From a marine actinobacterium MedAcidi-G1 (lineage in GTDB: Bacteria > Actinomycetota > Acidimicrobiia > Acidimicrobiales > MedAcidi-G1): a DNA stretch of 64,000 nucleotides. Shown one piece after another: positions 1 through 64,000 of the stretch. The stretch's first letter is position 1. Every line of letters begins with the position of its first letter. The position numbers and the translations under genes were made by a program. Location: NCBI GenBank assembly GCA_000817085.1, contig JUEM01000008.1, positions 1 through 64,000 on the forward strand. Reading direction: 5' to 3'. The notes under the pieces were generated by a model. That model made no database searches. It saw only the letters and a program-made list of their open reading frames with translations, and was not told where the DNA came from.

Positions 1-461
1 GAGAGCAATTACTCCACAACAAACAGACTGAGTGCGTTTTTATGTGGACTAACTCATCTGGCGATCCAATAGGAGTCGTTATGAATTATGTTGAAAAAGA
101 TGGGGCCTTTTGGCTTACCTGCACTCGACGTCGAAAAAGAGTAGCGGCTCTTGAAAAAAGACCCCGCGCTTCAATCGCAGTTTCCAGCAGAGGAACAGAA
201 ATCGGAATGTCCCAAGCAGTTACTTATAGAGGCGACGTTAAAATTTACGATGACCAGACCACCAGCGACTGGTTTTATAGAGCTCTAGCTGAAAAAGTAC
301 GACCAGATAGCAAAAGTCAACAGGATGCTTTTGTTGAACATTTAGATACGCCTGGTCGAGTAGTTATCGAGCTAATTCCCGATCCGGATGGTCGAATTGG
401 ATTTGATTCAGAACAAATGTTTGCTAATAGCCCCGCCGGTAGGTCATCTCATAATAATTAG
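1..461 (+). CDS. PPOX-type (split-barrel) flavin/F420-dependent oxidoreductase, 5'-truncated
   Basis: The frame is open from the window edge, ahead of the first ATG at 42, and the upstream residues (LLHNKQTECVF) fit the family's opening helix and first strand, so the start lies outside the window. About 150 residues are visible. The pattern GDPIGVVM ... AFWLT ... RKRVAALEKRPRASIAV is that of the pyridoxamine-5'-phosphate-oxidase-like split barrel, whose members bind FMN, F420 or heme and reduce diverse substrates. The later VVIELIPD strand also fits. The cofactor cannot be read from this fragment; F420 is plausible if the host is an actinobacterium. It ends 8 bases before a convergent NTF2-like gene. 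Family confident, substrate unknown. Confidence 0.7.
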   Translation, partial: EQLLHNKQTECVFMWTNSSGDPIGVVMNYVEKDGAFWLTCTRRRKRVAALEKRPRASIAVSSRGTEIGMSQAVTYRGDVKIYDDQTTSDWFYRALAEKVRPDSKSQQDAFVEHLDTPGRVVIELIPDPDGRIGFDSEQMFANSPAGRSSHNN

Positions 462-469
462 GTAGAAAT

Positions 470-961
470 TTAACCGTAAACTGGGTCGCTTTTATCTCGT
501 GACCCTGCAATAAATTTATTAGGCATTTTTTCATCGATTGTTTCAACTTTTGTCCAATCAGCTCTTAAAAAACGTTTTGCTATACGCCATTCATCATTTC
601 GATTTTCGAAGTAGTCGATGTATCTACCGCTAAAAGTCCACAGCCTCTCAGGAACGTCTTCATTTGACGGTTCAACATGGTAGGCAAGAACGTAAGATTC
701 GGCGATTGCTCCGTTGTCATTGAAATCTATTTTTATGTTTGATAAGCGATGTTGAGTCGAGGAATATCTTTTTTTTAATCTCTCAACAACCGGAACGGCA
801 AAATCTTCTACGGGTACAAACGCATCAACCTGATACCCCTCTAATAAACCCCCTGGGTGGAAAGCAGCGATAACTCCATCAGGGTCCAGTCTGTCTATTC
901 CGCGGGTGTATGAAAGAAGACAGCCCATTATTTGTTTCTCCGCGTCTGCGTAATCATTCAT
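470..961 (-). CDS. NTF2-like / SnoaL-like domain protein
   Basis: A 163-residue protein with the SnoaL/NTF2-like layout: an N-terminal helix (QIMGCLLSYTRGIDRLD), a pocket strand region, then SYVLAYH and a C-terminal SGRYIDYFENRNDEWRIAKR segment typical of the cone-shaped fold. Members are small dehydratases, isomerases or ligand-binding proteins acting on ring-type substrates. No decisive catalytic dyad is recognisable, so no reaction is assigned. It lies 7 bases downstream of the VOC-protein gene on the same strand, which suggests a two-gene operon acting on one small-molecule substrate (inference). Confidence 0.6.
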   Translation of the reverse strand: MNDYADAEKQIMGCLLSYTRGIDRLDPDGVIAAFHPGGLLEGYQVDAFVPVEDFAVPVVERLKKRYSSTQHRLSNIKIDFNDNGAIAESYVLAYHVEPSNEDVPERLWTFSGRYIDYFENRNDEWRIAKRFLRADWTKVETIDEKMPNKFIAGSRDKSDPVYG

Positions 962-968
962 TGTTTCC

Positions 969-1442
969 TCAATTCTTTAATTTAATTGGACTACTTGGAT
1001 CGAGTACTTCTTGAAGTTCAATAACGTTTCCATCCGGATCACGTCCATATGTAGCTCTAATTTTTCCGCTTCCTAGCTGGTCGCTCTTAGGAGGAGGGGT
1101 GTGAAATTTAATTCCTGCATTTAAAAGCCTTTGATACTCAGCATCTATATCTACCACATCAAAACATAGATGCGTATAACCATGGTCACAAACAGGCCGA
1201 CTTGGGTCTCCCTGAGCAGGTTCCGGGGCAGAGTACTCGAAGAGCTCTATATGAGTGTTATGTGCTCTAAGCATTACGGAACGTGCAGCGGAGTCTTTTA
1301 GACCGACTATTTGGTCAATTATCTCCCTATTTTCCCATGAAGTTTCGTAAACGATTTCGAAACCAAGAATGTCTTTGTAGAAATCAACCAATCTGTTTAG
1401 ATCAGGTGTTGATATAGCAATATGGTGAATTCCGTTGATCAT
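969..1442 (-). CDS. VOC (glyoxalase/dioxygenase fold) family protein
   Basis: A 157-residue single-domain vicinal-oxygen-chelate protein. It opens with GIHHIAISTPDLNRLVDFYKD and carries the repeated beta-alpha-beta-beta-beta module. Metal-ligand candidates are visible: the early HH, the glutamate of THIELFEYS, the histidine of YTHLCFDV and the glutamate of NVIELQE, the usual H/E/H/E set. The family includes methylmalonyl-CoA epimerases, glyoxalases, fosfomycin-resistance enzymes and extradiol dioxygenases. The sequence is not specific enough to choose. The start is supported by a TAGGAG ribosome-binding site 5 bases before the ATG. Probably co-transcribed with the downstream NTF2-like gene. 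Confidence 0.65.
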   Translation of the reverse strand: MINGIHHIAISTPDLNRLVDFYKDILGFEIVYETSWENREIIDQIVGLKDSAARSVMLRAHNTHIELFEYSAPEPAQGDPSRPVCDHGYTHLCFDVVDIDAEYQRLLNAGIKFHTPPPKSDQLGSGKIRATYGRDPDGNVIELQEVLDPSSPIKLKN

Positions 1443-1534
1443 ACGACTCCTAAACTTTTATTCATAATAATTTTGTTTTTCAAAATTCCTCTGTGAGAAT
1501 ATGTACTGGACTTCGATTGAGGGGTAATTAAGCC

Positions 1535-2671
1535 ATGTCAAGCACAGTAATCGGTATCCCTACAGAGATAAAAACCGATGAAAAGCGCGTTTCATTGACT
1601 CCAAAGGCAGCAGAAAAGATTATTAGCAACGGTAATAAAGTTGTTGTTCAATCTGGCGCTGGAGAAGGAGCAGGTTTTGATAACAACCAATATGAAAAAG
1701 CTGGAGCCAAAATTGTTGAAACGGCGGAAGATGTCTTTAAAGAGTCAAAAATCATTGTCAAAGTTAAAGAGCCGCAAGAGAATGAACGTAAATTATTGAC
1801 ACCTGAACATACACTGTTCACCTATCTCCATTTAGCAGCCGATAAGAAACAGACAGAAGATCTAATATCATCAAATTCGACTTGTATAGCATTTGAAACA
1901 GTTACTGATGATCAAGGTTCACTGCCTCTTTTAACTCCTATGTCAGCAATAGCAGGAAGAATGTCAATACAAGCTGGCGCCCATTGCTTGGAGGCAAAAC
2001 AGGGGGGTACTGGTGTGTTACTCGCGGGTGCACCTGGGGCAGAACCAGGAAGAGTGTTAGTAATTGGTTGCGGAGTAGTTGGAAGTAACGCTGTTGAAAT
2101 CGCAGTCGGGATGGGAGCAGAAGTAATAGTTCTAGATAGGGACCAGAAAATTCTTGACTCTATGGATGAAAAATATTCCGGCAAAGTAAAAACTATTTTT
2201 TCAAATGAAAGTGATCTTGTTTCTGAGGTTCTAAATGCTGATTTGGTAATAGGAGCAGTTCTACTGCCGGGTGCTAAAGCACCAAAATTAGTAAACAAAA
2301 AAATGGTTTCTGAAATGAAGCCGGGATCCGTGATTGTCGACGTAGCAATAGATCAAGGTGGTTGTGTAGAAACAGCGCATCCAACTACCCATTCAGACCC
2401 AACCTTCGTAATTGATGGAGTGGTTCATTATTGTGTAGCGAACATGCCTGGTGCAGTGCCTCGAACAGCAACAATTTCTCTTACGAATACGATTCTTCCC
2501 TACGTTCTTACTTTGGCGAGTGAAGGCGTTAGAGGAGCGTTAGTTTCAAATCCAAATTTTCTAAATGGTCTAAATGTTTGCGCTGGAAAAATTTGCGAAC
2601 CATCAGTATCAGAAACTCACAATTTGGATTATATGAATCCTACAGAAGCACTTTTCTTATCTTTAAACTAG
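1535..2671 (+). CDS. ald: Alanine dehydrogenase
   Basis: A 378-residue NAD-dependent L-alanine dehydrogenase (L-alanine + NAD+ + H2O to pyruvate + NH4+ + NADH), close to the family's usual ~371 residues. The N-terminal substrate domain shows GIPTEIKTDEKRVSLTP, the catalytic lysine in KVKEPQ and the catalytic histidine in YLHLAAD. The Rossmann domain carries VLVIGCGVVGSNAVEIA and an acidic residue (LDRD) for NAD. The start ATG follows a GAGGGG site. It converges on the MttB-like gene and shares the four bases CTAG with it: each gene's stop lies inside the palindrome. Beside amine-demethylation genes it may handle amino-group balance (inference). Confidence 0.9.
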   Translation: MSSTVIGIPTEIKTDEKRVSLTPKAAEKIISNGNKVVVQSGAGEGAGFDNNQYEKAGAKIVETAEDVFKESKIIVKVKEPQENERKLLTPEHTLFTYLHLAADKKQTEDLISSNSTCIAFETVTDDQGSLPLLTPMSAIAGRMSIQAGAHCLEAKQGGTGVLLAGAPGAEPGRVLVIGCGVVGSNAVEIAVGMGAEVIVLDRDQKILDSMDEKYSGKVKTIFSNESDLVSEVLNADLVIGAVLLPGAKAPKLVNKKMVSEMKPGSVIVDVAIDQGGCVETAHPTTHSDPTFVIDGVVHYCVANMPGAVPRTATISLTNTILPYVLTLASEGVRGALVSNPNFLNGLNVCAGKICEPSVSETHNLDYMNPTEALFLSLN

Positions 2672-4221
2672 TTCTCAAAGTCCAGATGTATGGGGAACAT
2701 TTCACGTATAAGTGAATCTGAATTAGGTGAGATGTGCGTCGGAAGCGGACCTTCTAATATTTCCCTGACTACTTTGTTAGCGCGTTGGCGAACATCTAAA
2801 GAACCTGCATCCTTCCAATCATCGGGGCTTTGCCGGTCACCCACTTGAGGATAAAAGTATTCGGTTTGCATCACATCGAGAGTCTGAGAATGGCCTAAAA
2901 AGTGTCCAGGTCCGTTAATAACATCTTTTATCACCTCAATAGCAACTGACTCATCGTTTACTTCAATACCACGGACCGTGCGGGCTATTGAACCAAGCAT
3001 GTCATTATCAATAACCAATGCTTCTAGCGAGCAAGATAGTAAAGAGGCCAGCATTCCAGCTGATTCAAAGACTATGTTTGCTCCTGCCTGAGCGGCAAGT
3101 GTAACTGTGGTCCCTTTCTCATGGCCCGCTTGATTGTCAGGTAATTTTGAATCTGCCATTCCAGCGGCGACCCCAGAAGGAAGGCCAATCCAATTAACAA
3201 GTTGAGCTGCCGCAGAATTAAGAATTGCTTCTTCACCAGAACCTCCTGACATTGCTCCCGTACGTAAATCGGAAACAAACGGCCACATGCCCATAGTGCA
3301 AGGATGGCCGGGGGACATTAAATTCACACATGTTAAAGCGGCGAGACATTCTGTAAGTGCCTGTGTCAACGAGCCGGCAAGTGTCGCTGGCGAAGTAGCG
3401 CCAGCCTGTCCAGCAGAAAGCAAATTTATCGGCATTCCAACGCGAACCTGCTCAGCCATACAAAGAGTCGATTCTTCAGCAAATCTTAAAGGTGGAACAA
3501 CGAAAGTATTATTAGCGATGCAAAAAGGACGTTTACGAAACTCGTCAGAGTCAGGATTACCTGTAAGGGCAATATTGAACATCTGAGCCATATCGTGAAC
3601 ATGATCGGGATGAAAAAAAGAAGTACCGATTGGTTTGGTAGTGCTACTCATAGCAGCGTAGGCAGTATTAAAATCCAAATCTTTAGAAGATTCCATATCA
3701 CGCGCTACGACGGTTCTAACGTACATATGAATATTGTCTGATTTATCAATGATTCTGCCAATGTTAAAAATATCTTTAAGTTGACTGTCTCGAAAAGTAG
3801 AGGTTTCATGATCGAGTATCAGAACGGCAGCGCCACCAGTCGAAAAATGAACTCGATCACCTCCTATTTTAAGGTTGTGTTTTTCATCAAAACCGAAAAG
3901 TGTGAATTCCTTGGCGGCTACGTCTATCATCGAGCGAACTAGTTCTCTAGGAAACAAAAGACGTTTTTCAGAAGTGAAGGTTCCTCCATTAGAAGTTACA
4001 AGATCAATGAATTCAGGTATTGCTTGCGCCATTCCTACTTCTTCAAGCAATTCAAGTGCAGAATCAAAAATTTTTTCCATTTGGGAAACACTAAGTGGCT
4101 GGAATGAACCACCTGATAAACCTGGTTGAACAGGTCTTGATTCCGGCGATAATGGCGCTGAACGTTTAGCTATTCGAGCGCTACGACCACCTGATCTTTT
4201 AGCAAGAGTTTCTTCGCTCAT
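2668..4221 (-). CDS. MttB-family methyltransferase (non-pyrrolysine)
   Basis: A 517-residue member of the trimethylamine:corrinoid methyltransferase (MttB) superfamily. Recognisable blocks include the long TIM-barrel core, AGQAGATSPATLAGS, the PFVSDLRTG region and the C-terminal LDVMQTEYFYPQVGDR. The frame contains no internal TAG, so there is no pyrrolysine. In this superfamily that points to substrates other than trimethylamine, such as glycine betaine or another quaternary amine (established for MtgB-type members; inference here). No corrinoid protein gene (MttC type) lies nearby, so the methyl acceptor is unclear. It starts directly after the stop of the FAD/GcvT gene, with an AAGG site 4-5 bases before the ATG, indicating one operon with the two dehydrogenase genes. 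Confidence 0.8.
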   Translation of the reverse strand: MSEETLAKRSGGRSARIAKRSAPLSPESRPVQPGLSGGSFQPLSVSQMEKIFDSALELLEEVGMAQAIPEFIDLVTSNGGTFTSEKRLLFPRELVRSMIDVAAKEFTLFGFDEKHNLKIGGDRVHFSTGGAAVLILDHETSTFRDSQLKDIFNIGRIIDKSDNIHMYVRTVVARDMESSKDLDFNTAYAAMSSTTKPIGTSFFHPDHVHDMAQMFNIALTGNPDSDEFRKRPFCIANNTFVVPPLRFAEESTLCMAEQVRVGMPINLLSAGQAGATSPATLAGSLTQALTECLAALTCVNLMSPGHPCTMGMWPFVSDLRTGAMSGGSGEEAILNSAAAQLVNWIGLPSGVAAGMADSKLPDNQAGHEKGTTVTLAAQAGANIVFESAGMLASLLSCSLEALVIDNDMLGSIARTVRGIEVNDESVAIEVIKDVINGPGHFLGHSQTLDVMQTEYFYPQVGDRQSPDDWKDAGSLDVRQRANKVVREILEGPLPTHISPNSDSLIREMFPIHLDFEN

Positions 4222-6633
4222 CTACCTTCTTATTTTTTCATTAAATGGATCAACAATTGAATCTTCGAGAACAGTAGCACGACATCTTTCGTTCATGATT
4301 TCAATCTCAAAAACAGATCCAGGTGCCTCCAACTCTGGTGCCACATATGCAAAAGCGACACTTTTACCGACGGTATGACTCCACGCCCCACTAGTGGTCA
4401 AACCAACTAAATTATCACCAACGTAAATAGGTTCATTGCCGCGACAATCAGTGTCATTTGTTTCAACTTCACAGTAGACGATTACCATTTCAAGTTCTTC
4501 TGATCTCTTTTTAGTTACTGCATCAGAACCAATAAAACTACGCGAAAGATCAACAAACCTTTCCAGGCGCGCTTCGATAGGTGTGATTTCAGTAGTCAAC
4601 TCTGAGCCCCATGCCTTATAAGCTTTTTCTATCCTCATAGAATTCATCGCATAAGATCCATAATGACCTAAATCATATGCCGCTCCAGAATCTATTAAAG
4701 AAGTATAAAGATCAATCATTTGCTCTATTGGATGATGTAATTCCCATCCAAGCTCACCGACATAACTAACTCTGAGAGCTCTACAGGGGACGCCAGCAAT
4801 TTCAATTTCTTGACCGGTCAACCAAGGAAAAGATTCGTTAGAAAGATCTGCCACTGTTAGTGGTTGAAGTAGATCACGTGCTAATGGCCCACTAATAGCA
4901 AGAATCGCTAGTTCGTCGGTAACATCACGAATCAGAACCTCTTCCTCTTCTCCAACATGTTGATTGAGCCAATCCAAATCATGAAGCTCCCCCATAATCG
5001 AACTATTTAAATAAAATCGTTCGGGATCTAATTTAGTAATAGTCATTTCACACTCGATTCCACCAAGAGGGGTAAGCATGTGAGTTAAACGTATTCCACC
5101 ATTGATAGAAGGAAGTTTGTTAGCTGACATCCGATCTAATAAATTTGAAGCATCTTTCCCAGACACCTCAATTTTCGTAAAAGCAGTCAGGTCTGCAATG
5201 CCAACATTTTCACGAACGTTCTTACATTCCTGACCTACAATCTCGAAAGCATTTGAGCGTCTAAACGAGTGATCTTCGGGAACACCAAAATACTGAGGTC
5301 TTTCCCATCCAAAAATTTCCATCCATTGTGCATCCAAAGCATCAAATTTTTCATACACCGGAGTTTTTTTAATAGGTCTACCAGCAAAACGCTGTTCCCC
5401 AGGAAGTCGAACCTGATACATTTCATGAAACTCATCAATAGCTTTAGCGCTCGTATAGTTACCTTTTGGATATGTGTGCGGACCAAATCTCCTAGGGTCC
5501 ATTTCAGCAACATTTATTTCTGTTTGACCATGAACCATCCACTGGGCTAAATATTTGCCGGCACCTGGACCTTGAGTGACTCCAATGGAAGCACCTGCAC
5601 AAACCCAGTAATTTCTAAGTCCGGGGGCAGGACCCATAAGATATCCGGAATCCGGAGTATGAGTAATTGGACCAGAAACAGTTGTATGTATGCCAGCTTC
5701 AGCAAAAACAGGGATTCTTTTAGCTGCAAGCTCTAACCAAGGCAACAAGACATCATGATTTGGAGGTGTTAGATAGAAGTGAAGATCCCAATCAATTCCA
5801 TCAACTCCATATAGTTCAGCTCCTTCTCGTTCATATGGTCCCACTATAAGACCATCTATTTCTCTCCTGTAATAACAGGAAGCTCTTGGATCTCGGATCA
5901 CCGGCAAGTCGAAATCTAACTCTGCTACCTCTGGAATAGCTTCAGTAACTAAATACTGATGAATCACGGAAACTATAGGAACTTCATAACCGACCATTTT
6001 TCCTAACTGCGGGGCATAGCAACCTGCAGCGTTGACGACATGTTCGGCTATGACGGGACCTTTGTCAGTTATCACTTCCCATCTTCCATCAGGTAAAAGA
6101 TTCATGTCAGTTACTAGGGTATGACGTGCCACTTCTGCCCCCAGTTGACGGGCGCCTTTTGCCATTGCATTAGTTGAGCTAGTTGGATCACTCCAACCAT
6201 CATTTGGTGTCCAAAAACCAAGTTTTACATCACTTATGTCCAGTAAGGGGTGGTGGTCGAGGATTTCTGTTGGTGAAATAAGATGACTCTCTACTCCAAC
6301 CAGACTTAGCATTCCGTTTACGTAACGGAACCAATCCACTTCATTTTCAGATAAAGCTAAGCGAATTGCTCCCGTTGAATGCCAGCCTGCACTAAGTCCA
6401 GTTTCCTCTTCGAGTTCTGCGTACAGTTTTGGAGCTGTTGCGTGCACCTTCGCCATATTTAGACTTCCAATGAAATGTGGTACAAGTCCAGCTGCATGCC
6501 AAGTTGACCCTGAAGTCAGCTCTCCTTTTTCAATAAGTAAGAGGTCACTCCAACCTTCGTGTGCGAGGTGGTATAAAAGTCCAGCTCCCATTGCGCCGCC
6601 ACCAATAACTATGGCTTGATACTCTTCTTTCAT
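4222..6633 (-). CDS. Dimethylglycine/sarcosine dehydrogenase-type FAD oxidoreductase with GcvT domain
   Basis: An 803-residue fusion: N-terminal DAO-type FAD domain (AIVIGGGAMGAGLLYHL; GSTWHAAG with H46 in the position that forms the covalent histidyl-FAD bond in the family), a middle FAO_M linker region near residue 390-430, and a C-terminal aminomethyltransferase (GcvT)-like half from about 440 that binds tetrahydrofolate. The family oxidatively removes N-methyl groups from dimethylglycine or sarcosine and captures formaldehyde as methylene-THF. The exact substrate cannot be read. It sits 20 bases after a second paralogue and directly before the MttB-like gene, so the three form an operon. 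Length matches the family (about 800-860). Confidence 0.85.
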   Translation of the reverse strand: MKEEYQAIVIGGGAMGAGLLYHLAHEGWSDLLLIEKGELTSGSTWHAAGLVPHFIGSLNMAKVHATAPKLYAELEEETGLSAGWHSTGAIRLALSENEVDWFRYVNGMLSLVGVESHLISPTEILDHHPLLDISDVKLGFWTPNDGWSDPTSSTNAMAKGARQLGAEVARHTLVTDMNLLPDGRWEVITDKGPVIAEHVVNAAGCYAPQLGKMVGYEVPIVSVIHQYLVTEAIPEVAELDFDLPVIRDPRASCYYRREIDGLIVGPYEREGAELYGVDGIDWDLHFYLTPPNHDVLLPWLELAAKRIPVFAEAGIHTTVSGPITHTPDSGYLMGPAPGLRNYWVCAGASIGVTQGPGAGKYLAQWMVHGQTEINVAEMDPRRFGPHTYPKGNYTSAKAIDEFHEMYQVRLPGEQRFAGRPIKKTPVYEKFDALDAQWMEIFGWERPQYFGVPEDHSFRRSNAFEIVGQECKNVRENVGIADLTAFTKIEVSGKDASNLLDRMSANKLPSINGGIRLTHMLTPLGGIECEMTITKLDPERFYLNSSIMGELHDLDWLNQHVGEEEEVLIRDVTDELAILAISGPLARDLLQPLTVADLSNESFPWLTGQEIEIAGVPCRALRVSYVGELGWELHHPIEQMIDLYTSLIDSGAAYDLGHYGSYAMNSMRIEKAYKAWGSELTTEITPIEARLERFVDLSRSFIGSDAVTKKRSEELEMVIVYCEVETNDTDCRGNEPIYVGDNLVGLTTSGAWSHTVGKSVAFAYVAPELEAPGSVFEIEIMNERCRATVLEDSIVDPFNEKIRR

Positions 6634-6653
6634 TTTTAATTTCCTAGTTTGTT

Positions 6654-9101
6654 TTACAAGCGAATTTTTTCTTTAGCTGGATCATAGAAACTTTTTATGG
6701 AGGGAGTTACTTTTAAACGGCGAGTTGCCACTTCAATTTCCCATGTTCCTGAATCAATCCAAGATTGGGTAACGCCATCTTCACTATTCGCATATCCCAT
6801 GGTAAGACAGCGGTCTTCTGTGTAGCTCCACATCCCTCCAGTTGATGTTCCTACGAGTTCCCCGTCGCGGAAAATGGGATCGTCGTGATAGGTCAAGGTT
6901 TCTTTATCTTCAATTCTGAATTGGAGTAGTTTTTTTGTTCTGACCTGGTCCCGCTGATTTATCAGAGAGTCTTTTCCAACAAATCCATTTGGCTTATCCC
7001 ACGCTACAGCGAAACTTAATCCGGCTTCAAGAGGAGTATCCATGGCTGTAATGTCATGACCCCAATGTCGATAACCTGATTCCAGCCTTAGAGAGTTCAT
7101 AGCATGGTAACCAGCGAGACCAATTTCATAGGTCCTGCCTGACATCAAAATCTCTTCAAAAACATTTACAGCGTTGATTGTCGGAATGTATAGCTCCCAA
7201 CCAAGTTCACCTACGTAACTCATCCGTAGAGCCTGACATTCAACTCCAGCAATTTTTAGAGGTTTTATAGATCCAAAAGAGAAGTTTTCATTCGATAAGT
7301 CAATAGAAGAAATAGGACTCAGAGTGTCTCTCGCATAGGGTCCCATAACTCCAATTACCGAAAAATCTTCAGTAATATCTTCAATTGTTACAGATTTTTC
7401 CTTACCAGCTCGCATCAACCATGAAAGATCTTTAGTTTGAGAAGCAGCAGAAGTGATAACCCAAAATTTATTTTCTTCAATTCTATTGATAGTTAAATCA
7501 GCTTCGATTCCACCGCGATTGTTGAGCCATTGGGTGTAAACCCCGCGACCAGGTTCAACATCTATTTCATTTGCGCTAATCGAATTTAAAACTTTTAATG
7601 CCTCAGTTCCTGTTACGGAGAATTTTGCGAAAGAACTTTGATCAAAAACTCCAACAGCCTCTCTAACCGTTTTACATTCGGCAAGCATATTTGTGTGCCA
7701 GTTTTGTTTTCCGTAAGAGTATTCGTACACACGGTCTTGCCCCTTTTTCGCATACCAGTTTGGACGTTCCCAGCCTGCCGTTTCGCCGAATACCGCACCT
7801 TCTGAATCCAAACAATTGTGCAGAGCGCTGGTTCTTATACCTCTTGCCGATTCATATTGTCTGAAAGGCCAATGCATTGCATATAAAAGTCCGAGTGATT
7901 CTGAAATACGATCTTCAAGATAAGAAAGGTCACTTTGAAAGCTAAATGCACGCGAAATATCTACACCTGTTAAATCCATGGGTGCTTGTCCATCAATTAT
8001 CCAGTCTGCAAGAACCCATCCAACACCACCAGCACTTTGAATGCCGACCGAGTTGAAACCCGATGCAACAAAGCATTTTTCAACTTCAGGCGATTCTCCT
8101 AAATAAAAAGTTCCATCAGGCGTAAAAGCTTCCGGTCCATTAAAAAAAAGTTGAATACCCGTATCGGCTAAAGCTGGAACCCTTCGACAAGCAGATTCAA
8201 ATATTGGACCTATATGTTCCCAATCTTCAGGGAGAGTTCCAAATGAAAAATCTCTTGGTATCTCTTCAAGATTCCATATTTTTGCTCGTGGTTCGAAAAA
8301 ACCCGCCATTATTTTGCCAGTCTCTTCCTTGAAATATGTGTAATTCCCAGGATCCCGAAGAGTAGGCATACCCTTTGGAACTTGCTCCAACGGCTCGGTA
8401 ACTATATAAAAGTGTTCGCAGGCTTGCAGCGGAACATTAATTCCTATTGTCTGAGCCAACTGTCTCGTCCACATGCCGCCAGCCATTACAACAGTTTCAG
8501 CTTCAATTTTCAGACCATCTTCGGTTTCGACACCTGTACAAATACCATTTTTCTTAGTTAGTGATTTAACCGATACACCTTCGAAAACTTGAGCGCCACC
8601 ATTCCTAGCTCCTTTTATTAAAGCCATAGTTGTATCTACCGGCGAAGTGACACCATCTTTTGGAATATAGAGAGCCCCTACTAAATCATCAAGATTTATC
8701 AGGGGCCAAAATTCTTTTAATTCATCCATTTCTATCTCACGAATATCAACGCCAACTGTCGAAGCCATAGAGATCCCTCTTTTGAGTTCTTCCCATCTTT
8801 CTTGATCCGCTGCAACTGAGATTGAGCCTGGTGTTCTATAACCGGTTGCTTGTCCGGTTTCTTCTTCTAATTCTTCAAATAATTGAGCAGAATATGTCGC
8901 CAACTTAGTCAGTGAATAAGTTGATTTAAGTTGAGAAACCAGACCGGCAGCATGCCAGGTTGTTCCCCCAGTCAGTTGCCCTTGTTCAAGAATAACGACG
9001 TCAAAGATTCCCCGTTTTGTTAAATGGTATGCAATGCTTGCACCAATTATTCCACCACCGACTATTACAACTTGGGCTCTATCGGGAAGTTCTTTCGGCA
9101 T
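6654..9101 (-). CDS. Second dimethylglycine/sarcosine dehydrogenase-type FAD/GcvT fusion protein
   Basis: A paralogue of the next gene, about 815 residues from the preferred ATG at 9101. A TTG at 9131 would add 10 residues, but the family normally begins close to LPxRAQVVIVGGG, and neither start has a clear ribosome-binding site. It has the dinucleotide motif VVIVGGGIIGASIAYHL, the TTWHAAG histidine for covalent FAD, and a C-terminal GcvT-like half (GELGWELYIP, NSLRLESGYRHWGHD). Two diverged copies in tandem suggest successive demethylations (for example dimethylglycine then sarcosine), each yielding methylene-THF. This is inference: the copies could also serve different amines. A Rieske oxygenase is divergently transcribed about 130 bases away. 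Confidence 0.85.
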   Translation of the reverse strand: MPKELPDRAQVVIVGGGIIGASIAYHLTKRGIFDVVILEQGQLTGGTTWHAAGLVSQLKSTYSLTKLATYSAQLFEELEEETGQATGYRTPGSISVAADQERWEELKRGISMASTVGVDIREIEMDELKEFWPLINLDDLVGALYIPKDGVTSPVDTTMALIKGARNGGAQVFEGVSVKSLTKKNGICTGVETEDGLKIEAETVVMAGGMWTRQLAQTIGINVPLQACEHFYIVTEPLEQVPKGMPTLRDPGNYTYFKEETGKIMAGFFEPRAKIWNLEEIPRDFSFGTLPEDWEHIGPIFESACRRVPALADTGIQLFFNGPEAFTPDGTFYLGESPEVEKCFVASGFNSVGIQSAGGVGWVLADWIIDGQAPMDLTGVDISRAFSFQSDLSYLEDRISESLGLLYAMHWPFRQYESARGIRTSALHNCLDSEGAVFGETAGWERPNWYAKKGQDRVYEYSYGKQNWHTNMLAECKTVREAVGVFDQSSFAKFSVTGTEALKVLNSISANEIDVEPGRGVYTQWLNNRGGIEADLTINRIEENKFWVITSAASQTKDLSWLMRAGKEKSVTIEDITEDFSVIGVMGPYARDTLSPISSIDLSNENFSFGSIKPLKIAGVECQALRMSYVGELGWELYIPTINAVNVFEEILMSGRTYEIGLAGYHAMNSLRLESGYRHWGHDITAMDTPLEAGLSFAVAWDKPNGFVGKDSLINQRDQVRTKKLLQFRIEDKETLTYHDDPIFRDGELVGTSTGGMWSYTEDRCLTMGYANSEDGVTQSWIDSGTWEIEVATRRLKVTPSIKSFYDPAKEKIRL

Positions 9102-9234
9102 ATGTGAAACATAGACTCGATGCTCTACCAAAACAATTTTGACTACTTTTTAAGAGTATTTTTATTTTTCTATTGATCTGGTCTAGCACTAAATAAATAG
9201 GTTCAGTAGATTCGTATTGAACGAAAGTTAATTC

Positions 9235-10611
9235 ATGGTTAAAAGAAAAAAAGTTCATGATTTGGGCAAAGCTAGAGCCCCAGGACCAAGCCTTAGGGAT
9301 CATTTGCTCGCAGACGGTTCTGGTGTAGCCCCGCCTCTTCTTGAAGAGTCGTATGTTTTTCTAGGAGATGAGGATATTCCATATGACTGGTACACGTCAC
9401 ATGAAAGGTTGGAACAAGAGTTTGAGTTTCTTTGGCCAAAAGTTTGGCAATGGGCTTGTCGAGAAGAACATATTCCTGAACCGGGTGATTACTATGTTTA
9501 CGATATTGGCCAATTGTCAGCGGTGGTTGTTCGTGCAGATGATGGAAGCATAAAAGCCTATTACAACGCATGTATGCACAGAGGAACACAACTAAAACCA
9601 CCGGCAACTTGTGGTACCACACAAGGCCTAAGATGCCCATTTCATGGTTGGACTTGGTCTTTAGAGGGGGAATTGATTGATTTGCCACAAGAGTGGGATT
9701 TTCCTCACGTAGATGCGGAAAGCCACAAGCTGCCGGAATTAAAGGTAGGACTTTGGGCGGGGTTCGTCTTTGTAAATTTTGATCAAGATGCACAACCGCT
9801 CGAACAATACTTAGGAGTTTTGCCGGAACACTTCTCACACTGGGATCTTGAAAATAGATACATAGAAACCCATGTTTGCAAACGTCTGCCAGCGAATTGG
9901 AAAGCTTCAGCAGAAGCATTTATAGAGGCTTATCACATTAGAGAAACTCACGCAGGTGGTAAACCTGGGACAGAAGCTCCAACTCAGTACGATGTCTTTG
10001 GAGAAAACGTAACTAGATTTGTGCACACTATTGGTTCACGAAATGGTTCAACTGAAATAGGCGTCGATGAACAAGAACGTTTGGAACGGCTCTTAAAAGG
10101 AAAATTGGATGGAGATTCTGTACCTAAACTTCCTGATGGGGTAAAAGCAAGAGATTATTATGCAGAACTCTTGCAAAAAGATTACGAGGAGAAATATGGA
10201 AAAGATTTTTCAGGTTTAACTACTTCTGAGACAATCGATTCAATTGAGTATTTTCTTTTTCCAAATGCTTTTTTCTTTCCTGGGTTGACCTTGCCAATGG
10301 TTTACCGGTTTAGGCCCGATCCAGTTGACCCCGATTACTGTAATTTTGATCTCATTTTTCTTCGCCCTAAACCCGAGGATGGGCATCATCCACGACCGCC
10401 TGATCCCGTAAATCTTGATGTAGAAGAAAGTTATACCTTGGTTGAAGCAGTTGGATCTTTGGGAGCTATTTATGATCAAGACACTTCAAATTTAGCGGCG
10501 CAAACCCGTGGATTTAAATCAAGTTTTAAACGAGGGGAGACTCTTGGCAATTACCAAGAGGTCAGAATCAGGCATTTGCAGATGAGAGTCAAAGATTATT
10601 TAAATTTTTGA
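9235..10611 (+). CDS. Rieske non-heme iron oxygenase, alpha subunit
   Basis: A 458-residue terminal oxygenase. The Rieske [2Fe-2S] ligands are plain: C113-M-H115 and C134-x2-H137 (CPFHGW). The mononuclear iron site follows with H234 and H239 in EAYHIRETH. This is the architecture of ring-hydroxylating dioxygenases and of quaternary-amine demethylases such as glycine-betaine (GbcA) and carnitine (CntA) oxygenases. Position, divergent from two dimethylglycine-dehydrogenase-type genes, makes a first N-demethylation step attractive, but length and sequence also fit an aromatic oxygenase. No reductase or ferredoxin gene is adjacent. The ATG at 9235 has only a weak upstream ribosome-binding site. 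Confidence 0.8.
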   Translation: MVKRKKVHDLGKARAPGPSLRDHLLADGSGVAPPLLEESYVFLGDEDIPYDWYTSHERLEQEFEFLWPKVWQWACREEHIPEPGDYYVYDIGQLSAVVVRADDGSIKAYYNACMHRGTQLKPPATCGTTQGLRCPFHGWTWSLEGELIDLPQEWDFPHVDAESHKLPELKVGLWAGFVFVNFDQDAQPLEQYLGVLPEHFSHWDLENRYIETHVCKRLPANWKASAEAFIEAYHIRETHAGGKPGTEAPTQYDVFGENVTRFVHTIGSRNGSTEIGVDEQERLERLLKGKLDGDSVPKLPDGVKARDYYAELLQKDYEEKYGKDFSGLTTSETIDSIEYFLFPNAFFFPGLTLPMVYRFRPDPVDPDYCNFDLIFLRPKPEDGHHPRPPDPVNLDVEESYTLVEAVGSLGAIYDQDTSNLAAQTRGFKSSFKRGETLGNYQEVRIRHLQMRVKDYLNF

Positions 10612-10641
10612 GTTAGGAAAAATATAATTAAAAGAAAAATT

Positions 10642-10709
10642 TGGTCTAACGGTCAGACCATAATAAGGTCTGATATGTGAGCTTTTCTTATAAAAAATCA
10701 AATAAGGTC
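10642..10709. promoter_or_regulatory. Candidate GntR/FadR-type operator region upstream of the acetoin dehydrogenase operon
   Basis: The 162-base AT-rich gap before the E1-alpha gene contains GGTCAGACC (10651-10659), a perfect 4-1-4 palindrome of the form GGTC-N-GACC bound by FadR/PdhR-type GntR regulators. The palindrome lies inside larger arms TGGTCT (10642-10647) and AGACCA (10655-10660). The nine-base word AATAAGGTC occurs twice (10662-10670 and 10701-10709). Binding of a GntR protein is inference; no regulator gene is in the window. Confidence 0.45.
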
Positions 10710-10773
10710 AAATGTTTGGATTTTTATTTAGAAAAATCATTAAGAATCAAATTTAAGTTTTAGAAAGACATTT

Positions 10774-11754
10774 ATGGATATAACTGACGAAATTCTTATT
10801 GACTTGTACAAACGGATGGTAAGAGTTCGACTGTTCGAAGAAGAAGCTGGTCGTTTAGCTGAATCTGCACGTCTGCCGGGTTTTCTCCACCTGTATGTCG
10901 GTGAAGAAGCAGTGGCAGCAGGTGTTTGTGCAGCGCTCAAGAATGAAGATCAGATAACAAGCACACATCGAGGCCACGGTCACCTACTTGCTAAAGGTGG
11001 AGATTTTAATCGAATGATGGCTGAACTTATGGGTAAAGCCACAGGTTATTGCAATGGCAAAGGTGGGTCTATGCATATTTGTGATTTAGATCTAGCGATG
11101 TTGGGCGCTAATGGAATAGTTGGAGCTGGAGTACCAATAGCAGTTGGTGCGGCATTTGCAAATAGGTTGACCGGTAACGGTCTAATTTCAGTATCGTTTT
11201 TCGGAGATGGTGCGACAAATATCGGAGCGTTCCATGAAGCAGCTAATATGGCAGCGGCTTTATCGCTACCAATGCTTTTTATATGTGAGAATAATGAATA
11301 CGCCGAATACAGCCCGCGACATAGGACCATGGCTATTACAGACGTAATTGAAAGAGCTGCTGCCTATGGTTTCCCTGGAGCAATTGTTGATGGAATGGAT
11401 TGTGTGGCAGTTTTTGAAGCGGCTTCATTAGCGATTGAAAAAATAAGAAGCGGCGAAGGCCCCATGATGCTCGAGTGTAAAACTTACCGTTTCTACGATC
11501 ATGTTGGAGTCAAGGGAACAGCTTCGAATTATCGAACAGATGAAGAAGTAGAAGAAATGAAAAAACGTGACCCTTTATTGGTTCACGAGGCTCGTTTAAT
11601 TGAATCAGGGGTGATGAGTGCAGATTCACTTCAAGCCATTAAAGATGAAATTCAAAAAGAAGTTGACAAGTCTGTCGAATTTGCTGAGGAGAGCCCATTT
11701 CCTGAAGTGGAAGAAATGTTACTTGATGTCTATTCGAAAAGAGAACCTTCATGA
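10774..11754 (+). CDS. acoA: Acetoin dehydrogenase E1 component, alpha subunit (TPP-dependent)
   Basis: A 326-residue E1-alpha subunit. The thiamine-pyrophosphate motif runs from GDG (residues 144-146) to NN (173-174), and the family's HRGHGH and NGKGGSMH loops are present. Such subunits pair with E1-beta to decarboxylate or cleave 2-oxo compounds and pass the acyl group to lipoyl-E2. The neighbouring AcoX homologue makes acetoin (cleaved to acetaldehyde plus acetyl-CoA) the most likely substrate; a branched-chain or pyruvate complex is the alternative. First gene of a four-gene operon, overlapping the next by ATGA. Ribosome-binding site weak (AGAAAG). Confidence 0.85.
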   Translation: MDITDEILIDLYKRMVRVRLFEEEAGRLAESARLPGFLHLYVGEEAVAAGVCAALKNEDQITSTHRGHGHLLAKGGDFNRMMAELMGKATGYCNGKGGSMHICDLDLAMLGANGIVGAGVPIAVGAAFANRLTGNGLISVSFFGDGATNIGAFHEAANMAAALSLPMLFICENNEYAEYSPRHRTMAITDVIERAAAYGFPGAIVDGMDCVAVFEAASLAIEKIRSGEGPMMLECKTYRFYDHVGVKGTASNYRTDEEVEEMKKRDPLLVHEARLIESGVMSADSLQAIKDEIQKEVDKSVEFAEESPFPEVEEMLLDVYSKREPS

Positions 11755-12785
11755 GTCCAGACAACATTTTTGAAGGAGCTAATGAATCAGGCGGCACTGA
11801 AGAGAAAGACGGTGAACGGAAGCTTGGTTATGGGGCGGCAGTAGTAGAGACTATGGCACAGATAATGAGAGAAGACGAATCTGTTTTTATAGCAGGTGAA
11901 GATGTCGGTGCGCATGGAGGAGTTTTTGGATATTACCGTGGTCTCCAACCAGAGTTTGGTGAAGACAGAGTTGTGGACACTCCAATAGCGGAACAAGCAA
12001 TCATAGGTCTTGGTATAGGGGCAGCGGTCCAAGGTCTTCGTCCTGTTGTTGATTTGATGTTTATGGATTTTATATGTGTAGCGATGGACCAGATAGTTAA
12101 TCAAGCGGCCAAGCTCAAGTACATGTTTGGTGGGGGAGCCAAGTTGCCCCTAACAATTACTACAGCTGGAGGAGGAGGGCTTTCAGCAGCGGCTCAACAC
12201 AGTCAAAGCCTTGAAGCTATGCTTTGTCATGTACCGGGTTTAAAAGTAGTTATGCCTTCAGATGCATATGAAGTTAAGGGTCTTTTGACAGCTTGTATTC
12301 GTGAAGATAATCCGACAGTTTTTATTATTAACAAAAGAAAACTTGGTGATGCATGTCACGTTCCAGAAGAATTGTTTGAGATCCCTCTGGGGAAAGGACA
12401 TATTGTTCGAGAAGGTAGTGATGCAACTGTTGTCGCAATAGGGAGAATGGTAGAAGAAGCTACAAAAGCGGCAGAAACACTTTCTGATGAGGGGATAGAT
12501 TGTGAATTGATAAATCCGCGTACAGTTCAACCACTTGATATTGATTTGATAGTGGAATCGGTTAGCAAAACTGGTCACCTAGTAATAGTTCATGAAGCAG
12601 TTAGATTTGGTGGTATCGGAGCAGAGATAGCTGCTCAGATTCAGGAAAAAGCTTTTGATTATCTTGATGCCCCAATAGAAAGAGTTGCAGCTCCCTTTAG
12701 CCCAGTACCATTTAGTCCAGTTTTGGAGAAAAAGTATATTCCCGACGCAGAACGTATATCTGCTGGCATAAAGAACCTATTTTGA
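11751..12785 (+). CDS. acoB: Acetoin dehydrogenase E1 component, beta subunit
   Basis: A 344-residue E1-beta subunit with the transketolase pyrimidine-binding domain first (FIAGEDVGAHGGVFGYYRG, DTPIAEQAIIGLGIGAA) and the C-terminal transketolase domain last (CELINPRTVQPLD, VIVHEAVRFGGIGAEIA). It carries a roughly 20-residue acidic N-terminal extension before KLGYGAAVVETM that is not needed for the fold. Its ATG overlaps the acoA stop by four bases, giving translational coupling of the two subunits of the alpha2beta2 E1. Substrate assignment depends on the AcoX neighbour, as for acoA. Confidence 0.85.
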   Translation: MSPDNIFEGANESGGTEEKDGERKLGYGAAVVETMAQIMREDESVFIAGEDVGAHGGVFGYYRGLQPEFGEDRVVDTPIAEQAIIGLGIGAAVQGLRPVVDLMFMDFICVAMDQIVNQAAKLKYMFGGGAKLPLTITTAGGGGLSAAAQHSQSLEAMLCHVPGLKVVMPSDAYEVKGLLTACIREDNPTVFIINKRKLGDACHVPEELFEIPLGKGHIVREGSDATVVAIGRMVEEATKAAETLSDEGIDCELINPRTVQPLDIDLIVESVSKTGHLVIVHEAVRFGGIGAEIAAQIQEKAFDYLDAPIERVAAPFSPVPFSPVLEKKYIPDAERISAGIKNLF

Positions 12786-12798
12786 GGTTTTAAAACAG

Positions 12799-13791
12799 GT
12801 GACGACAGTTGGATTGATAGCAAATCCTTTAGCGGGTAAAGATGTGCGAAGGTTTGTATCTGCAGCATCGCTAAATAGCGATAGAAGCAAAATAGAAATT
12901 TTAAAACGCTGTGTACTCGGTGCCATAGATGCTGGTGCAGAGAAAATTCTTTTGGCTAATGACTTCAGGAATTTAACAATAAGAGCCGTAGAAGGTTTAA
13001 ATTTAGACGGCAAAATCGAAGAAATATTATTTCACCCTGAAGGCAGAAGAACAGATACTACTGAAGCAGCAAAAATATTTAAAGAAGAAGGAGTTAAATC
13101 CGTTATTTCTTTAGGAGGTGATGGCACACAGCGAGACTTGGTCTTGGGCTGGAGAGATGTTCCGTTGTTGCCAATTTCCACAGGCACTAACAACGTTTTT
13201 CCTTTCATGGTGGACCCAACAGTTGCTGGTACCGCAGCAGGTCTGATTGCTTCAAACCATTTAAGCATTGAGGAAGTGTCTCATCAGGCAAAGGTAATAC
13301 ACGTAGAATTACCTAACGGAAGTAAAGATTTGGCTTTGGTTGATGTTGTTCTAGTAGATGAGCGGTTGACTGGCAGTAGAGCTGTAATTAAATCAGATTC
13401 AGTAAAACAAGTTTTGGCTGCAATCGCTAACCCAGCTTGTATAGGGCTTGCTTCAATCGCCGGACGAAGTAACCCCGTTTATTTTGATGATGAATTAGCC
13501 GTTTCAGTTATTTGTGACCCGTCAGCCACCGAAAGTGTTTATGCGCCCATCATGCCGGGCTCAGTATCTGAAGTCGGAATCGTAGATATTAAAGAAGTTC
13601 AACTTGGTGAGAGCATTGAGCTTAATGGCCCTGGGGCATTGGCATTTGATGGAGAAAGAGATTTTGTAATGGGAGAAAATGAATCAGCAAAGGCTACAGT
13701 TTTACGCAATGGCCCAAAAGTTATAAACCCAATTTTTGCCATTCAAACAGCAGCAGCCAATAAGGTATTTCTTAGAAAGAGGAATTCTTAA
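12799..13791 (+). CDS. acoX: AcoX-like protein, ATP-NAD kinase fold
   Basis: A 330-residue protein beginning at GTG, 13 bases after acoB. It opens with VGLIANPLAGKDVRRFV and has the NAD-kinase/diacylglycerol-kinase signature SLGGDGTQRD, followed by PISTGTNNVFP. AcoX proteins of this kind accompany acetoin dehydrogenase genes in Pseudomonas, Cupriavidus and others. Their biochemical role is not settled. Here it sits between E1-beta and E2, whereas classical acoXABC has it first. It ends one base before the E2 start codon, and its tail carries the E2 ribosome-binding site. Confidence 0.75.
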   Translation: MTTVGLIANPLAGKDVRRFVSAASLNSDRSKIEILKRCVLGAIDAGAEKILLANDFRNLTIRAVEGLNLDGKIEEILFHPEGRRTDTTEAAKIFKEEGVKSVISLGGDGTQRDLVLGWRDVPLLPISTGTNNVFPFMVDPTVAGTAAGLIASNHLSIEEVSHQAKVIHVELPNGSKDLALVDVVLVDERLTGSRAVIKSDSVKQVLAAIANPACIGLASIAGRSNPVYFDDELAVSVICDPSATESVYAPIMPGSVSEVGIVDIKEVQLGESIELNGPGALAFDGERDFVMGENESAKATVLRNGPKVINPIFAIQTAAANKVFLRKRNS

Positions 13792-13792
13792 T

Positions 13793-15151
13793 ATGTCATC
13801 ACCTATTTATATGCCGAAATTGGGTCTAACCATGACCGAGGGCACCTTAACTGAGTGGTTAGTCAACACAGGTGAAACTGTTAGCCAGGGGCAACCTGTT
13901 GCTTCAATAGAGACTGACAAAATAGAAACCGAAATAGAAGCTGAAGCTGAAGGACTTTTACATCAGCTATGTCAGTCAGGTGAAGTTTTTGAGTGTGGAG
14001 TAGTTTTGGGATGGGTCTTAAAAGAAGGCGAAGAACCACCTGAAGCACCAGAGACACCAGAAGTCAAAAACGATGAGACGACACCTGTCGAACAAACTGA
14101 AATTACGGAAAAAGAAACCAAAGTAAAAAGTACTCGCGTTGCAGCTTCACCAGCTGCAAAACGTCTTGCAAAAGAAAAGGGAGTCGATCTTTCCTTAGTT
14201 TCTGGAAGCGGCCCCGGGGGAAGAATAGTAGTTGAAGATATCGAAGCATTTTCAGGAAGTACACAAAGCGATTTAAATTCAGAGACTGGGGACACGAAAT
14301 CTTCTCAAGCTGCAGTCAATGAAGCAAAAAAACTAGGAGTCGACCTCAGTAAGGTTCAAGCGTCGGCAACTGATGGGACGGTCAGAAAATCAGATGTTCA
14401 GGCTCATATTAAAAATTCTTCACGACCTGCGCCAGAAAAACATGAAACCTTTACATACGAACCCATAGGTGAAGGAGAAAGAGTTCCGTTAACAGGAATG
14501 CGAAGAGTTATATCGAATCGAATGCATTCAAGCCTTCAATCAATGGCGCAGCTGACTCTCCATCTTGATGTTGAAATGGATGACGCAATTTCTTTACGCA
14601 AAGAGATGAAAAGTGGTGATGTGGTACCTGGCTACACAGACTTTGTTATTGCATCGGTCGCACAGGCTTTGAAAGTTCACCCACAATTAAATTCTCAAAT
14701 GCTTGAAAATGAAATCCTTCAGCTAACAGAAATAAATATCGGTATGGCTGTTGCTTTGAACGATGGGCTGGTAGTGCCTGTTATAAGAAATGCAGACCAG
14801 CTTTCTTTAAATGAAATTGCTCAAAATACCGCCCGGTTAGCTAGTCAAGCCCGAGACGGAAAACTAGCTTTAGATGACCTCGAAGGAGGAACTTTCTCTG
14901 TTTCTTCATTAGGGATGTTTGGAGTAGATGGATTCACGCCGGTCATAAATCCACCTAACTCCGCGATTTTAGGTGTAGGGCGAATTCGTGAAGACACAGC
15001 ATGGGACGATCAGACTCCCCGAAGGACATCTAGAATGGTTATAAGTCTTACTTGGGACCACCGAGTTTTGGATGGAGCTCCGGCAGCTGATTTTGCAAGC
15101 ACAGTAAAGTTAGGTCTCGAAAATCCTGAATCTCTTCTTAATATCAACTAG
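13793..15151 (+). CDS. acoC: Acetoin dehydrogenase E2 (dihydrolipoamide acetyltransferase) with two subunit-binding-like segments
   Basis: The start is the ATG at 13793, preceded by AGAGGA, and gives 452 residues; an upstream in-frame ATG inside acoX is rejected. Order of domains: lipoyl domain (1-78) with the lipoylated lysine K43 in ETDKIE; acidic Glu/Pro/Thr linker (79-113); peripheral-subunit-binding domain (about 116-152, ASPAAKRLAKEKGVDL ... GPGGRIVVEDI); a second, degenerate copy (about 172-207, NEAKKLGVDLSKV ... GTVRKSDVQ); catalytic acyltransferase domain to the end with H423 and D427 in DHRVLDG. No E3 gene is adjacent. It converges on psuG, sharing the stop tetramer CTAG. Confidence 0.88.
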   Translation: MSSPIYMPKLGLTMTEGTLTEWLVNTGETVSQGQPVASIETDKIETEIEAEAEGLLHQLCQSGEVFECGVVLGWVLKEGEEPPEAPETPEVKNDETTPVEQTEITEKETKVKSTRVAASPAAKRLAKEKGVDLSLVSGSGPGGRIVVEDIEAFSGSTQSDLNSETGDTKSSQAAVNEAKKLGVDLSKVQASATDGTVRKSDVQAHIKNSSRPAPEKHETFTYEPIGEGERVPLTGMRRVISNRMHSSLQSMAQLTLHLDVEMDDAISLRKEMKSGDVVPGYTDFVIASVAQALKVHPQLNSQMLENEILQLTEINIGMAVALNDGLVVPVIRNADQLSLNEIAQNTARLASQARDGKLALDDLEGGTFSVSSLGMFGVDGFTPVINPPNSAILGVGRIREDTAWDDQTPRRTSRMVISLTWDHRVLDGAPAADFASTVKLGLENPESLLNIN

Positions 15152-16059
15152 TCGTTAGCCATTTGCGTGGCTACTTCACCTGCAACTTGCACATTGTTAA
15201 GGATCAGGTCAACATTCGCTTCAAGGGTTAGTCCCCCGCTAGCTTCTGAGACTTTTTTAAGCAAAAAAGGCGAAATAGCATTTCCGGTGATACCAGCTTC
15301 GGCTGCTTCATTCAAGCTTTCATTTACCGCATTTTCAACAATTTCTTGGTCTACAGACTTTTCTTTAGGTATTGGAACAGCTACAAGTTGACCCGTGTTT
15401 AATCCAATTTCCCAATGTGCTTTAAGTAGAAGGGCTGCTTCTTTTGCTTCAGAGGCGGTAATTTTTAATTTCAGACCTCTACCAGTTGTCCAGAATTCAG
15501 GAAAAATATCGGTTTTATAACCAATTATTGGCACGCCAAGTGTTTCCAAAGCTTCTAGTGTCTTTGGTATATCAAGTATTGATTTAACTCCTGCACAAAC
15601 TACAGCAACAGGCAAATCAGATAGAGCTTTCAGATCAGCGGAGATATCAGCTTCAGACCCCCGATGGACTCCTCCAATACCGCCAGTTGCAAAAACTTTG
15701 ATACCTGATTTATAAGCAGCGAACATAGTAGATGCCACCGTTGTCGCACCTAACGATTTATTAGCTATTACTTCACCCAAATTGTTAAAGCTTGTTTTTG
15801 TAACTTCGTTACTAGAACCTAGAAGTTCGATTTCTTTTGGGTTTAAACCTACGCGGAGATAGCCATCGATTAAAGCAGCAGTAGCGGGAACAACGTTTAA
15901 ATCTCTTAAAATAGATTCAGCCTTGAGAGCCACATCGATATTTAGCGGGGAGGGAAGACCGTGCGAGATCAGAGTCGATTCTAGAGCAACAACAGGTTTT
16001 CTTTCTTTTAAAGCTTCTTGAATTTCATCAGAGACTTTTATTATCGATGTTTCATTCAC
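15148..16059 (-). CDS. psuG: Pseudouridine-5'-phosphate glycosidase
   Basis: A 303-residue PsuG, which splits pseudouridine 5'-phosphate into uracil and ribose 5-phosphate, the committed step of modified-RNA nucleoside recycling. Family hallmarks: VVALESTLISHGLPSPLN near the N-terminus, TGGIGGVHRG, the metal-binding acidic residue in ADISADLKAL and the Schiff-base lysine in CAGVKSILD. The usual partner kinase PsuK is not in the window. An AAGGTAG site precedes the ATG. It faces acoC tail-to-tail and lies head-to-head with the purine nucleoside phosphorylase gene, so it belongs functionally with the nucleoside island; the uracil product could feed the pyrimidine catabolic genes at 39-45 kb (inference). 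Confidence 0.92.
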   Translation of the reverse strand: MNETSIIKVSDEIQEALKERKPVVALESTLISHGLPSPLNIDVALKAESILRDLNVVPATAALIDGYLRVGLNPKEIELLGSSNEVTKTSFNNLGEVIANKSLGATTVASTMFAAYKSGIKVFATGGIGGVHRGSEADISADLKALSDLPVAVVCAGVKSILDIPKTLEALETLGVPIIGYKTDIFPEFWTTGRGLKLKITASEAKEAALLLKAHWEIGLNTGQLVAVPIPKEKSVDQEIVENAVNESLNEAAEAGITGNAISPFLLKKVSEASGGLTLEANVDLILNNVQVAGEVATQMAND

Positions 16060-16186
16060 ACTTATATAACTACCTTATAAATTCTTTTTTATTACAAAAA
16101 TAGTTATTAATAAAATGTTTTTTGAGCTACTCGAGATCCATCTACTGGCCTTGAGCAAATTACCGTATGTTTGTTTATAGAATTGT

Positions 16187-16213
16187 TTGACTGTCGCGAA
16201 TCTTGAATAAAAA
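16187..16213 (+). promoter_or_regulatory. Possible promoter for the nucleoside catabolic operon
   Basis: In the 191-base gap between psuG and the PNP gene, TTGACT (16187-16192) is a good -35 hexamer. The best -10 candidate is TAAAAA at 16208, at a short 15-base spacing, so the call is weak. The rest of the gap is AT-rich with no recognisable RNA or repeat. Confidence 0.3.
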
Positions 16214-16250
16214 TACATTCAGTTTGCAAGAAATTTGATGGAGATGAAAT

Positions 16251-17075
16251 ATGAAAGATATTGACCCCTATTCTCTTGCTGAAAGGGCTGCAACTGTTCT
16301 AGCTGATGAAACTGGCATCGTTGACCATGATGTTGCCTTAGTCCTTGGTTCCGGATGGGCTTCAGCAATCGATGAGATCGGAGATATTTCAGCCGAAGTG
16401 GAAATGGATACTTTGCCCGGTTTCCCCGAACCCACTGTATTAGGACACCGAAATTTGATCCGTTCTCTTAAAGTGAATGAAAAAAATGTACTCGTTTTAG
16501 GTGGTAGGGCTCATTTATATGAAGGTCATTCGGTAGATACGGTTGTTCATGGCGTTCGAGTAGCAATAGCTTCGGGTTGCAAAATGATTATTTTGACTAA
16601 TGCTGCAGGAGGACTCAATCCTGAATGGCCTGTAGGGCAACCAGTGCTTATTTCTGACCAATTGAACCTCATGGGCCAGTCGCCGATGGTGGGACCTGCT
16701 CCACCAGATGGAAAAGCAATTCGGTTTGTTGATTTGACAGAAGCTTACTCAGCTCGACTGAGACAATTAGCTCAAGAAGTAGACCCAACTCTACCTCAAG
16801 GTGTCTATGCGGGTTTACTAGGAGGTGCTTTCGAAACACCGGCCGAAATAAAGATGTTTGCAAAAATGGGAGCTGACCTAGTTGGGATGTCTACTGTTTT
16901 AGAAACTATTGCTGCGAGACATCTCGGAGCTGAGGTTCTGGGAATCTCTCTTGTCACAAATCAGGCAGCTGGTATGTCTGAAGAAAACCTTGATCATGAA
17001 GATGTACTTGCTGCAGCCGCAGATGCGGGACCACGCATGTTTAGTCTATTAGCGGGGATTTTGGAACGTTTGTGA
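16251..17075 (+). CDS. punA: Purine nucleoside phosphorylase (trimeric PNP family)
   Basis: A 274-residue PNP of the human/mycobacterial (MTAP/PNP) class, which phosphorolyses inosine, guanosine and deoxy forms to base plus (deoxy)ribose 1-phosphate. Visible: the phosphate-binding LVLGSGWAS, GHRN and GRAHLYEGHS, then TNAAGGLNPEW, the purine-site glutamate in AGLLGGAFETPAEI and the terminal MSTVLETIAARHLG ... VTNQAAG. Length fits the family (about 270). The ATG is preceded by GGAGAT. It overlaps the next gene by GTGA, so it is translationally coupled to the mutase that would use its sugar-1-phosphate product. Confidence 0.93.
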   Translation: MKDIDPYSLAERAATVLADETGIVDHDVALVLGSGWASAIDEIGDISAEVEMDTLPGFPEPTVLGHRNLIRSLKVNEKNVLVLGGRAHLYEGHSVDTVVHGVRVAIASGCKMIILTNAAGGLNPEWPVGQPVLISDQLNLMGQSPMVGPAPPDGKAIRFVDLTEAYSARLRQLAQEVDPTLPQGVYAGLLGGAFETPAEIKMFAKMGADLVGMSTVLETIAARHLGAEVLGISLVTNQAAGMSEENLDHEDVLAAAADAGPRMFSLLAGILERL

Positions 17076-18760
17076 CGAAAGAAGCCTATTTAGACGAAGC
17101 TTTAGAAATAGCTAACAAATGGCTAATTAGTGACCCTGATGAAACTACAAAAGTTGAAACTGAAAAACTTATTTCAGACAAAAATATTGAACTAATTCAA
17201 AGATTTAGCAGCTCTTTAGTCTTCGGTACGGCCGGTATCCGCGGAGCTAGAGGAGCCGGACCGATGAGAATGAATAGGGTTATGATTAGGATAGTAGCAA
17301 CCGCAATCGCGGAAGAACTACTAAGCGATAATCAAAGCGATGAAGCCCCATTAGTAGTAGTAGGTTATGATGCGCGTCATAAGAGCCAGATTTTTGCTCA
17401 AGACTCTGTCAGAGTTTTGGCTACACATGGAGTAAGGAGTTTAATTCTGCCAGGGCCTACACCAACGCCAGTTTTGGCTTACACGTCTTTGTCTAAAAAA
17501 GCTAAAGCCGGAATAATGGTTACTGCTAGTCATAATCCCGCAGAAGATTCTGGTTACAAAGTTTATTGGGACGACGGTGCTCAAATAGCAAATCCAGTTG
17601 ATACAAAAATAGCCCAAAGAATTGATTTCAAGAATCCACCCACTGAAGAATCCTTAGCAGATTATGAAGATGCAATAATCCTTAAGGGAGATGATGAATT
17701 AATCAAAACATATGTAGATTTCGCCTCTTCTTCTGTTTCATCCGAAAGCAAGCGTGAAATAAAACAGATTTATACACCCTTGCATGGGGTTGGTAAAAAA
17801 GTTTTCTTAGATGTTTTTGAAAAGGCAGGATTCGAAAACCCAACGGTAGTTGAAAGCCAAGCAGAACCAGATCCCGACTTCCCGACAGTTTCTTTCCCGA
17901 ACCCTGAAGAGGAAGGTGCTTTAGATCTTGCAGTTGGACTTGCCATTGAAAAAAACGCTGATCTGGTAATCGCAAATGATCCCGATGCAGATCGACTGGC
18001 TATTGTCGCTCGTCATGGAAACAAATGGCGTCACCTCAACGGAAATGAAATAGGCGTTTTATTGGCAGAGCACATTCTTAGTAAAGAACAAGAAGAAGAC
18101 AGACTCGTTGTTACAACAGTTGTATCATCTCGCTTACTTTCTAAAATCGCAGATTTTCATAAAGTTAAGTATGCGGAGACACTTACTGGATTTAAATGGA
18201 TTGTACGTCCAGGAATAGAAGATAAAAGCTCTAGATTCGTTTTTGGGTACGAGGAAGCACTCGGTTTTGCATTAGGTGATTCAGTAAGAGACAAAGACGG
18301 CATTACTTCTGCTTTAGTTTTTGCAGAGTTAGCGGCTGAATTAAAGTCTGAAGACAAGACTGTTGTAGACCTATTAGAAGAATTATGGAATCGGCACGGT
18401 GTTCATAAAACAGCCTTGATTGCAAAGCGACTCGATCCTGAAACAGATATCTCTGCAGACTTTATGTCTCCTTGGAGAACCTCACCACCAGAAAAAATAG
18501 GTGAATTTGCCGTTATAGGGTCGATCGACATGTTAAGTCCCGAATCAGAGTTGCCAGCGACTGACGCTCTCATATTCAATATCTCGAATGGACGAATAGT
18601 TATTCGTCCCAGTGGAACTGAACCAATGGTCAAGGTCTATGTTGAGGTAACAGAATCAGTTATTAACGACGATGTAAGGTCGGCTGAAAGATCAGCAGAC
18701 CATAAGATAGAAGACTTATTACACGGAGTTAGCAGTTTGTTCCAAGTGGAGAAAGATTGA
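17072..18760 (+). CDS. Phosphohexomutase/phosphopentomutase (PGM2-like)
   Basis: A 562-residue alpha-D-phosphohexomutase of the long PGM2-like type. FGTAGIRGARGAGPMRMN opens the first domain. The phosphoserine loop is TASHNPAEDSGYKVYW, the metal site is ANDPDADRLAI, the sugar-binding loop is GYEEALGF, and the phosphate-binding loop is RPSGTEP near the end. Annotated homologues are called phosphomannomutase, but PGM2-type enzymes prefer ribose 1-phosphate and deoxyribose 1-phosphate. Between PNP and DeoC a phosphopentomutase role is the natural reading (inference). GTG start overlapping the PNP stop. Confidence 0.88.
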   Translation: MTKEAYLDEALEIANKWLISDPDETTKVETEKLISDKNIELIQRFSSSLVFGTAGIRGARGAGPMRMNRVMIRIVATAIAEELLSDNQSDEAPLVVVGYDARHKSQIFAQDSVRVLATHGVRSLILPGPTPTPVLAYTSLSKKAKAGIMVTASHNPAEDSGYKVYWDDGAQIANPVDTKIAQRIDFKNPPTEESLADYEDAIILKGDDELIKTYVDFASSSVSSESKREIKQIYTPLHGVGKKVFLDVFEKAGFENPTVVESQAEPDPDFPTVSFPNPEEEGALDLAVGLAIEKNADLVIANDPDADRLAIVARHGNKWRHLNGNEIGVLLAEHILSKEQEEDRLVVTTVVSSRLLSKIADFHKVKYAETLTGFKWIVRPGIEDKSSRFVFGYEEALGFALGDSVRDKDGITSALVFAELAAELKSEDKTVVDLLEELWNRHGVHKTALIAKRLDPETDISADFMSPWRTSPPEKIGEFAVIGSIDMLSPESELPATDALIFNISNGRIVIRPSGTEPMVKVYVEVTESVINDDVRSAERSADHKIEDLLHGVSSLFQVEKD

Positions 18761-19689
18761 TAAAAATGCCTACTTCAAATATTACATTTGGGAAAACTGG
18801 TTCTGCAATAAAAGTCATTCCAGTAGACGAAGTCTCACTCGAGGCTAGAGCAGCGTCTTTAGCAACTCGATCAATAAAAACTAATAGCAAAAGAGCGGCT
18901 CTGCATCTTTCAATTCGTTGTATGGATTTAACTACCCTTGAAGGAGCAGACACCCCAGAAAAAGTTGCCTCATTGTGTCAAAAAGCTAAACGTCCCGATC
19001 CGTCAAATCACGATGTCCCTTCTGTAGCTGCAGTGTGTATTTACCCAGAAATGGTTCACTACGCCGTGAAAGCCACAGAGGGATCAAACGTGAAGGTGGC
19101 AAGTGTTGCCGGTGCTTTCCCAAGTGGACTGTCAACTATTGAAGCACGAATAGCTGATATAGCAGATGCAGTTAAAAGAGGAGCTGATGAAATAGACATA
19201 GTCTTAAATCGTTCAGCTTTTCTCGCTGGTGATGAACAACGAGCTTTTGAAGAGATTGTTGCTTCGAAAGATGCCTGTGGTGAGGCGCATCTTAAAGTTA
19301 TTTTAGAAGTGGGTGAACTAGGTAGTTACGACAAGATCCGTCAAGCCTCAATGCTTGCTATGACTGCTGGCGCTGACTTCATAAAAACTTCAACCGGAAA
19401 GATTTCTCAAGCATCAAGTTTACCCAGAGTGTTGTGTATGGCAGAAGCAGTAAGAGATTTTGCATACCAAACAAATATTTCTGTGGGTATTAAAGCCGCG
19501 GGTGGGATTCGCACAGCGAAGCAAGCTTGGCATTATTTAGTTGTGATCGGAGAAACCTTGGGAACTGAATGGTTGAATCCCGAAATGTTTCGTATTGGCG
19601 CTTCGGGTCTATTAAATGACGTATTGCTCCAATTAAACCGCCTGGACTCGGGTAGCTATAGCGGCCCTGATTACGTAACGGTGGACTAA
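18757..19689 (+). CDS. deoC: Deoxyribose-phosphate aldolase
   Basis: A DeoC of about 310 residues, cleaving 2-deoxyribose 5-phosphate to glyceraldehyde 3-phosphate and acetaldehyde. The TIM barrel carries VASVAGAFPSG, the acid/base region EIDIVLN, the Schiff-base lysine in DFIKTSTGK and the second lysine in GIKAAGGIRT. Two starts are possible: TTG at 18757, overlapping the previous stop and 5 bases after GGAG, or ATG at 18766. The homology is unaffected. It runs about 50 residues longer than Escherichia coli DeoC because of an N-terminal extension. Acetaldehyde it makes could be oxidised by the ALDH encoded next. Confidence 0.93.
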   Translation: MIKMPTSNITFGKTGSAIKVIPVDEVSLEARAASLATRSIKTNSKRAALHLSIRCMDLTTLEGADTPEKVASLCQKAKRPDPSNHDVPSVAAVCIYPEMVHYAVKATEGSNVKVASVAGAFPSGLSTIEARIADIADAVKRGADEIDIVLNRSAFLAGDEQRAFEEIVASKDACGEAHLKVILEVGELGSYDKIRQASMLAMTAGADFIKTSTGKISQASSLPRVLCMAEAVRDFAYQTNISVGIKAAGGIRTAKQAWHYLVVIGETLGTEWLNPEMFRIGASGLLNDVLLQLNRLDSGSYSGPDYVTVD

Positions 19690-21179
19690 TGGGAAATTCA
19701 AACTCTAAAGACGGATCCGCTTTGGAAGATTTTGGGATCGAATATGCATCAGCTATTGAGTCAACAAGCCTTGTAAACATAAAAGACAATTATGGACTTT
19801 TTATTGACGGAGACTTTGTTGCTTCTTCTTCAGGTAAATCCTTCGAAACTTTAGACCCATCAACAGAAAAGTCATTATCTGTAGTCACGGAAGCTTCGCC
19901 AGAGGATGTTGATCGAGCAGTGCAGGCAGCACGTGTTTCTTACGAAAAGTATTGGAAAAAAATGTCTGGAGCAGATAGGGGTAGGTACCTATTCCGGATT
20001 GCACGCCACCTTCAAGAAAGAGCAAGAGAGTTTGCTGTTTTGGAAACCTTAGATGGAGGAAAACCTATAAAAGAAAGTCGAGACGTCGACCTTCCTTTAG
20101 CAGCTGCTCATTTTTTCTATCATGCCGGCTGGGCAGATAAATTAGAGTATGCATTCCCCCAAAGAGAGTTAGAACCACATGGTGTTGTAGGACAGATAAT
20201 CCCATGGAACTTCCCTTTATTGATGGCGGCGTGGAAATTAGCTCCAGCACTGGCTTGTGGAAATACTGTTGTTTTAAAACCCGCAGAAACCACACCATTA
20301 ACCGCCTTATTGCTAGCTGAAGTAATAAGAGATGTGGATTTACCACCAGGTGTAATAAATATAGTTACAGGAGCTGGGGAGACCGGTTCCGCGATAGTTG
20401 AACATCCAGAAGTCAACAAGCTTGCTTTTACAGGTTCCACCGAAGTGGGTAAGTTGATCCAACGTTCAGCGGTAAAGCGTAATTTACCTTTGACATTGGA
20501 GCTCGGAGGAAAGGCACCGCATGTTATTTTTGAAGATGCGGCATTAGATCAAGCAATCGAAGGAGTTATTAACGGCATTTTCTTCAATCAGGGTCACGTT
20601 TGTTGTGCTGGATCAAGATTACTGGTTCAAGAATCAATTGCTGATAATTTTATAGATCGGCTCCAGAAGCGAATTGAGTTATTACGGGTCGGAAACCCGT
20701 TAGATAAAAATACTGATATTGGCGCAATAAATTCAAAAGCCCAACTAGAAAGAATTGACCAACTCGTCAAAGCAGGTATTGAGGAGGGCGCTGAGGTGTT
20801 TAAACCTTCTTGTTCTTTACCAGACAACGGGTATTGGTATCCTCCAACAGTATTAACTGGAGTTCAGCAGAGTCATCGTGTTGCCCGGGAAGAGATATTT
20901 GGACCTGTATTAGTGGTACAAACATTTCGAACTCCTGAAGAAGCTCTAGAAAAGGCAAACAACACCCCTTATGGTCTTTCCGCTGGGATATGGACTGAAA
21001 AAGGGTCATTGATCCACTGGATGGCAGAGCGCTTGAGAGCAGGCGTAATTTGGGCTAATACATTTAACAAGTTTGATCCAGCTAGCCCTTTTGGTGGTTA
21101 CAAAGAAAGTGGTTTCGGTCGTGAAGGCGGAATGCACGGTTTAGGCGCTTATTTAAAAAATACTGGGGGTAGCTCATAG
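19689..21179 (+). CDS. Aldehyde dehydrogenase (NAD(P)-dependent)
   Basis: A 496-residue complete ALDH. It shows the NAD-binding IIPWNFPLLMAAWKLAPALACGN region (read in two parts), GSTEVGKLI, the general-base glutamate in LELGGKAPH, the catalytic cysteine in GHVCCAGSRL and the C-terminal EIFGPVL and FGGYKESGFGREGG. Its ATG overlaps the deoC stop by one base. Position after deoC suggests oxidation of acetaldehyde or another deoxyribose-derived aldehyde (inference). It is followed, again with one-base overlap, by a half-length ALDH-like gene, an arrangement I recall from other actinobacterial deoC loci. Confidence 0.9.
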   Translation: MGNSNSKDGSALEDFGIEYASAIESTSLVNIKDNYGLFIDGDFVASSSGKSFETLDPSTEKSLSVVTEASPEDVDRAVQAARVSYEKYWKKMSGADRGRYLFRIARHLQERAREFAVLETLDGGKPIKESRDVDLPLAAAHFFYHAGWADKLEYAFPQRELEPHGVVGQIIPWNFPLLMAAWKLAPALACGNTVVLKPAETTPLTALLLAEVIRDVDLPPGVINIVTGAGETGSAIVEHPEVNKLAFTGSTEVGKLIQRSAVKRNLPLTLELGGKAPHVIFEDAALDQAIEGVINGIFFNQGHVCCAGSRLLVQESIADNFIDRLQKRIELLRVGNPLDKNTDIGAINSKAQLERIDQLVKAGIEEGAEVFKPSCSLPDNGYWYPPTVLTGVQQSHRVAREEIFGPVLVVQTFRTPEEALEKANNTPYGLSAGIWTEKGSLIHWMAERLRAGVIWANTFNKFDPASPFGGYKESGFGREGGMHGLGAYLKNTGGSS

Positions 21180-22024
21180 TGTCAGGAAAAATCCCTATAG
21201 CAAAAACGTACAAACTTTTTATTAATGGAGCATTTCCACGCTCAGAATCAGGCCGAACTTTTTCTGTAGATAATCCTGAGGGTGAATTGATAGCAAATGT
21301 TTCTCAAGCTTCTAGAAAAGATTTCCGTGAAGCGGTTCGTGCCGCTAGATCAGCACAATCCCCTTGGGCTTCAAGGACTGCTTACAATAGAGGCCAGATC
21401 CTTTATCGTGTTGCTGAAATGTTGGAATCTAGAAAAATTGAATTTGTAGAGTTGCTTAAAAATATTGGTCTAAATAGTAAAGCAGCTAAAAGCGAAGTAG
21501 AAGAAGCAATACATAGATGGGTGTGGTATGCGGGTTGGTCCGATAAATACAGTCAAGTACTGGGATCTGTTAATCCAGTATCAGGTCCATATTTTAATTT
21601 CACGGTTCCCGAACCAACTGGCGTAGTCGGAATAATAGCCCCGGCTGAACCATCCATGATGGGGTTGGTCTCCAGGCTTGCACCGGCAATAGTTAGTGGA
21701 AATACAGTGGTGGTGGTTTCTCAAGGTCAAAGTTCACTCACCTCCATTACGATTGGGGAGGTATTAGCTACATCAGATGTGCCTGAAGGAGTAGTTAATA
21801 TATTGACCGGTGATCAATCAGAACTACTTCCATGGATGATTGGGCATATGGACGTCAATGCAGTTGATATAAGTGGAATCAGTCCTGAAACTGATCACAC
21901 TTTACTTGAAGAGGCTTCTTTAAACGTTAAGCGTGTCGTCTCACGAAAAGTAGAGGAAGAGAGTTTAGAACTAATTTCTGATTTTTTAGAAATGAAAACG
22001 ATATGGCATCCAGTAGGTAGATAA
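21179..22024 (+). CDS. Half-length ALDH-like protein lacking the catalytic cysteine domain
   Basis: A 281-residue protein clearly homologous to the first half of ALDH: KLFINGAFPRSESGRTF, AARSAQSPWASRTAYNRGQI, EPTGVVGIIAPAEPSMMGLV and GVVNILTGDQSELLPWMIGH. It stops after the NAD-binding domain. The glutamate-containing ELGGK motif and the cysteine domain are absent, so it cannot be an ordinary ALDH. The end is a clean TAA with no ALDH-like sequence in the 4 bases before the next gene, so this is not a local frameshift. GTG start overlapping the upstream ALDH stop. Likely a regulatory or structural partner of the full ALDH, or of DeoC (inference). Confidence 0.8.
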   Translation: MSGKIPIAKTYKLFINGAFPRSESGRTFSVDNPEGELIANVSQASRKDFREAVRAARSAQSPWASRTAYNRGQILYRVAEMLESRKIEFVELLKNIGLNSKAAKSEVEEAIHRWVWYAGWSDKYSQVLGSVNPVSGPYFNFTVPEPTGVVGIIAPAEPSMMGLVSRLAPAIVSGNTVVVVSQGQSSLTSITIGEVLATSDVPEGVVNILTGDQSELLPWMIGHMDVNAVDISGISPETDHTLLEEASLNVKRVVSRKVEEESLELISDFLEMKTIWHPVGR

Positions 22025-22028
22025 TTTT

Positions 22029-23303
22029 TTAAATAGAAATTTTGTCAATAAGTAATGGCAGAACATCTGGCGCGGAGCCCGATATTTCGATAGCACCTTC
22101 TAGAGCTTCTATGGCAGAATCAAAACAGTCTTCTTCGTCTCCATGGAGCTCTAGAATAGGTTCTCCTTTGTTGACATAATCACCTGGCTTGTACATGCAG
22201 ACCACACCAGCGGTAGGACTAACTGAATCCTCTTTTTTGGCTCGTCCTGCTCCCAACCGCCAAGCAGCAAAACCTACAGAACGACAGTCCAATTTACTTA
22301 GGTAGCCAGTATCTAAAGCATCAACAGTTTTTTTGTATTTAGCTACAGGAAGCCCCTTTGACAAGTCCCCACCCTGAGCTGAAACCATTCTCTCGAAGAC
22401 CTCTCTTGGCTTTCCTGATGCAAGCATTTCTCTGGGGTCTAAATCCACTTCACAAAGTTCGAGCATCTCTTGCGCTAATGCCAAAGTAACTTCAATAAGA
22501 TCTTCAGGCCCTCCCCCTTCTAGAACTTCGATAGATTCTGAAACCTCTAGAGCATTACCAGCCGAATTACCTAAAACAGTTTCCATTGAAGTAATCAAGG
22601 CAACCGTTCTCATTCCCGAATTTTCGCCTAGTTCGACCATTGTTTCAGCTAATAAACGTGCTTGTTCAAAGCTGACCATGAAAGCCCCAGAGCCAGTTTT
22701 CACGTCTAAAACAAGAGCTTCGGTTCCTTCCGCAATTTTTTTTGACATTATTGAACTTGCAATAAGAGGAATCGAGTCAACAGTATGGGTAACGTCTCGC
22801 AACGCATATAAACGTCTGTCTGCAGGATTTATATTTTCATTTGCAGCCGCAATAATTCCTCCAATTTCGCGAAGTTGCGTTAGCATCTTTTCTTCACTTA
22901 GAGAAGCGGTCCAACCAGATATTGCTTCCATTTTGTCTAGAGTTCCCCCACCGTGACCCAACCCGCGACCAGACAACTGAGGAACTGCTAAACCACAGCT
23001 AGCGATTAAAGGTACGAGAACAAGAGAAACTTTGTCACCCACGCCCCCGGTCGAGTGCTTGTCAACTGTCTTCTTGCCGACATCACTTAGATCCAAAGTC
23101 ACACCCGAATCAACCATTGCTTTTGTCCAATTAGTTAATTCTTCGGGCTCCATTCCATTGAAAAAGATTGACATTGCTAAAGCAGCTGCTTGCTCGTCTG
23201 GTATATACCCACCCTCAGAAAAGTTCTTTATAAACCATTCGATTTGCTCTCCAGTTAAGGCACCGCCATCTCTTTTAGTTTGAATTATTTCTATGACATC
23301 CAT
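22029..23303 (-). CDS. deoA: Thymidine/pyrimidine-nucleoside phosphorylase
   Basis: A 424-residue pyrimidine nucleoside phosphorylase (thymidine, deoxyuridine or uridine + Pi to base plus pentose 1-phosphate). The signature LSGRGLGHGGGTLDKMEAI is complete and the phosphate site KHSTGGVGDKVSL is intact. The N-terminal helical domain begins VIEIIQTKRDGGALT, as in the family, and the C-terminal GDYVNKGEPILELHG segment matches the PYNP C-terminal domain. Start ATG at 23303, eight bases after the cytidine deaminase stop: one operon. It converges on the half-ALDH gene with a 4-base gap. Confidence 0.93.
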   Translation of the reverse strand: MDVIEIIQTKRDGGALTGEQIEWFIKNFSEGGYIPDEQAAALAMSIFFNGMEPEELTNWTKAMVDSGVTLDLSDVGKKTVDKHSTGGVGDKVSLVLVPLIASCGLAVPQLSGRGLGHGGGTLDKMEAISGWTASLSEEKMLTQLREIGGIIAAANENINPADRRLYALRDVTHTVDSIPLIASSIMSKKIAEGTEALVLDVKTGSGAFMVSFEQARLLAETMVELGENSGMRTVALITSMETVLGNSAGNALEVSESIEVLEGGGPEDLIEVTLALAQEMLELCEVDLDPREMLASGKPREVFERMVSAQGGDLSKGLPVAKYKKTVDALDTGYLSKLDCRSVGFAAWRLGAGRAKKEDSVSPTAGVVCMYKPGDYVNKGEPILELHGDEEDCFDSAIEALEGAIEISGSAPDVLPLLIDKISI

Positions 23304-23310
23304 TGAATAT

Positions 23311-23718
23311 CTACCCGTCGCGGTCCTTGAGGTCGTCGACTGTAAAAGGGTCTATCAGAAGATCAACTATAGATTTAGGCCCACCAGGTCCATCAACGAT
23401 TAATTCCTTTCCCCCTGCTTCTATCAGAAGTTGACGGCAACGACCGCACGGGGCTAGTGCTTCCCCTTCGGGATTAGATGCCACAGCCGCGATTAATTTA
23501 CCGGCCTTCCTTTTATGTAGCTCGCTTATCATGCCGCATTCAGCACAGAGAGTCAGACCAATTGAAGCATTCTCGACATTACAACCCGTCACAATTTCTC
23601 CACTATCTGTCAATCCGGCCGCACCAACAGGAAAATTGGAATAAGGGGCATAAGCCATTTTCGCCACCTCTTTTGCTTTGATGCGTAAGTTTTCCCAATT
23701 AATTTCGTTACTACTCAT
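23311..23718 (-). CDS. cdd: Cytidine deaminase
   Basis: A 135-residue homotetrameric-type cytidine deaminase, converting (deoxy)cytidine to (deoxy)uridine. The zinc site is explicit: C-A-E in TLCAECG, with the catalytic glutamate, and PCGRC. The substrate loop SNFPVGAAG and the GCNVENASIG motif are present. Length matches short tetrameric Cdds (about 130). It heads an operon with the pyrimidine phosphorylase gene, giving cytidine to uridine to uracil. Confidence 0.93.
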   Translation of the reverse strand: MSSNEINWENLRIKAKEVAKMAYAPYSNFPVGAAGLTDSGEIVTGCNVENASIGLTLCAECGMISELHKRKAGKLIAAVASNPEGEALAPCGRCRQLLIEAGGKELIVDGPGGPKSIVDLLIDPFTVDDLKDRDG

Positions 23719-23774
23719 AAAATCATCCTGCCAGAAGGACTAGGAATATACATACACGCAGGTTGGTAAAGCTT

Positions 23775-24674
23775 TTAATTTTTAGAAAGAGTGATACCGA
23801 ATCTGGCCATTGAAGTGGAAGCAATTAATAAAACCCAGACTGCGCAAGCACCTAGCAAGTGAGCAGTCACAACTGCACTAGAGCTAACCTCGGTGAAAAC
23901 ATGAACTGCTCCTAACAAGACATTAATTCCATATGCTATTGCAGCAAGGTATACGATAAGCCTCTCGTTTTTTGGCCTGTGCCTTTTTATAGTGTTGGAT
24001 ACTAAATATGCAATGTAAATAATTCCTAATCCAGCAGCAAACCTATGAAGATAATGAACAAATGTGTATTGGTCCGACATGTCAGGTTTTAACTGGTTGT
24101 TGACTAGGGGCCAGCCAGAAAAATATCGATTATGAACGTACGCTCCTAGCAGTAATAGAGCATACGAACCAAATGCCCCCAAAGCCAGTAGGCGACTCCA
24201 ACCCGTAGTATCGGTTGCTTTTAAATTTTCATTTTTGTTTGTTGATACCAGAACTGCAATTACTGCCAATAAAGCTATTACCACCATTGAGATAGCTAGA
24301 TGTATAGCTACTAGATCGGAGTCCAGATCTGCTTTAACTACGCCTCTACCAATGAGTGCCTGTACGACAACAGCCACAACGGCAGCGAAAGATAACTTTA
24401 AAGCAGTTTGGTTATTACGAAAATTTTTTCTTATGCTTATAGCCGTCGACAAAATTAGAATTCCTACAATTGCTGCTACCCACCTATGTAACCACTCAAC
24501 AACCATGTGGTATTCGCCTCGCGGAAGAAGGCCCCCTAATAGACCGTCTTCGCATAATGGCCATCTATCGGAACACCCGTATCCACTCCCGCTACCGCGT
24601 GTGAAACCACCAATTCCAATCAAAACAAAAGTTGTTAGAAGCGATATTCGAGCAAGCCGGTTAGTACTGTTCAC
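23775..24674 (-). CDS. ctaA: Heme A synthase (COX15/CtaA)
   Basis: A 299-residue polytopic membrane protein of the COX15/CtaA family, which oxidises the heme O methyl group to make heme A for aa3-type cytochrome oxidase. About eight membrane segments can be seen. The first extracytoplasmic loop has the redox cysteine pair C34 and C41 (GCSDRWPLC), then HMVVEWLHRW with the conserved glutamate and heme histidine. A second histidine pair lies in FVHYLHR and later VHVF ... TAHLL. Starts with GTG at 24674. Implies aerobic respiration. No other oxidase genes are adjacent. Confidence 0.9.
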   Translation of the reverse strand: MNSTNRLARISLLTTFVLIGIGGFTRGSGSGYGCSDRWPLCEDGLLGGLLPRGEYHMVVEWLHRWVAAIVGILILSTAISIRKNFRNNQTALKLSFAAVVAVVVQALIGRGVVKADLDSDLVAIHLAISMVVIALLAVIAVLVSTNKNENLKATDTTGWSRLLALGAFGSYALLLLGAYVHNRYFSGWPLVNNQLKPDMSDQYTFVHYLHRFAAGLGIIYIAYLVSNTIKRHRPKNERLIVYLAAIAYGINVLLGAVHVFTEVSSSAVVTAHLLGACAVWVLLIASTSMARFGITLSKN

Positions 24675-24732
24675 ATTTTGATGTTACGAGCATCTTAGAT
24701 AGTGGCAACTGTAATATTTGACACTCCACTGC

Positions 24733-26655
24733 TTATGGCTCGATAATTGGCCAGAATAAGGGAAAATCAGTAAAAGTTTCCCATAAATTTAGTATTTTTT
24801 CACTATCACCGCTGATTTTGACCCTTTCATCTCCAATAGCTTGAGATAGAGAATATTCAGTGGCTATGAGTTCCTCGATAACATCTCGTGAAGAACTAAC
24901 TATTACGTCTGCACTTTTTGAAAAGGAACCAATCTTAGAATGAAGTGTTCCATTCGATAATTCAAGTAAAGCAGTTTCGCCTGTATCAGTAAACGACCAA
25001 TTTATAAGTACAGGACCTAGCTTTATAGCACTAGGACCATCAACTTTTACAGCTAAGAAATCAAAGATTTGGCCTAATGTCATTCCTTTTGCAACTTCTA
25101 AACGAGGCCTTTGAAGAACGGGAATATTGATACTTCCATTTCTTAATTCTTGAGCTCCCGTAAGGTAGATGTCGCGCCAAGGCCCCGATTCTGCTTGATA
25201 AGCAAGCTGTTCAAATGCATCTGCTTGCAGCAGTCGAACTTGGTTATTTTGAGGATCAGCAAATACTGCATGTCTTAAAACTTCAGCCACCCATCTATAG
25301 TCACCTGATTCAAAAGCAGCTCTGGCTTTTTCCAAAAGTGCATCAATCCCTCCCATAAAATCGACGTATTTTTTCCCTGCATCGACAGGTGTAAAAGGAT
25401 CCAGGCTGGAAGGATGCCCATCATAAAACCCTATGTATCTCTGATAGACCGCTCGTACGTTATGGCTTACCGTTCCATAATAACCATGACACATATAGTC
25501 ATCCCAAAGACCCGGTGGTAAATCAACCTCTGCAGCAATTTCGTTAGGGGTGTAACCAAGATTCGCTAATCGCATAGCCTGATCATGCAACCATCTATAA
25601 AGGTCCCTTTGCCTAGTCAAATAACCCTTTACAGCCTCTTGTCCCCAATGAGGCCAACCGTGACTGGCGAAAACTATTTGAGACGAATCACCCCACCTAT
25701 CAATCGCTTCGTCTATATACCTGCTCCATTGAAGTGAATCTCTGACAAGTGCTCCTCTTAGAGTTAGAACATTATGCATAGTTCCGGAACAATTTTCAGC
25801 CATACATAAGACTTCATATTCGGGGAAAAAGAAATGCATTTCGGCCGGTGCTTCAGATTCAGGTGTCAGTTGGAATTCTATTTTTACTCCATCAAGAGTT
25901 AATTCTTGACCTGTTTCAGTTATTTCAATTGTTGGCGGCACTAGAGCCGAAGAGCCGGTAGGAATACCTTTGCCTAGTCCTTGATCCACATGACCTTTTT
26001 CATTCCAGGGTAAAAGCATTCCAAATTGATAAGTAGCTCGCCTCCCCATAACCGGTGCTGCTATTACATTTTCTGCGACTGCTTCGTGTAAGAAACCCTC
26101 GGGTGCAACAATCGGGATGTTCTCTTTTTCGATGCGAGATCTTTCGATGATTCCTAAAATGCCGCCATAGTGGTCTAAGTGAGAATGGGTATAGATAACA
26201 GCACTAATTTCACGAAACCCTAGATGTTCAGTAACCAGTTCATAAGCTGCAGCGGCTGTTTCAGCCGTGGTTAAAGGATCAATTACAACCCAACCGGTTT
26301 CACCACGAATGAAGGTCACATTTGATGTATCAAAACCACGAACCTGATAGAAATCTTCACAAATTTCGTAAAGTCCATGCTGGGCATTCAAACCGGCCTG
26401 ACGCCATAAAGAAGGATTTACAGTTTCAGGAGCTTGTCCTTTAACAAAATCGGATTTCGAAAGATCCCATGAAATAGGTTGCCAGGCATTTGGTTCTTGC
26501 TTTTCAATAATGGGATTCTTGCGAGTTGCTATAAAACCTCTAGCTACATTAGATGCATCAGTCCCGTCGTCCATGGGAAGAGTTTTTCGGAAATCAGTAT
26601 TTTTTTTCTTTGTATATTCAGTCGCTTCTTTTGGTTCTGGGTTTTCTTCTTCCAT
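24733..26655 (-). CDS. Linear alkylsulfatase (SdsA1-like, metallo-beta-lactamase fold)
   Basis: A 640-residue type III alkylsulfatase, which hydrolyses alkyl sulfate esters such as dodecyl sulfate to alcohol and sulfate using two zinc ions. The zinc motif is H157-S-H159-L-D161-H162 in THSHLDHYGG. The linking glutamate/histidine region is CMAENCSGTMHN, followed by FASHGWPHWG. A helical dimerisation domain and a C-terminal SCP2-like lipid-binding domain (about 515-640) follow, the normal SdsA1 order. The N-terminus is charged (EEENPEPKEATEYTKKK), with no signal peptide, unlike secreted SdsA1. It is 12 bases downstream of the acyl-CoA dehydrogenase gene. Confidence 0.9.
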   Translation of the reverse strand: MEEENPEPKEATEYTKKKNTDFRKTLPMDDGTDASNVARGFIATRKNPIIEKQEPNAWQPISWDLSKSDFVKGQAPETVNPSLWRQAGLNAQHGLYEICEDFYQVRGFDTSNVTFIRGETGWVVIDPLTTAETAAAAYELVTEHLGFREISAVIYTHSHLDHYGGILGIIERSRIEKENIPIVAPEGFLHEAVAENVIAAPVMGRRATYQFGMLLPWNEKGHVDQGLGKGIPTGSSALVPPTIEITETGQELTLDGVKIEFQLTPESEAPAEMHFFFPEYEVLCMAENCSGTMHNVLTLRGALVRDSLQWSRYIDEAIDRWGDSSQIVFASHGWPHWGQEAVKGYLTRQRDLYRWLHDQAMRLANLGYTPNEIAAEVDLPPGLWDDYMCHGYYGTVSHNVRAVYQRYIGFYDGHPSSLDPFTPVDAGKKYVDFMGGIDALLEKARAAFESGDYRWVAEVLRHAVFADPQNNQVRLLQADAFEQLAYQAESGPWRDIYLTGAQELRNGSINIPVLQRPRLEVAKGMTLGQIFDFLAVKVDGPSAIKLGPVLINWSFTDTGETALLELSNGTLHSKIGSFSKSADVIVSSSRDVIEELIATEYSLSQAIGDERVKISGDSEKILNLWETFTDFPLFWPIIEP

Positions 26656-26667
26656 ACGGGGCCAGAA

Positions 26668-27978
26668 CTATTTTTCGCCAACTGGCTTATAGACACTTTT
26701 AGCGACTTCATCGTCGCTATACCGAGCAAGTTCGAACCGGCCAACAACGAAGTGATGCACTTCATCAGGTCCATCAGCTAGGCGTAAAGTTCTTTGACCT
26801 GTATACATTCCAGCTAAAGGTGTCCACTGAGAAATACCAGTTGCACCATGAACTTGAATTGCTTCATCAATAATATTGCAGACTTTTTCCGGAACCATCG
26901 CTTTTACGGCACTTACCCAAACTCGTGCTTCAGCGTTGCCCATAGTGTCCATAGCTTTAGCGGCTCTTAAAACCATCAGTCTGCACGCCTCTATCTCAAT
27001 CCTAGCACGCGCGATCAACTCGACATTTTTACCCAATTGAGCAATTTTCTTACCAAATGCTTCTCTCGACAGACCTCTCGTCGCCATCAATTCTAAAGCT
27101 TTCTCTGCAGCACCGATAGATCTCATGCAATGATGTATTCGACCAGGCCCCAGTCTCAGTTGGGAAATTTCAAAGCCACGTCCTTCTCCAAGCAGCATAT
27201 TTTCTTTAGGCACCCTTACATTGTCAAGATGGATGTGCATGTGACCATGTGGCGCATCATCTTGACCAAAAACATGCATTGGACCAAGTATGTTTACTCC
27301 TGGCGTATCCATCGGAACTAGAATTTGCGATTGTCTTCGATGTGGAGGCCCGTCCGGACTTGTTTGGACCATGCAAATCATTATTTTACAACGAGGATCA
27401 CCCGCGCCAGAAATGTAGTACTTCTCACCATTTATTAACCACTCATCGCCATCGAGGATCGCTTGCGTAGCGATATTTTTAGCATCTGAAGAAGCGAGAC
27501 CAGGTTCAGTCATTCCAAAACATGACCTAATTTCACCGTTCAATAACGGCTTAAGCCACATTTCCTTTTGTTCAGGCGTACCTACGCGCTCCAAAACTTC
27601 CATATTTCCTGTATCAGGGGCACTGCAATTAAGCGATTCAGAAGCTAAAGGATTTCTGCCTAGTTCAGCTGCTATGTATGCATAATCTAAATTTGAAAGC
27701 CCCTGACCGGTTTCATCATCTGGTAAGAAAAAATTCCATAAGCCACTAGAACGCGCTTTATTTTTAACACTTTCCAAAAGTTGCAGTTGGTCATCTGTAT
27801 ATGACCAACGGTCTTCACGATCTTCCCCAAGCTCATAAAATTCTGCAGTTATTGGTTCAACTTCGTCTGTGATGAATTTTTTAACCGCGTCAAAAAGAGG
27901 ACGTGCGGCTTCAGACATTGAAAGATTTAATGAATCGTCACTTGGGTCATCTACGTGCATTCCGGGGGCAATTGCCAT
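26668..27978 (-). CDS. Acyl-CoA dehydrogenase family protein
   Basis: A 436-residue FAD-dependent acyl-CoA dehydrogenase. It shows CFGMTEPGLASSDAKNIAT, WLINGEKYYISGAGDP (FAD and substrate loops), QLRLGPGRIHHCMRSIGAAEKAL and, near the C-terminus, VHGATGISQ and LADGPDEVHH, a pattern close to the ACAD10/11-type group. It makes the 2,3-enoyl thioester from a fatty acyl-CoA. The substrate cannot be read. First gene of an operon with the alkylsulfatase, suggesting use of alkyl chains released from sulfate esters (inference). An AAGGAA site precedes the ATG. Confidence 0.88.
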   Translation of the reverse strand: MAIAPGMHVDDPSDDSLNLSMSEAARPLFDAVKKFITDEVEPITAEFYELGEDREDRWSYTDDQLQLLESVKNKARSSGLWNFFLPDDETGQGLSNLDYAYIAAELGRNPLASESLNCSAPDTGNMEVLERVGTPEQKEMWLKPLLNGEIRSCFGMTEPGLASSDAKNIATQAILDGDEWLINGEKYYISGAGDPRCKIMICMVQTSPDGPPHRRQSQILVPMDTPGVNILGPMHVFGQDDAPHGHMHIHLDNVRVPKENMLLGEGRGFEISQLRLGPGRIHHCMRSIGAAEKALELMATRGLSREAFGKKIAQLGKNVELIARARIEIEACRLMVLRAAKAMDTMGNAEARVWVSAVKAMVPEKVCNIIDEAIQVHGATGISQWTPLAGMYTGQRTLRLADGPDEVHHFVVGRFELARYSDDEVAKSVYKPVGEK

Positions 27979-28012
27979 TTTCTTCTCTTTTCTTAAGGAA
28001 ATGTTTTAAGAG

Positions 28013-28041
28013 TTGTGCAATGTCTACCAGAAGTTGCACAA
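28013..28041. repeat. Inverted repeat TTGTGCAA / TTGCACAA, candidate operator
   Basis: Two perfect 8-base arms, TTGTGCAA at 28013-28020 and TTGCACAA at 28034-28041, are separated by 13 bases, so the half-sites are 21 bases apart, two helical turns. They lie just upstream of the acyl-CoA dehydrogenase start and ahead of the vapB leader. A dimeric regulator site is a reasonable inference. Confidence 0.4.
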
Positions 28042-28083
28042 TTTTGCGATTTTAAAGTTAAGTAAAATGAATCAATATTATAA

Positions 28084-28124
28084 ATATATAAGTGTAACAC
28101 ATAATCAGTGTTACACTTATATAT
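28084..28124. promoter_or_regulatory. Perfect 17-base inverted repeat over the vapB start codon (autoregulatory operator)
   Basis: Left arm ATATATAAGTGTAACAC (28084-28100), a 7-base spacer ATAATCA and the exact reverse complement at 28108-28124. The right arm covers the first two bases of the vapB ATG at 28123. VapB-type ribbon-helix-helix antitoxins repress their own operons by binding such palindromes, so this is most probably the VapBC operator. The sequence could also fold as an RNA hairpin masking the start. Confidence 0.75.
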
Positions 28125-28320
28125 GGCTAATTTGACTTTAGCAATCGACGAAGACTTACTCCGCAGGGCTAGAGTGCGCGCTGCAGAACAAGGTACGTCA
28201 GTTAACGCAGTTGTAAGGCAATTGATTGAGGGTTACTCTTCTTCAGATCTTGCGATAAATGCTCGTAAAAGACTCGTCGCACTTTCTATATCATCTGCCG
28301 CTTCTTCATCAACTACATAG
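28123..28320 (+). CDS. vapB: VapB-type ribbon-helix-helix antitoxin
   Basis: A 65-residue protein from the ATG at 28123. A GTG at 28108 would also be in frame but lies inside the palindromic operator. The N-terminal strand-helix-helix reads NLTLAIDEDLLRRARVRA then GTSVNAVVRQLIEGY, the classic ribbon-helix-helix DNA-binding fold. The Ser/Ala-rich C-terminus would wrap the toxin. It has no ribosome-binding site apart from the operator, consistent with a leaderless or tightly controlled message. It is two bases upstream of a PIN-domain gene. Type II antitoxin, confident from fold plus context. Confidence 0.85.
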   Translation: MANLTLAIDEDLLRRARVRAAEQGTSVNAVVRQLIEGYSSSDLAINARKRLVALSISSAASSSTT

Positions 28321-28322
28321 AA

Positions 28323-28778
28323 GTGAAGATCGTGCTTAACAGGATTTTTATTGACGCTTCAGTTCTAGTAAAGCTTTTTGACGACAGCGCGCCATTTGAA
28401 CAAGCTGCAGCTAGGAACTTAATTGGTGATGTAGATAATGCGACCTTGGTAACTTCAGCTTTATCAATAGCCGATTTTTATGAAGAAGTTACTACTCGTT
28501 TTAATCGAAGTCTTGAAACGGTAACGGCTAAGCAAGCTTTAAATGATTTAACCGAATTGACAGTTGTACAACTCGATTCAGATTTAGTTTTGGCAGCTAC
28601 AGAAACGCAAACAAGTTTGAATATTCAAATGCGTGAAGCTATAACAATTGAAGCAGCGCTAACCTCTGGATGCGATTTGATAGTTACTGAAGCTTTTGAT
28701 CAAAAGCAGACAATTAAAGGAATACAGATTGAAAGTCTTAAAGAGCTGATGAATGCTAAGGAGAATGGGAATGATTGA
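28323..28778 (+). CDS. vapC: PIN-domain toxin (VapC-like ribonuclease)
   Basis: A 151-residue PIN protein starting with GTG at 28323. The acidic metal site is readable: D11 in FIDASVLV, E54/E55 in SIADFYEE and the distal SGCDLIVTEAFD. In the last element the usual aspartate after VT is a glutamate, and the third-helix DA is EA (REAITIEAAL), conservative swaps that probably keep Mg2+ binding. VapC toxins cleave tRNA or rRNA until neutralised by VapB. Its stop codon overlaps the start of an alpha/beta hydrolase gene by 8 bases. Confidence 0.85.
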   Translation: MKIVLNRIFIDASVLVKLFDDSAPFEQAAARNLIGDVDNATLVTSALSIADFYEEVTTRFNRSLETVTAKQALNDLTELTVVQLDSDLVLAATETQTSLNIQMREAITIEAALTSGCDLIVTEAFDQKQTIKGIQIESLKELMNAKENGND

Positions 28779-29760
28779 GATTAAAGGTTTGAAACAGTAT
28801 GAGATTGACGTTCGTGGAGTAGATATCCATGTTGCTGAAGCAGGAGAAGGCCCTATGGTTCTTTTCGTTCACGGGTTTCCCGAATCATGGTATTCATGGA
28901 GGCATCAGATAGCTGCTGTTTCTGCTGCTGGTTATCGAGCGGTGGCGATGGATGTTCGAGGTTATGGAACTTCTTATGCTCCGAAAGCAATCGATGAATA
29001 TCGACTCGTTCATCTTGCGGGTGATTGTGTGGGAGTGGTCCAAGCTTTAGGCGAAGATAGTTCTGTAATCGTAGGACATGATTGGGGTTCGCCTATAGCC
29101 TCAGCTGCTGCATCTTTTAGGCCTGATATTTTTAAAGGTATTGCGCTACTTTCTGTTCCATATACACCGCGAGGAGACGGCAAACCATCTGATTTTTTCA
29201 GATCTTTAGGAGGAGAGGAAGAGTTCTATATCGAGTATTTTCAAGAACCAGGAAGGGCAGAAGCAGAGATTTCTCAGAATCCATCTAAATGGCTTGAGGG
29301 TTTTTATTTCACTGCTTCTGGGGATGCCCCGGCGATTATAGGCGATGAGGGTTCGATGGGTTTTGTTTCACCTGGAGGAGAGCTTCAAGATCGTTTCAAA
29401 TTTCCAAAAGATTCTCTTCCATGGCTAACTCCGGATGATTTAGATTTTTATACCAAACAATTTGAAAGGTCAGGTTTTACAGGTCCTCTTAATCGGTACA
29501 GGTGTGTTGACTTCGATTGGAGTGATCTCAGAATGTATCACGAGGCACCTCTGACACAACCTTCACTGTTTATTGGAGGGGAAAAAGATGGACCAACAAT
29601 TTGGGGAGCAGGAAGCATTTCAAGGTTTTCATCTACTCTTCCAAATTTAATTAATTCTGTTATTTTGCCAAGTGTAGGTCATTGGATTCAACAAGAGGAT
29701 CCTGATTCAACCAACTCACTTTTATTAGATTTTTTTCATTCTTTCAATTTTGGACAATAG
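28771..29760 (+). CDS. Alpha/beta hydrolase, epoxide hydrolase type
   Basis: The start is the ATG at 28771, seven bases after AAGGAGA, giving 329 residues and an 8-base overlap with vapC. It has the oxyanion motif HGFPESWYSWRHQ, the nucleophile D104 in VGHDWGSP and the catalytic histidine in VGHWIQQEDP. An aspartate nucleophile marks soluble epoxide hydrolases (or haloalkane dehalogenases) rather than serine esterases. It hydrolyses an epoxide to a diol; the substrate is unknown. Translation is apparently coupled to the toxin gene, which is unusual for a metabolic enzyme. Confidence 0.85.
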   Translation: MIEIKGLKQYEIDVRGVDIHVAEAGEGPMVLFVHGFPESWYSWRHQIAAVSAAGYRAVAMDVRGYGTSYAPKAIDEYRLVHLAGDCVGVVQALGEDSSVIVGHDWGSPIASAAASFRPDIFKGIALLSVPYTPRGDGKPSDFFRSLGGEEEFYIEYFQEPGRAEAEISQNPSKWLEGFYFTASGDAPAIIGDEGSMGFVSPGGELQDRFKFPKDSLPWLTPDDLDFYTKQFERSGFTGPLNRYRCVDFDWSDLRMYHEAPLTQPSLFIGGEKDGPTIWGAGSISRFSSTLPNLINSVILPSVGHWIQQEDPDSTNSLLLDFFHSFNFGQ

Positions 29761-29783
29761 AGAGAGAAGTCTAGGGTTTTCTT

Positions 29784-31877
29784 ATGAAGGCAGATAATAG
29801 GGGTAAGTTAACTAGATCGCTTGCTCTGCGGCACGTTTTTGCTCTATCGACGGGAGCGATGCTTTCATCAGGTTTGTTTCTTTTACCAGGTCTAGCAGCG
29901 TCTAAAGCTGGGCCATCAGCAATTTTGGCTTATTTAATAGCTGGTTTTTTAGCTATTCCTGCCATGTTGAGTGTTGCAGAGTTGTCTTCTGCACTACCAA
30001 AAGCGGGGGGTGCATATTATTTCTTAGAAAGAGCATTGGGCCCTTCGATAGGAACTATTGCAGGGATTGGAACTTGGCTTTCTTTAGTACTGAAAGATGC
30101 ATTTGCTTTAGTAGGTATGAGCGCTTATTTGGTTTTAATCCTTGATGTTAACGGGAAAGTTATGGCTCTGGTTTTAATAGCTTTTTTCACTTTTGTAAAT
30201 GTTGTCGGTTCGAAAGTTAGCGGTTCAATCCAATTATTTTTAGTCGTTTTTGTGCTGACGATTATGGCTTGGTTTCTCACAGAGGGTCTTTTTGAAACCC
30301 AAAAACAAGGTATAGACAAATCTAATCTTGATCCATTTTTTGCAGAGGGGTTTTCGGGACTTATCTCAGTCATAGGTCTAGTTTTTGTTTCATATGGTGG
30401 TTTGACAAAAGTCGCAAGTGCGGCGGAAGAAGTAGATGACCCTTCTTTAAAGATTCCACTAGGGATGTCATTGTCTTTGTTAGTAGGAACCGTTCTGTAC
30501 ACGCTTGGTGCCCTAGTAGCAGTGGCACTTTTGCCCTCAGATATTTTGCATGAAGATTTAGCACCAATACATTCTGCTGCCGAAACTATTCTTCCATCTG
30601 CAGGAGTCGCACTTGTTGTTTTAGCGGCGTTGGCGGCGTTTGCCTCAGCTGTAAATGCTGGAATTCTGGCCGCTGCCAGGTACCCCATGGCGATGGCACG
30701 CGACGGACTTTTTCCTGAAGTAGCAGGAAGGTTAAGCCGCTATGGAACTCCTGCATTTGGTGTAGTTGTTACTGGAATTGCAATAGCTCTGGTGGTTTTG
30801 CTTCTAGATGCTGAATCAATTGCAAAACTTGCTAGCGCTTTTGTTTTGTTAACACTTGGCTTATTAAACATTGCTGTTCTGGTATTAAGAGCTTCTCATA
30901 TTCAATCGTATGCACCTGCTTTTAAGGCACCCTTGTATCCGCTAACACAATTCATTGGAATAATCATTTCTGTATTTTTAATTTTCCAACTTGGTGCAAC
31001 CGCCATACTATTTGTGGGTTTTGTTTTTGCTGCAGGGTGGACATGGCATCGTCTTTATGCGAGTGGAAAAAGTAAAAGAGCAGGTGCAATTAGACAAGTT
31101 TTTGAAAGATGGGGTGCAGAAGCTGATCCAAAATTAGATCGAGAAATGAGCGCTGCGATGGCAGGTCATGGCTTGAGAACTGGTGATGATTATCCTGGGT
31201 TGATTGCACGGGCAGGAGTTCTAAGTGTGCCACAAGGAACGACTATCACAGAAGCAGCAGATAGAGCGGCGACGGTTCTTTCTGATCTAATCGGCTTAAC
31301 AGGAGAGCGTGTAACAGAGCAGTTCTTAGAAACCGGTTCCTTATGGATCCAACCGTCTAAGCAACACCCGACCGCAACTCCGGTCGCTTTATTTGAAGAT
31401 ATTGAGGAAGATCAACTTGTAATAGTTAGGGCGTCAGAAGGTATTCGTATCCCTGCCTCTTGGGGAGGTTCTGGTGAATGGGTCAACGCGTTATTTTTTC
31501 TTGCCGGGACAACAGACAACCCAGGGCGTTCGTTAAGAGTTGCCGGAGAGCTCGCCGGTCATCTACATACGGGTGCAAAACTTATAGGGATAGCTCAAAC
31601 AGAAGCAGAAGTTAAATCTGCCTTACTTCCTGAGATGACATTCCGTCAATACGCTCTTCTTCCAGAAGGAAAAGACTCAGCACTTATAGGTTCAAAAGTT
31701 GGTGCACTAAATTTACCCGATGAAGTTGAAGTTGTTTCTGTGCACAGAGAAGGGATTCTGATCGAACTTAATGAAGAACTCTGTTTAGAAGCTGATGATC
31801 AGGTAACTGTATTGGGCCCTTCGGAAACTATGCCGTCTTTAGGTGAACCTTTACCTATTCAAGAGAGTCTTGAATAA
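29784..31877 (+). CDS. APC-superfamily permease with C-terminal EIIA-like and RCK_C-like domains
   Basis: A 697-residue protein. Residues about 1-430 are an amino-acid/polyamine permease of about 12 membrane segments: ALSTGAMLSSGLFLLPG, the helix-1 unwound loop, and AELSSALPKAGGAYYF. A cytosolic tail follows. Residues about 470-610 resemble a PTS EIIA type-2 fold (VALFEDIEEDQLVIVRASEG ... ALFFLAGTTDNPGRSL), but where the phosphorylatable histidine would follow IP there is ASWGG. The last 65 residues (GALNLPDEVEVVSVHREG ... DQVTVLGPSE) match a TrkA_C/RCK_C module. Probably a cation-coupled amino acid or amine transporter gated by a small ligand (inference). Confidence 0.8.
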   Translation: MKADNRGKLTRSLALRHVFALSTGAMLSSGLFLLPGLAASKAGPSAILAYLIAGFLAIPAMLSVAELSSALPKAGGAYYFLERALGPSIGTIAGIGTWLSLVLKDAFALVGMSAYLVLILDVNGKVMALVLIAFFTFVNVVGSKVSGSIQLFLVVFVLTIMAWFLTEGLFETQKQGIDKSNLDPFFAEGFSGLISVIGLVFVSYGGLTKVASAAEEVDDPSLKIPLGMSLSLLVGTVLYTLGALVAVALLPSDILHEDLAPIHSAAETILPSAGVALVVLAALAAFASAVNAGILAAARYPMAMARDGLFPEVAGRLSRYGTPAFGVVVTGIAIALVVLLLDAESIAKLASAFVLLTLGLLNIAVLVLRASHIQSYAPAFKAPLYPLTQFIGIIISVFLIFQLGATAILFVGFVFAAGWTWHRLYASGKSKRAGAIRQVFERWGAEADPKLDREMSAAMAGHGLRTGDDYPGLIARAGVLSVPQGTTITEAADRAATVLSDLIGLTGERVTEQFLETGSLWIQPSKQHPTATPVALFEDIEEDQLVIVRASEGIRIPASWGGSGEWVNALFFLAGTTDNPGRSLRVAGELAGHLHTGAKLIGIAQTEAEVKSALLPEMTFRQYALLPEGKDSALIGSKVGALNLPDEVEVVSVHREGILIELNEELCLEADDQVTVLGPSETMPSLGEPLPIQESLE

Positions 31878-31898
31878 CGTTGAAGAAAAGTATTTTCT

Positions 31899-33125
31899 AT
31901 GTTTTCAGTTGATGTACGTTCCCGTTTAGACAGTGATGTTGATCAAATTGATCCAGATGCATGGATTGATGATCAATTACCATTATTGCTAGAACAAAAT
32001 TCTTTGATTGCGTCTGAAGGGACTCAAATTCTAGGTTGCCGACCATTAGGCATCAGGGTTTCAAAAAAATCATTTACTCTTATTCCTTTGGAGAGAGAGA
32101 TTAAATTAGAGCCAGGTGTATCTAATGCCTCTGTAATTGTCGATTTGGACGAGATTTCATTTTCTGATTTAGTGCAAGACATACAGACCCCCCAATCGTT
32201 GGCTACGTCCAAAGTAATTGACTTGCCTTTAAAAGAGCATTTTCGATTTTTAAAGTGGTGGCCTGTTATCAGGGCAATAATTGATGGAAGATCAGTTCAC
32301 AAACCAGGTGAAATTGATTTCTTAAATCAAGATGGAGGATCTCTTGATTTGAACCGGTCTTTTACCCAAGAAGATTCTGACGAAGAAATCTCATGGTTTT
32401 TATCGCAGACAGGTTATTTACACCTTAAAGGGTGGTGGAGCCGAGAGTTAATGGCCGAAATTTCTAACGATATGGATGGAGCTATAGAAAAATATGAGAG
32501 AGGTGATGGTAGATCTTGGTGGGCGAAGACAGAAGACGGAAAAGATCGTTGCGTTCGTCTTCAGTATTTTCAGAGTCAATCAGAATCTGTAAAAAGACTT
32601 CTTAGAGAGGGGCAACACGAGAGAATCGCAGCGATACCTGGGGATGGGCACAGTATTGCTTGGAATGGAAGTAACGATGAAAATGCGATTGAAGCTTTAG
32701 TAAAACCAATCGGAGTGGTAGAGGGAATCTCTGATCTTCCTTGGCATAAAGACTGCAGCCTTGGAAGGCATTCCTATGACTGCTCTTCTATCACGGTTGG
32801 GATTTCAGTTACAGGAGCAGATTCTAGAAGTGGCCAATTGGCAGTGGTAGCAGGTTCGCACAGAGCTAATTTACAACCTAATTTTATTCATCCTTATCTT
32901 GATCTACCTATTGTTAATTTGCCTACTGAAACAGGTGATGTCACAGTTCATTTGTCGTGCACACTTCATATGAGTCATCCTCCTACAGAGACAGAAAGAC
33001 GAGTGATGTATTCAAGTTTTGTTTTACCGCATAAAGGTAAAAAAATTGGTGCGGACCGGATTTCAAAAGTAAGAGAAGAAGCTTATTTGAAAGTAAGTCA
33101 AGCTCCATCTCATAATCAGGATTGA
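31899..33125 (+). CDS. Phytanoyl-CoA dioxygenase (PhyH)-like Fe(II)/2-oxoglutarate oxygenase
   Basis: A 408-residue protein with a PhyH-like catalytic half: GYLHLKGWWSRELMAEI near residue 170, the HxD iron motif in LPWHKDCSLG, the distal histidine in TLHMSHPP and the 2-oxoglutarate-binding arginine in ETERRVMYSSF. The N-terminal ~150 residues are not recognised. PhyH relatives hydroxylate acyl-CoAs, compatible solutes (ectoine) or halogenate products; no substrate can be read. It starts 21 bases after the permease gene, so the transporter and oxygenase may act on the same compound (inference). Confidence 0.75.
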   Translation: MFSVDVRSRLDSDVDQIDPDAWIDDQLPLLLEQNSLIASEGTQILGCRPLGIRVSKKSFTLIPLEREIKLEPGVSNASVIVDLDEISFSDLVQDIQTPQSLATSKVIDLPLKEHFRFLKWWPVIRAIIDGRSVHKPGEIDFLNQDGGSLDLNRSFTQEDSDEEISWFLSQTGYLHLKGWWSRELMAEISNDMDGAIEKYERGDGRSWWAKTEDGKDRCVRLQYFQSQSESVKRLLREGQHERIAAIPGDGHSIAWNGSNDENAIEALVKPIGVVEGISDLPWHKDCSLGRHSYDCSSITVGISVTGADSRSGQLAVVAGSHRANLQPNFIHPYLDLPIVNLPTETGDVTVHLSCTLHMSHPPTETERRVMYSSFVLPHKGKKIGADRISKVREEAYLKVSQAPSHNQD

Positions 33126-33139
33126 ACTTTTTCGTAGTT

Positions 33140-34354
33140 TTATTTCAAAACTTCAGCCATTGTGTCAATTACCTGACCAATTTCTGCATCACTAATCGTT
33201 AATGGGGGGCAAATTGCAAGTGCATTAGCTATGGCTCTTAGTATTACGCCATTTGACAGAATTTCATTTCTTGTTTTTATTGGATCTTGAGTAATTTCAA
33301 CTGCATAAACAGCACCAGTTCCGCGCCAAGATTCAATAAGACCATCTGCTTGTAATGACTCCAAACCAGTTCTAATTTGATTTCCAACATGGCTTGCTCG
33401 ATCGACCAAAGATTCACTTTCAATTAATTCTAAATTTGCAATACCAGCCGCACAAGAAGTTGGATGACCTGAATATGTGTAGCCAGTTCTGAGGATGAAA
33501 TCAGGCTCTTCAAAAATATCGCAAACTTTTCTAGAAACAATTACACCCGATAAGGGCAGGTAGCCGGAAGTAACACCTTTGGCAAAAGTCATTAAGTCTG
33601 GACTGACACCAAAATGTTGAGCTCCGAACCATTTTCCTGTACGACCAAAACCACAAACAACTTCATCGAAAATAAGCAAAGCACCGTTATCATCGCAGAG
33701 CTTTCGGAGGCCTTCTAAATAGCCATCGACAGGTGGATGAACACCGCCCGCTCCTTGAATGGGTTCAACAATCATTGCAGCAATCTGGTTTCCATGATTC
33801 GCAAAAATAGTCGCGGTCGCTTCAAGATCATTATTTGGCACTTCTATGAAATGAGGCACCAAATCCCCCCAGCCTTCTCTATTCGGCGCGATCCCCTGAG
33901 CACTTGTTCCTCCGAAGTTAGTACCGTGATAACCGTTCGTGCGCCGAACGATGATTTGCTTTTCATTTTCTCCACGTAATTGCTGATATAGCCTTGCAAG
34001 CTTGAGAGCAGTATCTACTGCTTCTGATCCAGAACAGCTTAGAAAAACACGTCCCTCAGGGTGAGGTGATCTTTCAGCCACCATTTCAGCTAATTTGGCT
34101 GCCGGTTCATTAGTAAAAGGGTCAAAGATATTGTAAGCCTCGAGAGTTTTCATCTGTTTTGTTACGGCTTCAATTACTTCAGTTCTTCCATGCCCAATCT
34201 GGCAAAGCCAAAGGTTAGCCATGGAGTCTATGTATTTGTTGTCTTGATCGTCCCAAACTAGACAACCTTCCCCACGGACAATATTTATAAAGTCGGATTC
34301 GGTTTTTAAAGGTGGAGCAAATCCGTGAAGTAGGGGGTGTGTTTCTTGTGTCAT
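33140..34354 (-). CDS. Class III PLP-dependent aminotransferase
   Basis: A 404-residue omega-amino acid aminotransferase. The PLP region is complete: SCSGSEAVDTALKLAR, NGYHGTNFGG, the cofactor aspartate in LLIFDEVVCGFGRTG, the Schiff-base lysine in TFAKGVTSGYLPL and the phosphate-binding threonine in GYTYSGHPTS. Family members use beta-alanine, taurine, putrescine or other terminal amines with pyruvate. Substrate not decidable. Its ATG region overlaps the upstream MFS transporter stop by 4 bases, so uptake and deamination of one amine is likely (inference). Confidence 0.88.
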   Translation of the reverse strand: MTQETHPLLHGFAPPLKTESDFINIVRGEGCLVWDDQDNKYIDSMANLWLCQIGHGRTEVIEAVTKQMKTLEAYNIFDPFTNEPAAKLAEMVAERSPHPEGRVFLSCSGSEAVDTALKLARLYQQLRGENEKQIIVRRTNGYHGTNFGGTSAQGIAPNREGWGDLVPHFIEVPNNDLEATATIFANHGNQIAAMIVEPIQGAGGVHPPVDGYLEGLRKLCDDNGALLIFDEVVCGFGRTGKWFGAQHFGVSPDLMTFAKGVTSGYLPLSGVIVSRKVCDIFEEPDFILRTGYTYSGHPTSCAAGIANLELIESESLVDRASHVGNQIRTGLESLQADGLIESWRGTGAVYAVEITQDPIKTRNEILSNGVILRAIANALAICPPLTISDAEIGQVIDTMAEVLK

Positions 34355-35559
34355 TCGAAAAGCCTCCTCTTTAAATCAAATGGTACGTCAGGTTTGATTG
34401 GTTTGCCATCAGGAGGTTTAGTTAATATCCAACCAAAAACTAGCAGCACGATCATTACTATTGAAGTTGTAATCCAAACAACCGTGTCATTTGTAGTTTG
34501 GTAAATTACTGCAGCAGCAATGGAAGCTAAAGCCCCAGCGGCGACTTCAGTTGCACCTGCTAGACCTTGTGCGGCAGCTTGACGTTCTTCAGGTACTGAA
34601 ACTGAAACGAGCATTGGTCCTGCAGGGAAACCCAATCCCTCGAAGATAGAACTAAGAATTGTTAAAATAATGAGAGTTATAAGACCTTCAAAGATTCCAA
34701 AGCTAGCAACAAAGACAGCGCAAATGCTCATAGTTCCTAATGTCCAACGTCTGGCTCCAAAGCGTTGGGCTAGGATCCCACCTTTCATTGCTAAGACAGG
34801 TATTGGAAGTGCTGCAAGTGTGAGTGCAACACCGATTTGCCATTGTGATGCACCTCGAAAGTCAAGTTCTAGAACCCAAACAGCCTCGAAAGCTCCAATA
34901 AAAACAAAATATGCACTCAGTATTAGAAGAGCGCCGTTGAGTCTCCGTATACGAAATAAATCTAAGGGCTTTTTCTTTTGGAAATCACGGTCAGCCGCGT
35001 CAGGTTTAGCCTTCCATGCTGTAGGCAATAAGAAGATTAGAGCTACACCCATTACCCAAAAAGGTGTTCTGAAATTGCCGATAGCGTTTAGGGCAGCAGT
35101 AAGGGCCGGTCCTACGACCCAACCAGCTACATCGTATGCTCCTAACTTTCCAAGATTTTTTCCTAATTCGTCAGGATTCGCGACTATCACAGTTCTTCGG
35201 GCGGCAGGAGAAGCTGCACCCAAAGCAAAACCAAATAAACTTCTGCCAATTATGAAATACCAAAGTGAATCACCTACAGCCATAAAAAATAGGGCGATGA
35301 TACCTAAGAGTAAACCTAACTTAAGAAGTATTGGCGATCGGCCACGATCGGCTTGCGGGGAAAGAGTTATTAGTGCAATAAAGGAAGCAGCAAATCCGCA
35401 GAAAATTGTTAAACCAATTTCAAAGTTTGAAAAGCCAAGTTCTTGTTTGAATTCTGCAACTAAAGTGATGACGCTAGACAATCCTGCAGACATACCAAAA
35501 AGTATCAAAAAGTAAGGGAATAGCTTTGGCTTATCTACGCCTTTAAAAGAATCCGACAT
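34351..35559 (-). CDS. Major facilitator superfamily transporter
   Basis: A 402-residue, 12-segment MFS protein. The inter-helix 2/3 loop is LSPQADRGRSPILLKLG, the helix-4 segment is GRSLFGFALGAASPAARR, and a central cytoplasmic loop (KAKPDAADRDFQKKKPLD) separates the two six-helix halves. The second half starts at about residue 215. Drug:H+ antiporter-like by overall pattern, but substrate is unknown. Translated just upstream of, and overlapping, the aminotransferase gene. It is divergent from a methyltransferase gene, with a 97-base gap holding no obvious site. Confidence 0.8.
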   Translation of the reverse strand: MSDSFKGVDKPKLFPYFLILFGMSAGLSSVITLVAEFKQELGFSNFEIGLTIFCGFAASFIALITLSPQADRGRSPILLKLGLLLGIIALFFMAVGDSLWYFIIGRSLFGFALGAASPAARRTVIVANPDELGKNLGKLGAYDVAGWVVGPALTAALNAIGNFRTPFWVMGVALIFLLPTAWKAKPDAADRDFQKKKPLDLFRIRRLNGALLILSAYFVFIGAFEAVWVLELDFRGASQWQIGVALTLAALPIPVLAMKGGILAQRFGARRWTLGTMSICAVFVASFGIFEGLITLIILTILSSIFEGLGFPAGPMLVSVSVPEERQAAAQGLAGATEVAAGALASIAAAVIYQTTNDTVVWITTSIVMIVLLVFGWILTKPPDGKPIKPDVPFDLKRRLFE

Positions 35560-35656
35560 CGAGAGAGTCTATTTGAAATTAACTAAGTCTGAAGATTTTG
35601 AAGTCTTTAAGAAGGTATTTTTTGTGGCATTATCAATTTAGAAATGAGGAACAAAA

Positions 35657-36289
35657 TTGGTAAATGAATTCGACAGATACAGACATGAGCACGATAAAGG
35701 TGTAAGAGCCAAGATTTCATGGGCGCTCAAACTTCCAAAATTTTGGAACTCACCTTTAAGTAAAGAAGTGATTCGATTAGTAGATCTTCAAAAAGGTGAA
35801 AATGTTCTAGATATAGGGGCGGGAATGGGTCCTGCATCTGTAGAAGCTGCCAGTAGAGGTGCCCATGTTGTAGCCATTGATCCATCTAGATTTATGAGAG
35901 CTATTTTGGGTTTTAGAAGGCAGTTCCAAAAAAACCCTGGTCTTATAACAGTAGAAGCAGGTGTCGCAGAAAAAATCCCTTTGTCAAAAGAGTCAACTGA
36001 CGTTGTATGTGCAGTGAATGCGGTTCATCATTGGACTGATTTGGAAGGCTCCATAAAAGAAATAGCAAGAGTAATTGCACCACGGGGAAGAGTTTTGTTA
36101 GTGGACGAAGATTTTACAGACCCTAAACATCCTCAACATGAAACTCATCATGACCATGAAGAAGAAATGACCAAAGTTGATGTTGAATTAATAAAAGGCC
36201 TTTTTGAAAGCTGGGGTTTTGAAGCAAAAGGTGAGAAAGTTTTACTTTCAGGTTTACCGGTAAAGTTGATCGAAGCTAATTTCCAATAG
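35657..36289 (+). CDS. Class I SAM-dependent methyltransferase
   Basis: A 210-residue UbiE-like methyltransferase. SAM motif I is NVLDIGAGMGPAS, the acidic ribose-binding residue is in VVAIDPSRF, and a post-I block reads DVVCAVNAVHHWTD. The histidine-rich stretch HPQHETHHDHEEE near residue 155-167 is unusual and might bind metal. It starts at TTG 35657, six bases after GAGGA; the nearby ATG is out of frame. Acceptor unknown. Confidence 0.8.
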   Translation: MVNEFDRYRHEHDKGVRAKISWALKLPKFWNSPLSKEVIRLVDLQKGENVLDIGAGMGPASVEAASRGAHVVAIDPSRFMRAILGFRRQFQKNPGLITVEAGVAEKIPLSKESTDVVCAVNAVHHWTDLEGSIKEIARVIAPRGRVLLVDEDFTDPKHPQHETHHDHEEEMTKVDVELIKGLFESWGFEAKGEKVLLSGLPVKLIEANFQ

Positions 36290-36353
36290 GCTTCCTGCTT
36301 GATAATTACTTTAAAATATTGGAATTATTTCTACTCAAGAGGAGCCAGCAAAA

Positions 36354-37238
36354 ATGCCACAAATCAAAGCCAACGGTATAACCCTTGAAGTAGAGACAAT
36401 AGGTAATAGAGAAAACCCTGCAGTGTTGTTGGTAATGGGTCTTGGGGCACAGATGACCGCCTGGCCTGAAGATTTTTGCAAGCAACTTTCCGAACGAGGA
36501 TATTTTGTTATTCGCTTCGATAACCGTGATGTTGGATTATCAACATGGTTTGACGAGGCAGGTGAACCAAATATGAATAGAACTTACCTATCTTCTCTAT
36601 TTGGAAGGAAAATAAAGTCGCCTTACTCTTTGTCAGATATGGCTGATGATGCTGTTGGCGTACTGGATTCACTAGAAATAGATAAAGCTCATTTGATAGG
36701 AGCGTCGATGGGTGGAATGATCGTTCAAAGATTTGCGTTAAATCATCCTGAGCGTGTTGCTTCTCTTTGTTCAATTATGTCTACTCCGCGTTTTATTAGA
36801 CCTGAGTATCAACTGACGATGGAACTGATGGAACCTGATTCTGGAACTAGAGAAGGGCGGATAGAAAGTGGCCTTAAATCTGCACGACTCATTCATGGTG
36901 AAAAATTTCCTCTTCCAGAAAATCTTCGTGAGCTAGTCGCAACTTCTATTGATCGTGCATGGAATCCCGCAGGAACAACTAGACAATTAACAGCGATCTT
37001 GGCTGATGGAGATCGCCGGCCAGAGTTAGAAACACTGTCTATTCAAGCAACTGTGATCCACGGAACCGCTGATCGTTTGGTGCCCCTTAGAGGAGGGAAA
37101 GAAACAGCAAAGGCTATTAAAGATTGCCGTCTAGTTGAAATAGAAGGAATGGGTCACAGTATGCCTGAAGAGACTTGGGAAGAAATTTTTCAAGTTTTTG
37201 ATGATTTAGTAGAGAAATCAAAACTTGATTTTAATTAG
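36354..37238 (+). CDS. Alpha/beta hydrolase (serine nucleophile)
   Basis: A 294-residue hydrolase beginning QIKANGITLEVETIGN, with the oxyanion region VMGLGAQMTAWP, the nucleophile elbow GASMGGMIVQ, the acid in HGTADRLVP and the histidine in GMGHSMPEE. The pattern resembles RdmC/aclacinomycin-methylesterase-like esterases. The reaction is an ester or lactone hydrolysis at best guess. A strong AAGAGGAG site precedes the ATG. It converges on a PuuD-like gene with a 5-base gap. Confidence 0.8.
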   Translation: MPQIKANGITLEVETIGNRENPAVLLVMGLGAQMTAWPEDFCKQLSERGYFVIRFDNRDVGLSTWFDEAGEPNMNRTYLSSLFGRKIKSPYSLSDMADDAVGVLDSLEIDKAHLIGASMGGMIVQRFALNHPERVASLCSIMSTPRFIRPEYQLTMELMEPDSGTREGRIESGLKSARLIHGEKFPLPENLRELVATSIDRAWNPAGTTRQLTAILADGDRRPELETLSIQATVIHGTADRLVPLRGGKETAKAIKDCRLVEIEGMGHSMPEETWEEIFQVFDDLVEKSKLDFN

Positions 37239-37243
37239 AGTAT

Positions 37244-37957
37244 TTATTTCGTTGCATGAGTTATTAGCCAGTTAAAAATCGGATCTGCACCTGGCAACAA
37301 TTCAGGGTGCCATTGAACAGCAAGAATCTGACTATTTTCAATCTCTATTGCTTCTATAACCTCTTCAGTGGCTTCCCCTCCCGAAGACCAGCCCGTCGCT
37401 TTTATTCCTTCACCGATCTTGTCTATTGCTTGATGATGCAGTGAGTTGACTTCGATTTCAGAACCGTAGATTCCTGACAATATTGAATTTTCTCCGAAAC
37501 GAACCTTGTGATGTCTGTCATCACAGGGCCTGTTGATATTCGCGTGATCTGGAATATCTTGAAAAAGAGTACCCCCTGCGTGAACATTAATTACCTGCAA
37601 ACCCCTACAAATTCCTAAAACAGGAATGTCGTTTTCAATAGCTCCAGTAAGGATTTCAAATTCATGACTGTCGCGTCCCGGTTCAAATTTACTCAAACTC
37701 GGGTCTTCTTCAGGGGAGTGAATTTTTGGGTCCACATCAGCTCCACCACTTAGAACTATCCCATCTAGTTTTGACACAACTTGAGCAGTTGCGTCACGTG
37801 GTATGAGTACGGGTATACCTCCAGCCATGCTTACTTGTCGTCCGTAGTTAGTAAAAAAAAGATCTATATCTAATTCCCCTTGAACAGAAAGCACTCCATT
37901 TACATCGCTTCCTTTTTTTCGGCGCCCTGTAATACCGATTAGAGGAATTTCGCTCAT
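37244..37957 (-). CDS. puuD: Gamma-glutamyl-GABA hydrolase-like class I glutamine amidotransferase
   Basis: A 237-residue peptidase C26-type hydrolase. The catalytic cysteine is in LGICRGLQVINVHAGG, and the histidine-glutamate pair in VQWHPELL. The opening IGITGRRK and the LSGGADVDP motif are standard for gamma-glutamyl-gamma-aminobutyrate hydrolases, which free GABA (or another amine) from its glutamyl conjugate. No puuA/B/C neighbours are present, so the conjugate may be a different gamma-glutamylated amine, and the symbol is by homology. Divergent from rmuC. Confidence 0.75.
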   Translation of the reverse strand: MSEIPLIGITGRRKKGSDVNGVLSVQGELDIDLFFTNYGRQVSMAGGIPVLIPRDATAQVVSKLDGIVLSGGADVDPKIHSPEEDPSLSKFEPGRDSHEFEILTGAIENDIPVLGICRGLQVINVHAGGTLFQDIPDHANINRPCDDRHHKVRFGENSILSGIYGSEIEVNSLHHQAIDKIGEGIKATGWSSGGEATEEVIEAIEIENSQILAVQWHPELLPGADPIFNWLITHATK

Positions 37958-38080
37958 TTTTTCACCTTCATATCTCTAATCATAAAAGTTTGTTTAGTTT
38001 GAGCGCGCTAAAAGTTAATCTTCTTATCAAAAAATTCCTGCATGAGCGAATATGTCCCACCTATTGCATAATCTCGTTAT

Positions 38081-39298
38081 ATGGATTCTTCTGCAATCAT
38101 TATTGTTTTTTTACTTATTGCTCTATCAGCAAGTCTTTTAGTCTCGATAAAAGCAATTAGGAGCCAAAAGGCCTCTTCAAAAGCAGATACTAACGAACCC
38201 AATGATAAAGACGAAATGGCATCGATGGTTACGCAATTGACTTCAGAACTTAAAGCTCAAATGGGAGAAGTAGCCACCAAAGCACTTAAAGATAATAATG
38301 AACAATTTTTGACTCTGGCCTCTGAAAGAATGAACGTTGTTAAAGAGCAAACAAAAGGTTTGCTTGACCCTTTTACAAAACAGATTGACCAACTAGGAAA
38401 AACAGTTAGTGAGCTTCGATCAGCTCACGACAAAGAGAAAGGTGCAGTTGAAACTTTAACATCGAGGATGGGCGAACTAAGCGCTTCTAATGTTGCATTA
38501 ACTGAAGCATTACGTTCACCTACTGCTCGTGGCGCTTGGGGAGAAAATCAACTTCGTAACGTAATCGAACTAGCCGGTATGGCGCCTTATTGTGATTATG
38601 AGGAACAGGCAACTGGTGAAAATAGGAGCGGTAATATTGGAAGGCCAGATGTCAGGGTGAGACTCCCGAATGGAGCACATTTAGCAGTGGATGCGAAAGT
38701 TCCTTTGGATGCCTATCTTGAAGCACAAGAGTCTTCTGACCAAGCTGAGATAGAAAGTCATTTGTCTCGTCATGCATCCGCCTTGAGATCGCATGTTAAT
38801 GCACTAGCAGGTCGCAAGTACTGGGAGCAAAATGATGGCCCTGCACCAGAATTTGTAGTTTTATTCGTTCCAGGGGAATCTTTTCTAGCAGATGCTCTGA
38901 GAGTTGATGTGTCACTTTTGCAAGACGCAATGGAAAAAAGGGTTTTACTTGCTTCACCAGTAAATCTTTTGGCCCTTTTGTGGGCAGTTGCGCGCGGATG
39001 GCAAGAAGCCCGAATCACTGAACATGCTAAAGAAATAGCAGATCTGGGTGAAGAATTGTACGAAAGAATTGGAACTGTTCTTGGGCATATGGATAAAACA
39101 GGACGGGGTCTAAATTCAGCCGTTAATGCTTATAACACCATGATCGGGTCAGTTGATGGACGTTTGATGTCAACCCTTCGAAAATTTCCAGATTTAGGTA
39201 TTGGTAATGAGGTGATTGATTCTCCAGAGGAATTGGAAACAAAACCTAGAGATTTACAGTCTGAAGAGCTAAAAGGCCTATCTTCTCCCGAAAACTAA
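38081..39298 (+). CDS. rmuC: DNA recombination protein RmuC
   Basis: A 405-residue RmuC. One N-terminal membrane anchor (IIIVFLLIALSASLLVSIKA) leads to a coiled-coil region (about 45-150). The RmuC nuclease-like domain follows, with SPTARGAWGENQLRNVIELAGM, RPDVRVRLPNGAHLAVDAKVPLD (read in two parts) and EFVVLFVPGESFLADAL. RmuC limits inversion at short repeats and is related to PD-(D/E)xK nucleases; the VDAKVP segment holds the expected D-x-K. No clear ribosome-binding site. Stand-alone gene. Confidence 0.88.
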   Translation: MDSSAIIIVFLLIALSASLLVSIKAIRSQKASSKADTNEPNDKDEMASMVTQLTSELKAQMGEVATKALKDNNEQFLTLASERMNVVKEQTKGLLDPFTKQIDQLGKTVSELRSAHDKEKGAVETLTSRMGELSASNVALTEALRSPTARGAWGENQLRNVIELAGMAPYCDYEEQATGENRSGNIGRPDVRVRLPNGAHLAVDAKVPLDAYLEAQESSDQAEIESHLSRHASALRSHVNALAGRKYWEQNDGPAPEFVVLFVPGESFLADALRVDVSLLQDAMEKRVLLASPVNLLALLWAVARGWQEARITEHAKEIADLGEELYERIGTVLGHMDKTGRGLNSAVNAYNTMIGSVDGRLMSTLRKFPDLGIGNEVIDSPEELETKPRDLQSEELKGLSSPEN

Positions 39299-39416
39299 AT
39301 TAAATTCTAAATTCAGAATAATTAAAATTGTGGGTGGTTAAAGCAAAGCGCTAGCCTCATTAAGAAACCGGTAGTTATTGGTTAATCTTCTGTAATAAGA
39401 AAATTAGGAGAATTAG

Positions 39417-40259
39417 ATGTCAAATGTAGTACGTTCTGCGATGGTTCAAACAAGGTGGACAGGCGATAAAGAATCAATGATTGACCTTCATGAACAATAT
39501 CTTCGTGAGGCAGCTAGCCAAGGCGCTCAAATAATGTGTTTTCAAGAGCTCTTCTATGGTCCTTATTTTTGTCAAGTCCAAGAAATTGAATATTACGGCT
39601 ATGCAGAAGCAATTCCGGATGGTCCAACTGTAAAGCGTTTTCAAGAATTGGCGTCAGAACTTGGGATGGTATTAGTGCTGCCCATGTATGAGAAAGAAAA
39701 AGAAGGTTTTTTATACAACACAGCAGCAGTAATTGATGCTGATGGAACTTACTTAGGCAAATATCGTAAAACTCATATTCCGCAGGTTAATGGATTTTGG
39801 GAAAAGTTTTATTTCAAGCCTGGCAATTCAGGTTTTCCTGTTTTTCAAACGGCTGTTGGTCGAGTTGGAGTTTATATTTGCTATGACAGACATTTCCCAG
39901 AAGGTTGGCGCGCTTTAGGAATGAACGGGGCTCAAATTGTGTTCAATCCATCTGCGACAAGCAGAGGTCTTTCTTCTTACTTGTGGAAACTTGAACAGCC
40001 CGCATCGGCGGTTGCGAATATGTATTTCGTGGGAGCAATTAATCGGGTGGGAATCGAGCCACTAGGAGAAAATGATTTTTATGGAACAACTTATTTTGCT
40101 GACCCACGAGGCCAGTTCGTCGGAGATGTTTGTTCAGATCAAGAAGAAGAATTGATAATAAGAGACTTAGATTTGGAAATGATCGATGAAGTTCGTAATC
40201 AGTGGGCCTTTTACAGAGACCGTAGACCCAGCACTTATGAAGATCTAGTAACCCCCTAG
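39417..40259 (+). CDS. Beta-ureidopropionase / N-carbamoyl amidohydrolase (nitrilase superfamily)
   Basis: A 280-residue nitrilase-fold enzyme with the triad E44 (CFQELFYGPYF), K118 (KYRKTHIP) and C155 (VYICYDRHFPEGWR). The sequence matches beta-ureidopropionases and N-carbamoylputrescine amidases. The adjoining dihydropyrimidinase and aminotransferase genes favour beta-ureidopropionase: N-carbamoyl-beta-alanine to beta-alanine, CO2 and ammonia. TAGGAG precedes the ATG. First gene of a same-strand run of nine genes ending at the terminator at 49.2 kb. Confidence 0.88.
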   Translation: MSNVVRSAMVQTRWTGDKESMIDLHEQYLREAASQGAQIMCFQELFYGPYFCQVQEIEYYGYAEAIPDGPTVKRFQELASELGMVLVLPMYEKEKEGFLYNTAAVIDADGTYLGKYRKTHIPQVNGFWEKFYFKPGNSGFPVFQTAVGRVGVYICYDRHFPEGWRALGMNGAQIVFNPSATSRGLSSYLWKLEQPASAVANMYFVGAINRVGIEPLGENDFYGTTYFADPRGQFVGDVCSDQEEELIIRDLDLEMIDEVRNQWAFYRDRRPSTYEDLVTP

Positions 40260-40278
40260 GCTTTGGAGACGGATAAGC

Positions 40279-41571
40279 ATGGCAACTAATTCAGAACTTT
40301 TAAAACGTCATTCTGAGGTTCTTCCTTCATGGTTGGCTTTATATTATGACCCTCCAATTTCTATGGATTATGGCGAAGGTAGACATGTCTATGACGTCGA
40401 AGGAAACCGCTACCTTGATTTTTTTGGGGGGATTCTCACAACAAGTCTTGGGTACGACATACCTGAAGTGACCAAAGCGATCAATGAACAAGCATCTAAA
40501 GTTCTTCATTCTTCAACCTTGTATTTGTCAGAACCAATGATTGAATTAGCAGAACTGATTACGGAATTATCAGGTATACCGGACGCCAGAGTTTTTTTTA
40601 CTACGTCAGGAACGGAAGCTAATGATGCAGCTTTATTGTTAGCCACTGCGTACCGTCGTTCAAATCAAATTTTGGCACTTAGAAATAGTTATCACGGACG
40701 GTCCTTTTCGACCGTAGCAATTACTTCTCATAGGTCGTGGTCGCCCACCAGCTTGAGTGGCTTATCTGTAAATTATGTTCACGGCGGTTATAGATTGCGC
40801 AGTCCATTTAATAGCTTTGATGATGAAAACTACACCAACGCCTGCGTCGATGACCTTGTCCAAGTTTTTGACATGATGACATCAGGAGATGTAGCGGCTA
40901 TGATCGCTGAACCAATCCAAGGTGTAGGTGGTTTTGCTACTCCACCCGACGGTTTCTTCGGCGCAATGAAAAAAGAGTTGGATAATAGAGGTGTTCTATT
41001 TATTTCTGACGAAGTACAAACTGGCTGGGGAAGAACTGGAGAAAATTTTTGGGGTTATCAGGCGCATGGAATAGTTCCTGACATGATGACTTTCGCTAAA
41101 GGAGTTGGGAACGGTTTAGCTTTAGGGGGGGTAGTCGGCAGGGCAGAAGTTATGGAAGCGATGCCAGCTAACTCCATTTCCACTTTTGGGGGTAACCCCA
41201 TTGCATCGGCTGGAGCATTAGCCACAATAAATTACATGCTTGAACACGACACACAAAAAAATTCAAAAGAAATGGGCGAAAGATTAGCAAAAGGAATAAG
41301 TGAAGCGGTTTCAGATTCGTCTGTGATAGCAGAGACACGAGGAAGAGGTCTTATGCGAGCTATCGAGACCGTAATCCCTGATTCGATTGAACCCAATGCA
41401 CCAGCTGCAGGTCAACTAATGGAGGCTACTAGGGCTGCGGGTCTGCTTATCGGAAAAGGAGGGCTTTATGGAAATGTTATTCGCATAGCCCCACCGATGA
41501 CTGTCACAGCAGATGAGATAGATGAAGGAATTGCAATCTTGAATGAGGCTATAAAGGATTTAGATAATTAA
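40279..41571 (+). CDS. Class III aminotransferase, probable beta-alanine/3-aminoisobutyrate:pyruvate (AGXT2-like)
   Basis: A 430-residue PLP enzyme: DFFGGILTTSLGYD, FFTTSGTEANDAALLLA, RNSYHGRSFSTVAIT, the cofactor aspartate in LFISDEVQTGWGRTG and the lysine in MTFAKGVGNGLALGG. The pattern is that of the AGXT2/beta-alanine-pyruvate group. Its place between beta-ureidopropionase and dihydropyrimidinase genes makes deamination of beta-alanine (from uracil) or 3-aminoisobutyrate (from thymine) to the semialdehyde the likely role (inference). 19 bases after the previous gene. Confidence 0.88.
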   Translation: MATNSELLKRHSEVLPSWLALYYDPPISMDYGEGRHVYDVEGNRYLDFFGGILTTSLGYDIPEVTKAINEQASKVLHSSTLYLSEPMIELAELITELSGIPDARVFFTTSGTEANDAALLLATAYRRSNQILALRNSYHGRSFSTVAITSHRSWSPTSLSGLSVNYVHGGYRLRSPFNSFDDENYTNACVDDLVQVFDMMTSGDVAAMIAEPIQGVGGFATPPDGFFGAMKKELDNRGVLFISDEVQTGWGRTGENFWGYQAHGIVPDMMTFAKGVGNGLALGGVVGRAEVMEAMPANSISTFGGNPIASAGALATINYMLEHDTQKNSKEMGERLAKGISEAVSDSSVIAETRGRGLMRAIETVIPDSIEPNAPAAGQLMEATRAAGLLIGKGGLYGNVIRIAPPMTVTADEIDEGIAILNEAIKDLDN

Positions 41572-41593
41572 AGTCTGAAATGAGGGGAGAGAT

Positions 41594-43006
41594 ATGACGA
41601 CTCTAATAAAAAATGGAACTGTAGTAAGTACAACCGGACGTCATGAAGCAGATGTTCTCATTGATGGAGAGAAAATAGCGGCAATCCTACAACCAGGTAC
41701 TTCAGCCGCTGTTAGTGCTGAATCTGGAGCGGAAAAAGTCATTGATGCAAAAGGCAAATATGTTGTGCCTGGAGGAATTGATTGCCATACGCATATGGAA
41801 CTACCTTTTGGGGGTACTTTTGCGTCCGATACTTTCGAAATTGGCACTCGAGCTGCAGCATGGGGTGGAACTACGACAATCATTGATTTTGCGGTGCAGA
41901 AATACGGGGAGAATGTTAGAGAATGTCTTGACTCATGGTTTGCCAAGGCTGAAGGCGAGTGTGCGATCGACTATGCATTTCACATGATTTTAGGTGGAGT
42001 GGATGATGCGGCTCTAAAGGAAATGGATGCTTTAGTTGATGAAGGTATAACCAGTTTTAAATTATTTATGGCGTATCCAGGCGTTTTTTATAGTGATGAC
42101 GGCCAAATACTAAAAGTTATGCAGAAAGCTTCAGAAAATGGTGCAATGATTTGTATGCACGCTGAAAACGGTATAGCTATAGATGTAATAGCTGAACAGG
42201 CTGCATCACGTGGACAGACTGATCCTATTTACCATGGAATCACCAGACCACCTCGACTCGAAGGTGAAGCTACTAATCGTGCTATTCAATTAGCTCTAGT
42301 CGCTGGAGCACCTGTTTATTTTGTTCATCTTTCAGCCAGTGAAGCATTAGAGCGTGTTGCAGAAGCACGAAATGAAGGACATAACGTTTACGCCGAAACT
42401 TGTCCTCAATATTTGTACCTAAACCTAGAGGATCACCTTGGAGCACCTGGTTTTGCAGGAGCAGGTTATGTTTGTTCGCCGCCTCTCAGAACAAAAGAAC
42501 ACACACATCACAAAGACCTTTGGAGAGGTCTCAGAACTAATGACTTGGCAGTAGTCTCGACAGACCACTGTCCATTTTGTATGAAAGAACAGAAAGAGCT
42601 AGGTCTTGAAGACTTTAGAGCGATTCCCAATGGAATAGGTGGTGTAGAACACCGAATGGATCTCATTTATCAGGGAGTTGTAATGGGAGAGTTGTCTTTA
42701 GAACGTTGGGTTGAAACTTGTTCTACAACTCCTGCTCGTATGTTCGGTCTATATCCGCAGAAAGGTGTTATCGCCGCTGGATCTGATGCAGACATAGTTC
42801 TTTATAATCCAAGTGCTAAAACACACATTTCGGTAGACACTCATCACATGAGTATGGATTATTCTGCATATGAAGGCTTAGATATAGATGGTCATGTCGA
42901 CACAGTTATTTCCCGAGGAAAAGTGTTGATAGAAGACAATGCGTATCATGGAGCAAAAGGAGATGGGCGTTACTTGCGTCGCGGTCTTTCTTCATATCTG
43001 ATTTGA
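41594..43006 (+). CDS. hydA: Dihydropyrimidinase (D-hydantoinase)
   Basis: A 470-residue amidohydrolase opening dihydrouracil/dihydrothymine (or hydantoins) to N-carbamoyl amino acids. The binuclear metal ligands are all visible: HTH in GGIDCHTHMELPFGG, the carbamylated lysine in TSFKLFMAYPG, the histidine of MHAENG, the histidine of VYFVHLSASEAL and the aspartate of VSTDHCPFC. GGAGAG lies before the ATG at 41594. Central gene of the pyrimidine island. Hydantoin substrates are an alternative, but the downstream semialdehyde dehydrogenase fits pyrimidines better. Confidence 0.92.
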   Translation: MTTLIKNGTVVSTTGRHEADVLIDGEKIAAILQPGTSAAVSAESGAEKVIDAKGKYVVPGGIDCHTHMELPFGGTFASDTFEIGTRAAAWGGTTTIIDFAVQKYGENVRECLDSWFAKAEGECAIDYAFHMILGGVDDAALKEMDALVDEGITSFKLFMAYPGVFYSDDGQILKVMQKASENGAMICMHAENGIAIDVIAEQAASRGQTDPIYHGITRPPRLEGEATNRAIQLALVAGAPVYFVHLSASEALERVAEARNEGHNVYAETCPQYLYLNLEDHLGAPGFAGAGYVCSPPLRTKEHTHHKDLWRGLRTNDLAVVSTDHCPFCMKEQKELGLEDFRAIPNGIGGVEHRMDLIYQGVVMGELSLERWVETCSTTPARMFGLYPQKGVIAAGSDADIVLYNPSAKTHISVDTHHMSMDYSAYEGLDIDGHVDTVISRGKVLIEDNAYHGAKGDGRYLRRGLSSYLI

Positions 43007-43031
43007 TTACTGAAAGTAATTGAGGTTATCT

Positions 43032-44519
43032 ATGCGCAGAATTACACATTTAATTAATGCAAAAAGTTTTGAATCTACTTCTGGAAACGTGGGCCCTATT
43101 TATAACCCTGCTACAGGGGAACAAACAGGAGAAGTAGATCTCGCTTCGGTTGAGGAAGTTGATCTTGCAGTTGAATCGTCTAAACATGCTTTCCAAGAAT
43201 GGGGGAATGTTTCTATTGCTAGGAGAGTAAAACTTTTACATAATTTCAGGAATCTAGTGATTCAAAATGAAACAGAGATCGCTTCCAGATTGACAGAAGA
43301 GCATGGGAAAGTATCTGATGATGCAAGAGGAGAGGTTGCTAGAGGGATCGAGAATATTGAGTTTGCTTGTGGATTTGCGGATTCTTTAAAAGGTACCTAT
43401 AGCGAACATGCGTCAACGGGTGTGGATGTTTATACGGTGAGGCAACCTCTTGGTGTCTGTGCAGGAATAACACCGTTTAATTTTCCTGCCATGGTGCCGT
43501 TGTGGATGATTCCTAACGCAGTTGCTTGTGGCAATACGTTTATTTTGAAACCATCGGAAAGAGATCCGTCTGCTCCAAGACTTCTGATTGAATTGGCACA
43601 AGAAGCTGGGTTCCCATCAGGTGTAGTTAATTTAGTCAATGGTGACAAAACTGCAGTTGATAGATTATTGGAACACCCAGATATTTCTGCTGTTAGTTTC
43701 GTGGGATCTACCCCAATAGCTAAATATGTTTATTCGACAGGTACTTCTAAAGGTAAGCGAGTCCAGGCTCTTGGTGGAGCTAAAAATCACATGTTGGTTT
43801 TACCTGATGCTGATTTGGATCTCGCGGCAGATGCTGCAGTCTCAGCCGCCTATGGTTCAGCAGGTGAAAGGTGTATGGCCATTTCAGTGGTAGTCGCGAT
43901 CGGAGATATCGCCGACCCATTAACAGAAGCCATCAAGTTGAGAATGGAAAAGTTGGTGATCGGTCCAGGAAAAAATCCAGATTCAGAAATGGGACCGTTG
44001 ATAACAAGAGAACACCGAGACAAAGTTGCCAGCTATATCGAAGCAGGAGAAAATGAAGGAGCGAGTCTTGTCGTTGATGGACGTGAACAGGTTTTCGACA
44101 ATGAAGGATTCTTCATTGGCGTGTCACTTCTTGACCATGTAACAACTGACATGAGTGTTTATAAGGACGAGATTTTTGGACCCGTTCTTTCTGTTGTAAG
44201 AGCCGACAATTACAACCAAGCGGTGGAAATGATTTCAAGCAATCCCTACGGGAATGGTGCCGCAATTTTTACTCGCGATGGAGGCACAGCACGACAATTC
44301 CAGCAAGATGCTGACGCTGGGATGGTGGGAATAAATGTTCCAATACCAGTTCCAGTTGGGTACCACTCTTTTGGAGGATGGAATGATTCTCTCTTTGGAG
44401 ATACGACCATGTATGGGCCTGAGGGTTTAAATTTCTTTACGAGACCCAAAGTGATTACCAGCAGATGGCCTGACCCGACGACCAGTCAGGTGGACCTAGG
44501 TTTCCCACAAAACAACTGA
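43032..44519 (+). CDS. mmsA: Methylmalonate-/malonate-semialdehyde dehydrogenase (CoA-acylating ALDH)
   Basis: The preferred start is the ATG at 43032, 6 bases after GAGG; a TTG at 43020 would add four residues. About 495 residues. It has ITPFNFPAMVPLWM and PSERDPSAP, the region typical of MMSDHs rather than ordinary ALDHs, and the catalytic cysteine in SAGERCMAIS. MmsA converts methylmalonate semialdehyde (thymine or valine route) to propionyl-CoA, and malonate semialdehyde (uracil route) to acetyl-CoA. This is the logical final step after the aminotransferase in the island. Confidence 0.9.
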   Translation: MRRITHLINAKSFESTSGNVGPIYNPATGEQTGEVDLASVEEVDLAVESSKHAFQEWGNVSIARRVKLLHNFRNLVIQNETEIASRLTEEHGKVSDDARGEVARGIENIEFACGFADSLKGTYSEHASTGVDVYTVRQPLGVCAGITPFNFPAMVPLWMIPNAVACGNTFILKPSERDPSAPRLLIELAQEAGFPSGVVNLVNGDKTAVDRLLEHPDISAVSFVGSTPIAKYVYSTGTSKGKRVQALGGAKNHMLVLPDADLDLAADAAVSAAYGSAGERCMAISVVVAIGDIADPLTEAIKLRMEKLVIGPGKNPDSEMGPLITREHRDKVASYIEAGENEGASLVVDGREQVFDNEGFFIGVSLLDHVTTDMSVYKDEIFGPVLSVVRADNYNQAVEMISSNPYGNGAAIFTRDGGTARQFQQDADAGMVGINVPIPVPVGYHSFGGWNDSLFGDTTMYGPEGLNFFTRPKVITSRWPDPTTSQVDLGFPQNN

Positions 44520-44539
44520 AATCAACAAAGGAGATAAGA

Positions 44540-45541
44540 ATGGATTTTGGTGTTGTTCTTCAGACAGACCCACCAGCATCGAGGGTCATTGAGCTAACAA
44601 CTAGAGCTGAACAATTGGGATTCTCTCATGGCTATACATTTGATAGTCATGTTTTATGGCAAGAACCTTTTGTAATTTTTAGTGCGATGCTTGCTTCTAC
44701 TAAAACAATGAAAGTTGGGCCAATGGTTACAAATCCTGGCACGCGCGACTGGACAGTTTTAGCTTCTTTATTTGCGACTTTAAATGACATGTATGGTGAA
44801 CGAACAATTTGTGGAATTGGTAGAGGCGATTCTGCTATGAGAGTAATTGGTTACCCTCCATGCAATTTGGCGACTCTCGAAGAGTCAATTGGTGTAATTA
44901 AAACTCTTGCAGAAGGTGGTGAAGTTGAGTACAACGACACAACACAGTCGCTTCCTTGGAGAAGCGGCGGTTCTTTGCCGGTATGGATGGCAGCGTATGG
45001 GCCCAAAGCTCTAGCTTTGTGTGGTCGGGTATGTGATGGATTCGTTCTCCAATTAGCCGATCCACAAATTGCCGAGTGGACAATAAAAGCTGTGAAACAA
45101 TCCGCAGAGGAAGCCGGTCGTGATCCTGATGAATTAACTATTTGTGTAGTCGCTCCTGCGTATGTAGGAGACGATTTGCCTCATCAGAGAGATCAGGTGA
45201 GATGGTTTGGCGGCATGGTAGGCAACCATGTAGCAGATCTAGTCAAACGGTACGGATCAGATGGATCTTTAGTTCCTGAAGCTCTGACTGAATATATAAA
45301 AGCTAGAGAAGGCTATGACTACTCTGAGCACGGGAGGGCCGGAAATACTCACACAGATTTTGTCCCAGATGAGATTATTGATCGCTTTTGTATTCTTGGT
45401 GATGTGTCATCTCATATTGAAAAACTCTCTGAATTGAAAGACTTAGGGGTCGATCAATTTGCAGTTTACTTAATGCATGATCAGAAAGACGAGACGTTGG
45501 AAGTCTATGGTCAGAGTATTATTCCAGTTTTCAATAAGTAG
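44540..45541 (+). CDS. LLM-class flavin/F420-dependent oxidoreductase
   Basis: A 333-residue luciferase-like TIM-barrel oxidoreductase (MDFGVVLQTDPPASRVIEL, GPMVTNPGTRDWTVLASLFATLND read in parts, GIGRGDSAMRVIGYPP, PVWMAAYGPKALALCG). These enzymes use FMN or F420. As I recall, an F420-type LLM subfamily is repeatedly found with hydantoinase genes. Its reaction is unproven; oxidation or reduction of a pyrimidine or hydantoin ring is inference. AAAGGAGAT lies just before the ATG. It sits between the catabolic genes and the importer genes. Confidence 0.8.
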   Translation: MDFGVVLQTDPPASRVIELTTRAEQLGFSHGYTFDSHVLWQEPFVIFSAMLASTKTMKVGPMVTNPGTRDWTVLASLFATLNDMYGERTICGIGRGDSAMRVIGYPPCNLATLEESIGVIKTLAEGGEVEYNDTTQSLPWRSGGSLPVWMAAYGPKALALCGRVCDGFVLQLADPQIAEWTIKAVKQSAEEAGRDPDELTICVVAPAYVGDDLPHQRDQVRWFGGMVGNHVADLVKRYGSDGSLVPEALTEYIKAREGYDYSEHGRAGNTHTDFVPDEIIDRFCILGDVSSHIEKLSELKDLGVDQFAVYLMHDQKDETLEVYGQSIIPVFNK

Positions 45542-45579
45542 AAATTTAGTGTTGTTGTTAAAAGCTTTGAGAGGTGAGT

Positions 45580-46446
45580 GTGACTAAAAGAAAGGCTCTT
45601 AGAACAGCTTTTACATTGTTAGTTACTCTCGTTCTATTTGTACTCTTGTGGGAGGGTTACAAATGGGTTGGCCAACAGACGGATGACCACTGGCCTGGCA
45701 CACAATTTGGCTTGCCAGTTTCAACTGATGATTTAACCATGCCTCATGCAGGCGATATTTTTAATGAATTGACTGACGAAATTCGTGCAGGCCGTGAAAC
45801 TCTTCCTATGGCTGTTTATCTCGCCAAAAAAGCAGCCTTTACTTTCTTAGAGGCGGCTATTGGTTTTTCACTGGGGGTAATAGTCGGATTGATGCTAGCG
45901 ATTTTCATGTTGAGATGGAGATTTGCTGAGAGAGGGTTTTTGCCTTGGATAAATGTTTCCCAGACAGTTCCATTAATCGCATTAGCCCCAATAGTAGTTA
46001 CTTGGGCTCGCCTCCAGGGATACCCTGACATGGTTGGAATATCGCTTATAGCGACTTATCTGACCTTTTTCCCAGTTGCGGTAAGTGGCTTGAGGGGTCT
46101 TCAATCACCTGACAGCAGTGATGTTGAACTGATGCGTTCCTACGCTGCGTCATGGTCGTCCACGCTAATCAAACTTCGGCTACCTGCAGCTAGACCTTTT
46201 CTTTTTCCAGCGTTTAAACTTGCGGCTACGTTAAGTGTCGTAGGTGCAATTGTCGGTGAAATTTCTATCGGGACCAAAACTGGTTTAGGAAGAGCCATTT
46301 TGGATTTTGCACAAAGATATTCGGTCTGGCCAGAAAGACTTTATGCCTCTGTCATAGCAGCTTCCTTGTTGGGTCTATTCGTTTTTGGACTTGTTAACGC
46401 TGCGGAGTGGTTAGTTATCAAAAAAGGAAGAGAGGTTCTCAAGTGA
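45580..46446 (+). CDS. ABC transporter permease (BPD type, SsuC/ThiX-like)
   Basis: About 288 residues from a GTG at 45580, chosen because GAGAGG ends 5 bases before it; a GTG two codons upstream would overlap that site. Around six membrane segments. The EAA-type loop reads DVELMRSYAASWSSTLIKLRLPAARPFLFPAFKLA (read in parts), with the conserved glycine replaced by serine. The N-terminal extracytoplasmic stretch (about 30-75) is long. Part of a permease-ATPase-permease-binding protein operon for a small organic molecule. Confidence 0.85.
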   Translation: MTKRKALRTAFTLLVTLVLFVLLWEGYKWVGQQTDDHWPGTQFGLPVSTDDLTMPHAGDIFNELTDEIRAGRETLPMAVYLAKKAAFTFLEAAIGFSLGVIVGLMLAIFMLRWRFAERGFLPWINVSQTVPLIALAPIVVTWARLQGYPDMVGISLIATYLTFFPVAVSGLRGLQSPDSSDVELMRSYAASWSSTLIKLRLPAARPFLFPAFKLAATLSVVGAIVGEISIGTKTGLGRAILDFAQRYSVWPERLYASVIAASLLGLFVFGLVNAAEWLVIKKGREVLK

Positions 46447-47237
46447 GAGAAAACAGTGAAATCTTGGAAGAAGCTGTTTCTATCAGAGCAGCTGACAAAG
46501 TGTTTAATCCAGACAGCGATAATGAAGTTCAAGCTTTATTAGGAATTGATCTTGATGTGAAAGAAGGTGACTTTATTTCACTTATCGGTCCTTCAGGTTG
46601 TGGCAAATCGACTCTTTTGAGATTAATTGCCGATTTACTTACCCCAACAGAAGGGGAGGTGAAAGTTTTTGGCAAGACAGCCAATCAAGCAAGACTAGAT
46701 CAAGATTATGGCATGGTCTTTCAACATTCCGGCCTGTTTGACTGGAGAGATATTTCGGCAAATATTGAATTACCACTCGAGCTTAAAGGATGGTCTAAAG
46801 CCGACCGGCAAGCACGCTCTGGGGAAATGTTAGAACTAGTCAGACTAGAGGAATTTAAAGATCATTATCCGAGACAATTGTCAGGTGGTATGCAACAACG
46901 TGTTTCAATAGCTAGAGCTCTGTCTTTTGAACCGCGCTTATTGCTAATGGACGAACCTTTTGGAGCTTTAGATGAAATGACTCGAGAGCACATGCAGGTT
47001 GAACTACTAAGAATATGGCGTGAAACAGGAACCACTGTTGTATTTGTCACGCACTCAATACCCGAAGCAGCGTTTCTTTCCTCGAAAGTAGTTGTGCTCT
47101 CCCCAAGACCGGGGAGGATCCATTCTGAGATAACAGTTGATTTAGGTGACCGCACCGATGAAACCCGCGAAGACCCTGAATTTTTTAAAGCCACGACAGA
47201 AGTGCGTGAAGCCCTCCGAGCAGTAGAGGCTGGTTGA
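46443..47237 (+). CDS. ABC transporter ATP-binding protein (SsuB/ThiZ-like)
   Basis: The GTG at 46443 overlaps the permease stop (GTGA) and follows AGAGG by 7 bases, giving 264 residues. Walker A is GPSGCGKSTLL, the Q-loop VFQHSGLFDW, the signature LSGGMQQRVSIARAL, Walker B LLLMDEPFGALDE and the H-loop VFVTHSIPEA. This is the nitrate/sulfonate/taurine/pyrimidine subgroup of importer ATPases. It energises the two neighbouring permeases. Confidence 0.92.
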   Translation: MRENSEILEEAVSIRAADKVFNPDSDNEVQALLGIDLDVKEGDFISLIGPSGCGKSTLLRLIADLLTPTEGEVKVFGKTANQARLDQDYGMVFQHSGLFDWRDISANIELPLELKGWSKADRQARSGEMLELVRLEEFKDHYPRQLSGGMQQRVSIARALSFEPRLLLMDEPFGALDEMTREHMQVELLRIWRETGTTVVFVTHSIPEAAFLSSKVVVLSPRPGRIHSEITVDLGDRTDETREDPEFFKATTEVREALRAVEAG

Positions 47238-48016
47238 TGAAAAATCTTAGGCTGGCCTCTGTTCTACCCCCAGTGCTTGTTGGCATTACTGGTTTGGCTA
47301 TGTGGGAAGGGGCAGTCACAGTTTTTAAAATTAAAGAATTTTTGTTGCCGAAACCTTCATCTATTTGGTCCCAGTTAATCGATGAATGGGGAGTTTTGAG
47401 ACACGCCACCTGGGAAACCGGGAAAATCGCAGTAAGTGGACTATTAATTGGAATATTATTAGGTGTTTTACTTGCTTTGATAACGAATCGTTTCAAAGTT
47501 TTAAATGATGGATTGACTCCCTTTGCGATTGCAATAAATGCAACTCCTATTGTTGCGCTGGCTCCTATTTTTAATGTTTGGTTCGGCCTCACAGGAACAT
47601 TCAGCAATCAGGCTGTAGTAATCGCAGTTGTTTTCTTTCCGGTTTTCATTAATACAGCAAAAGGTCTTAATGAAGTTCACCCTAACGAAATCGAGTTAAT
47701 GCATTCTTACGCCTCGGGAGATTGGACCATTTTACGCGAAGTACGAATACCCAATGCATTGCCATTTTTCGCTAATTCACTTCGATTAGCCGCCCCTTTA
47801 TCAGTTATTGCCGCAATTGTTGCAGAATATTTCGGTGGACCTCAAGACCGTATTGGCAATGTCATCACATCTAGTGCAGGATTTGCTAAATATGATGTAG
47901 CGTGGGCCGCCATAGCAATGGCATCTGGATTGGGGCTATTGTTGTTTGGTAGTGCTCTCGTTACTGAGAGATTAAGTATGCCTTGGCGTATTTCAGGGGA
48001 TATAAAAGATAACTAA
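47237..48016 (+). CDS. ABC transporter permease, second subunit
   Basis: The ATG at 47237 overlaps the ATPase stop by one base (TGATG); a TTG one codon upstream is possible but less likely. About 259 residues with six hydrophobic segments. The coupling loop EIELMHSYASGDWTILREVR followed by IPNALPFFANSLRLAAPLS is the BPD_transp_1 EAA motif. With the 45.6-kb permease it forms a heterodimeric channel, as in ThiXY/RibXY-type systems that use a THI5/NMT1 receptor. Confidence 0.88.
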   Translation: MKNLRLASVLPPVLVGITGLAMWEGAVTVFKIKEFLLPKPSSIWSQLIDEWGVLRHATWETGKIAVSGLLIGILLGVLLALITNRFKVLNDGLTPFAIAINATPIVALAPIFNVWFGLTGTFSNQAVVIAVVFFPVFINTAKGLNEVHPNEIELMHSYASGDWTILREVRIPNALPFFANSLRLAAPLSVIAAIVAEYFGGPQDRIGNVITSSAGFAKYDVAWAAIAMASGLGLLLFGSALVTERLSMPWRISGDIKDN

Positions 48017-48040
48017 CCCGGGAGGGGGAGGAAATAAAGA

Positions 48041-49165
48041 ATGAATAAACGTTTTATTAAAGGAGTGGTGGCGTTGGTAGCAGCGGTGTCACTTCTTGCT
48101 ACGGCGTGTGGCTCGGATGAAGCTGCTGTGGGTTCGGGTGATTGTGACTCTGTAGACTCAGTTAGTCTTCAACTCCAGTGGGTGACTCAAGCCCAATTTG
48201 CTGGCTATTTCGCTGCAGTTGATAGAGGTCTATATAACGACTATTGCTTGGATGTAACAATCCTTGAAGGCGGCGTAGATATCGTTCCACAACAACAGTT
48301 GGCTTCCGGAGCAGTTGATTTTGCTATCTCTTGGGTGCCAAAGGCACTTGTTTCTCGTGAACAAGGAGCGGATATCGTCAACGTTGCTCAAGTATTTCAA
48401 AGATCAGGAACACTCCAAGTTTCTTGGGCGGATGCGGGGATTGGAACCGATCCAGAAAACCTAAGAGGCAAAAAAGTAGGTAACTGGGGTTGGGGCAACG
48501 AGTTCGAACTCGTTGCAGGCCTTAGAGATGCTGGTGTAGAAGACGGATCCTACGAAATGATAGGCCAAAGCTTCGACATGATGGCTTTGTTGAATAGAGA
48601 AATAGATGCAGCTCAAGCAATGATTTACAACGAGTACGCTATGGTTCTTGAAGCTAAGAACCCAGCAACTGGTCGTCTTTACGAAGCGTCAGATCTAGCA
48701 GTAATTGACTGGAATGATGTAGGAACAGCGATGCTTCAGGATGCAATCTGGGCCAGCGGCGAGCGTCTGGCAGCAGACCCCGCTTACAGGGATATAACTA
48801 CTCGGTTTGTAGCTGGATCTCTTGAAGGTTGGGCGCACTGTCGTGACAACGCTGACGACTGTGTAAATGCAGTGCTAGATAATGGTTCAGCACTAGGAAC
48901 ATCGCATCAAGCATGGCAGATGAATGAGATTAATAATTTGATTTGGCCATCACCAGACGGTGCAGGAATGATCAACTCTGACGCTTGGGCGCAGACAGTA
49001 GATGTAGCTACATCTTCTGGTGATCTTCAAGCAGCTCCTGATTCAGGTGCTTATACAAACGATTACGTTGAGGCTGCTCTAGACCTTTTGAAAGGTAAGG
49101 GCATTCAAACCTTTGGAAGCGGTTGGCAACCAAAGAGCGTCACTCTTACTGAAGGTGGCGAATAG
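48041..49165 (+). CDS. NMT1/THI5-like substrate-binding lipoprotein of an ABC importer
   Basis: A 374-residue secreted receptor. The signal peptide (residues 1-22) ends in the lipobox LLATAC with lipidated C23. VSLQLQWVTQAQFAGYFAAVDRGLY (read in parts), the NMT1 opening, and VGNWGWGNEFE follow, with tryptophan-rich ligand-site elements. Receptors of this class carry pyrimidine precursors, riboflavin, nitrate-like or sulfonate compounds. Downstream of a pyrimidine-degradation set, uracil/thymine, dihydropyrimidine or hydantoin uptake is the best inference. GGGAGGGGGAGG precedes the start, the strongest ribosome-binding site in the window, consistent with high receptor expression. Last gene before a perfect terminator. 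Confidence 0.88.
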   Translation: MNKRFIKGVVALVAAVSLLATACGSDEAAVGSGDCDSVDSVSLQLQWVTQAQFAGYFAAVDRGLYNDYCLDVTILEGGVDIVPQQQLASGAVDFAISWVPKALVSREQGADIVNVAQVFQRSGTLQVSWADAGIGTDPENLRGKKVGNWGWGNEFELVAGLRDAGVEDGSYEMIGQSFDMMALLNREIDAAQAMIYNEYAMVLEAKNPATGRLYEASDLAVIDWNDVGTAMLQDAIWASGERLAADPAYRDITTRFVAGSLEGWAHCRDNADDCVNAVLDNGSALGTSHQAWQMNEINNLIWPSPDGAGMINSDAWAQTVDVATSSGDLQAAPDSGAYTNDYVEAALDLLKGKGIQTFGSGWQPKSVTLTEGGE

Positions 49166-49185
49166 TTTAATTACTTAACAAAGTA

Positions 49186-49217
49186 AAACAGCCCGGCCAT
49201 TAATGGCCGGGCTGTTT
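49186..49217. terminator. Perfect 32-base palindromic bidirectional terminator
   Basis: Arms AAACAGCCCGGCCATT (49186-49201) and its exact reverse complement to 49217 form a stem with a G+C-rich core (CAGCCCGGCCA) and A/T tracts on both sides, so transcripts from either direction gain a U run. It separates the importer operon (plus) from the Cof-type phosphatase gene (minus), both of which end here. Confidence 0.9.
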
Positions 49218-49237
49218 CGCGTTTATTCAAATTTTTT

Positions 49238-50044
49238 CTAAAAAATACTCTCAAGTGTCACGGCGACTCCGTCTTCGTCATTGGAAGGAGCAATAAAATC
49301 AGCTGCCTCTTTCACCGAAGGTTCAGCATTTGACATTGCATAGCCACAACCTGCCCATTTGAGCATTTCAATATCATTTTGTTCATCGCCGAAAGCCCAA
49401 GTTTTCGTAGAATCAATTTTTAAATGCTTGGTGAGTTTTTCGAGTGCAGTTGCTTTATTGACACCAATTGTTCCAAACTCAAAAAAATCTAAACCTGAGC
49501 TAGAAATTTCTACATTATTTCCAACCACTTCACTGATTAGTCGACCGAGAGTTGGAATTTCATAGTCATCATGCCAAGCAAGAATTTTCCTAACAGGTCT
49601 AGCATCAAGATTCAATACATCATCTATAGGTTCTCCAATTGGGACTCCAGATGGTAAACGTTCAGCGAGACCATATTGCGCTTTAACTCCACGTTGAAAT
49701 TCATAAGCAAAAGCGACACCAGGTATTTTCTCACGAAGACTTTTTACAAGACTCTCAGGCAATTCAGGGGGGAGAAATATATCTTCAAGTATCTCTTCAC
49801 TTGGCAACTGAACTGTCATCGCTCCGTTTGAACACACAACAAAGTCAACTTCACCTAACTTTTCGACACAATCAAATGCAACTATCAAAGGTCTTCCAGT
49901 AGCAACCACTATCTTTATGTTTGCTGACCTTGCTTTCGCAATTGTTTCACACGTTTTTTCCGAGAGAGAACCATCAGACCTAGCAAGAGTCCCATCTACG
50001 TCAATTGCTACAAGTTGAGGCCTATCAGATTCTCTATCGTTCAC
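49238..50044 (-). CDS. HAD-superfamily Cof-type phosphatase
   Basis: A 268-residue HAD IIB (Cof) phosphatase. Motif I is AIDVDGTLARSDG with the two aspartates, motif II is VVATGRP, a lysine in the NKATALEKL segment serves as motif III and motif IV is WAFGDEQNDIEML. The cap domain lies in the middle. The family dephosphorylates sugar phosphates, pyridoxal phosphate or flavin precursors; which one is unknown. GTG start overlapping the upstream LEH-like stop by four bases. Confidence 0.85.
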   Translation of the reverse strand: MNDRESDRPQLVAIDVDGTLARSDGSLSEKTCETIAKARSANIKIVVATGRPLIVAFDCVEKLGEVDFVVCSNGAMTVQLPSEEILEDIFLPPELPESLVKSLREKIPGVAFAYEFQRGVKAQYGLAERLPSGVPIGEPIDDVLNLDARPVRKILAWHDDYEIPTLGRLISEVVGNNVEISSSGLDFFEFGTIGVNKATALEKLTKHLKIDSTKTWAFGDEQNDIEMLKWAGCGYAMSNAEPSVKEAADFIAPSNDEDGVAVTLESIF

Positions 50045-50409
50045 TTGGAAAGTTGATCCCTGTAAGTTGCAAGATCAAAATAATCTCGCCAAAGCGTAAT
50101 TTTGCCATTCACAACTTCCCAGACTCCACAAACTGGAATCTCGATCCAATTACCACCCATTTCAAATCTGTCTAAACGTTCATTAAAAACCAAATTCCCA
50201 GTACTGGAGGCACGGTGTGTAGGCCAATCAACATTTGAACAATTTTCAATCATGGGTCCTAACATTTCTTTAACAGCTTTTGCTCCAAAGACCTTTCCCA
50301 TAGGGACATTGTCGTATTCACACTCCTCATCAAGAAGCGAGATAGCAGAATCTATATCTCTTTTTTCAAGCGATGATATAAATGCTTCTACAGTTTCTAA
50401 AGGTGTCAT
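50041..50409 (-). CDS. Limonene-1,2-epoxide hydrolase-like protein
   Basis: A 122-residue SnoaL-fold protein that keeps the limonene-epoxide-hydrolase active site: Y32-x-N34 (ECEYDNVP), R78-x-D80 (NERLDRF) and D109 (TLWRDYFD), matching the Tyr/Asn plus Asp-Arg-Asp set of the Rhodococcus enzyme. It would add water to a small epoxide in one step. Physiological substrate unknown. About 25 residues shorter than the Rhodococcus enzyme, mainly at the N-terminus. Upstream member of an overlapping pair with the HAD phosphatase gene. TAGGAG lies upstream of its start. Confidence 0.8.
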   Translation of the reverse strand: MTPLETVEAFISSLEKRDIDSAISLLDEECEYDNVPMGKVFGAKAVKEMLGPMIENCSNVDWPTHRASSTGNLVFNERLDRFEMGGNWIEIPVCGVWEVVNGKITLWRDYFDLATYRDQLSK

Positions 50410-50436
50410 TTTTTCTCCTAGTTTTCACGATTAGTT

Positions 50437-51237
50437 TTAAGATGATTTTTTGTCTTGATATTGAACGGTTCGATGTGTTCTACCACCCGAAACTAATATA
50501 TTTTGGCCCGTTATCCATGATGACGCATCTGAAGATAAAAAAACCACTGCAGTAGCAATGTCATCGGGAACCCCTAGGCGTCCCAGAGGTATTGATGCAG
50601 CAATTTGTCTTGCTTTTTCTTCGTTCACATCCACCATTTCTTGATAGGCCTCAGTTATTACCGGCCCTGGTGAAACAGCGTTAACACGAATGTTTCTTTC
50701 TGCTAGTTCTAGAGCAAAAGTTTCTGTCATATTCAGCATCCCGGCTTTTGCAGCTGCATAAGGGCCAGTGAAGGCAGATCCTCTCATGCCGGCACCCGAA
50801 GAAATATTTATGATACATCCTCCTTCAGGCATTCGATTAGCTGCAGCTTTTGACCCCTGAAACGCAGTAGTTAGATTTAAATCAAGTTGGCTTGAAAAGA
50901 TTTCATCTGGAGTGTCAAGGAGAGTTCGATTACGTTTTTCATCAGTACCACCTACGTTATTCACCCAAATATCTAGACTTCCAAAAGCATCAACACAGGC
51001 ATCACCTATAGTTTCAGATCCTATTTCCCTTATATCTCCGACTACTTCAATTGCTTCGCTACCTAGATCACGAACCATTTGGGCCGTTTCAGACACGTCA
51101 CTTTCTCTTCGAGCATTTATTACGAGGTTTGCTCCAACATCAGCTAATGCCAGAGCAATACCACGACCAATACCTTGCCCGGAGCCTGTAACAACTGCGG
51201 CTTTATTATCAAGTTGAAATTTTTTTAGTGTGTTCAC
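50437..51237 (-). CDS. Short-chain dehydrogenase/reductase (FabG-like)
   Basis: A classical SDR, about 266 residues from the GTG at 51237; an ATG at 51264 is the alternative. TGSGQGIGRG binds NAD(P), NNVGG replaces the usual NNAG, and the catalytic serine/tyrosine/lysine are in NISSGAGM and YAAAK. VNAVSPGPVITEA follows. Substrate unknown. It is head-to-head with a second SDR gene, with start codons about 25 bases apart and no clear ribosome-binding site on either side. Confidence 0.85.
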   Translation of the reverse strand: MNTLKKFQLDNKAAVVTGSGQGIGRGIALALADVGANLVINARRESDVSETAQMVRDLGSEAIEVVGDIREIGSETIGDACVDAFGSLDIWVNNVGGTDEKRNRTLLDTPDEIFSSQLDLNLTTAFQGSKAAANRMPEGGCIINISSGAGMRGSAFTGPYAAAKAGMLNMTETFALELAERNIRVNAVSPGPVITEAYQEMVDVNEEKARQIAASIPLGRLGVPDDIATAVVFLSSDASSWITGQNILVSGGRTHRTVQYQDKKSS

Positions 51238-51262
51238 GCTAGAGAGGTTACGCTCAAGACCC

Positions 51263-52072
51263 ATGGATTCAACAAAGCAGAGACTAGAAAATAAAGTAAG
51301 TGTTGTAATAGGTGGCGCCACAGGTTTTGGTAGAGCCACCATTAAACTTTTTGCGGATCAAGGAGCCAAAGTCATAGTGGTGGGCAGGCGCGCAGAACTA
51401 GCCGAACAGGTAGGGCAAGAATTTGGTGGAAAAGGTTTTGGGTGTGACGTAGTTGAAGATGAACAAGTAATTAATCTTGTGAACTCAATTATGGAAGAAG
51501 AAGGAACAATTGACGTAGTAGTAAATTATGCGGGCTATCAAGAATCGAAAAGGATCCGCGAACTAACCCCTGACCATGTTCGACCCATGGTTGAAGTTCA
51601 GTTGATAGCCGCTATGCAGGTAATTCAGCATTTTGGAAACGCTATGGCATCGAGTGGCGGTGGATCGATCATATCAACTTCATCTTTGACGGCTCACAAC
51701 CCTTCTACAGGGCATCCTGTTTATGCTGCATGTAAACGTGGACTTGAATATTTGACTGAAATTGCAGCTCTAGAATATGGGCCAGACCAAGTGAGAGTCA
51801 ATTGCATTGCTGCTCATTTAATTGAGACCCCAATGACAGAAGGAATTTTTCAAAATCAATTGGTGATTGAGGCAGCACGCCTTCAAACACCTTTGGGAAG
51901 AATGGGAAGTGTCGAGGATATAGCAAATGCAGCTCTTTTTTTAGCTTCAGAAGAATCTGGTTATATTTCGGGTCAAACCATAGTTGTAGATGGAGCAGCG
52001 TCTACACAGAAACTTCCCTCAGCTTTCGATATAGAGTATTTAGCTTCGGCGCGACCGGAATTGTTGGAATAG
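51263..52072 (+). CDS. Short-chain dehydrogenase/reductase
   Basis: About 269 residues from the ATG at 51263, within CCATGG; a GTG at 51230 would intrude into the divergent gene. The cofactor motif is GGATGFGRAT. NYAG replaces NNAG, and the catalytic residues are in STSSLTAHN and YAACK. The C-terminal SGQTIVVDGAAS is standard. GAGAGG lies 15 bases upstream, rather far. Reaction unknown. It ends 2 bases before the convergent P450 gene. Confidence 0.83.
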   Translation: MDSTKQRLENKVSVVIGGATGFGRATIKLFADQGAKVIVVGRRAELAEQVGQEFGGKGFGCDVVEDEQVINLVNSIMEEEGTIDVVVNYAGYQESKRIRELTPDHVRPMVEVQLIAAMQVIQHFGNAMASSGGGSIISTSSLTAHNPSTGHPVYAACKRGLEYLTEIAALEYGPDQVRVNCIAAHLIETPMTEGIFQNQLVIEAARLQTPLGRMGSVEDIANAALFLASEESGYISGQTIVVDGAASTQKLPSAFDIEYLASARPELLE

Positions 52073-52074
52073 TT

Positions 52075-53247
52075 TTAATTCCATTTGACTCTAAGTTCCG
52101 TAAATCCACGAAGAATAAATGGTGGAGTCATAGGGGGATCTTCCAAAACTTTAAATGTTGTATTTGATGTAACAATTTTCTCTAGGGCTAAACGAGCTTC
52201 TAATCGTGCTAGAGGAGCTCCTATGCAATAGTGAACGCCCCACCCGAAAGCAAGATGTTGTCTAGCAAGTCCTGGATCGCGGTCAAACCTAATTGAGTCA
52301 GGATCATTCCACATTTCCGGATCTCGATTGGCAGAAGCAAACATAGCTTGGAGCTTTGTTCCTGTAGGAATCATCGAGTCTCGAACTGGACAAGTTTCTG
52401 AATTAGTTCTAAACAACCCTTGAACCGGTGAGTCGAAACGGAGAAATTCTTCGACGGCAGTTTCAATCAAATGCGGCTTATTTTTTAGACTTTCGAGTAA
52501 TTCTGGTTGTGAGGAAAGTCGGTAAACCATAAGAGCGAGAAGGCTCGCAGTCGTTTCGTGTCCGGCAACAAGAAGTTGGTGCCCTAAACGTTGAATTTCT
52601 CTTCTTGAAAGATCCCCTTTTGAAAAGGCAATTGTCATTGTTGAAATAGCATCCTCAGGGAGTTGATCACCTTGATTTATTAACATGAGTCTCGTTTCAA
52701 CAAGATCGTCGATATAGGCCCATAGCTCCTGGTTAGCTTTATCAACAAGCTTGAGATCACCACCCCCTAGACCGGCAACAATATCGTCAGCCCATCTATG
52801 GAATTTTTCTCGATCATTCGGATTAACACCAAGAATTTCAGCTATTGCGAGTGCGGGAAAAGGAAATGCGAAAAGTTCCACAAAATCTCCTTCTCCGGGC
52901 TTTTCGAAAGTTTCCCAGAGGTCGTTACAGATTGTTCTAAGTCTTTTTTCAAGGAGACGCATCTTTGAAGGAAGAAAAACTTCTCTAAGTACTCGACGTT
53001 GACGAGCGTGATCAGGATCGTCAGTTGATCCTAAAACACCGCCTTTTTGATAAAAAACACCAGGACCATCTGAATTGCCCCACAGTTCTGGAGATTTTAA
53101 AATTCCAAGGACATCATCATGTCTGCTAACAACGTAAAAAGGTGGATCAAAATTTTCTTCATAATGAAGAGGGCATTCTTCACGCAAAATTCGATGACCA
53201 TCAGAAGGCTCTAGATCATTAGCTCTTTCTACGTGCGAATATGACAT
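52075..53247 (-). CDS. Cytochrome P450
   Basis: About 390 residues from the ATG at 53247; an in-frame start 20 codons upstream would overlap the neighbouring gene and is less likely. It shows the oxygen-activation helix AGHETTAS, the ExxR motif in EEFLRFD, and the heme loop FGWGVHYCIGAPLAR with the thiolate cysteine. Soluble bacterial class I type, needing a ferredoxin and reductase, neither of which is in the window. It lies 4 bases after the predicted selenoprotein gene on the same strand, so the two are likely co-transcribed. Substrate unknown. Confidence 0.9.
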   Translation of the reverse strand: MSYSHVERANDLEPSDGHRILREECPLHYEENFDPPFYVVSRHDDVLGILKSPELWGNSDGPGVFYQKGGVLGSTDDPDHARQRRVLREVFLPSKMRLLEKRLRTICNDLWETFEKPGEGDFVELFAFPFPALAIAEILGVNPNDREKFHRWADDIVAGLGGGDLKLVDKANQELWAYIDDLVETRLMLINQGDQLPEDAISTMTIAFSKGDLSRREIQRLGHQLLVAGHETTASLLALMVYRLSSQPELLESLKNKPHLIETAVEEFLRFDSPVQGLFRTNSETCPVRDSMIPTGTKLQAMFASANRDPEMWNDPDSIRFDRDPGLARQHLAFGWGVHYCIGAPLARLEARLALEKIVTSNTTFKVLEDPPMTPPFILRGFTELRVKWN

Positions 53248-53251
53248 AGTT

Positions 53252-53758
53252 CTAGGTTTGTTTCTTCGGCTCACGACTCCAATTAATGTCAAAGTCCTGT
53301 GCCACATCCAAAACAGTTAATGCCCGCCCCATCCCAACGCAAAAACCTATTGTGACAGTTAGCTCCAGAATTTCTTCTTCACTGAAATGTTCTTTTAAGC
53401 GAATAAAAAACTCGTCATTAATAGATTTATGATCAAGAGCAAAACACTCAGCGTATTCGATTGCTAATTTTTCACGAATTGTAAAAGATTGATTCTCTTC
53501 ATATAAGTGAACTGAATGGTAGTGATCTTCATCAAATCCTTGCTCCATCGCCGATGCAGCTCTCGTATTCAGTCATATATCGCACGAGTTTAATTGCGCG
53601 ATCCGCATCCTAGCGGCTTCACGTTCACGGACAGGTAGACCACTCTCTTCGTAAACAGCTTTACTTAAAGCATGCACCCCTTTACCCATGTGGGGCGCTA
53701 TCGACCAGACCCTACTGACCTCGTGTCCTTCGCCTTCAGGAATTTCTATACGCGCCAT
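53252..53758 (-). CDS. Carboxymuconolactone decarboxylase/AhpD-family protein with in-frame TGA: probable selenoprotein (CxxU)
   Basis: One 168-codon gene with a single in-frame TGA at 53573-53575 (codon 62). The 61 codons before it and 106 after it are in the same frame, and both halves match one CMD/AhpD-type protein: PVREREAARMRIAQLNSCDI, then U62, LNTRAASAMEQGF, and a C-terminal IREKLAIEYAECFALDH ... LELTVTIGF. In relatives the motif is E-x11-C-x2-C-x3-(H/R). Here E47, C59, TGA at 62 and R66 occupy those places, so the TGA replaces the resolving/peroxidatic cysteine. Family members are thiol-dependent peroxidases or decarboxylases. AAGGAG sits 8 bases before the ATG. A nonsense mutation is the alternative; position and downstream hairpin favour selenocysteine. 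Confidence 0.75.
53542..53560 (-). promoter_or_regulatory. Candidate bacterial SECIS hairpin
   Basis: Starting 12 bases after the TGA, the minus-strand RNA GCUGCAUCGGCGAUGGAGC folds into GCU/AGC, one G-G mismatch, CAUC/GAUG and the three-base loop GGC. The loop begins 21 bases after the TGA and has G in its first two positions, both within the published bacterial SECIS rules as I know them. Folding was done by eye. Confidence 0.65.
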
Positions 53759-53848
53759 ATGTACAATCTCCTTTCTAGTGATAGTTTTTCATGAACTTAT
53801 TAAATAGAAATAGTTGAGCCTAAAAATATCAGAATAAAGGAAGTTCAA

Positions 53849-55582
53849 ATGGAAAGCTGGATTACAGATAGCCCATTTAATGAAAGATTTCGTTATTACA
53901 CACGCGGAAACGCAGATGAAGTAGGTCCAGATCCATGGAGTCCACTTGGTTGGACCTTGGCTTGGGAGAAAGGTTGCTGCCCGGGGGTTGCTGGCGGATA
54001 CGTAGAGTATGGAGTTTTTGATTTGGATGAATTTCCCCATGAAGCACGTAGCACTTTTGGACTTTGGGGAGGATATTTCTATAACTGTCTCTCAATGACT
54101 TGGGTTTTCGGAGTTCGAATGCCTGGAGCCACTCCAGAAGCAATAAATTTAGCGTATTTTGGTGAACGTTCCGATGTCCCCGAGTATGAAGAACACCCTG
54201 AAGATATTAAAGAAGAAGCTGAGGAACTGGTGGCTGAGAGTATGGCCTGGGTAATGAGCGCTGATGATTACCCAATGATGGAAGAAAGATCCAAAGTAGC
54301 TCGAGAAGCTGTGAAAAATCGCCCAAATCACAGTGAGTCATCTAATGAAGAGCTAGTTAGATATGCACGCGAAATGGTTGAGCTACTTGAATACGTTTGG
54401 GTGCCATCTTGTGTAGCAGCATTAGCCTGTTCGCTTGGGCCGGGTGCGGTGCAGGCTATTTGTGATGGAATTGGACGTTCTGATGATGCCGTGAAGCTTA
54501 TGTCTGCAGTTGGAGACGTTGAGTCTGCGGGCGCTTCATTCCGTATGTGGGATTTGAGCAGAATCATTCGAAACTCAGAAGAACTCACAACTATTTTTGA
54601 TGATGGCAGTGATGGAGCTTTAGAAAAAATAAAATCTTTAACCTCCAACGATGCTAAAAGTTTTGTTACTCATTGGGAAGAACTGATAGAAGAGTGTGGC
54701 CATCGTGGACCTAACGAATGGGATATGAGGTCCCATTCCTGGGCGACAAAGCCGGAATTAGCACTTGGGATGTTGGAGAGATTACGTTTCCAAGAAGACG
54801 ATAAATCACCTCATTTAGCTTCTATAAAGTCAGCAGAAACACGAGAAAAACTCACTGCAGAAGTATTAGATCTCGTAAAAGATGATGAAGAAACGCACGC
54901 TAGTCTTGCTGCAGCAATAAAATCGGCTGCTCTTTTCTTTGGGTATAGGGAAATGGGTAAAAATGCTGCTATTCGATCAGTTCATGAAGCAAAGCTAGCA
55001 ATGATGGAACTAGGTACAAGAATGGTGACGGTGGGCGCGATTGATGACCCTCAGCAATTGTTTATGGTTACCGAATCAGAGCTTGATGATTTTATTGCTG
55101 ACCCTATTTCAATGAGAGATACAATTTTAGAAAGAGATAAAGATTTTGCGTATTTGCATGAAGTTGAACCGCCTTACATAGTTGATGGAAGAGTTGGCAT
55201 ACCACCTATTTCTGAATGGCCTAAGAGAGGTTTAAGCAAATCTGATCCTGCAGAAGTAGGAGAAGTGTTGCAGGGTAGCGCCGGTTCCCCAGGTATCGCT
55301 ACCGGCACAGCAAGGGTAATTTTAAATCCTAATGATGCTTCATCGCTTCAACCAGGTGATGTCATGATCGCCCCCACAACTGATCCAGCATGGACCCCAT
55401 TATTTATGACAGCCTCGGCAGTGGTTGTAAACGTTGGAGCAGTTGCCAGCCATGCAGCGATTGTAAGTAGAGAGCTAGGAATCCCTTGCGCCGTGTCAGT
55501 GGCTGATGCAACTGATCGTATAAGAGATGGCTCTACTATTACGGTAGACGGTTCAACAGGAACTGTGACAATCGTTAGCTAG
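53849..55582 (+). CDS. PEP-utilising-enzyme mobile-domain protein without ATP-grasp domain
   Basis: A 577-residue protein. The last ~90 residues form a complete phosphohistidine swivelling domain: GSAGSPGIATGTARVI, PGDVMIAPTTDPAWTPLF and the phosphorylatable histidine in SHAAIVSRELGIP. The first ~470 residues are largely helical and resemble the middle/substrate region of rifampicin-phosphotransferase and PEP-synthase-type enzymes (EECGHRGPNEWDMRSHSW, ETHASLAAAIKSAALFFGYR read in parts). No ATP-grasp nucleotide domain is encoded here or nearby. It resembles the split organisation of phenylphosphate synthase. Probably phosphorylates an alcohol or ketone with a partner from elsewhere (inference). 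Confidence 0.7.
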   Translation: MESWITDSPFNERFRYYTRGNADEVGPDPWSPLGWTLAWEKGCCPGVAGGYVEYGVFDLDEFPHEARSTFGLWGGYFYNCLSMTWVFGVRMPGATPEAINLAYFGERSDVPEYEEHPEDIKEEAEELVAESMAWVMSADDYPMMEERSKVAREAVKNRPNHSESSNEELVRYAREMVELLEYVWVPSCVAALACSLGPGAVQAICDGIGRSDDAVKLMSAVGDVESAGASFRMWDLSRIIRNSEELTTIFDDGSDGALEKIKSLTSNDAKSFVTHWEELIEECGHRGPNEWDMRSHSWATKPELALGMLERLRFQEDDKSPHLASIKSAETREKLTAEVLDLVKDDEETHASLAAAIKSAALFFGYREMGKNAAIRSVHEAKLAMMELGTRMVTVGAIDDPQQLFMVTESELDDFIADPISMRDTILERDKDFAYLHEVEPPYIVDGRVGIPPISEWPKRGLSKSDPAEVGEVLQGSAGSPGIATGTARVILNPNDASSLQPGDVMIAPTTDPAWTPLFMTASAVVVNVGAVASHAAIVSRELGIPCAVSVADATDRIRDGSTITVDGSTGTVTIVS

Positions 55583-55590
55583 TTAAAAAT

Positions 55591-56418
55591 TTACTCCGTG
55601 AAATAGCCACCGTCTGGGTGAAGGATTTCTCCGGTCATATATGACGACTCGTCAGATGCAAGGAAAAGAGCAGTATTTGCTACTTCAACTGGAAGACCTC
55701 TTCGACCCATCGGAACGCTCTTAAGCGCTTCTTCGACTCTTTCAGGAGGTGCGATTTCAAAAATGGTAGTCATGTGGGTTTCAATAAAACCTGGTCCAAT
55801 CGCATTAACCCTAATGTTGGCAGGAGCAAGTTCACGAGCGGCTTTTTTAGTAAGCATCCAAACTCCAGCTTTTGAAACAACATACGGAGTCGGTCCCGCA
55901 TCTGGATGTTTTGCGGCAATTGATGCGAGAGTAATTATTGAACCTCCTTTATTCTGTTCGGCCATAACTGCGGCAGCTGACTGAAGTGCGAAATAGGTTC
56001 CTGTCAAGTTCACATCCAAAACTTTTTGCCATTCTTCAAGGCTTCCATCTATGAATGCTTGTACAGGATTTTCTATTTCTTGAGCGCGCTTTACTGCCAT
56101 TTTTACTTCGGCTTCTCGATCACCCGAAAGATAATCTTGATGTGTAACCCCAGCGGCAGTTACAAGAACATCAACTGAACCAAATTCTGCTAAAGCAACA
56201 TCGATCATTTCTTGATTCTCGAGGCGGTTAACGGCATCAAGACTCACATAAGTTGCTTTCCCACCAGCATTTTGAACCATCTTTACAGTTTCTAATCCTG
56301 ACTCTTCGAGCATGTCCGCAATAACTATTCCCTTTGCCCCTTCTTGAGCAAATCGTAAAGCTGTAGCTCTTCCAAGACCATTTGCACCACCTGTTATGAC
56401 AGCAACTTTTTCACTCAT
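55591..56418 (-). CDS. Short-chain dehydrogenase/reductase with inserted loop
   Basis: About 275 residues from the second methionine (ATG 56418); an ATG three codons earlier (56427) is possible. TGGANGLGRAT binds the cofactor, VLVTAAGVTH replaces NNAG, and the catalytic residues are in TLASIAAKH and YVVSK. An insertion of about 30 residues (HQDYLSGDREAEVKMAVKR and after) between strand 4 and helix 4 departs from FabG and resembles SDRs acting on bulky hydrophobic substrates. Substrate unknown. Divergent from a P450 gene. Confidence 0.82.
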   Translation of the reverse strand: MSEKVAVITGGANGLGRATALRFAQEGAKGIVIADMLEESGLETVKMVQNAGGKATYVSLDAVNRLENQEMIDVALAEFGSVDVLVTAAGVTHQDYLSGDREAEVKMAVKRAQEIENPVQAFIDGSLEEWQKVLDVNLTGTYFALQSAAAVMAEQNKGGSIITLASIAAKHPDAGPTPYVVSKAGVWMLTKKAARELAPANIRVNAIGPGFIETHMTTIFEIAPPERVEEALKSVPMGRRGLPVEVANTALFLASDESSYMTGEILHPDGGYFTE

Positions 56419-56487
56419 TCTCCCCATGGCTTAACCTTACATCGGCTTCAAGTCGACTTCTGTATCTAGATTGCGTAACCTAACGTT

Positions 56488-57768
56488 ATGACAGTTGAAG
56501 AAACCGAACACGACGAAACGCCTTCTTTGTTAGATCATAAATGTCCCGTAGCAACAAATTTTATGGACCATAAGGTTCAGAGTGAACCTTGGGATTTCAT
56601 AGCCGAATTACATGAAAGTTGCCCCGTGCATAGGGTATCTGAAACAGGAGTTTGGCTTATGGTCAACTATGAAGCTTCAAAGGAAGCTTTATTGACACAT
56701 GAAATTTTTTCCAGCACCGTTCGAGCAGCTTCAGGACATCAAGCAGAAAAACTTCGCCTCCATCAAGAAATTCTTAGCAAAGAAGGATGGGGACACGTAC
56801 TGACTTTGCAACGCACAGATCCACCTGTGCATACCCACTATCGCAAGCTTATAAATCGCGTTTTCACTCCAAGAAGAGTAGCGGCAATGGCACCGAATAT
56901 TGATGCTGTAGCGAACTCTCTAATCGACGCATTCGTCGATTCGGGAGAATGTGAATTTGTAAATGAATTCGCTATGCCTCTCCCGGGAATAATCATTACT
57001 GAACAATTGGGGCTTGACAGAAGTCAGATTTACACATTTAAAAAGTGGGCAGACGCGATGCTTGCTCCCTCAATGCGACTACTTACAGAAGAAGAGATTA
57101 GAGAAGTAGCAGAAATAGAGCTGGAAGCTCAAAGACATTTTGCACAAGAGTTTGAAAAGAGGCGTCAAAACCCTTCAGATGATTTAATTTCGGCATTGGT
57201 GAATTCACACGAAGAGGGTGAGGAACCACTCACAATCGCTGAATTGCAAAACTTGATGCATCAGTTAATTACTGGGGGTTTTGAAACTACGACTAGTGCA
57301 TTGGCGCACGGTATTTGGTTATTAATTGAATACCCAGAGACGCAAAAAATGCTTAGAAGCAATCCTGAGCTTATCGAAAACTTTATAGAGGAAGCTTTGC
57401 GATTTTGGAGCCCTGTTCAAGGCTTGGCACGTATGACCACTGAAGATACCGAGGTTTGTGGTACCACAATTCCTTCTGGTTCTATGGTTTCGGTCCGATA
57501 CGGAGCAGCTAATCGGGACCCAGAACAATTTGAGAATCCGGAAAAATTCGATATCACACGAAAAGATAACGGCGGACATTTAGCTTTTGGATTTGGTGCA
57601 CATTTTTGCCCCGGGGCTTCCCTTGCTCGTCAAGAATTAAAGAGTTCATTTACAGCTTTGCTGCAACGTAGCGAATGGTTTGAATTCGCTAAACCTTTAT
57701 CAGATCCGGCTCACGAACCTAGTTTCTTTTTGCTCCCTCTGGAAGAGATGCACATAAAAATCAAATAG
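56488..57768 (+). CDS. Cytochrome P450
   Basis: A 426-residue soluble P450: I-helix GGFETTTSALAHG, ExxR in EEALRFWSP, and the heme thiolate loop FGFGAHFCPGASLAR. Clearly a different subfamily from the 52-kb P450 (it is longer and has an N-terminal extension with DHKCPVATNFMDHK). No redox partner genes nearby. Substrate probably a hydrophobic carboxylate or terpenoid-like compound, judging from epoxide hydrolase, SDR and CoA-transferase neighbours (inference). Confidence 0.9.
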   Translation: MTVEETEHDETPSLLDHKCPVATNFMDHKVQSEPWDFIAELHESCPVHRVSETGVWLMVNYEASKEALLTHEIFSSTVRAASGHQAEKLRLHQEILSKEGWGHVLTLQRTDPPVHTHYRKLINRVFTPRRVAAMAPNIDAVANSLIDAFVDSGECEFVNEFAMPLPGIIITEQLGLDRSQIYTFKKWADAMLAPSMRLLTEEEIREVAEIELEAQRHFAQEFEKRRQNPSDDLISALVNSHEEGEEPLTIAELQNLMHQLITGGFETTTSALAHGIWLLIEYPETQKMLRSNPELIENFIEEALRFWSPVQGLARMTTEDTEVCGTTIPSGSMVSVRYGAANRDPEQFENPEKFDITRKDNGGHLAFGFGAHFCPGASLARQELKSSFTALLQRSEWFEFAKPLSDPAHEPSFFLLPLEEMHIKIK

Positions 57769-57780
57769 GTAAAAAACCTA
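57766..57780. terminator. Small hairpin spanning two convergent stop codons
   Basis: TAGGT (57766-57770), five A and ACCTA (57776-57780) form a 5-base stem. The P450 stop TAG and the epoxide hydrolase stop (TAG on the minus strand) are its two ends. Too short to be a strong terminator by itself. Confidence 0.25.
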
Positions 57781-58935
57781 CTTATTATAAAGTTGCGAAA
57801 AAGTTTCCTGGATGTCATTTACTAGTAAGGATGGTTGCTCGGCTGCACTAAAGTGTCCACCTGCGGGCATTACTGTCCATCGTAAAAGATTTGTTTTTTC
57901 CTCAACTATTTTTTTTGGGAGCGCCACTACGTCTTTGGGAAAAATCGCGTAAGCAGTTGGAGATTCAATTACTGGTTGACGACCGTGAGCTAGTGGCCAA
58001 GGTTTATTAAAGTGCTCAAAATACATTCTTAGTGATGAAGTTATTGCCCCTGTGCACCAATACAAAGATGCGTTGGTGCACAAGTCTTCCCGCGAAAAAA
58101 CTGACTCAATATCACCGTTGTTGTCACTCCAATTATGCCTTCGTTCCCAGAGCCAAGCGGCTGTACCTGCCGGAGAGTCAATTAAAGCGTGAGCTAAAGT
58201 ATGGGGATCATTTGTATGGACTGCAAGATGACTTTTTAATGATGGTGCTGCTTCGTCCGCTCTGTCTCTCAAATCTTTTTCTTTCGGATCCCAATAGTGA
58301 TCAGATATTTCACTCCTTATGAGCCCAGGTACAACAGGTAACCCGAGATGGACACCAATGACGTTGTCGCTATATGCATGACCCAGATGCGCAGTTATAA
58401 GAGACCCCCAGTCTCCGCCATGTGCTGCATAACTTTCATATCCAAGCACTTCAGTCATCAGTTTGTTCCAAAGATATGCAACGGTTGGGACATCTACTCC
58501 GGCCTTTGTTAGTGGCGTAGAGAATCCAAAACCGGGGAGTGAAGGCACAATTACGTCAAACGACGGGGATCCTTTTTCTTTAGGAGATGAGAGTGGAGTT
58601 ATTACCTCACGAAAATCCCAAAAAGTCCATGGCCATCCATGGGTTAAGATGATTGGAATTGAATTGCTTTTAGTTCCCTTTGATCTAAGAAAATGGATAC
58701 TTATTCCTTCTATTTCAACTTTAAAGTGCTCATAACGACGCATTTCTTGAACTACTTTTTCCCAACTCCATGTATTTGCCCAATAGTGAATCATTTCGCG
58801 CAGCCACTTGTTTGGGACACCGTATTTCCAATCATCTTCACCAATTGTGTGCGGCCAACGAGTATTCAAAAGACGCTTTTTTAGTAAATTCAAGTCTTCT
58901 TCACTTATGTCAGGGCTGAAACTTTCTATTTCCAT
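57778..58935 (-). CDS. Epoxide hydrolase (microsomal-type, N-terminal EHN domain)
   Basis: A 385-residue epoxide hydrolase. The EHN domain comes first (about 1-110, SEEDLNLLKKRLLNTRWPHT), then the alpha/beta-hydrolase core with the oxyanion motif HGWPWTFWDFRE, the nucleophile D175 in HGGDWGSLI and the base H361 in AGGHFSAAEQP. It opens epoxides to trans-diols via an alkyl-enzyme ester. This is the juvenile-hormone/microsomal EH architecture, common in actinobacterial terpenoid and lipid catabolism. It converges on the P450 gene, whose product could supply an epoxide (inference). Confidence 0.9.
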   Translation of the reverse strand: MEIESFSPDISEEDLNLLKKRLLNTRWPHTIGEDDWKYGVPNKWLREMIHYWANTWSWEKVVQEMRRYEHFKVEIEGISIHFLRSKGTKSNSIPIILTHGWPWTFWDFREVITPLSSPKEKGSPSFDVIVPSLPGFGFSTPLTKAGVDVPTVAYLWNKLMTEVLGYESYAAHGGDWGSLITAHLGHAYSDNVIGVHLGLPVVPGLIRSEISDHYWDPKEKDLRDRADEAAPSLKSHLAVHTNDPHTLAHALIDSPAGTAAWLWERRHNWSDNNGDIESVFSREDLCTNASLYWCTGAITSSLRMYFEHFNKPWPLAHGRQPVIESPTAYAIFPKDVVALPKKIVEEKTNLLRWTVMPAGGHFSAAEQPSLLVNDIQETFSQLYNK

Positions 58936-58965
58936 GAGATTTTTATCAGATCGATTAACTACGTT

Positions 58966-59445
58966 TTAAGCAAAGACTGATCGTGTTATCCATTCAGCTA
59001 CCATGGCAGGCTTGTTTTGCCCTTCTATTTCCACGGTGATAGTTCTAGTTATATTCACAGCAGTTGGTTCTTTCAGTTCTACTGAAGATATTTTGCTTTG
59101 AGCTCTTATTCGCGCACCCGCTAGGACAGGGTTAATAAAACGGATTTTTTCGAAACCATAGTTTATTCCCATTAGCTGGCCTTCCATTTTTGGAATCGCA
59201 ACCGGGAGGCTTGCTGTCAGATGAACAAGAAGGGAAAGAGAAAGGAAACCGTGAGCTATTGTTCCTCCAAAAGGTGTTTCTGCTAAAGCTCTTTCTGGAT
59301 CAACGTGAATGAATTGATGATCAATTGTTGCATCAGCAAAGTCATTAATCCGGTTCTGATCAACTTCAAACCATTCTCCATAGCCCTGATCAGCGCCTTC
59401 AAGCTCTTTTAGGTTGTTGAAAGCAGTTTGTAAGTTTGAAGACAT
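58966..59445 (-). CDS. MaoC-family hydratase/dehydratase
   Basis: The start is the ATG at 59445 (159 residues), supported by AGAGGAGA just upstream; earlier in-frame ATGs invade the divergent gene. Hot-dog fold with the catalytic pair in ATIDHQFIHVDPERA (D and H), then GTIAHGFLSLSLL. MaoC proteins hydrate 2-enoyl-CoAs to 3-hydroxyacyl-CoAs. Acyl chain unknown. Adjacent to an epoxide hydrolase gene and divergent from a nitroreductase gene. Confidence 0.85.
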   Translation of the reverse strand: MSSNLQTAFNNLKELEGADQGYGEWFEVDQNRINDFADATIDHQFIHVDPERALAETPFGGTIAHGFLSLSLLVHLTASLPVAIPKMEGQLMGINYGFEKIRFINPVLAGARIRAQSKISSVELKEPTAVNITRTITVEIEGQNKPAMVAEWITRSVFA

Positions 59446-59488
59446 TTTACTCTCCTCTAAGATTTTTAACATTTTACAAGTTTCTATC

Positions 59489-60043
59489 ATGCCCGATCTA
59501 GACACTTACCTGCTACTAATGCGATTATTAGGTATGGATGCTTATAAGGCTGTTATAGAAAAACGTGATAAAAGAGAATTTGAGAATCTCCCAATTCCTG
59601 AAGAAATTTTGTTGAAAGTATTGCAAGCAACAAGGATGGCGGGAAGTGGCAAAAATAGACAAACGGGTCGAATCGTAGTTGTCGCTGAACAAGAAGGTAG
59701 AAATTCGGTTGCTGAAAGTGGTGATTTTGGTGATTGGGTCAAAGATGCGGCTGTAGCGCTGGTGTTTGCTATTCACTCAGATGGTGGGCTTAGGCCAGAT
59801 TTTGATATTGGAAGAATGGCACAGAACGCAATGATTGTTGCTAATTCTGAAGGTTTATCTAGCTGTCCAATGACTGTTTATCGTCAAAAAGAACTTAAAG
59901 CTGCCTTAAGTATTCCTGATGAGTATGACGTGCCGATGGTTATAGGTATGGGTTTTCCTGCCAATAGTTCTAAAACGTCGCGATCTCATCCACGGATACC
60001 ACTTGAGGACATGATTTATAGAGAGACTTGGGGAAGTATTTAA
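59489..60043 (+). CDS. Nitroreductase-family FMN oxidoreductase
   Basis: The preferred ATG is 59489 (184 residues). A further ATG at 59534 would begin at MDAYKAVIEKRDKREF, the point where most family members start. FMN-binding basic residues (KRDKREF), the ATRMAGSGKNRQ loop and the C-terminal SCPMTVYRQKELK ... MVIGMGFPA fit small nitroreductase-like enzymes, which reduce nitro groups, quinones, enones or flavins. Physiological substrate unknown. Start spacing from the divergent MaoC gene is only 43 bases. Confidence 0.75.
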   Translation: MPDLDTYLLLMRLLGMDAYKAVIEKRDKREFENLPIPEEILLKVLQATRMAGSGKNRQTGRIVVVAEQEGRNSVAESGDFGDWVKDAAVALVFAIHSDGGLRPDFDIGRMAQNAMIVANSEGLSSCPMTVYRQKELKAALSIPDEYDVPMVIGMGFPANSSKTSRSHPRIPLEDMIYRETWGSI

Positions 60044-60136
60044 ACAAATAAAGATTTTTATAGAAGGTTTGTGCTGACAGTTAAATTTGTTTACCCATAG
60101 TTTAAAATTAAAGTACAGATTGTTAGGAGGTGTGTT

Positions 60137-61324
60137 ATGAGTAAAGAGCGTTTAGTAGCTTTTGGTCAAAGAGGACTCAGGCACTTCCAAAATGGGACTC
60201 AAGATCGTGTAGATCAAATCTTTCAGGTTCCGGCTGAAAATTATACAAATTCCGATAAATGGAATTTAGAAATGAAAAATGTTTTTCGTCGACTACCTCT
60301 TGTTTTGAGTTGCTCATCAGAACTTAGTGAACCAGGTTCTTATCATTCAATTGAGATTTTAGGAGTCCCTGTTTTGGTAACCCGAGGAGAAGACAGAGTT
60401 ATAAGAGCATTTCTAAACTCTTGCACGCACAGAGGGTCAGTGGTTGTTCCAGAGGGCACAGGATCTTCGAGACGTCATGCTTGCCCTTATCATGCATGGA
60501 CATACAATTCTCAAGGTGAATTAGTTGGAGTTTATGAAGAGGAGCACTTTGGTCAAATTGACTACGAGTGCAACGGTTTAGTCGAGCTTCCGTGTGATGA
60601 ACGTGCTGGACTGATTTGGGTGACTCTAAATACAAATCCAGTAATAGATATTGACACTTTCTTATGCGGCTATGGAGAAATGTTGGAATATCTCGGCTTA
60701 GCTGATTGTCATGTAGTTGGTAGACAAGTAATTGAAGGTCCGAATTGGAAAGTCGCATATGACGGCTATCTAGATCTATACCATCTTCCGGTCTTACACA
60801 GAAATACTTTCGGACCTGAAGGGGGCGGCCATGCTGTCTATGATTCATGGGGACCTCACCAGAGGGCGACAAGACCCGATGTCTACTTTTCAAAACTTGA
60901 AGGAAGAGACGAAGATGATTGGCTAATCTCAGAGCTAGTTGGTGGAGTGTGGACAATTTTTCCTCATGTCTCAATCGCAAGTTTTGATGCGAATGGAAAG
61001 GTATACATGCTGTCGCAGTTATTTCCGGGATCAACACCGGGAAGTTCGAAAACGATTCAAACTTTTTTACATACTCAACCTCCAGATGAAGAACAAGCAG
61101 ATGTAGTCAAAAAACAAATGGATTTTTTGCGTATTGTCGTTGAAGATGAAGATTATTTCACAGGTCTTCGTTTACAAAGAGCTTTAAACACTGGAATGAA
61201 AGAATTTGTAAATTTCGGTCTAAATGAAGGTGGGGGTCAAAGATTCCATCAGTTTCTGGAAAAAATGCTAGATACAACTGATGATGAGGTCTCCACTTTC
61301 TTCAAGGATTCAACGGATAAGTAG
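60137..61324 (+). CDS. Rieske non-heme iron oxygenase, alpha subunit
   Basis: A 395-residue oxygenase. Rieske ligands are C96-T-H98 and C116-x2-H119 (CPYHAW). The catalytic iron site is DLYHLPVLHR with H-x4-H. TAGGAGG precedes the ATG. Only about 395 residues and distinct from the 9.2-kb paralogue, so the two oxygenases likely have different substrates. No reductase or ferredoxin is adjacent. 35 bases upstream of a CoA-transferase gene, suggesting a hydroxylate-then-activate route (inference). Confidence 0.87.
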   Translation: MSKERLVAFGQRGLRHFQNGTQDRVDQIFQVPAENYTNSDKWNLEMKNVFRRLPLVLSCSSELSEPGSYHSIEILGVPVLVTRGEDRVIRAFLNSCTHRGSVVVPEGTGSSRRHACPYHAWTYNSQGELVGVYEEEHFGQIDYECNGLVELPCDERAGLIWVTLNTNPVIDIDTFLCGYGEMLEYLGLADCHVVGRQVIEGPNWKVAYDGYLDLYHLPVLHRNTFGPEGGGHAVYDSWGPHQRATRPDVYFSKLEGRDEDDWLISELVGGVWTIFPHVSIASFDANGKVYMLSQLFPGSTPGSSKTIQTFLHTQPPDEEQADVVKKQMDFLRIVVEDEDYFTGLRLQRALNTGMKEFVNFGLNEGGGQRFHQFLEKMLDTTDDEVSTFFKDSTDK

Positions 61325-61359
61325 TATCAATAAATAAAAATAAATAAAGGGGAGATGAT

Positions 61360-62553
61360 ATGACAGGGCCTTTAGAAGGAATTCGTGTTGTGGATCTTAC
61401 ACAAGTTGTTTCCGGACCTTTAGCTACCATGTTGCTTGCTGACCAAGGAGCTGAGGTCGTAAAAGTAGAACCGCTTGGAGTTGGGGGAGATGTAACGAGG
61501 TTGCCCTCATTTGCAAAAGGTGGAATTTCAGCTCTTTTTGTTAACAACAATCGTGGTAAGCGTTCTTTAGCGGTTGACCTAACGAAAGAAGAGGGTAAGC
61601 AGATAGTTATTGATTTGGTAGAAAAAGCTGATGTATTCATTCAGAATTTTCGTCCAGGAGCCATCGAACGTTTAGGTCTGAGTTATGACGAACTGAAAGC
61701 AGTCAATCCAAAACTGATTTACTGTTCAATAAGTGGCTTTGGACCAGACGGTCCATACTCGGATAGACCTGTTTTAGATCCGGTCATTCAAGGCTTGACT
61801 AGCATGGTCAGCCGTCAATTAAATCCACTGATTCCTTTTCCGGATTTAGTCAGGAATCTTGTGGCAGATAAAAGTACCGCGCTTACTTCAGCACAAGCAA
61901 TCACAGCTGCTCTTTTTTCGCGTGAACGAACAGGTGAGGGTCAGTTTTTGCAAATTCCCATGCTTGATTCGTGTTTGTATTTTTTCTGGGTTGACGGAAT
62001 GATGGATCTGACGATGCTAGATGATGATGTAAGCCCAGGAATTACACTCGCAAAGGTTTACAACATAACAAACACTTCAGATGGGCAACTGATTTACTTT
62101 GCGGCTAATGACAAGCAAAGATTTGGACTTCTACGTGCCTTAGGAAGAGATGAGCTTTGTGAAGATGAAAGATTTAGCAGCTTGGCAGCAATTTCCAATC
62201 CAGAAAACTTTGCTGCGTTGGGAGAAATAGTTGCGAAAGAATTTGAAAAGGTGACCAATGATGAAATCATTCCAAAACTTATAGAGCATCAAGTGCCATG
62301 TGGACCTATTTTGGAAGGTGAGGAGACACTAGAGGACCCTCAAGTTTTACACAATGAAGTATTAAGGATTTGGGAGCATCCAGAGGCAGGAAAAATCAGA
62401 CAACCAGTTCCTGCAGCTAGATTTTCAGATACACCAGCAGAAATGCGAGAGTCTGCGGCATTATTAGGGCAACATAATGATGAAATACTAGGTGAACTAA
62501 ACCGAGACAAGGAAACGATCGACAGGCTCCGGGCAGAAGAGATTATTCTTTAA
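61360..62553 (+). CDS. CaiB/BaiF-type (family III) CoA-transferase
   Basis: A 397-residue family III CoA-transferase: GPLEGIRVVDLTQVVSGP, ADQGAEVVKVEPLG, NNNRGKRSLAVDL, NFRPGAIERLGL and the region SISGFGPDGPYSDRPVLDPVIQ (read in parts) that holds the catalytic aspartate. It moves CoA between two carboxylic acids, activating the acceptor. Substrates unknown; downstream of an oxygenase, a hydroxylated acid is plausible. GGGGAGA lies before the ATG. It converges with a 2-base gap on the molybdoenzyme gene. Confidence 0.9.
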   Translation: MTGPLEGIRVVDLTQVVSGPLATMLLADQGAEVVKVEPLGVGGDVTRLPSFAKGGISALFVNNNRGKRSLAVDLTKEEGKQIVIDLVEKADVFIQNFRPGAIERLGLSYDELKAVNPKLIYCSISGFGPDGPYSDRPVLDPVIQGLTSMVSRQLNPLIPFPDLVRNLVADKSTALTSAQAITAALFSRERTGEGQFLQIPMLDSCLYFFWVDGMMDLTMLDDDVSPGITLAKVYNITNTSDGQLIYFAANDKQRFGLLRALGRDELCEDERFSSLAAISNPENFAALGEIVAKEFEKVTNDEIIPKLIEHQVPCGPILEGEETLEDPQVLHNEVLRIWEHPEAGKIRQPVPAARFSDTPAEMRESAALLGQHNDEILGELNRDKETIDRLRAEEIIL

Positions 62554-62555
62554 AA

Positions 62556-64000
62556 TTAGTTTGTAGAAAATTCTTTTGTAAGTTGCACCTGTACGGGTAT
62601 GGCACTGGATACAACCATCCCGTTTATTGGGTCTATTGCTTCTCTTGCAGAAGTCAAACGACTGGTGGGTGTTCCAATATCTCTGACCTTTTCATCAGTT
62701 AGTGATGTGCCGCCCCAAGAATGTGCCATTGAAACTATTCCACGTCTAAGAGTTTTGTCTGCTTTAGCGACACCGGTGATAGTCGATCTAGGGGAACTAA
62801 TATCGATTAAATCATCATCACTGATTTTTAGATCTTTCATGTCATCAGGGCTCATATACGCATAGTTAGTGGTAGATCTTGCAGCAATCTTAGGTAGTTC
62901 AGTTCCCAACGAGTTGAGTACATCTTTGAGGCGACGGCTTATTAGTCGAAAAGTATGAATGGCAGGGTTAAATCCTGGCCATAGCTCCGCCCCTGTTACT
63001 TCCGCAAAAACTTGATCGATTTCTACCTGAATACCATCGGGCATGAGGTTAAATTTTGAAGTGCAGCCAGGATCTGCAGGTTGCACAACATATTCTTTAC
63101 CAGCGTGAATGATTCCTCGATTTTCTCTAATTTGGTCCATAGGCATTCTTGCCTCTGAATAGACGAGATCAATTACCTCATCATCTGTAGGTTTATGATC
63201 AAGTGGTAGTTCCCCACCAGACAAGGCAATAGGAGTGTTCATTCGACACGCAATCTCCCAGAAGAATTCCCACTCTGCAATGAGCTCAGATTCAGCCTCT
63301 ACGACAGCATCGGTGTAATTCGTATAAGGGGCAGCAAACCAGCGGTCCATCAAGTGAGGAACATCAGCTCTTTCTAGAGCCAACCTTGGAGCGAATATAT
63401 AATCAGCCAATTCTGCAGTAGCCGTCATTCGGTGATCTAAAACAACCAATAGATCCAAGTCTTTGAGTGCACTCATTGTTAGTTCTTGATCAGGGAAAGC
63501 GACAACGGGATTACCCCCACTAACTATCAACGCACGTATTTGACCTTCTCCAGGTTCAAGGATTTCATCAGCCAAAGTAGAACAAGGCATTTGACCTCTA
63601 TAACCACGTAGATTTCTAAATCTAGAAGGAGGTCCAGGAGTTGGATCTTTTGCGGGTATCACTTGAGCTAATCTTGGCGAGTCAGGATATAAGAAATTGC
63701 CACTTTCTACTAAATCTCCTTCACGGTTGTAGCGTCCACAAATAACATTGAGACAGATTATTAGATGTTCTGTCAGACTCGAATGAGGAGCCATACTAGG
63801 GCCCGTTCCCGTCCCTGCGCCTCCTTTTTCCCCATTTGCAAACATCAATGCTGCTTCAATTATCGCACCCTGATCAACATCGCAACGTTTCGAAACGTAT
63901 TCGGGAGTAAATCTTGAAATCGATTTGATCAAACTATTCAGTGTTGAAGGTTCAACCCATTCATCGCAAAAATTATGATCGTAAATAGATTTTTCAAAAA
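62556..64000 (-). CDS. Molybdopterin oxidoreductase (formate dehydrogenase/DMSO reductase family), N-terminally truncated by window
   Basis: About 480 C-terminal residues are visible. The frame stays open to the window edge beyond the first possible start (TTG 63932), with coding-like sequence (HNFCDEWVEPSTLNSLIKS), so the N-terminus with any Fe-S site lies outside. GGAGTGTGPSMAPHSSLTEH and ALIVSGGNPVVAFPDQE are molybdopterin-binding segments. The C-terminal DDLIDISSPRSTITGVAK and MAHSWGGTS belong to the molydopterin dinucleotide-binding domain. Similar to formate-dehydrogenase-like or other anaerobic-type dehydrogenases; substrate open. The missing N-terminal part would show whether Mo is held by Cys, Sec or Ser. 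Confidence 0.85.
   Translation of the reverse strand, partial: FEKSIYDHNFCDEWVEPSTLNSLIKSISRFTPEYVSKRCDVDQGAIIEAALMFANGEKGGAGTGTGPSMAPHSSLTEHLIICLNVICGRYNREGDLVESGNFLYPDSPRLAQVIPAKDPTPGPPSRFRNLRGYRGQMPCSTLADEILEPGEGQIRALIVSGGNPVVAFPDQELTMSALKDLDLLVVLDHRMTATAELADYIFAPRLALERADVPHLMDRWFAAPYTNYTDAVVEAESELIAEWEFFWEIACRMNTPIALSGGELPLDHKPTDDEVIDLVYSEARMPMDQIRENRGIIHAGKEYVVQPADPGCTSKFNLMPDGIQVEIDQVFAEVTGAELWPGFNPAIHTFRLISRRLKDVLNSLGTELPKIAARSTTNYAYMSPDDMKDLKISDDDLIDISSPRSTITGVAKADKTLRRGIVSMAHSWGGTSLTDEKVRDIGTPTSRLTSAREAIDPINGMVVSSAIPVQVQLTKEFSTN

Follow-up and report, generated by a model that had tools for sequence, protein, structure and literature searches.

A predicted AhpD-like selenoprotein with an in-frame TGA and a covarying SECIS hairpin in a marine Acidimicrobiales bacterium

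The window, which is the whole stretch of 64,000 nucleotides analyzed here from the marine actinobacterium MedAcidi-G1, carries a gene interrupted by one in-frame TGA that almost certainly encodes a real selenoprotein, with codon 62 decoded as selenocysteine, as judged by comparison with homologous genes. The product is a member of the CMD/AhpD superfamily according to its match to PF02627 and its predicted all-helical AhpD-like fold. The gene, its signals, and its two neighbors are as follows.

53252..53758, minus strand: predicted selenoprotein gene, CMD/AhpD-like, 168 codons, stop codon TAG at 53254-53252 (translation with TGA as U, Pfam CMD, AlphaFold, Foldseek)
53573..53575, minus strand: in-frame TGA, codon 62, very probably read as selenocysteine (C59-D-I-U62; 45 homologues with TGA, 39 with TGC or TGT)
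53542..53560, minus strand: putative bacterial SECIS hairpin lying in the coding region and starting 12 nt past the TGA, with the loop GGC and 8 pair positions, of which one is a G-G mismatch in this genus (folding; covariation; loss in Cys homologues)
53768..53774, minus strand: Shine-Dalgarno-like AAAGGAG, 9 nt upstream of the ATG (sequence reading)
52075..53247, minus strand: cytochrome P450, ATG 4 nt past the selenoprotein stop (Pfam p450, 1.7e-29)
53849..55582, plus strand: divergent neighbor with a C-terminal PEP-utilizing-enzyme mobile domain (Pfam PF00391)

The initial annotation had described a single frame with two open stretches and a lone TGA between them; its coordinates were right, and the strand, which it had not given, is the minus strand. 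The TGA is the single internal stop in 53758..53252 and lies at 53575..53573, so that codon 62 occupies the second position of the C-x-x-C motif (C59-D-I-TGA62) exactly as had been proposed, with C59, E47, and R66 in place in the translation. Under table 11 the locus yields one ORF of 61 residues and another of 98, which is the division into two fragments that had been expected of automated annotation. When the frame is read through, the Pfam CMD model matches residues 22-100, spanning the TGA, with an E value of 2.5e-10 and a score of 40.7 bits against a cut-off of 23; taken separately, the upstream half reaches 21.1 bits and the downstream half matches no Pfam model. The earlier assignment of the two halves to one family is thus borne out by the gain on read-through, from 21.1 to 40.7 bits, and by the homologues, but not by the downstream piece taken alone. 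The peptide EHFSEEEILELTVTIGFCVGMGR is an example of what is encoded by the codons downstream of the TGA.

The order was searched across 248 genomes, which yielded many relatives, both with and without a single TGA. Codon 62 was read in 84 loci, where it is TGA in 45 and TGC or TGT in 39, with no other codon at this position in any of the 84, a pattern well beyond what chance would give. Within the genus, TGA is found in all nine sampled species (the genome studied here and eight others, with 90-95% identity), and outside it another 36 homologues, spread over 26 genomes of the order, have it too. One match, in genome G614, had been flagged as containing one TGA, but its codon 62 is TGC (Cys) and it was left out of the selenocysteine count; a scan of viral contigs gave one weak partial match, with codon 62 outside it. 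E47 and R66 are invariant in 84/84 loci, and C59 is invariant in 78 tallied loci and in the 6 read separately. Among the nine species pN/pS is 0.088 before the TGA and 0.061 after it, with a mean dS of about 0.6 on either side; purifying selection on the codons that follow the TGA is strong, and the downstream part is therefore translated. Both kinds of sequence that had been suggested as a check, Cys homologues (39 with TGC or TGT) and independent sequences keeping TGA (45), were thus recovered, and the objections raised beforehand find no footing, as related species keep the TGA and the gene has no other disabling mutation.

These data bear directly on the simplest alternative, namely that the TGA is a genuine stop and that the locus is a pseudogene, has been misread in sequencing, or encodes a pair of separate small proteins. 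The 61- and 98-residue frames read under table 11 are what this alternative would predict, but the TGA is shared by 45 homologues in many separate assemblies, including AG-414-N20, which has a single-cell-style name; elsewhere only Cys codons replace it; and both the purifying selection downstream and the compensatory changes in the hairpin described below speak against termination. We regard a genuine stop as extremely improbable.

A G-loop hairpin had been noted 12 bases after the TGA, and we find it there, beginning at 53560 with the loop GGC. Its sequence is GCUGCAUC-GGC-GAUGGAGC, which folds into an upper stem of 4 bp, a G-G mismatch (the fourth pair, in this genus), and a further 3 bp, with a 3-nt loop whose first base is G, a UGA-to-loop spacing of 20 nt, and an energy of -8.6 kcal/mol. 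The hairpin falls within the published limits for bacterial SECIS elements, namely a loop of 3-9 nt with G among its first two positions, a distance of 16-37 nt between UGA and loop, an upper stem of 4-16 bp, and an MFE at or below -7.5 kcal/mol (PMC13188914). Compared with dinucleotide shuffles, the 54-nt stretch folds modestly better (z -1.5, with 15/200 shuffles as good). Among 26 distinct selenocysteine-encoding sequences, 88% of cells are paired and six of the eight pairs have changed on both sides, one of them being found as G-C, A-U, and U-A; the covariation score is 0.407, whereas shuffles give 0.174 and sliding the hairpin gives no more than 0.128. The same positions are 48% paired in Cys sequences, with no double change, and in a larger set the paired fraction is 0.88 in Sec versus 0.33 in Cys sequences. 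Against synonymous-codon controls, Sec genes fold more stably in the hairpin region (mean z -2.4) and Cys genes scarcely do (-0.6), and the loop starts with GG or GU in 45/45 Sec homologues. The compensatory changes support the assignment of this hairpin as a SECIS element, which the Cys homologues have lost.

The host genome (1.68 Mb, 43 contigs, 84% complete) has the machinery that such a gene requires, and the prediction that the host makes selenocysteine holds: a tRNA-Sec scoring 64.1 bits, with the anticodon TCA according to ARAGORN, stands for selC, selA adjoins selB, and selD is present, itself with an in-frame TGA (GAGUGCK). Family searches, by which the selenoproteome of this genome was sampled, gave three apparent selenoproteins besides the AhpD-like one, namely SelD, a peroxiredoxin with the motif TPGU (L125, 187-1890, minus strand), and a peroxiredoxin-like protein with UGC in the context WUGC (L128, 1114-2148, minus strand). 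A literature search for selenoproteins of Acidimicrobiia turned up nothing relevant.

The UGA could also be read as another residue, for instance as Trp through a changed code, or by leaky read-through. A C following UGA favors read-through, and the base after the TGA is C in 43/45 Sec homologues; nevertheless, C at this place is also common in the Cys homologues (31/39), the alternative at codon 62 is always Cys, the Sec machinery in the genome is complete, and the hairpin covaries. A decoding other than selenocysteine is, for these reasons, highly improbable. Two other leads on recoding within the window were set aside. The Rfam PYLIS_3 match at 3060-3159 (minus strand) falls in an MttB-like frame (2668-4221, 517 residues) that has no in-frame stop or TAG and whose TIGR02369 match is below the cut-off, and its product resembles an MttB homologue of the non-pyrrolysine type. 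Four candidates came out of a crude scan for more TGA-bridged frames in the window; on inspection by eye, three seem to be ordinary ORFs extended upstream and the fourth a noise frame.

The AlphaFold model is helical, with a mean pLDDT of 91.5 and a pTM of 0.86, and a Foldseek search of the PDB ranks two AhpD-like proteins, Atu0492 and PA0269, highest, with the debrominase Bmp8 (6ohi/6ohj) also among the matches. The spacing E-x11-C-x2-C is present as E47, C59, and U62. In PA0269 and Mycobacterium tuberculosis AhpD the proton relay comprises Glu, Cys, Tyr/His, Cys, and His, and the catalytic His four residues past the second Cys is invariant in the structures compared (PMC3141380). The corresponding residues here are E47, C59, I61, U62, and R66, so that the AhpD-defining His is missing, being Arg66 in 84/84, and the residue before the second Cys position is Ile rather than His or Tyr. 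Of the active-site positions proposed in the initial annotation, E47 therefore stands, and R66 does occupy the position of the family's His but departs from the AhpD signature. Sec and Cys forms alike have Arg66 without exception, which makes it characteristic of this branch rather than a consequence of selenocysteine. PA0269 of Pseudomonas aeruginosa (2o4d, 2ijc), which reduces H2O2 weakly (PMC3141380), has the same fold (TM 0.76/0.88) and the same E-x11-C-x2-C spacing, but has Cys in place of Sec, His55 in place of Arg66, and Tyr50 in place of Ile61. M. tuberculosis AhpD (1gu9, 1knc) is more remote: its E118, C130, and C133 match E47, C59, and U62 in spacing, whereas its fold match is weak (E 0.43), its His132 and His137 are not kept, and its catalytic motif lies at the opposite end of the chain (compare PMC3141380).

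Proteins of this kind were first predicted from ocean DNA in 2005, and the statement in the initial annotation that AhpD-like selenoproteins had been reported from marine metagenomes was accurate: the Sargasso Sea selenoproteome includes 4 sequences of CxxU CMD-domain proteins (PF02627; PMC1088965), and the GOS data include 70 sequences of AhpD-like 2 (pfam02627, CxxU) and 299 of AhpD-like 1 (PMC2398784). Compared by description, the Sargasso CMD proteins and GOS AhpD-like 2 have in common with the present protein the Pfam domain, Sec as the second residue of CxxC, an origin in ocean bacteria, and a downstream bacterial SECIS. Those members are environmental sequences, while here the full gene, the host genome, the machinery, the neighbors, and the relatives are known, and the present gene adds a well-supported member. 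Its best NCBIfam relatives are models of AhpD-like 1 (COG2128 YciW, for members of which CxxU has been reported), namely NF053654, 'YciW-related (seleno)protein' (E 1.2e-17, 64.2 bits versus a curated cut-off of 310), and TIGR01926 (E 6.6e-7, 29.3 bits versus a curated cut-off of 81.8); no NCBIfam model reaches its cut-off on the selenoprotein.

Taken together, the sequence comparisons support the description of the protein as a putative AhpD-like redox selenoenzyme; it does not have the His expected of an AhpD peroxidase in the strict sense. We propose that SelB with Sec-tRNA-Sec would bind the hairpin, whose loop lies 20 nt past UGA62, and insert selenocysteine, and that the resulting C59-x-x-U62 redox pair would sit in the AhpD/CMD-like all-helical fold. 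The selenolate of U62 would most likely attack an oxidized or electrophilic substrate and then form a selenenyl-sulfide with C59, after which a cellular thiol system would re-reduce U62; E47 may act as the base, and R66, in place of the AhpD His, may keep the selenolate or thiolate ionized. With Arg in place of the relay His and Ile just ahead of the second Cys position, the sequence does not in itself indicate peroxidase activity. We infer, with middling confidence, that the likeliest activity is peroxide reduction or a role as disulfide-reducing adaptor for the genome's own peroxiredoxins.

The gene neighborhood is relevant to this question. The selenoprotein gene and the P450 gene downstream of it are probably on one transcript, and the P450 is downstream in 9/9 species of the genus; no P450 was found next to the homologues from other genera, and the link to the P450 is therefore lineage-specific. 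The gene with the PEP-utilizer domain is found in the same place and orientation in L040-L043, from two other genera, with 53-60% identity; the N-terminal part of the protein encoded at 53849-55582 has no Pfam match. The suggestion that a peroxidase-like enzyme co-transcribed with a P450 protects against or acts on a peroxide thus keeps its AhpD-like fold, but the relay His is Arg in all relatives, the P450 neighbor was seen within the genus only, and the peroxide role is speculation. The window also contains, at 49238-60043, a cluster encoding two P450s, a limonene-epoxide-hydrolase-like protein, an epoxide hydrolase, and three SDRs, whose gene order is mostly conserved among related species of the genus and which may serve the oxidative breakdown of a hydrophobic compound.

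A selenoprotein with an activity other than that of a peroxidase, such as a thiol-dependent reductive dehalogenase or a dedicated partner of the P450 or of the PEP-utilizer-like protein, is a serious possibility, though not the one that we favor. It would agree with the Arg in place of the relay His in 84/84, with the presence of the debrominase Bmp8 among the Foldseek matches, and with the PEP-utilizer-domain gene adjoining the selenoprotein gene in three genera; on the other hand, the closest matches in fold and sequence are the AhpD-like PA0269 and Atu0492, even if the weak H2O2 reduction by PA0269 (PMC3141380) is not decisive. A bolder version, which we consider rather unlikely, is that the motif E-x11-C-x2-U-x3-R marks a distinct, uncurated branch of the AhpD fold, with at least five Sec/Cys changes, catalyzing a non-peroxide reductive reaction coupled to the PEP-utilizer neighbor or to the P450.

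Sec and Cys forms both occur in this subfamily. A maximum-likelihood tree of the 84 proteins requires 6 undirected Sec/Cys changes, of which at least 5 are forced by well-supported branches, and the Cys form L119, with 63% identity, falls in the same supported group as the gene in the window. Two same-branch Cys forms, L121 and L122, occur in G614 and G347 (another family of the phylum), both of which have selA, and a Sec-capable genome can therefore keep Cys here. selA was found in 25/27 genomes with a Sec form versus 17/40 with Cys forms only (Fisher p 2.5e-5), in a tally where related genomes are not independent and unfetched loci were scored as Cys when they had no stop inside. Of the two Sec-form genomes in which selA was not found, G205 does have a tRNA-Sec above the cut-off; in G178 (83% complete, 520 contigs) no tRNA-Sec reached it either.

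The locus shows concretely how standard gene calling cuts one selenoprotein gene into fragments of 61 and 98 residues. It turns a category of environmental reads, the CxxU CMD proteins, into a gene with an Acidimicrobiales host, a covarying SECIS, and close Sec and Cys relatives, and the paired Sec and Cys forms within one subfamily provide a clean system for asking what selenocysteine buys the enzyme and when Cys replaces it.
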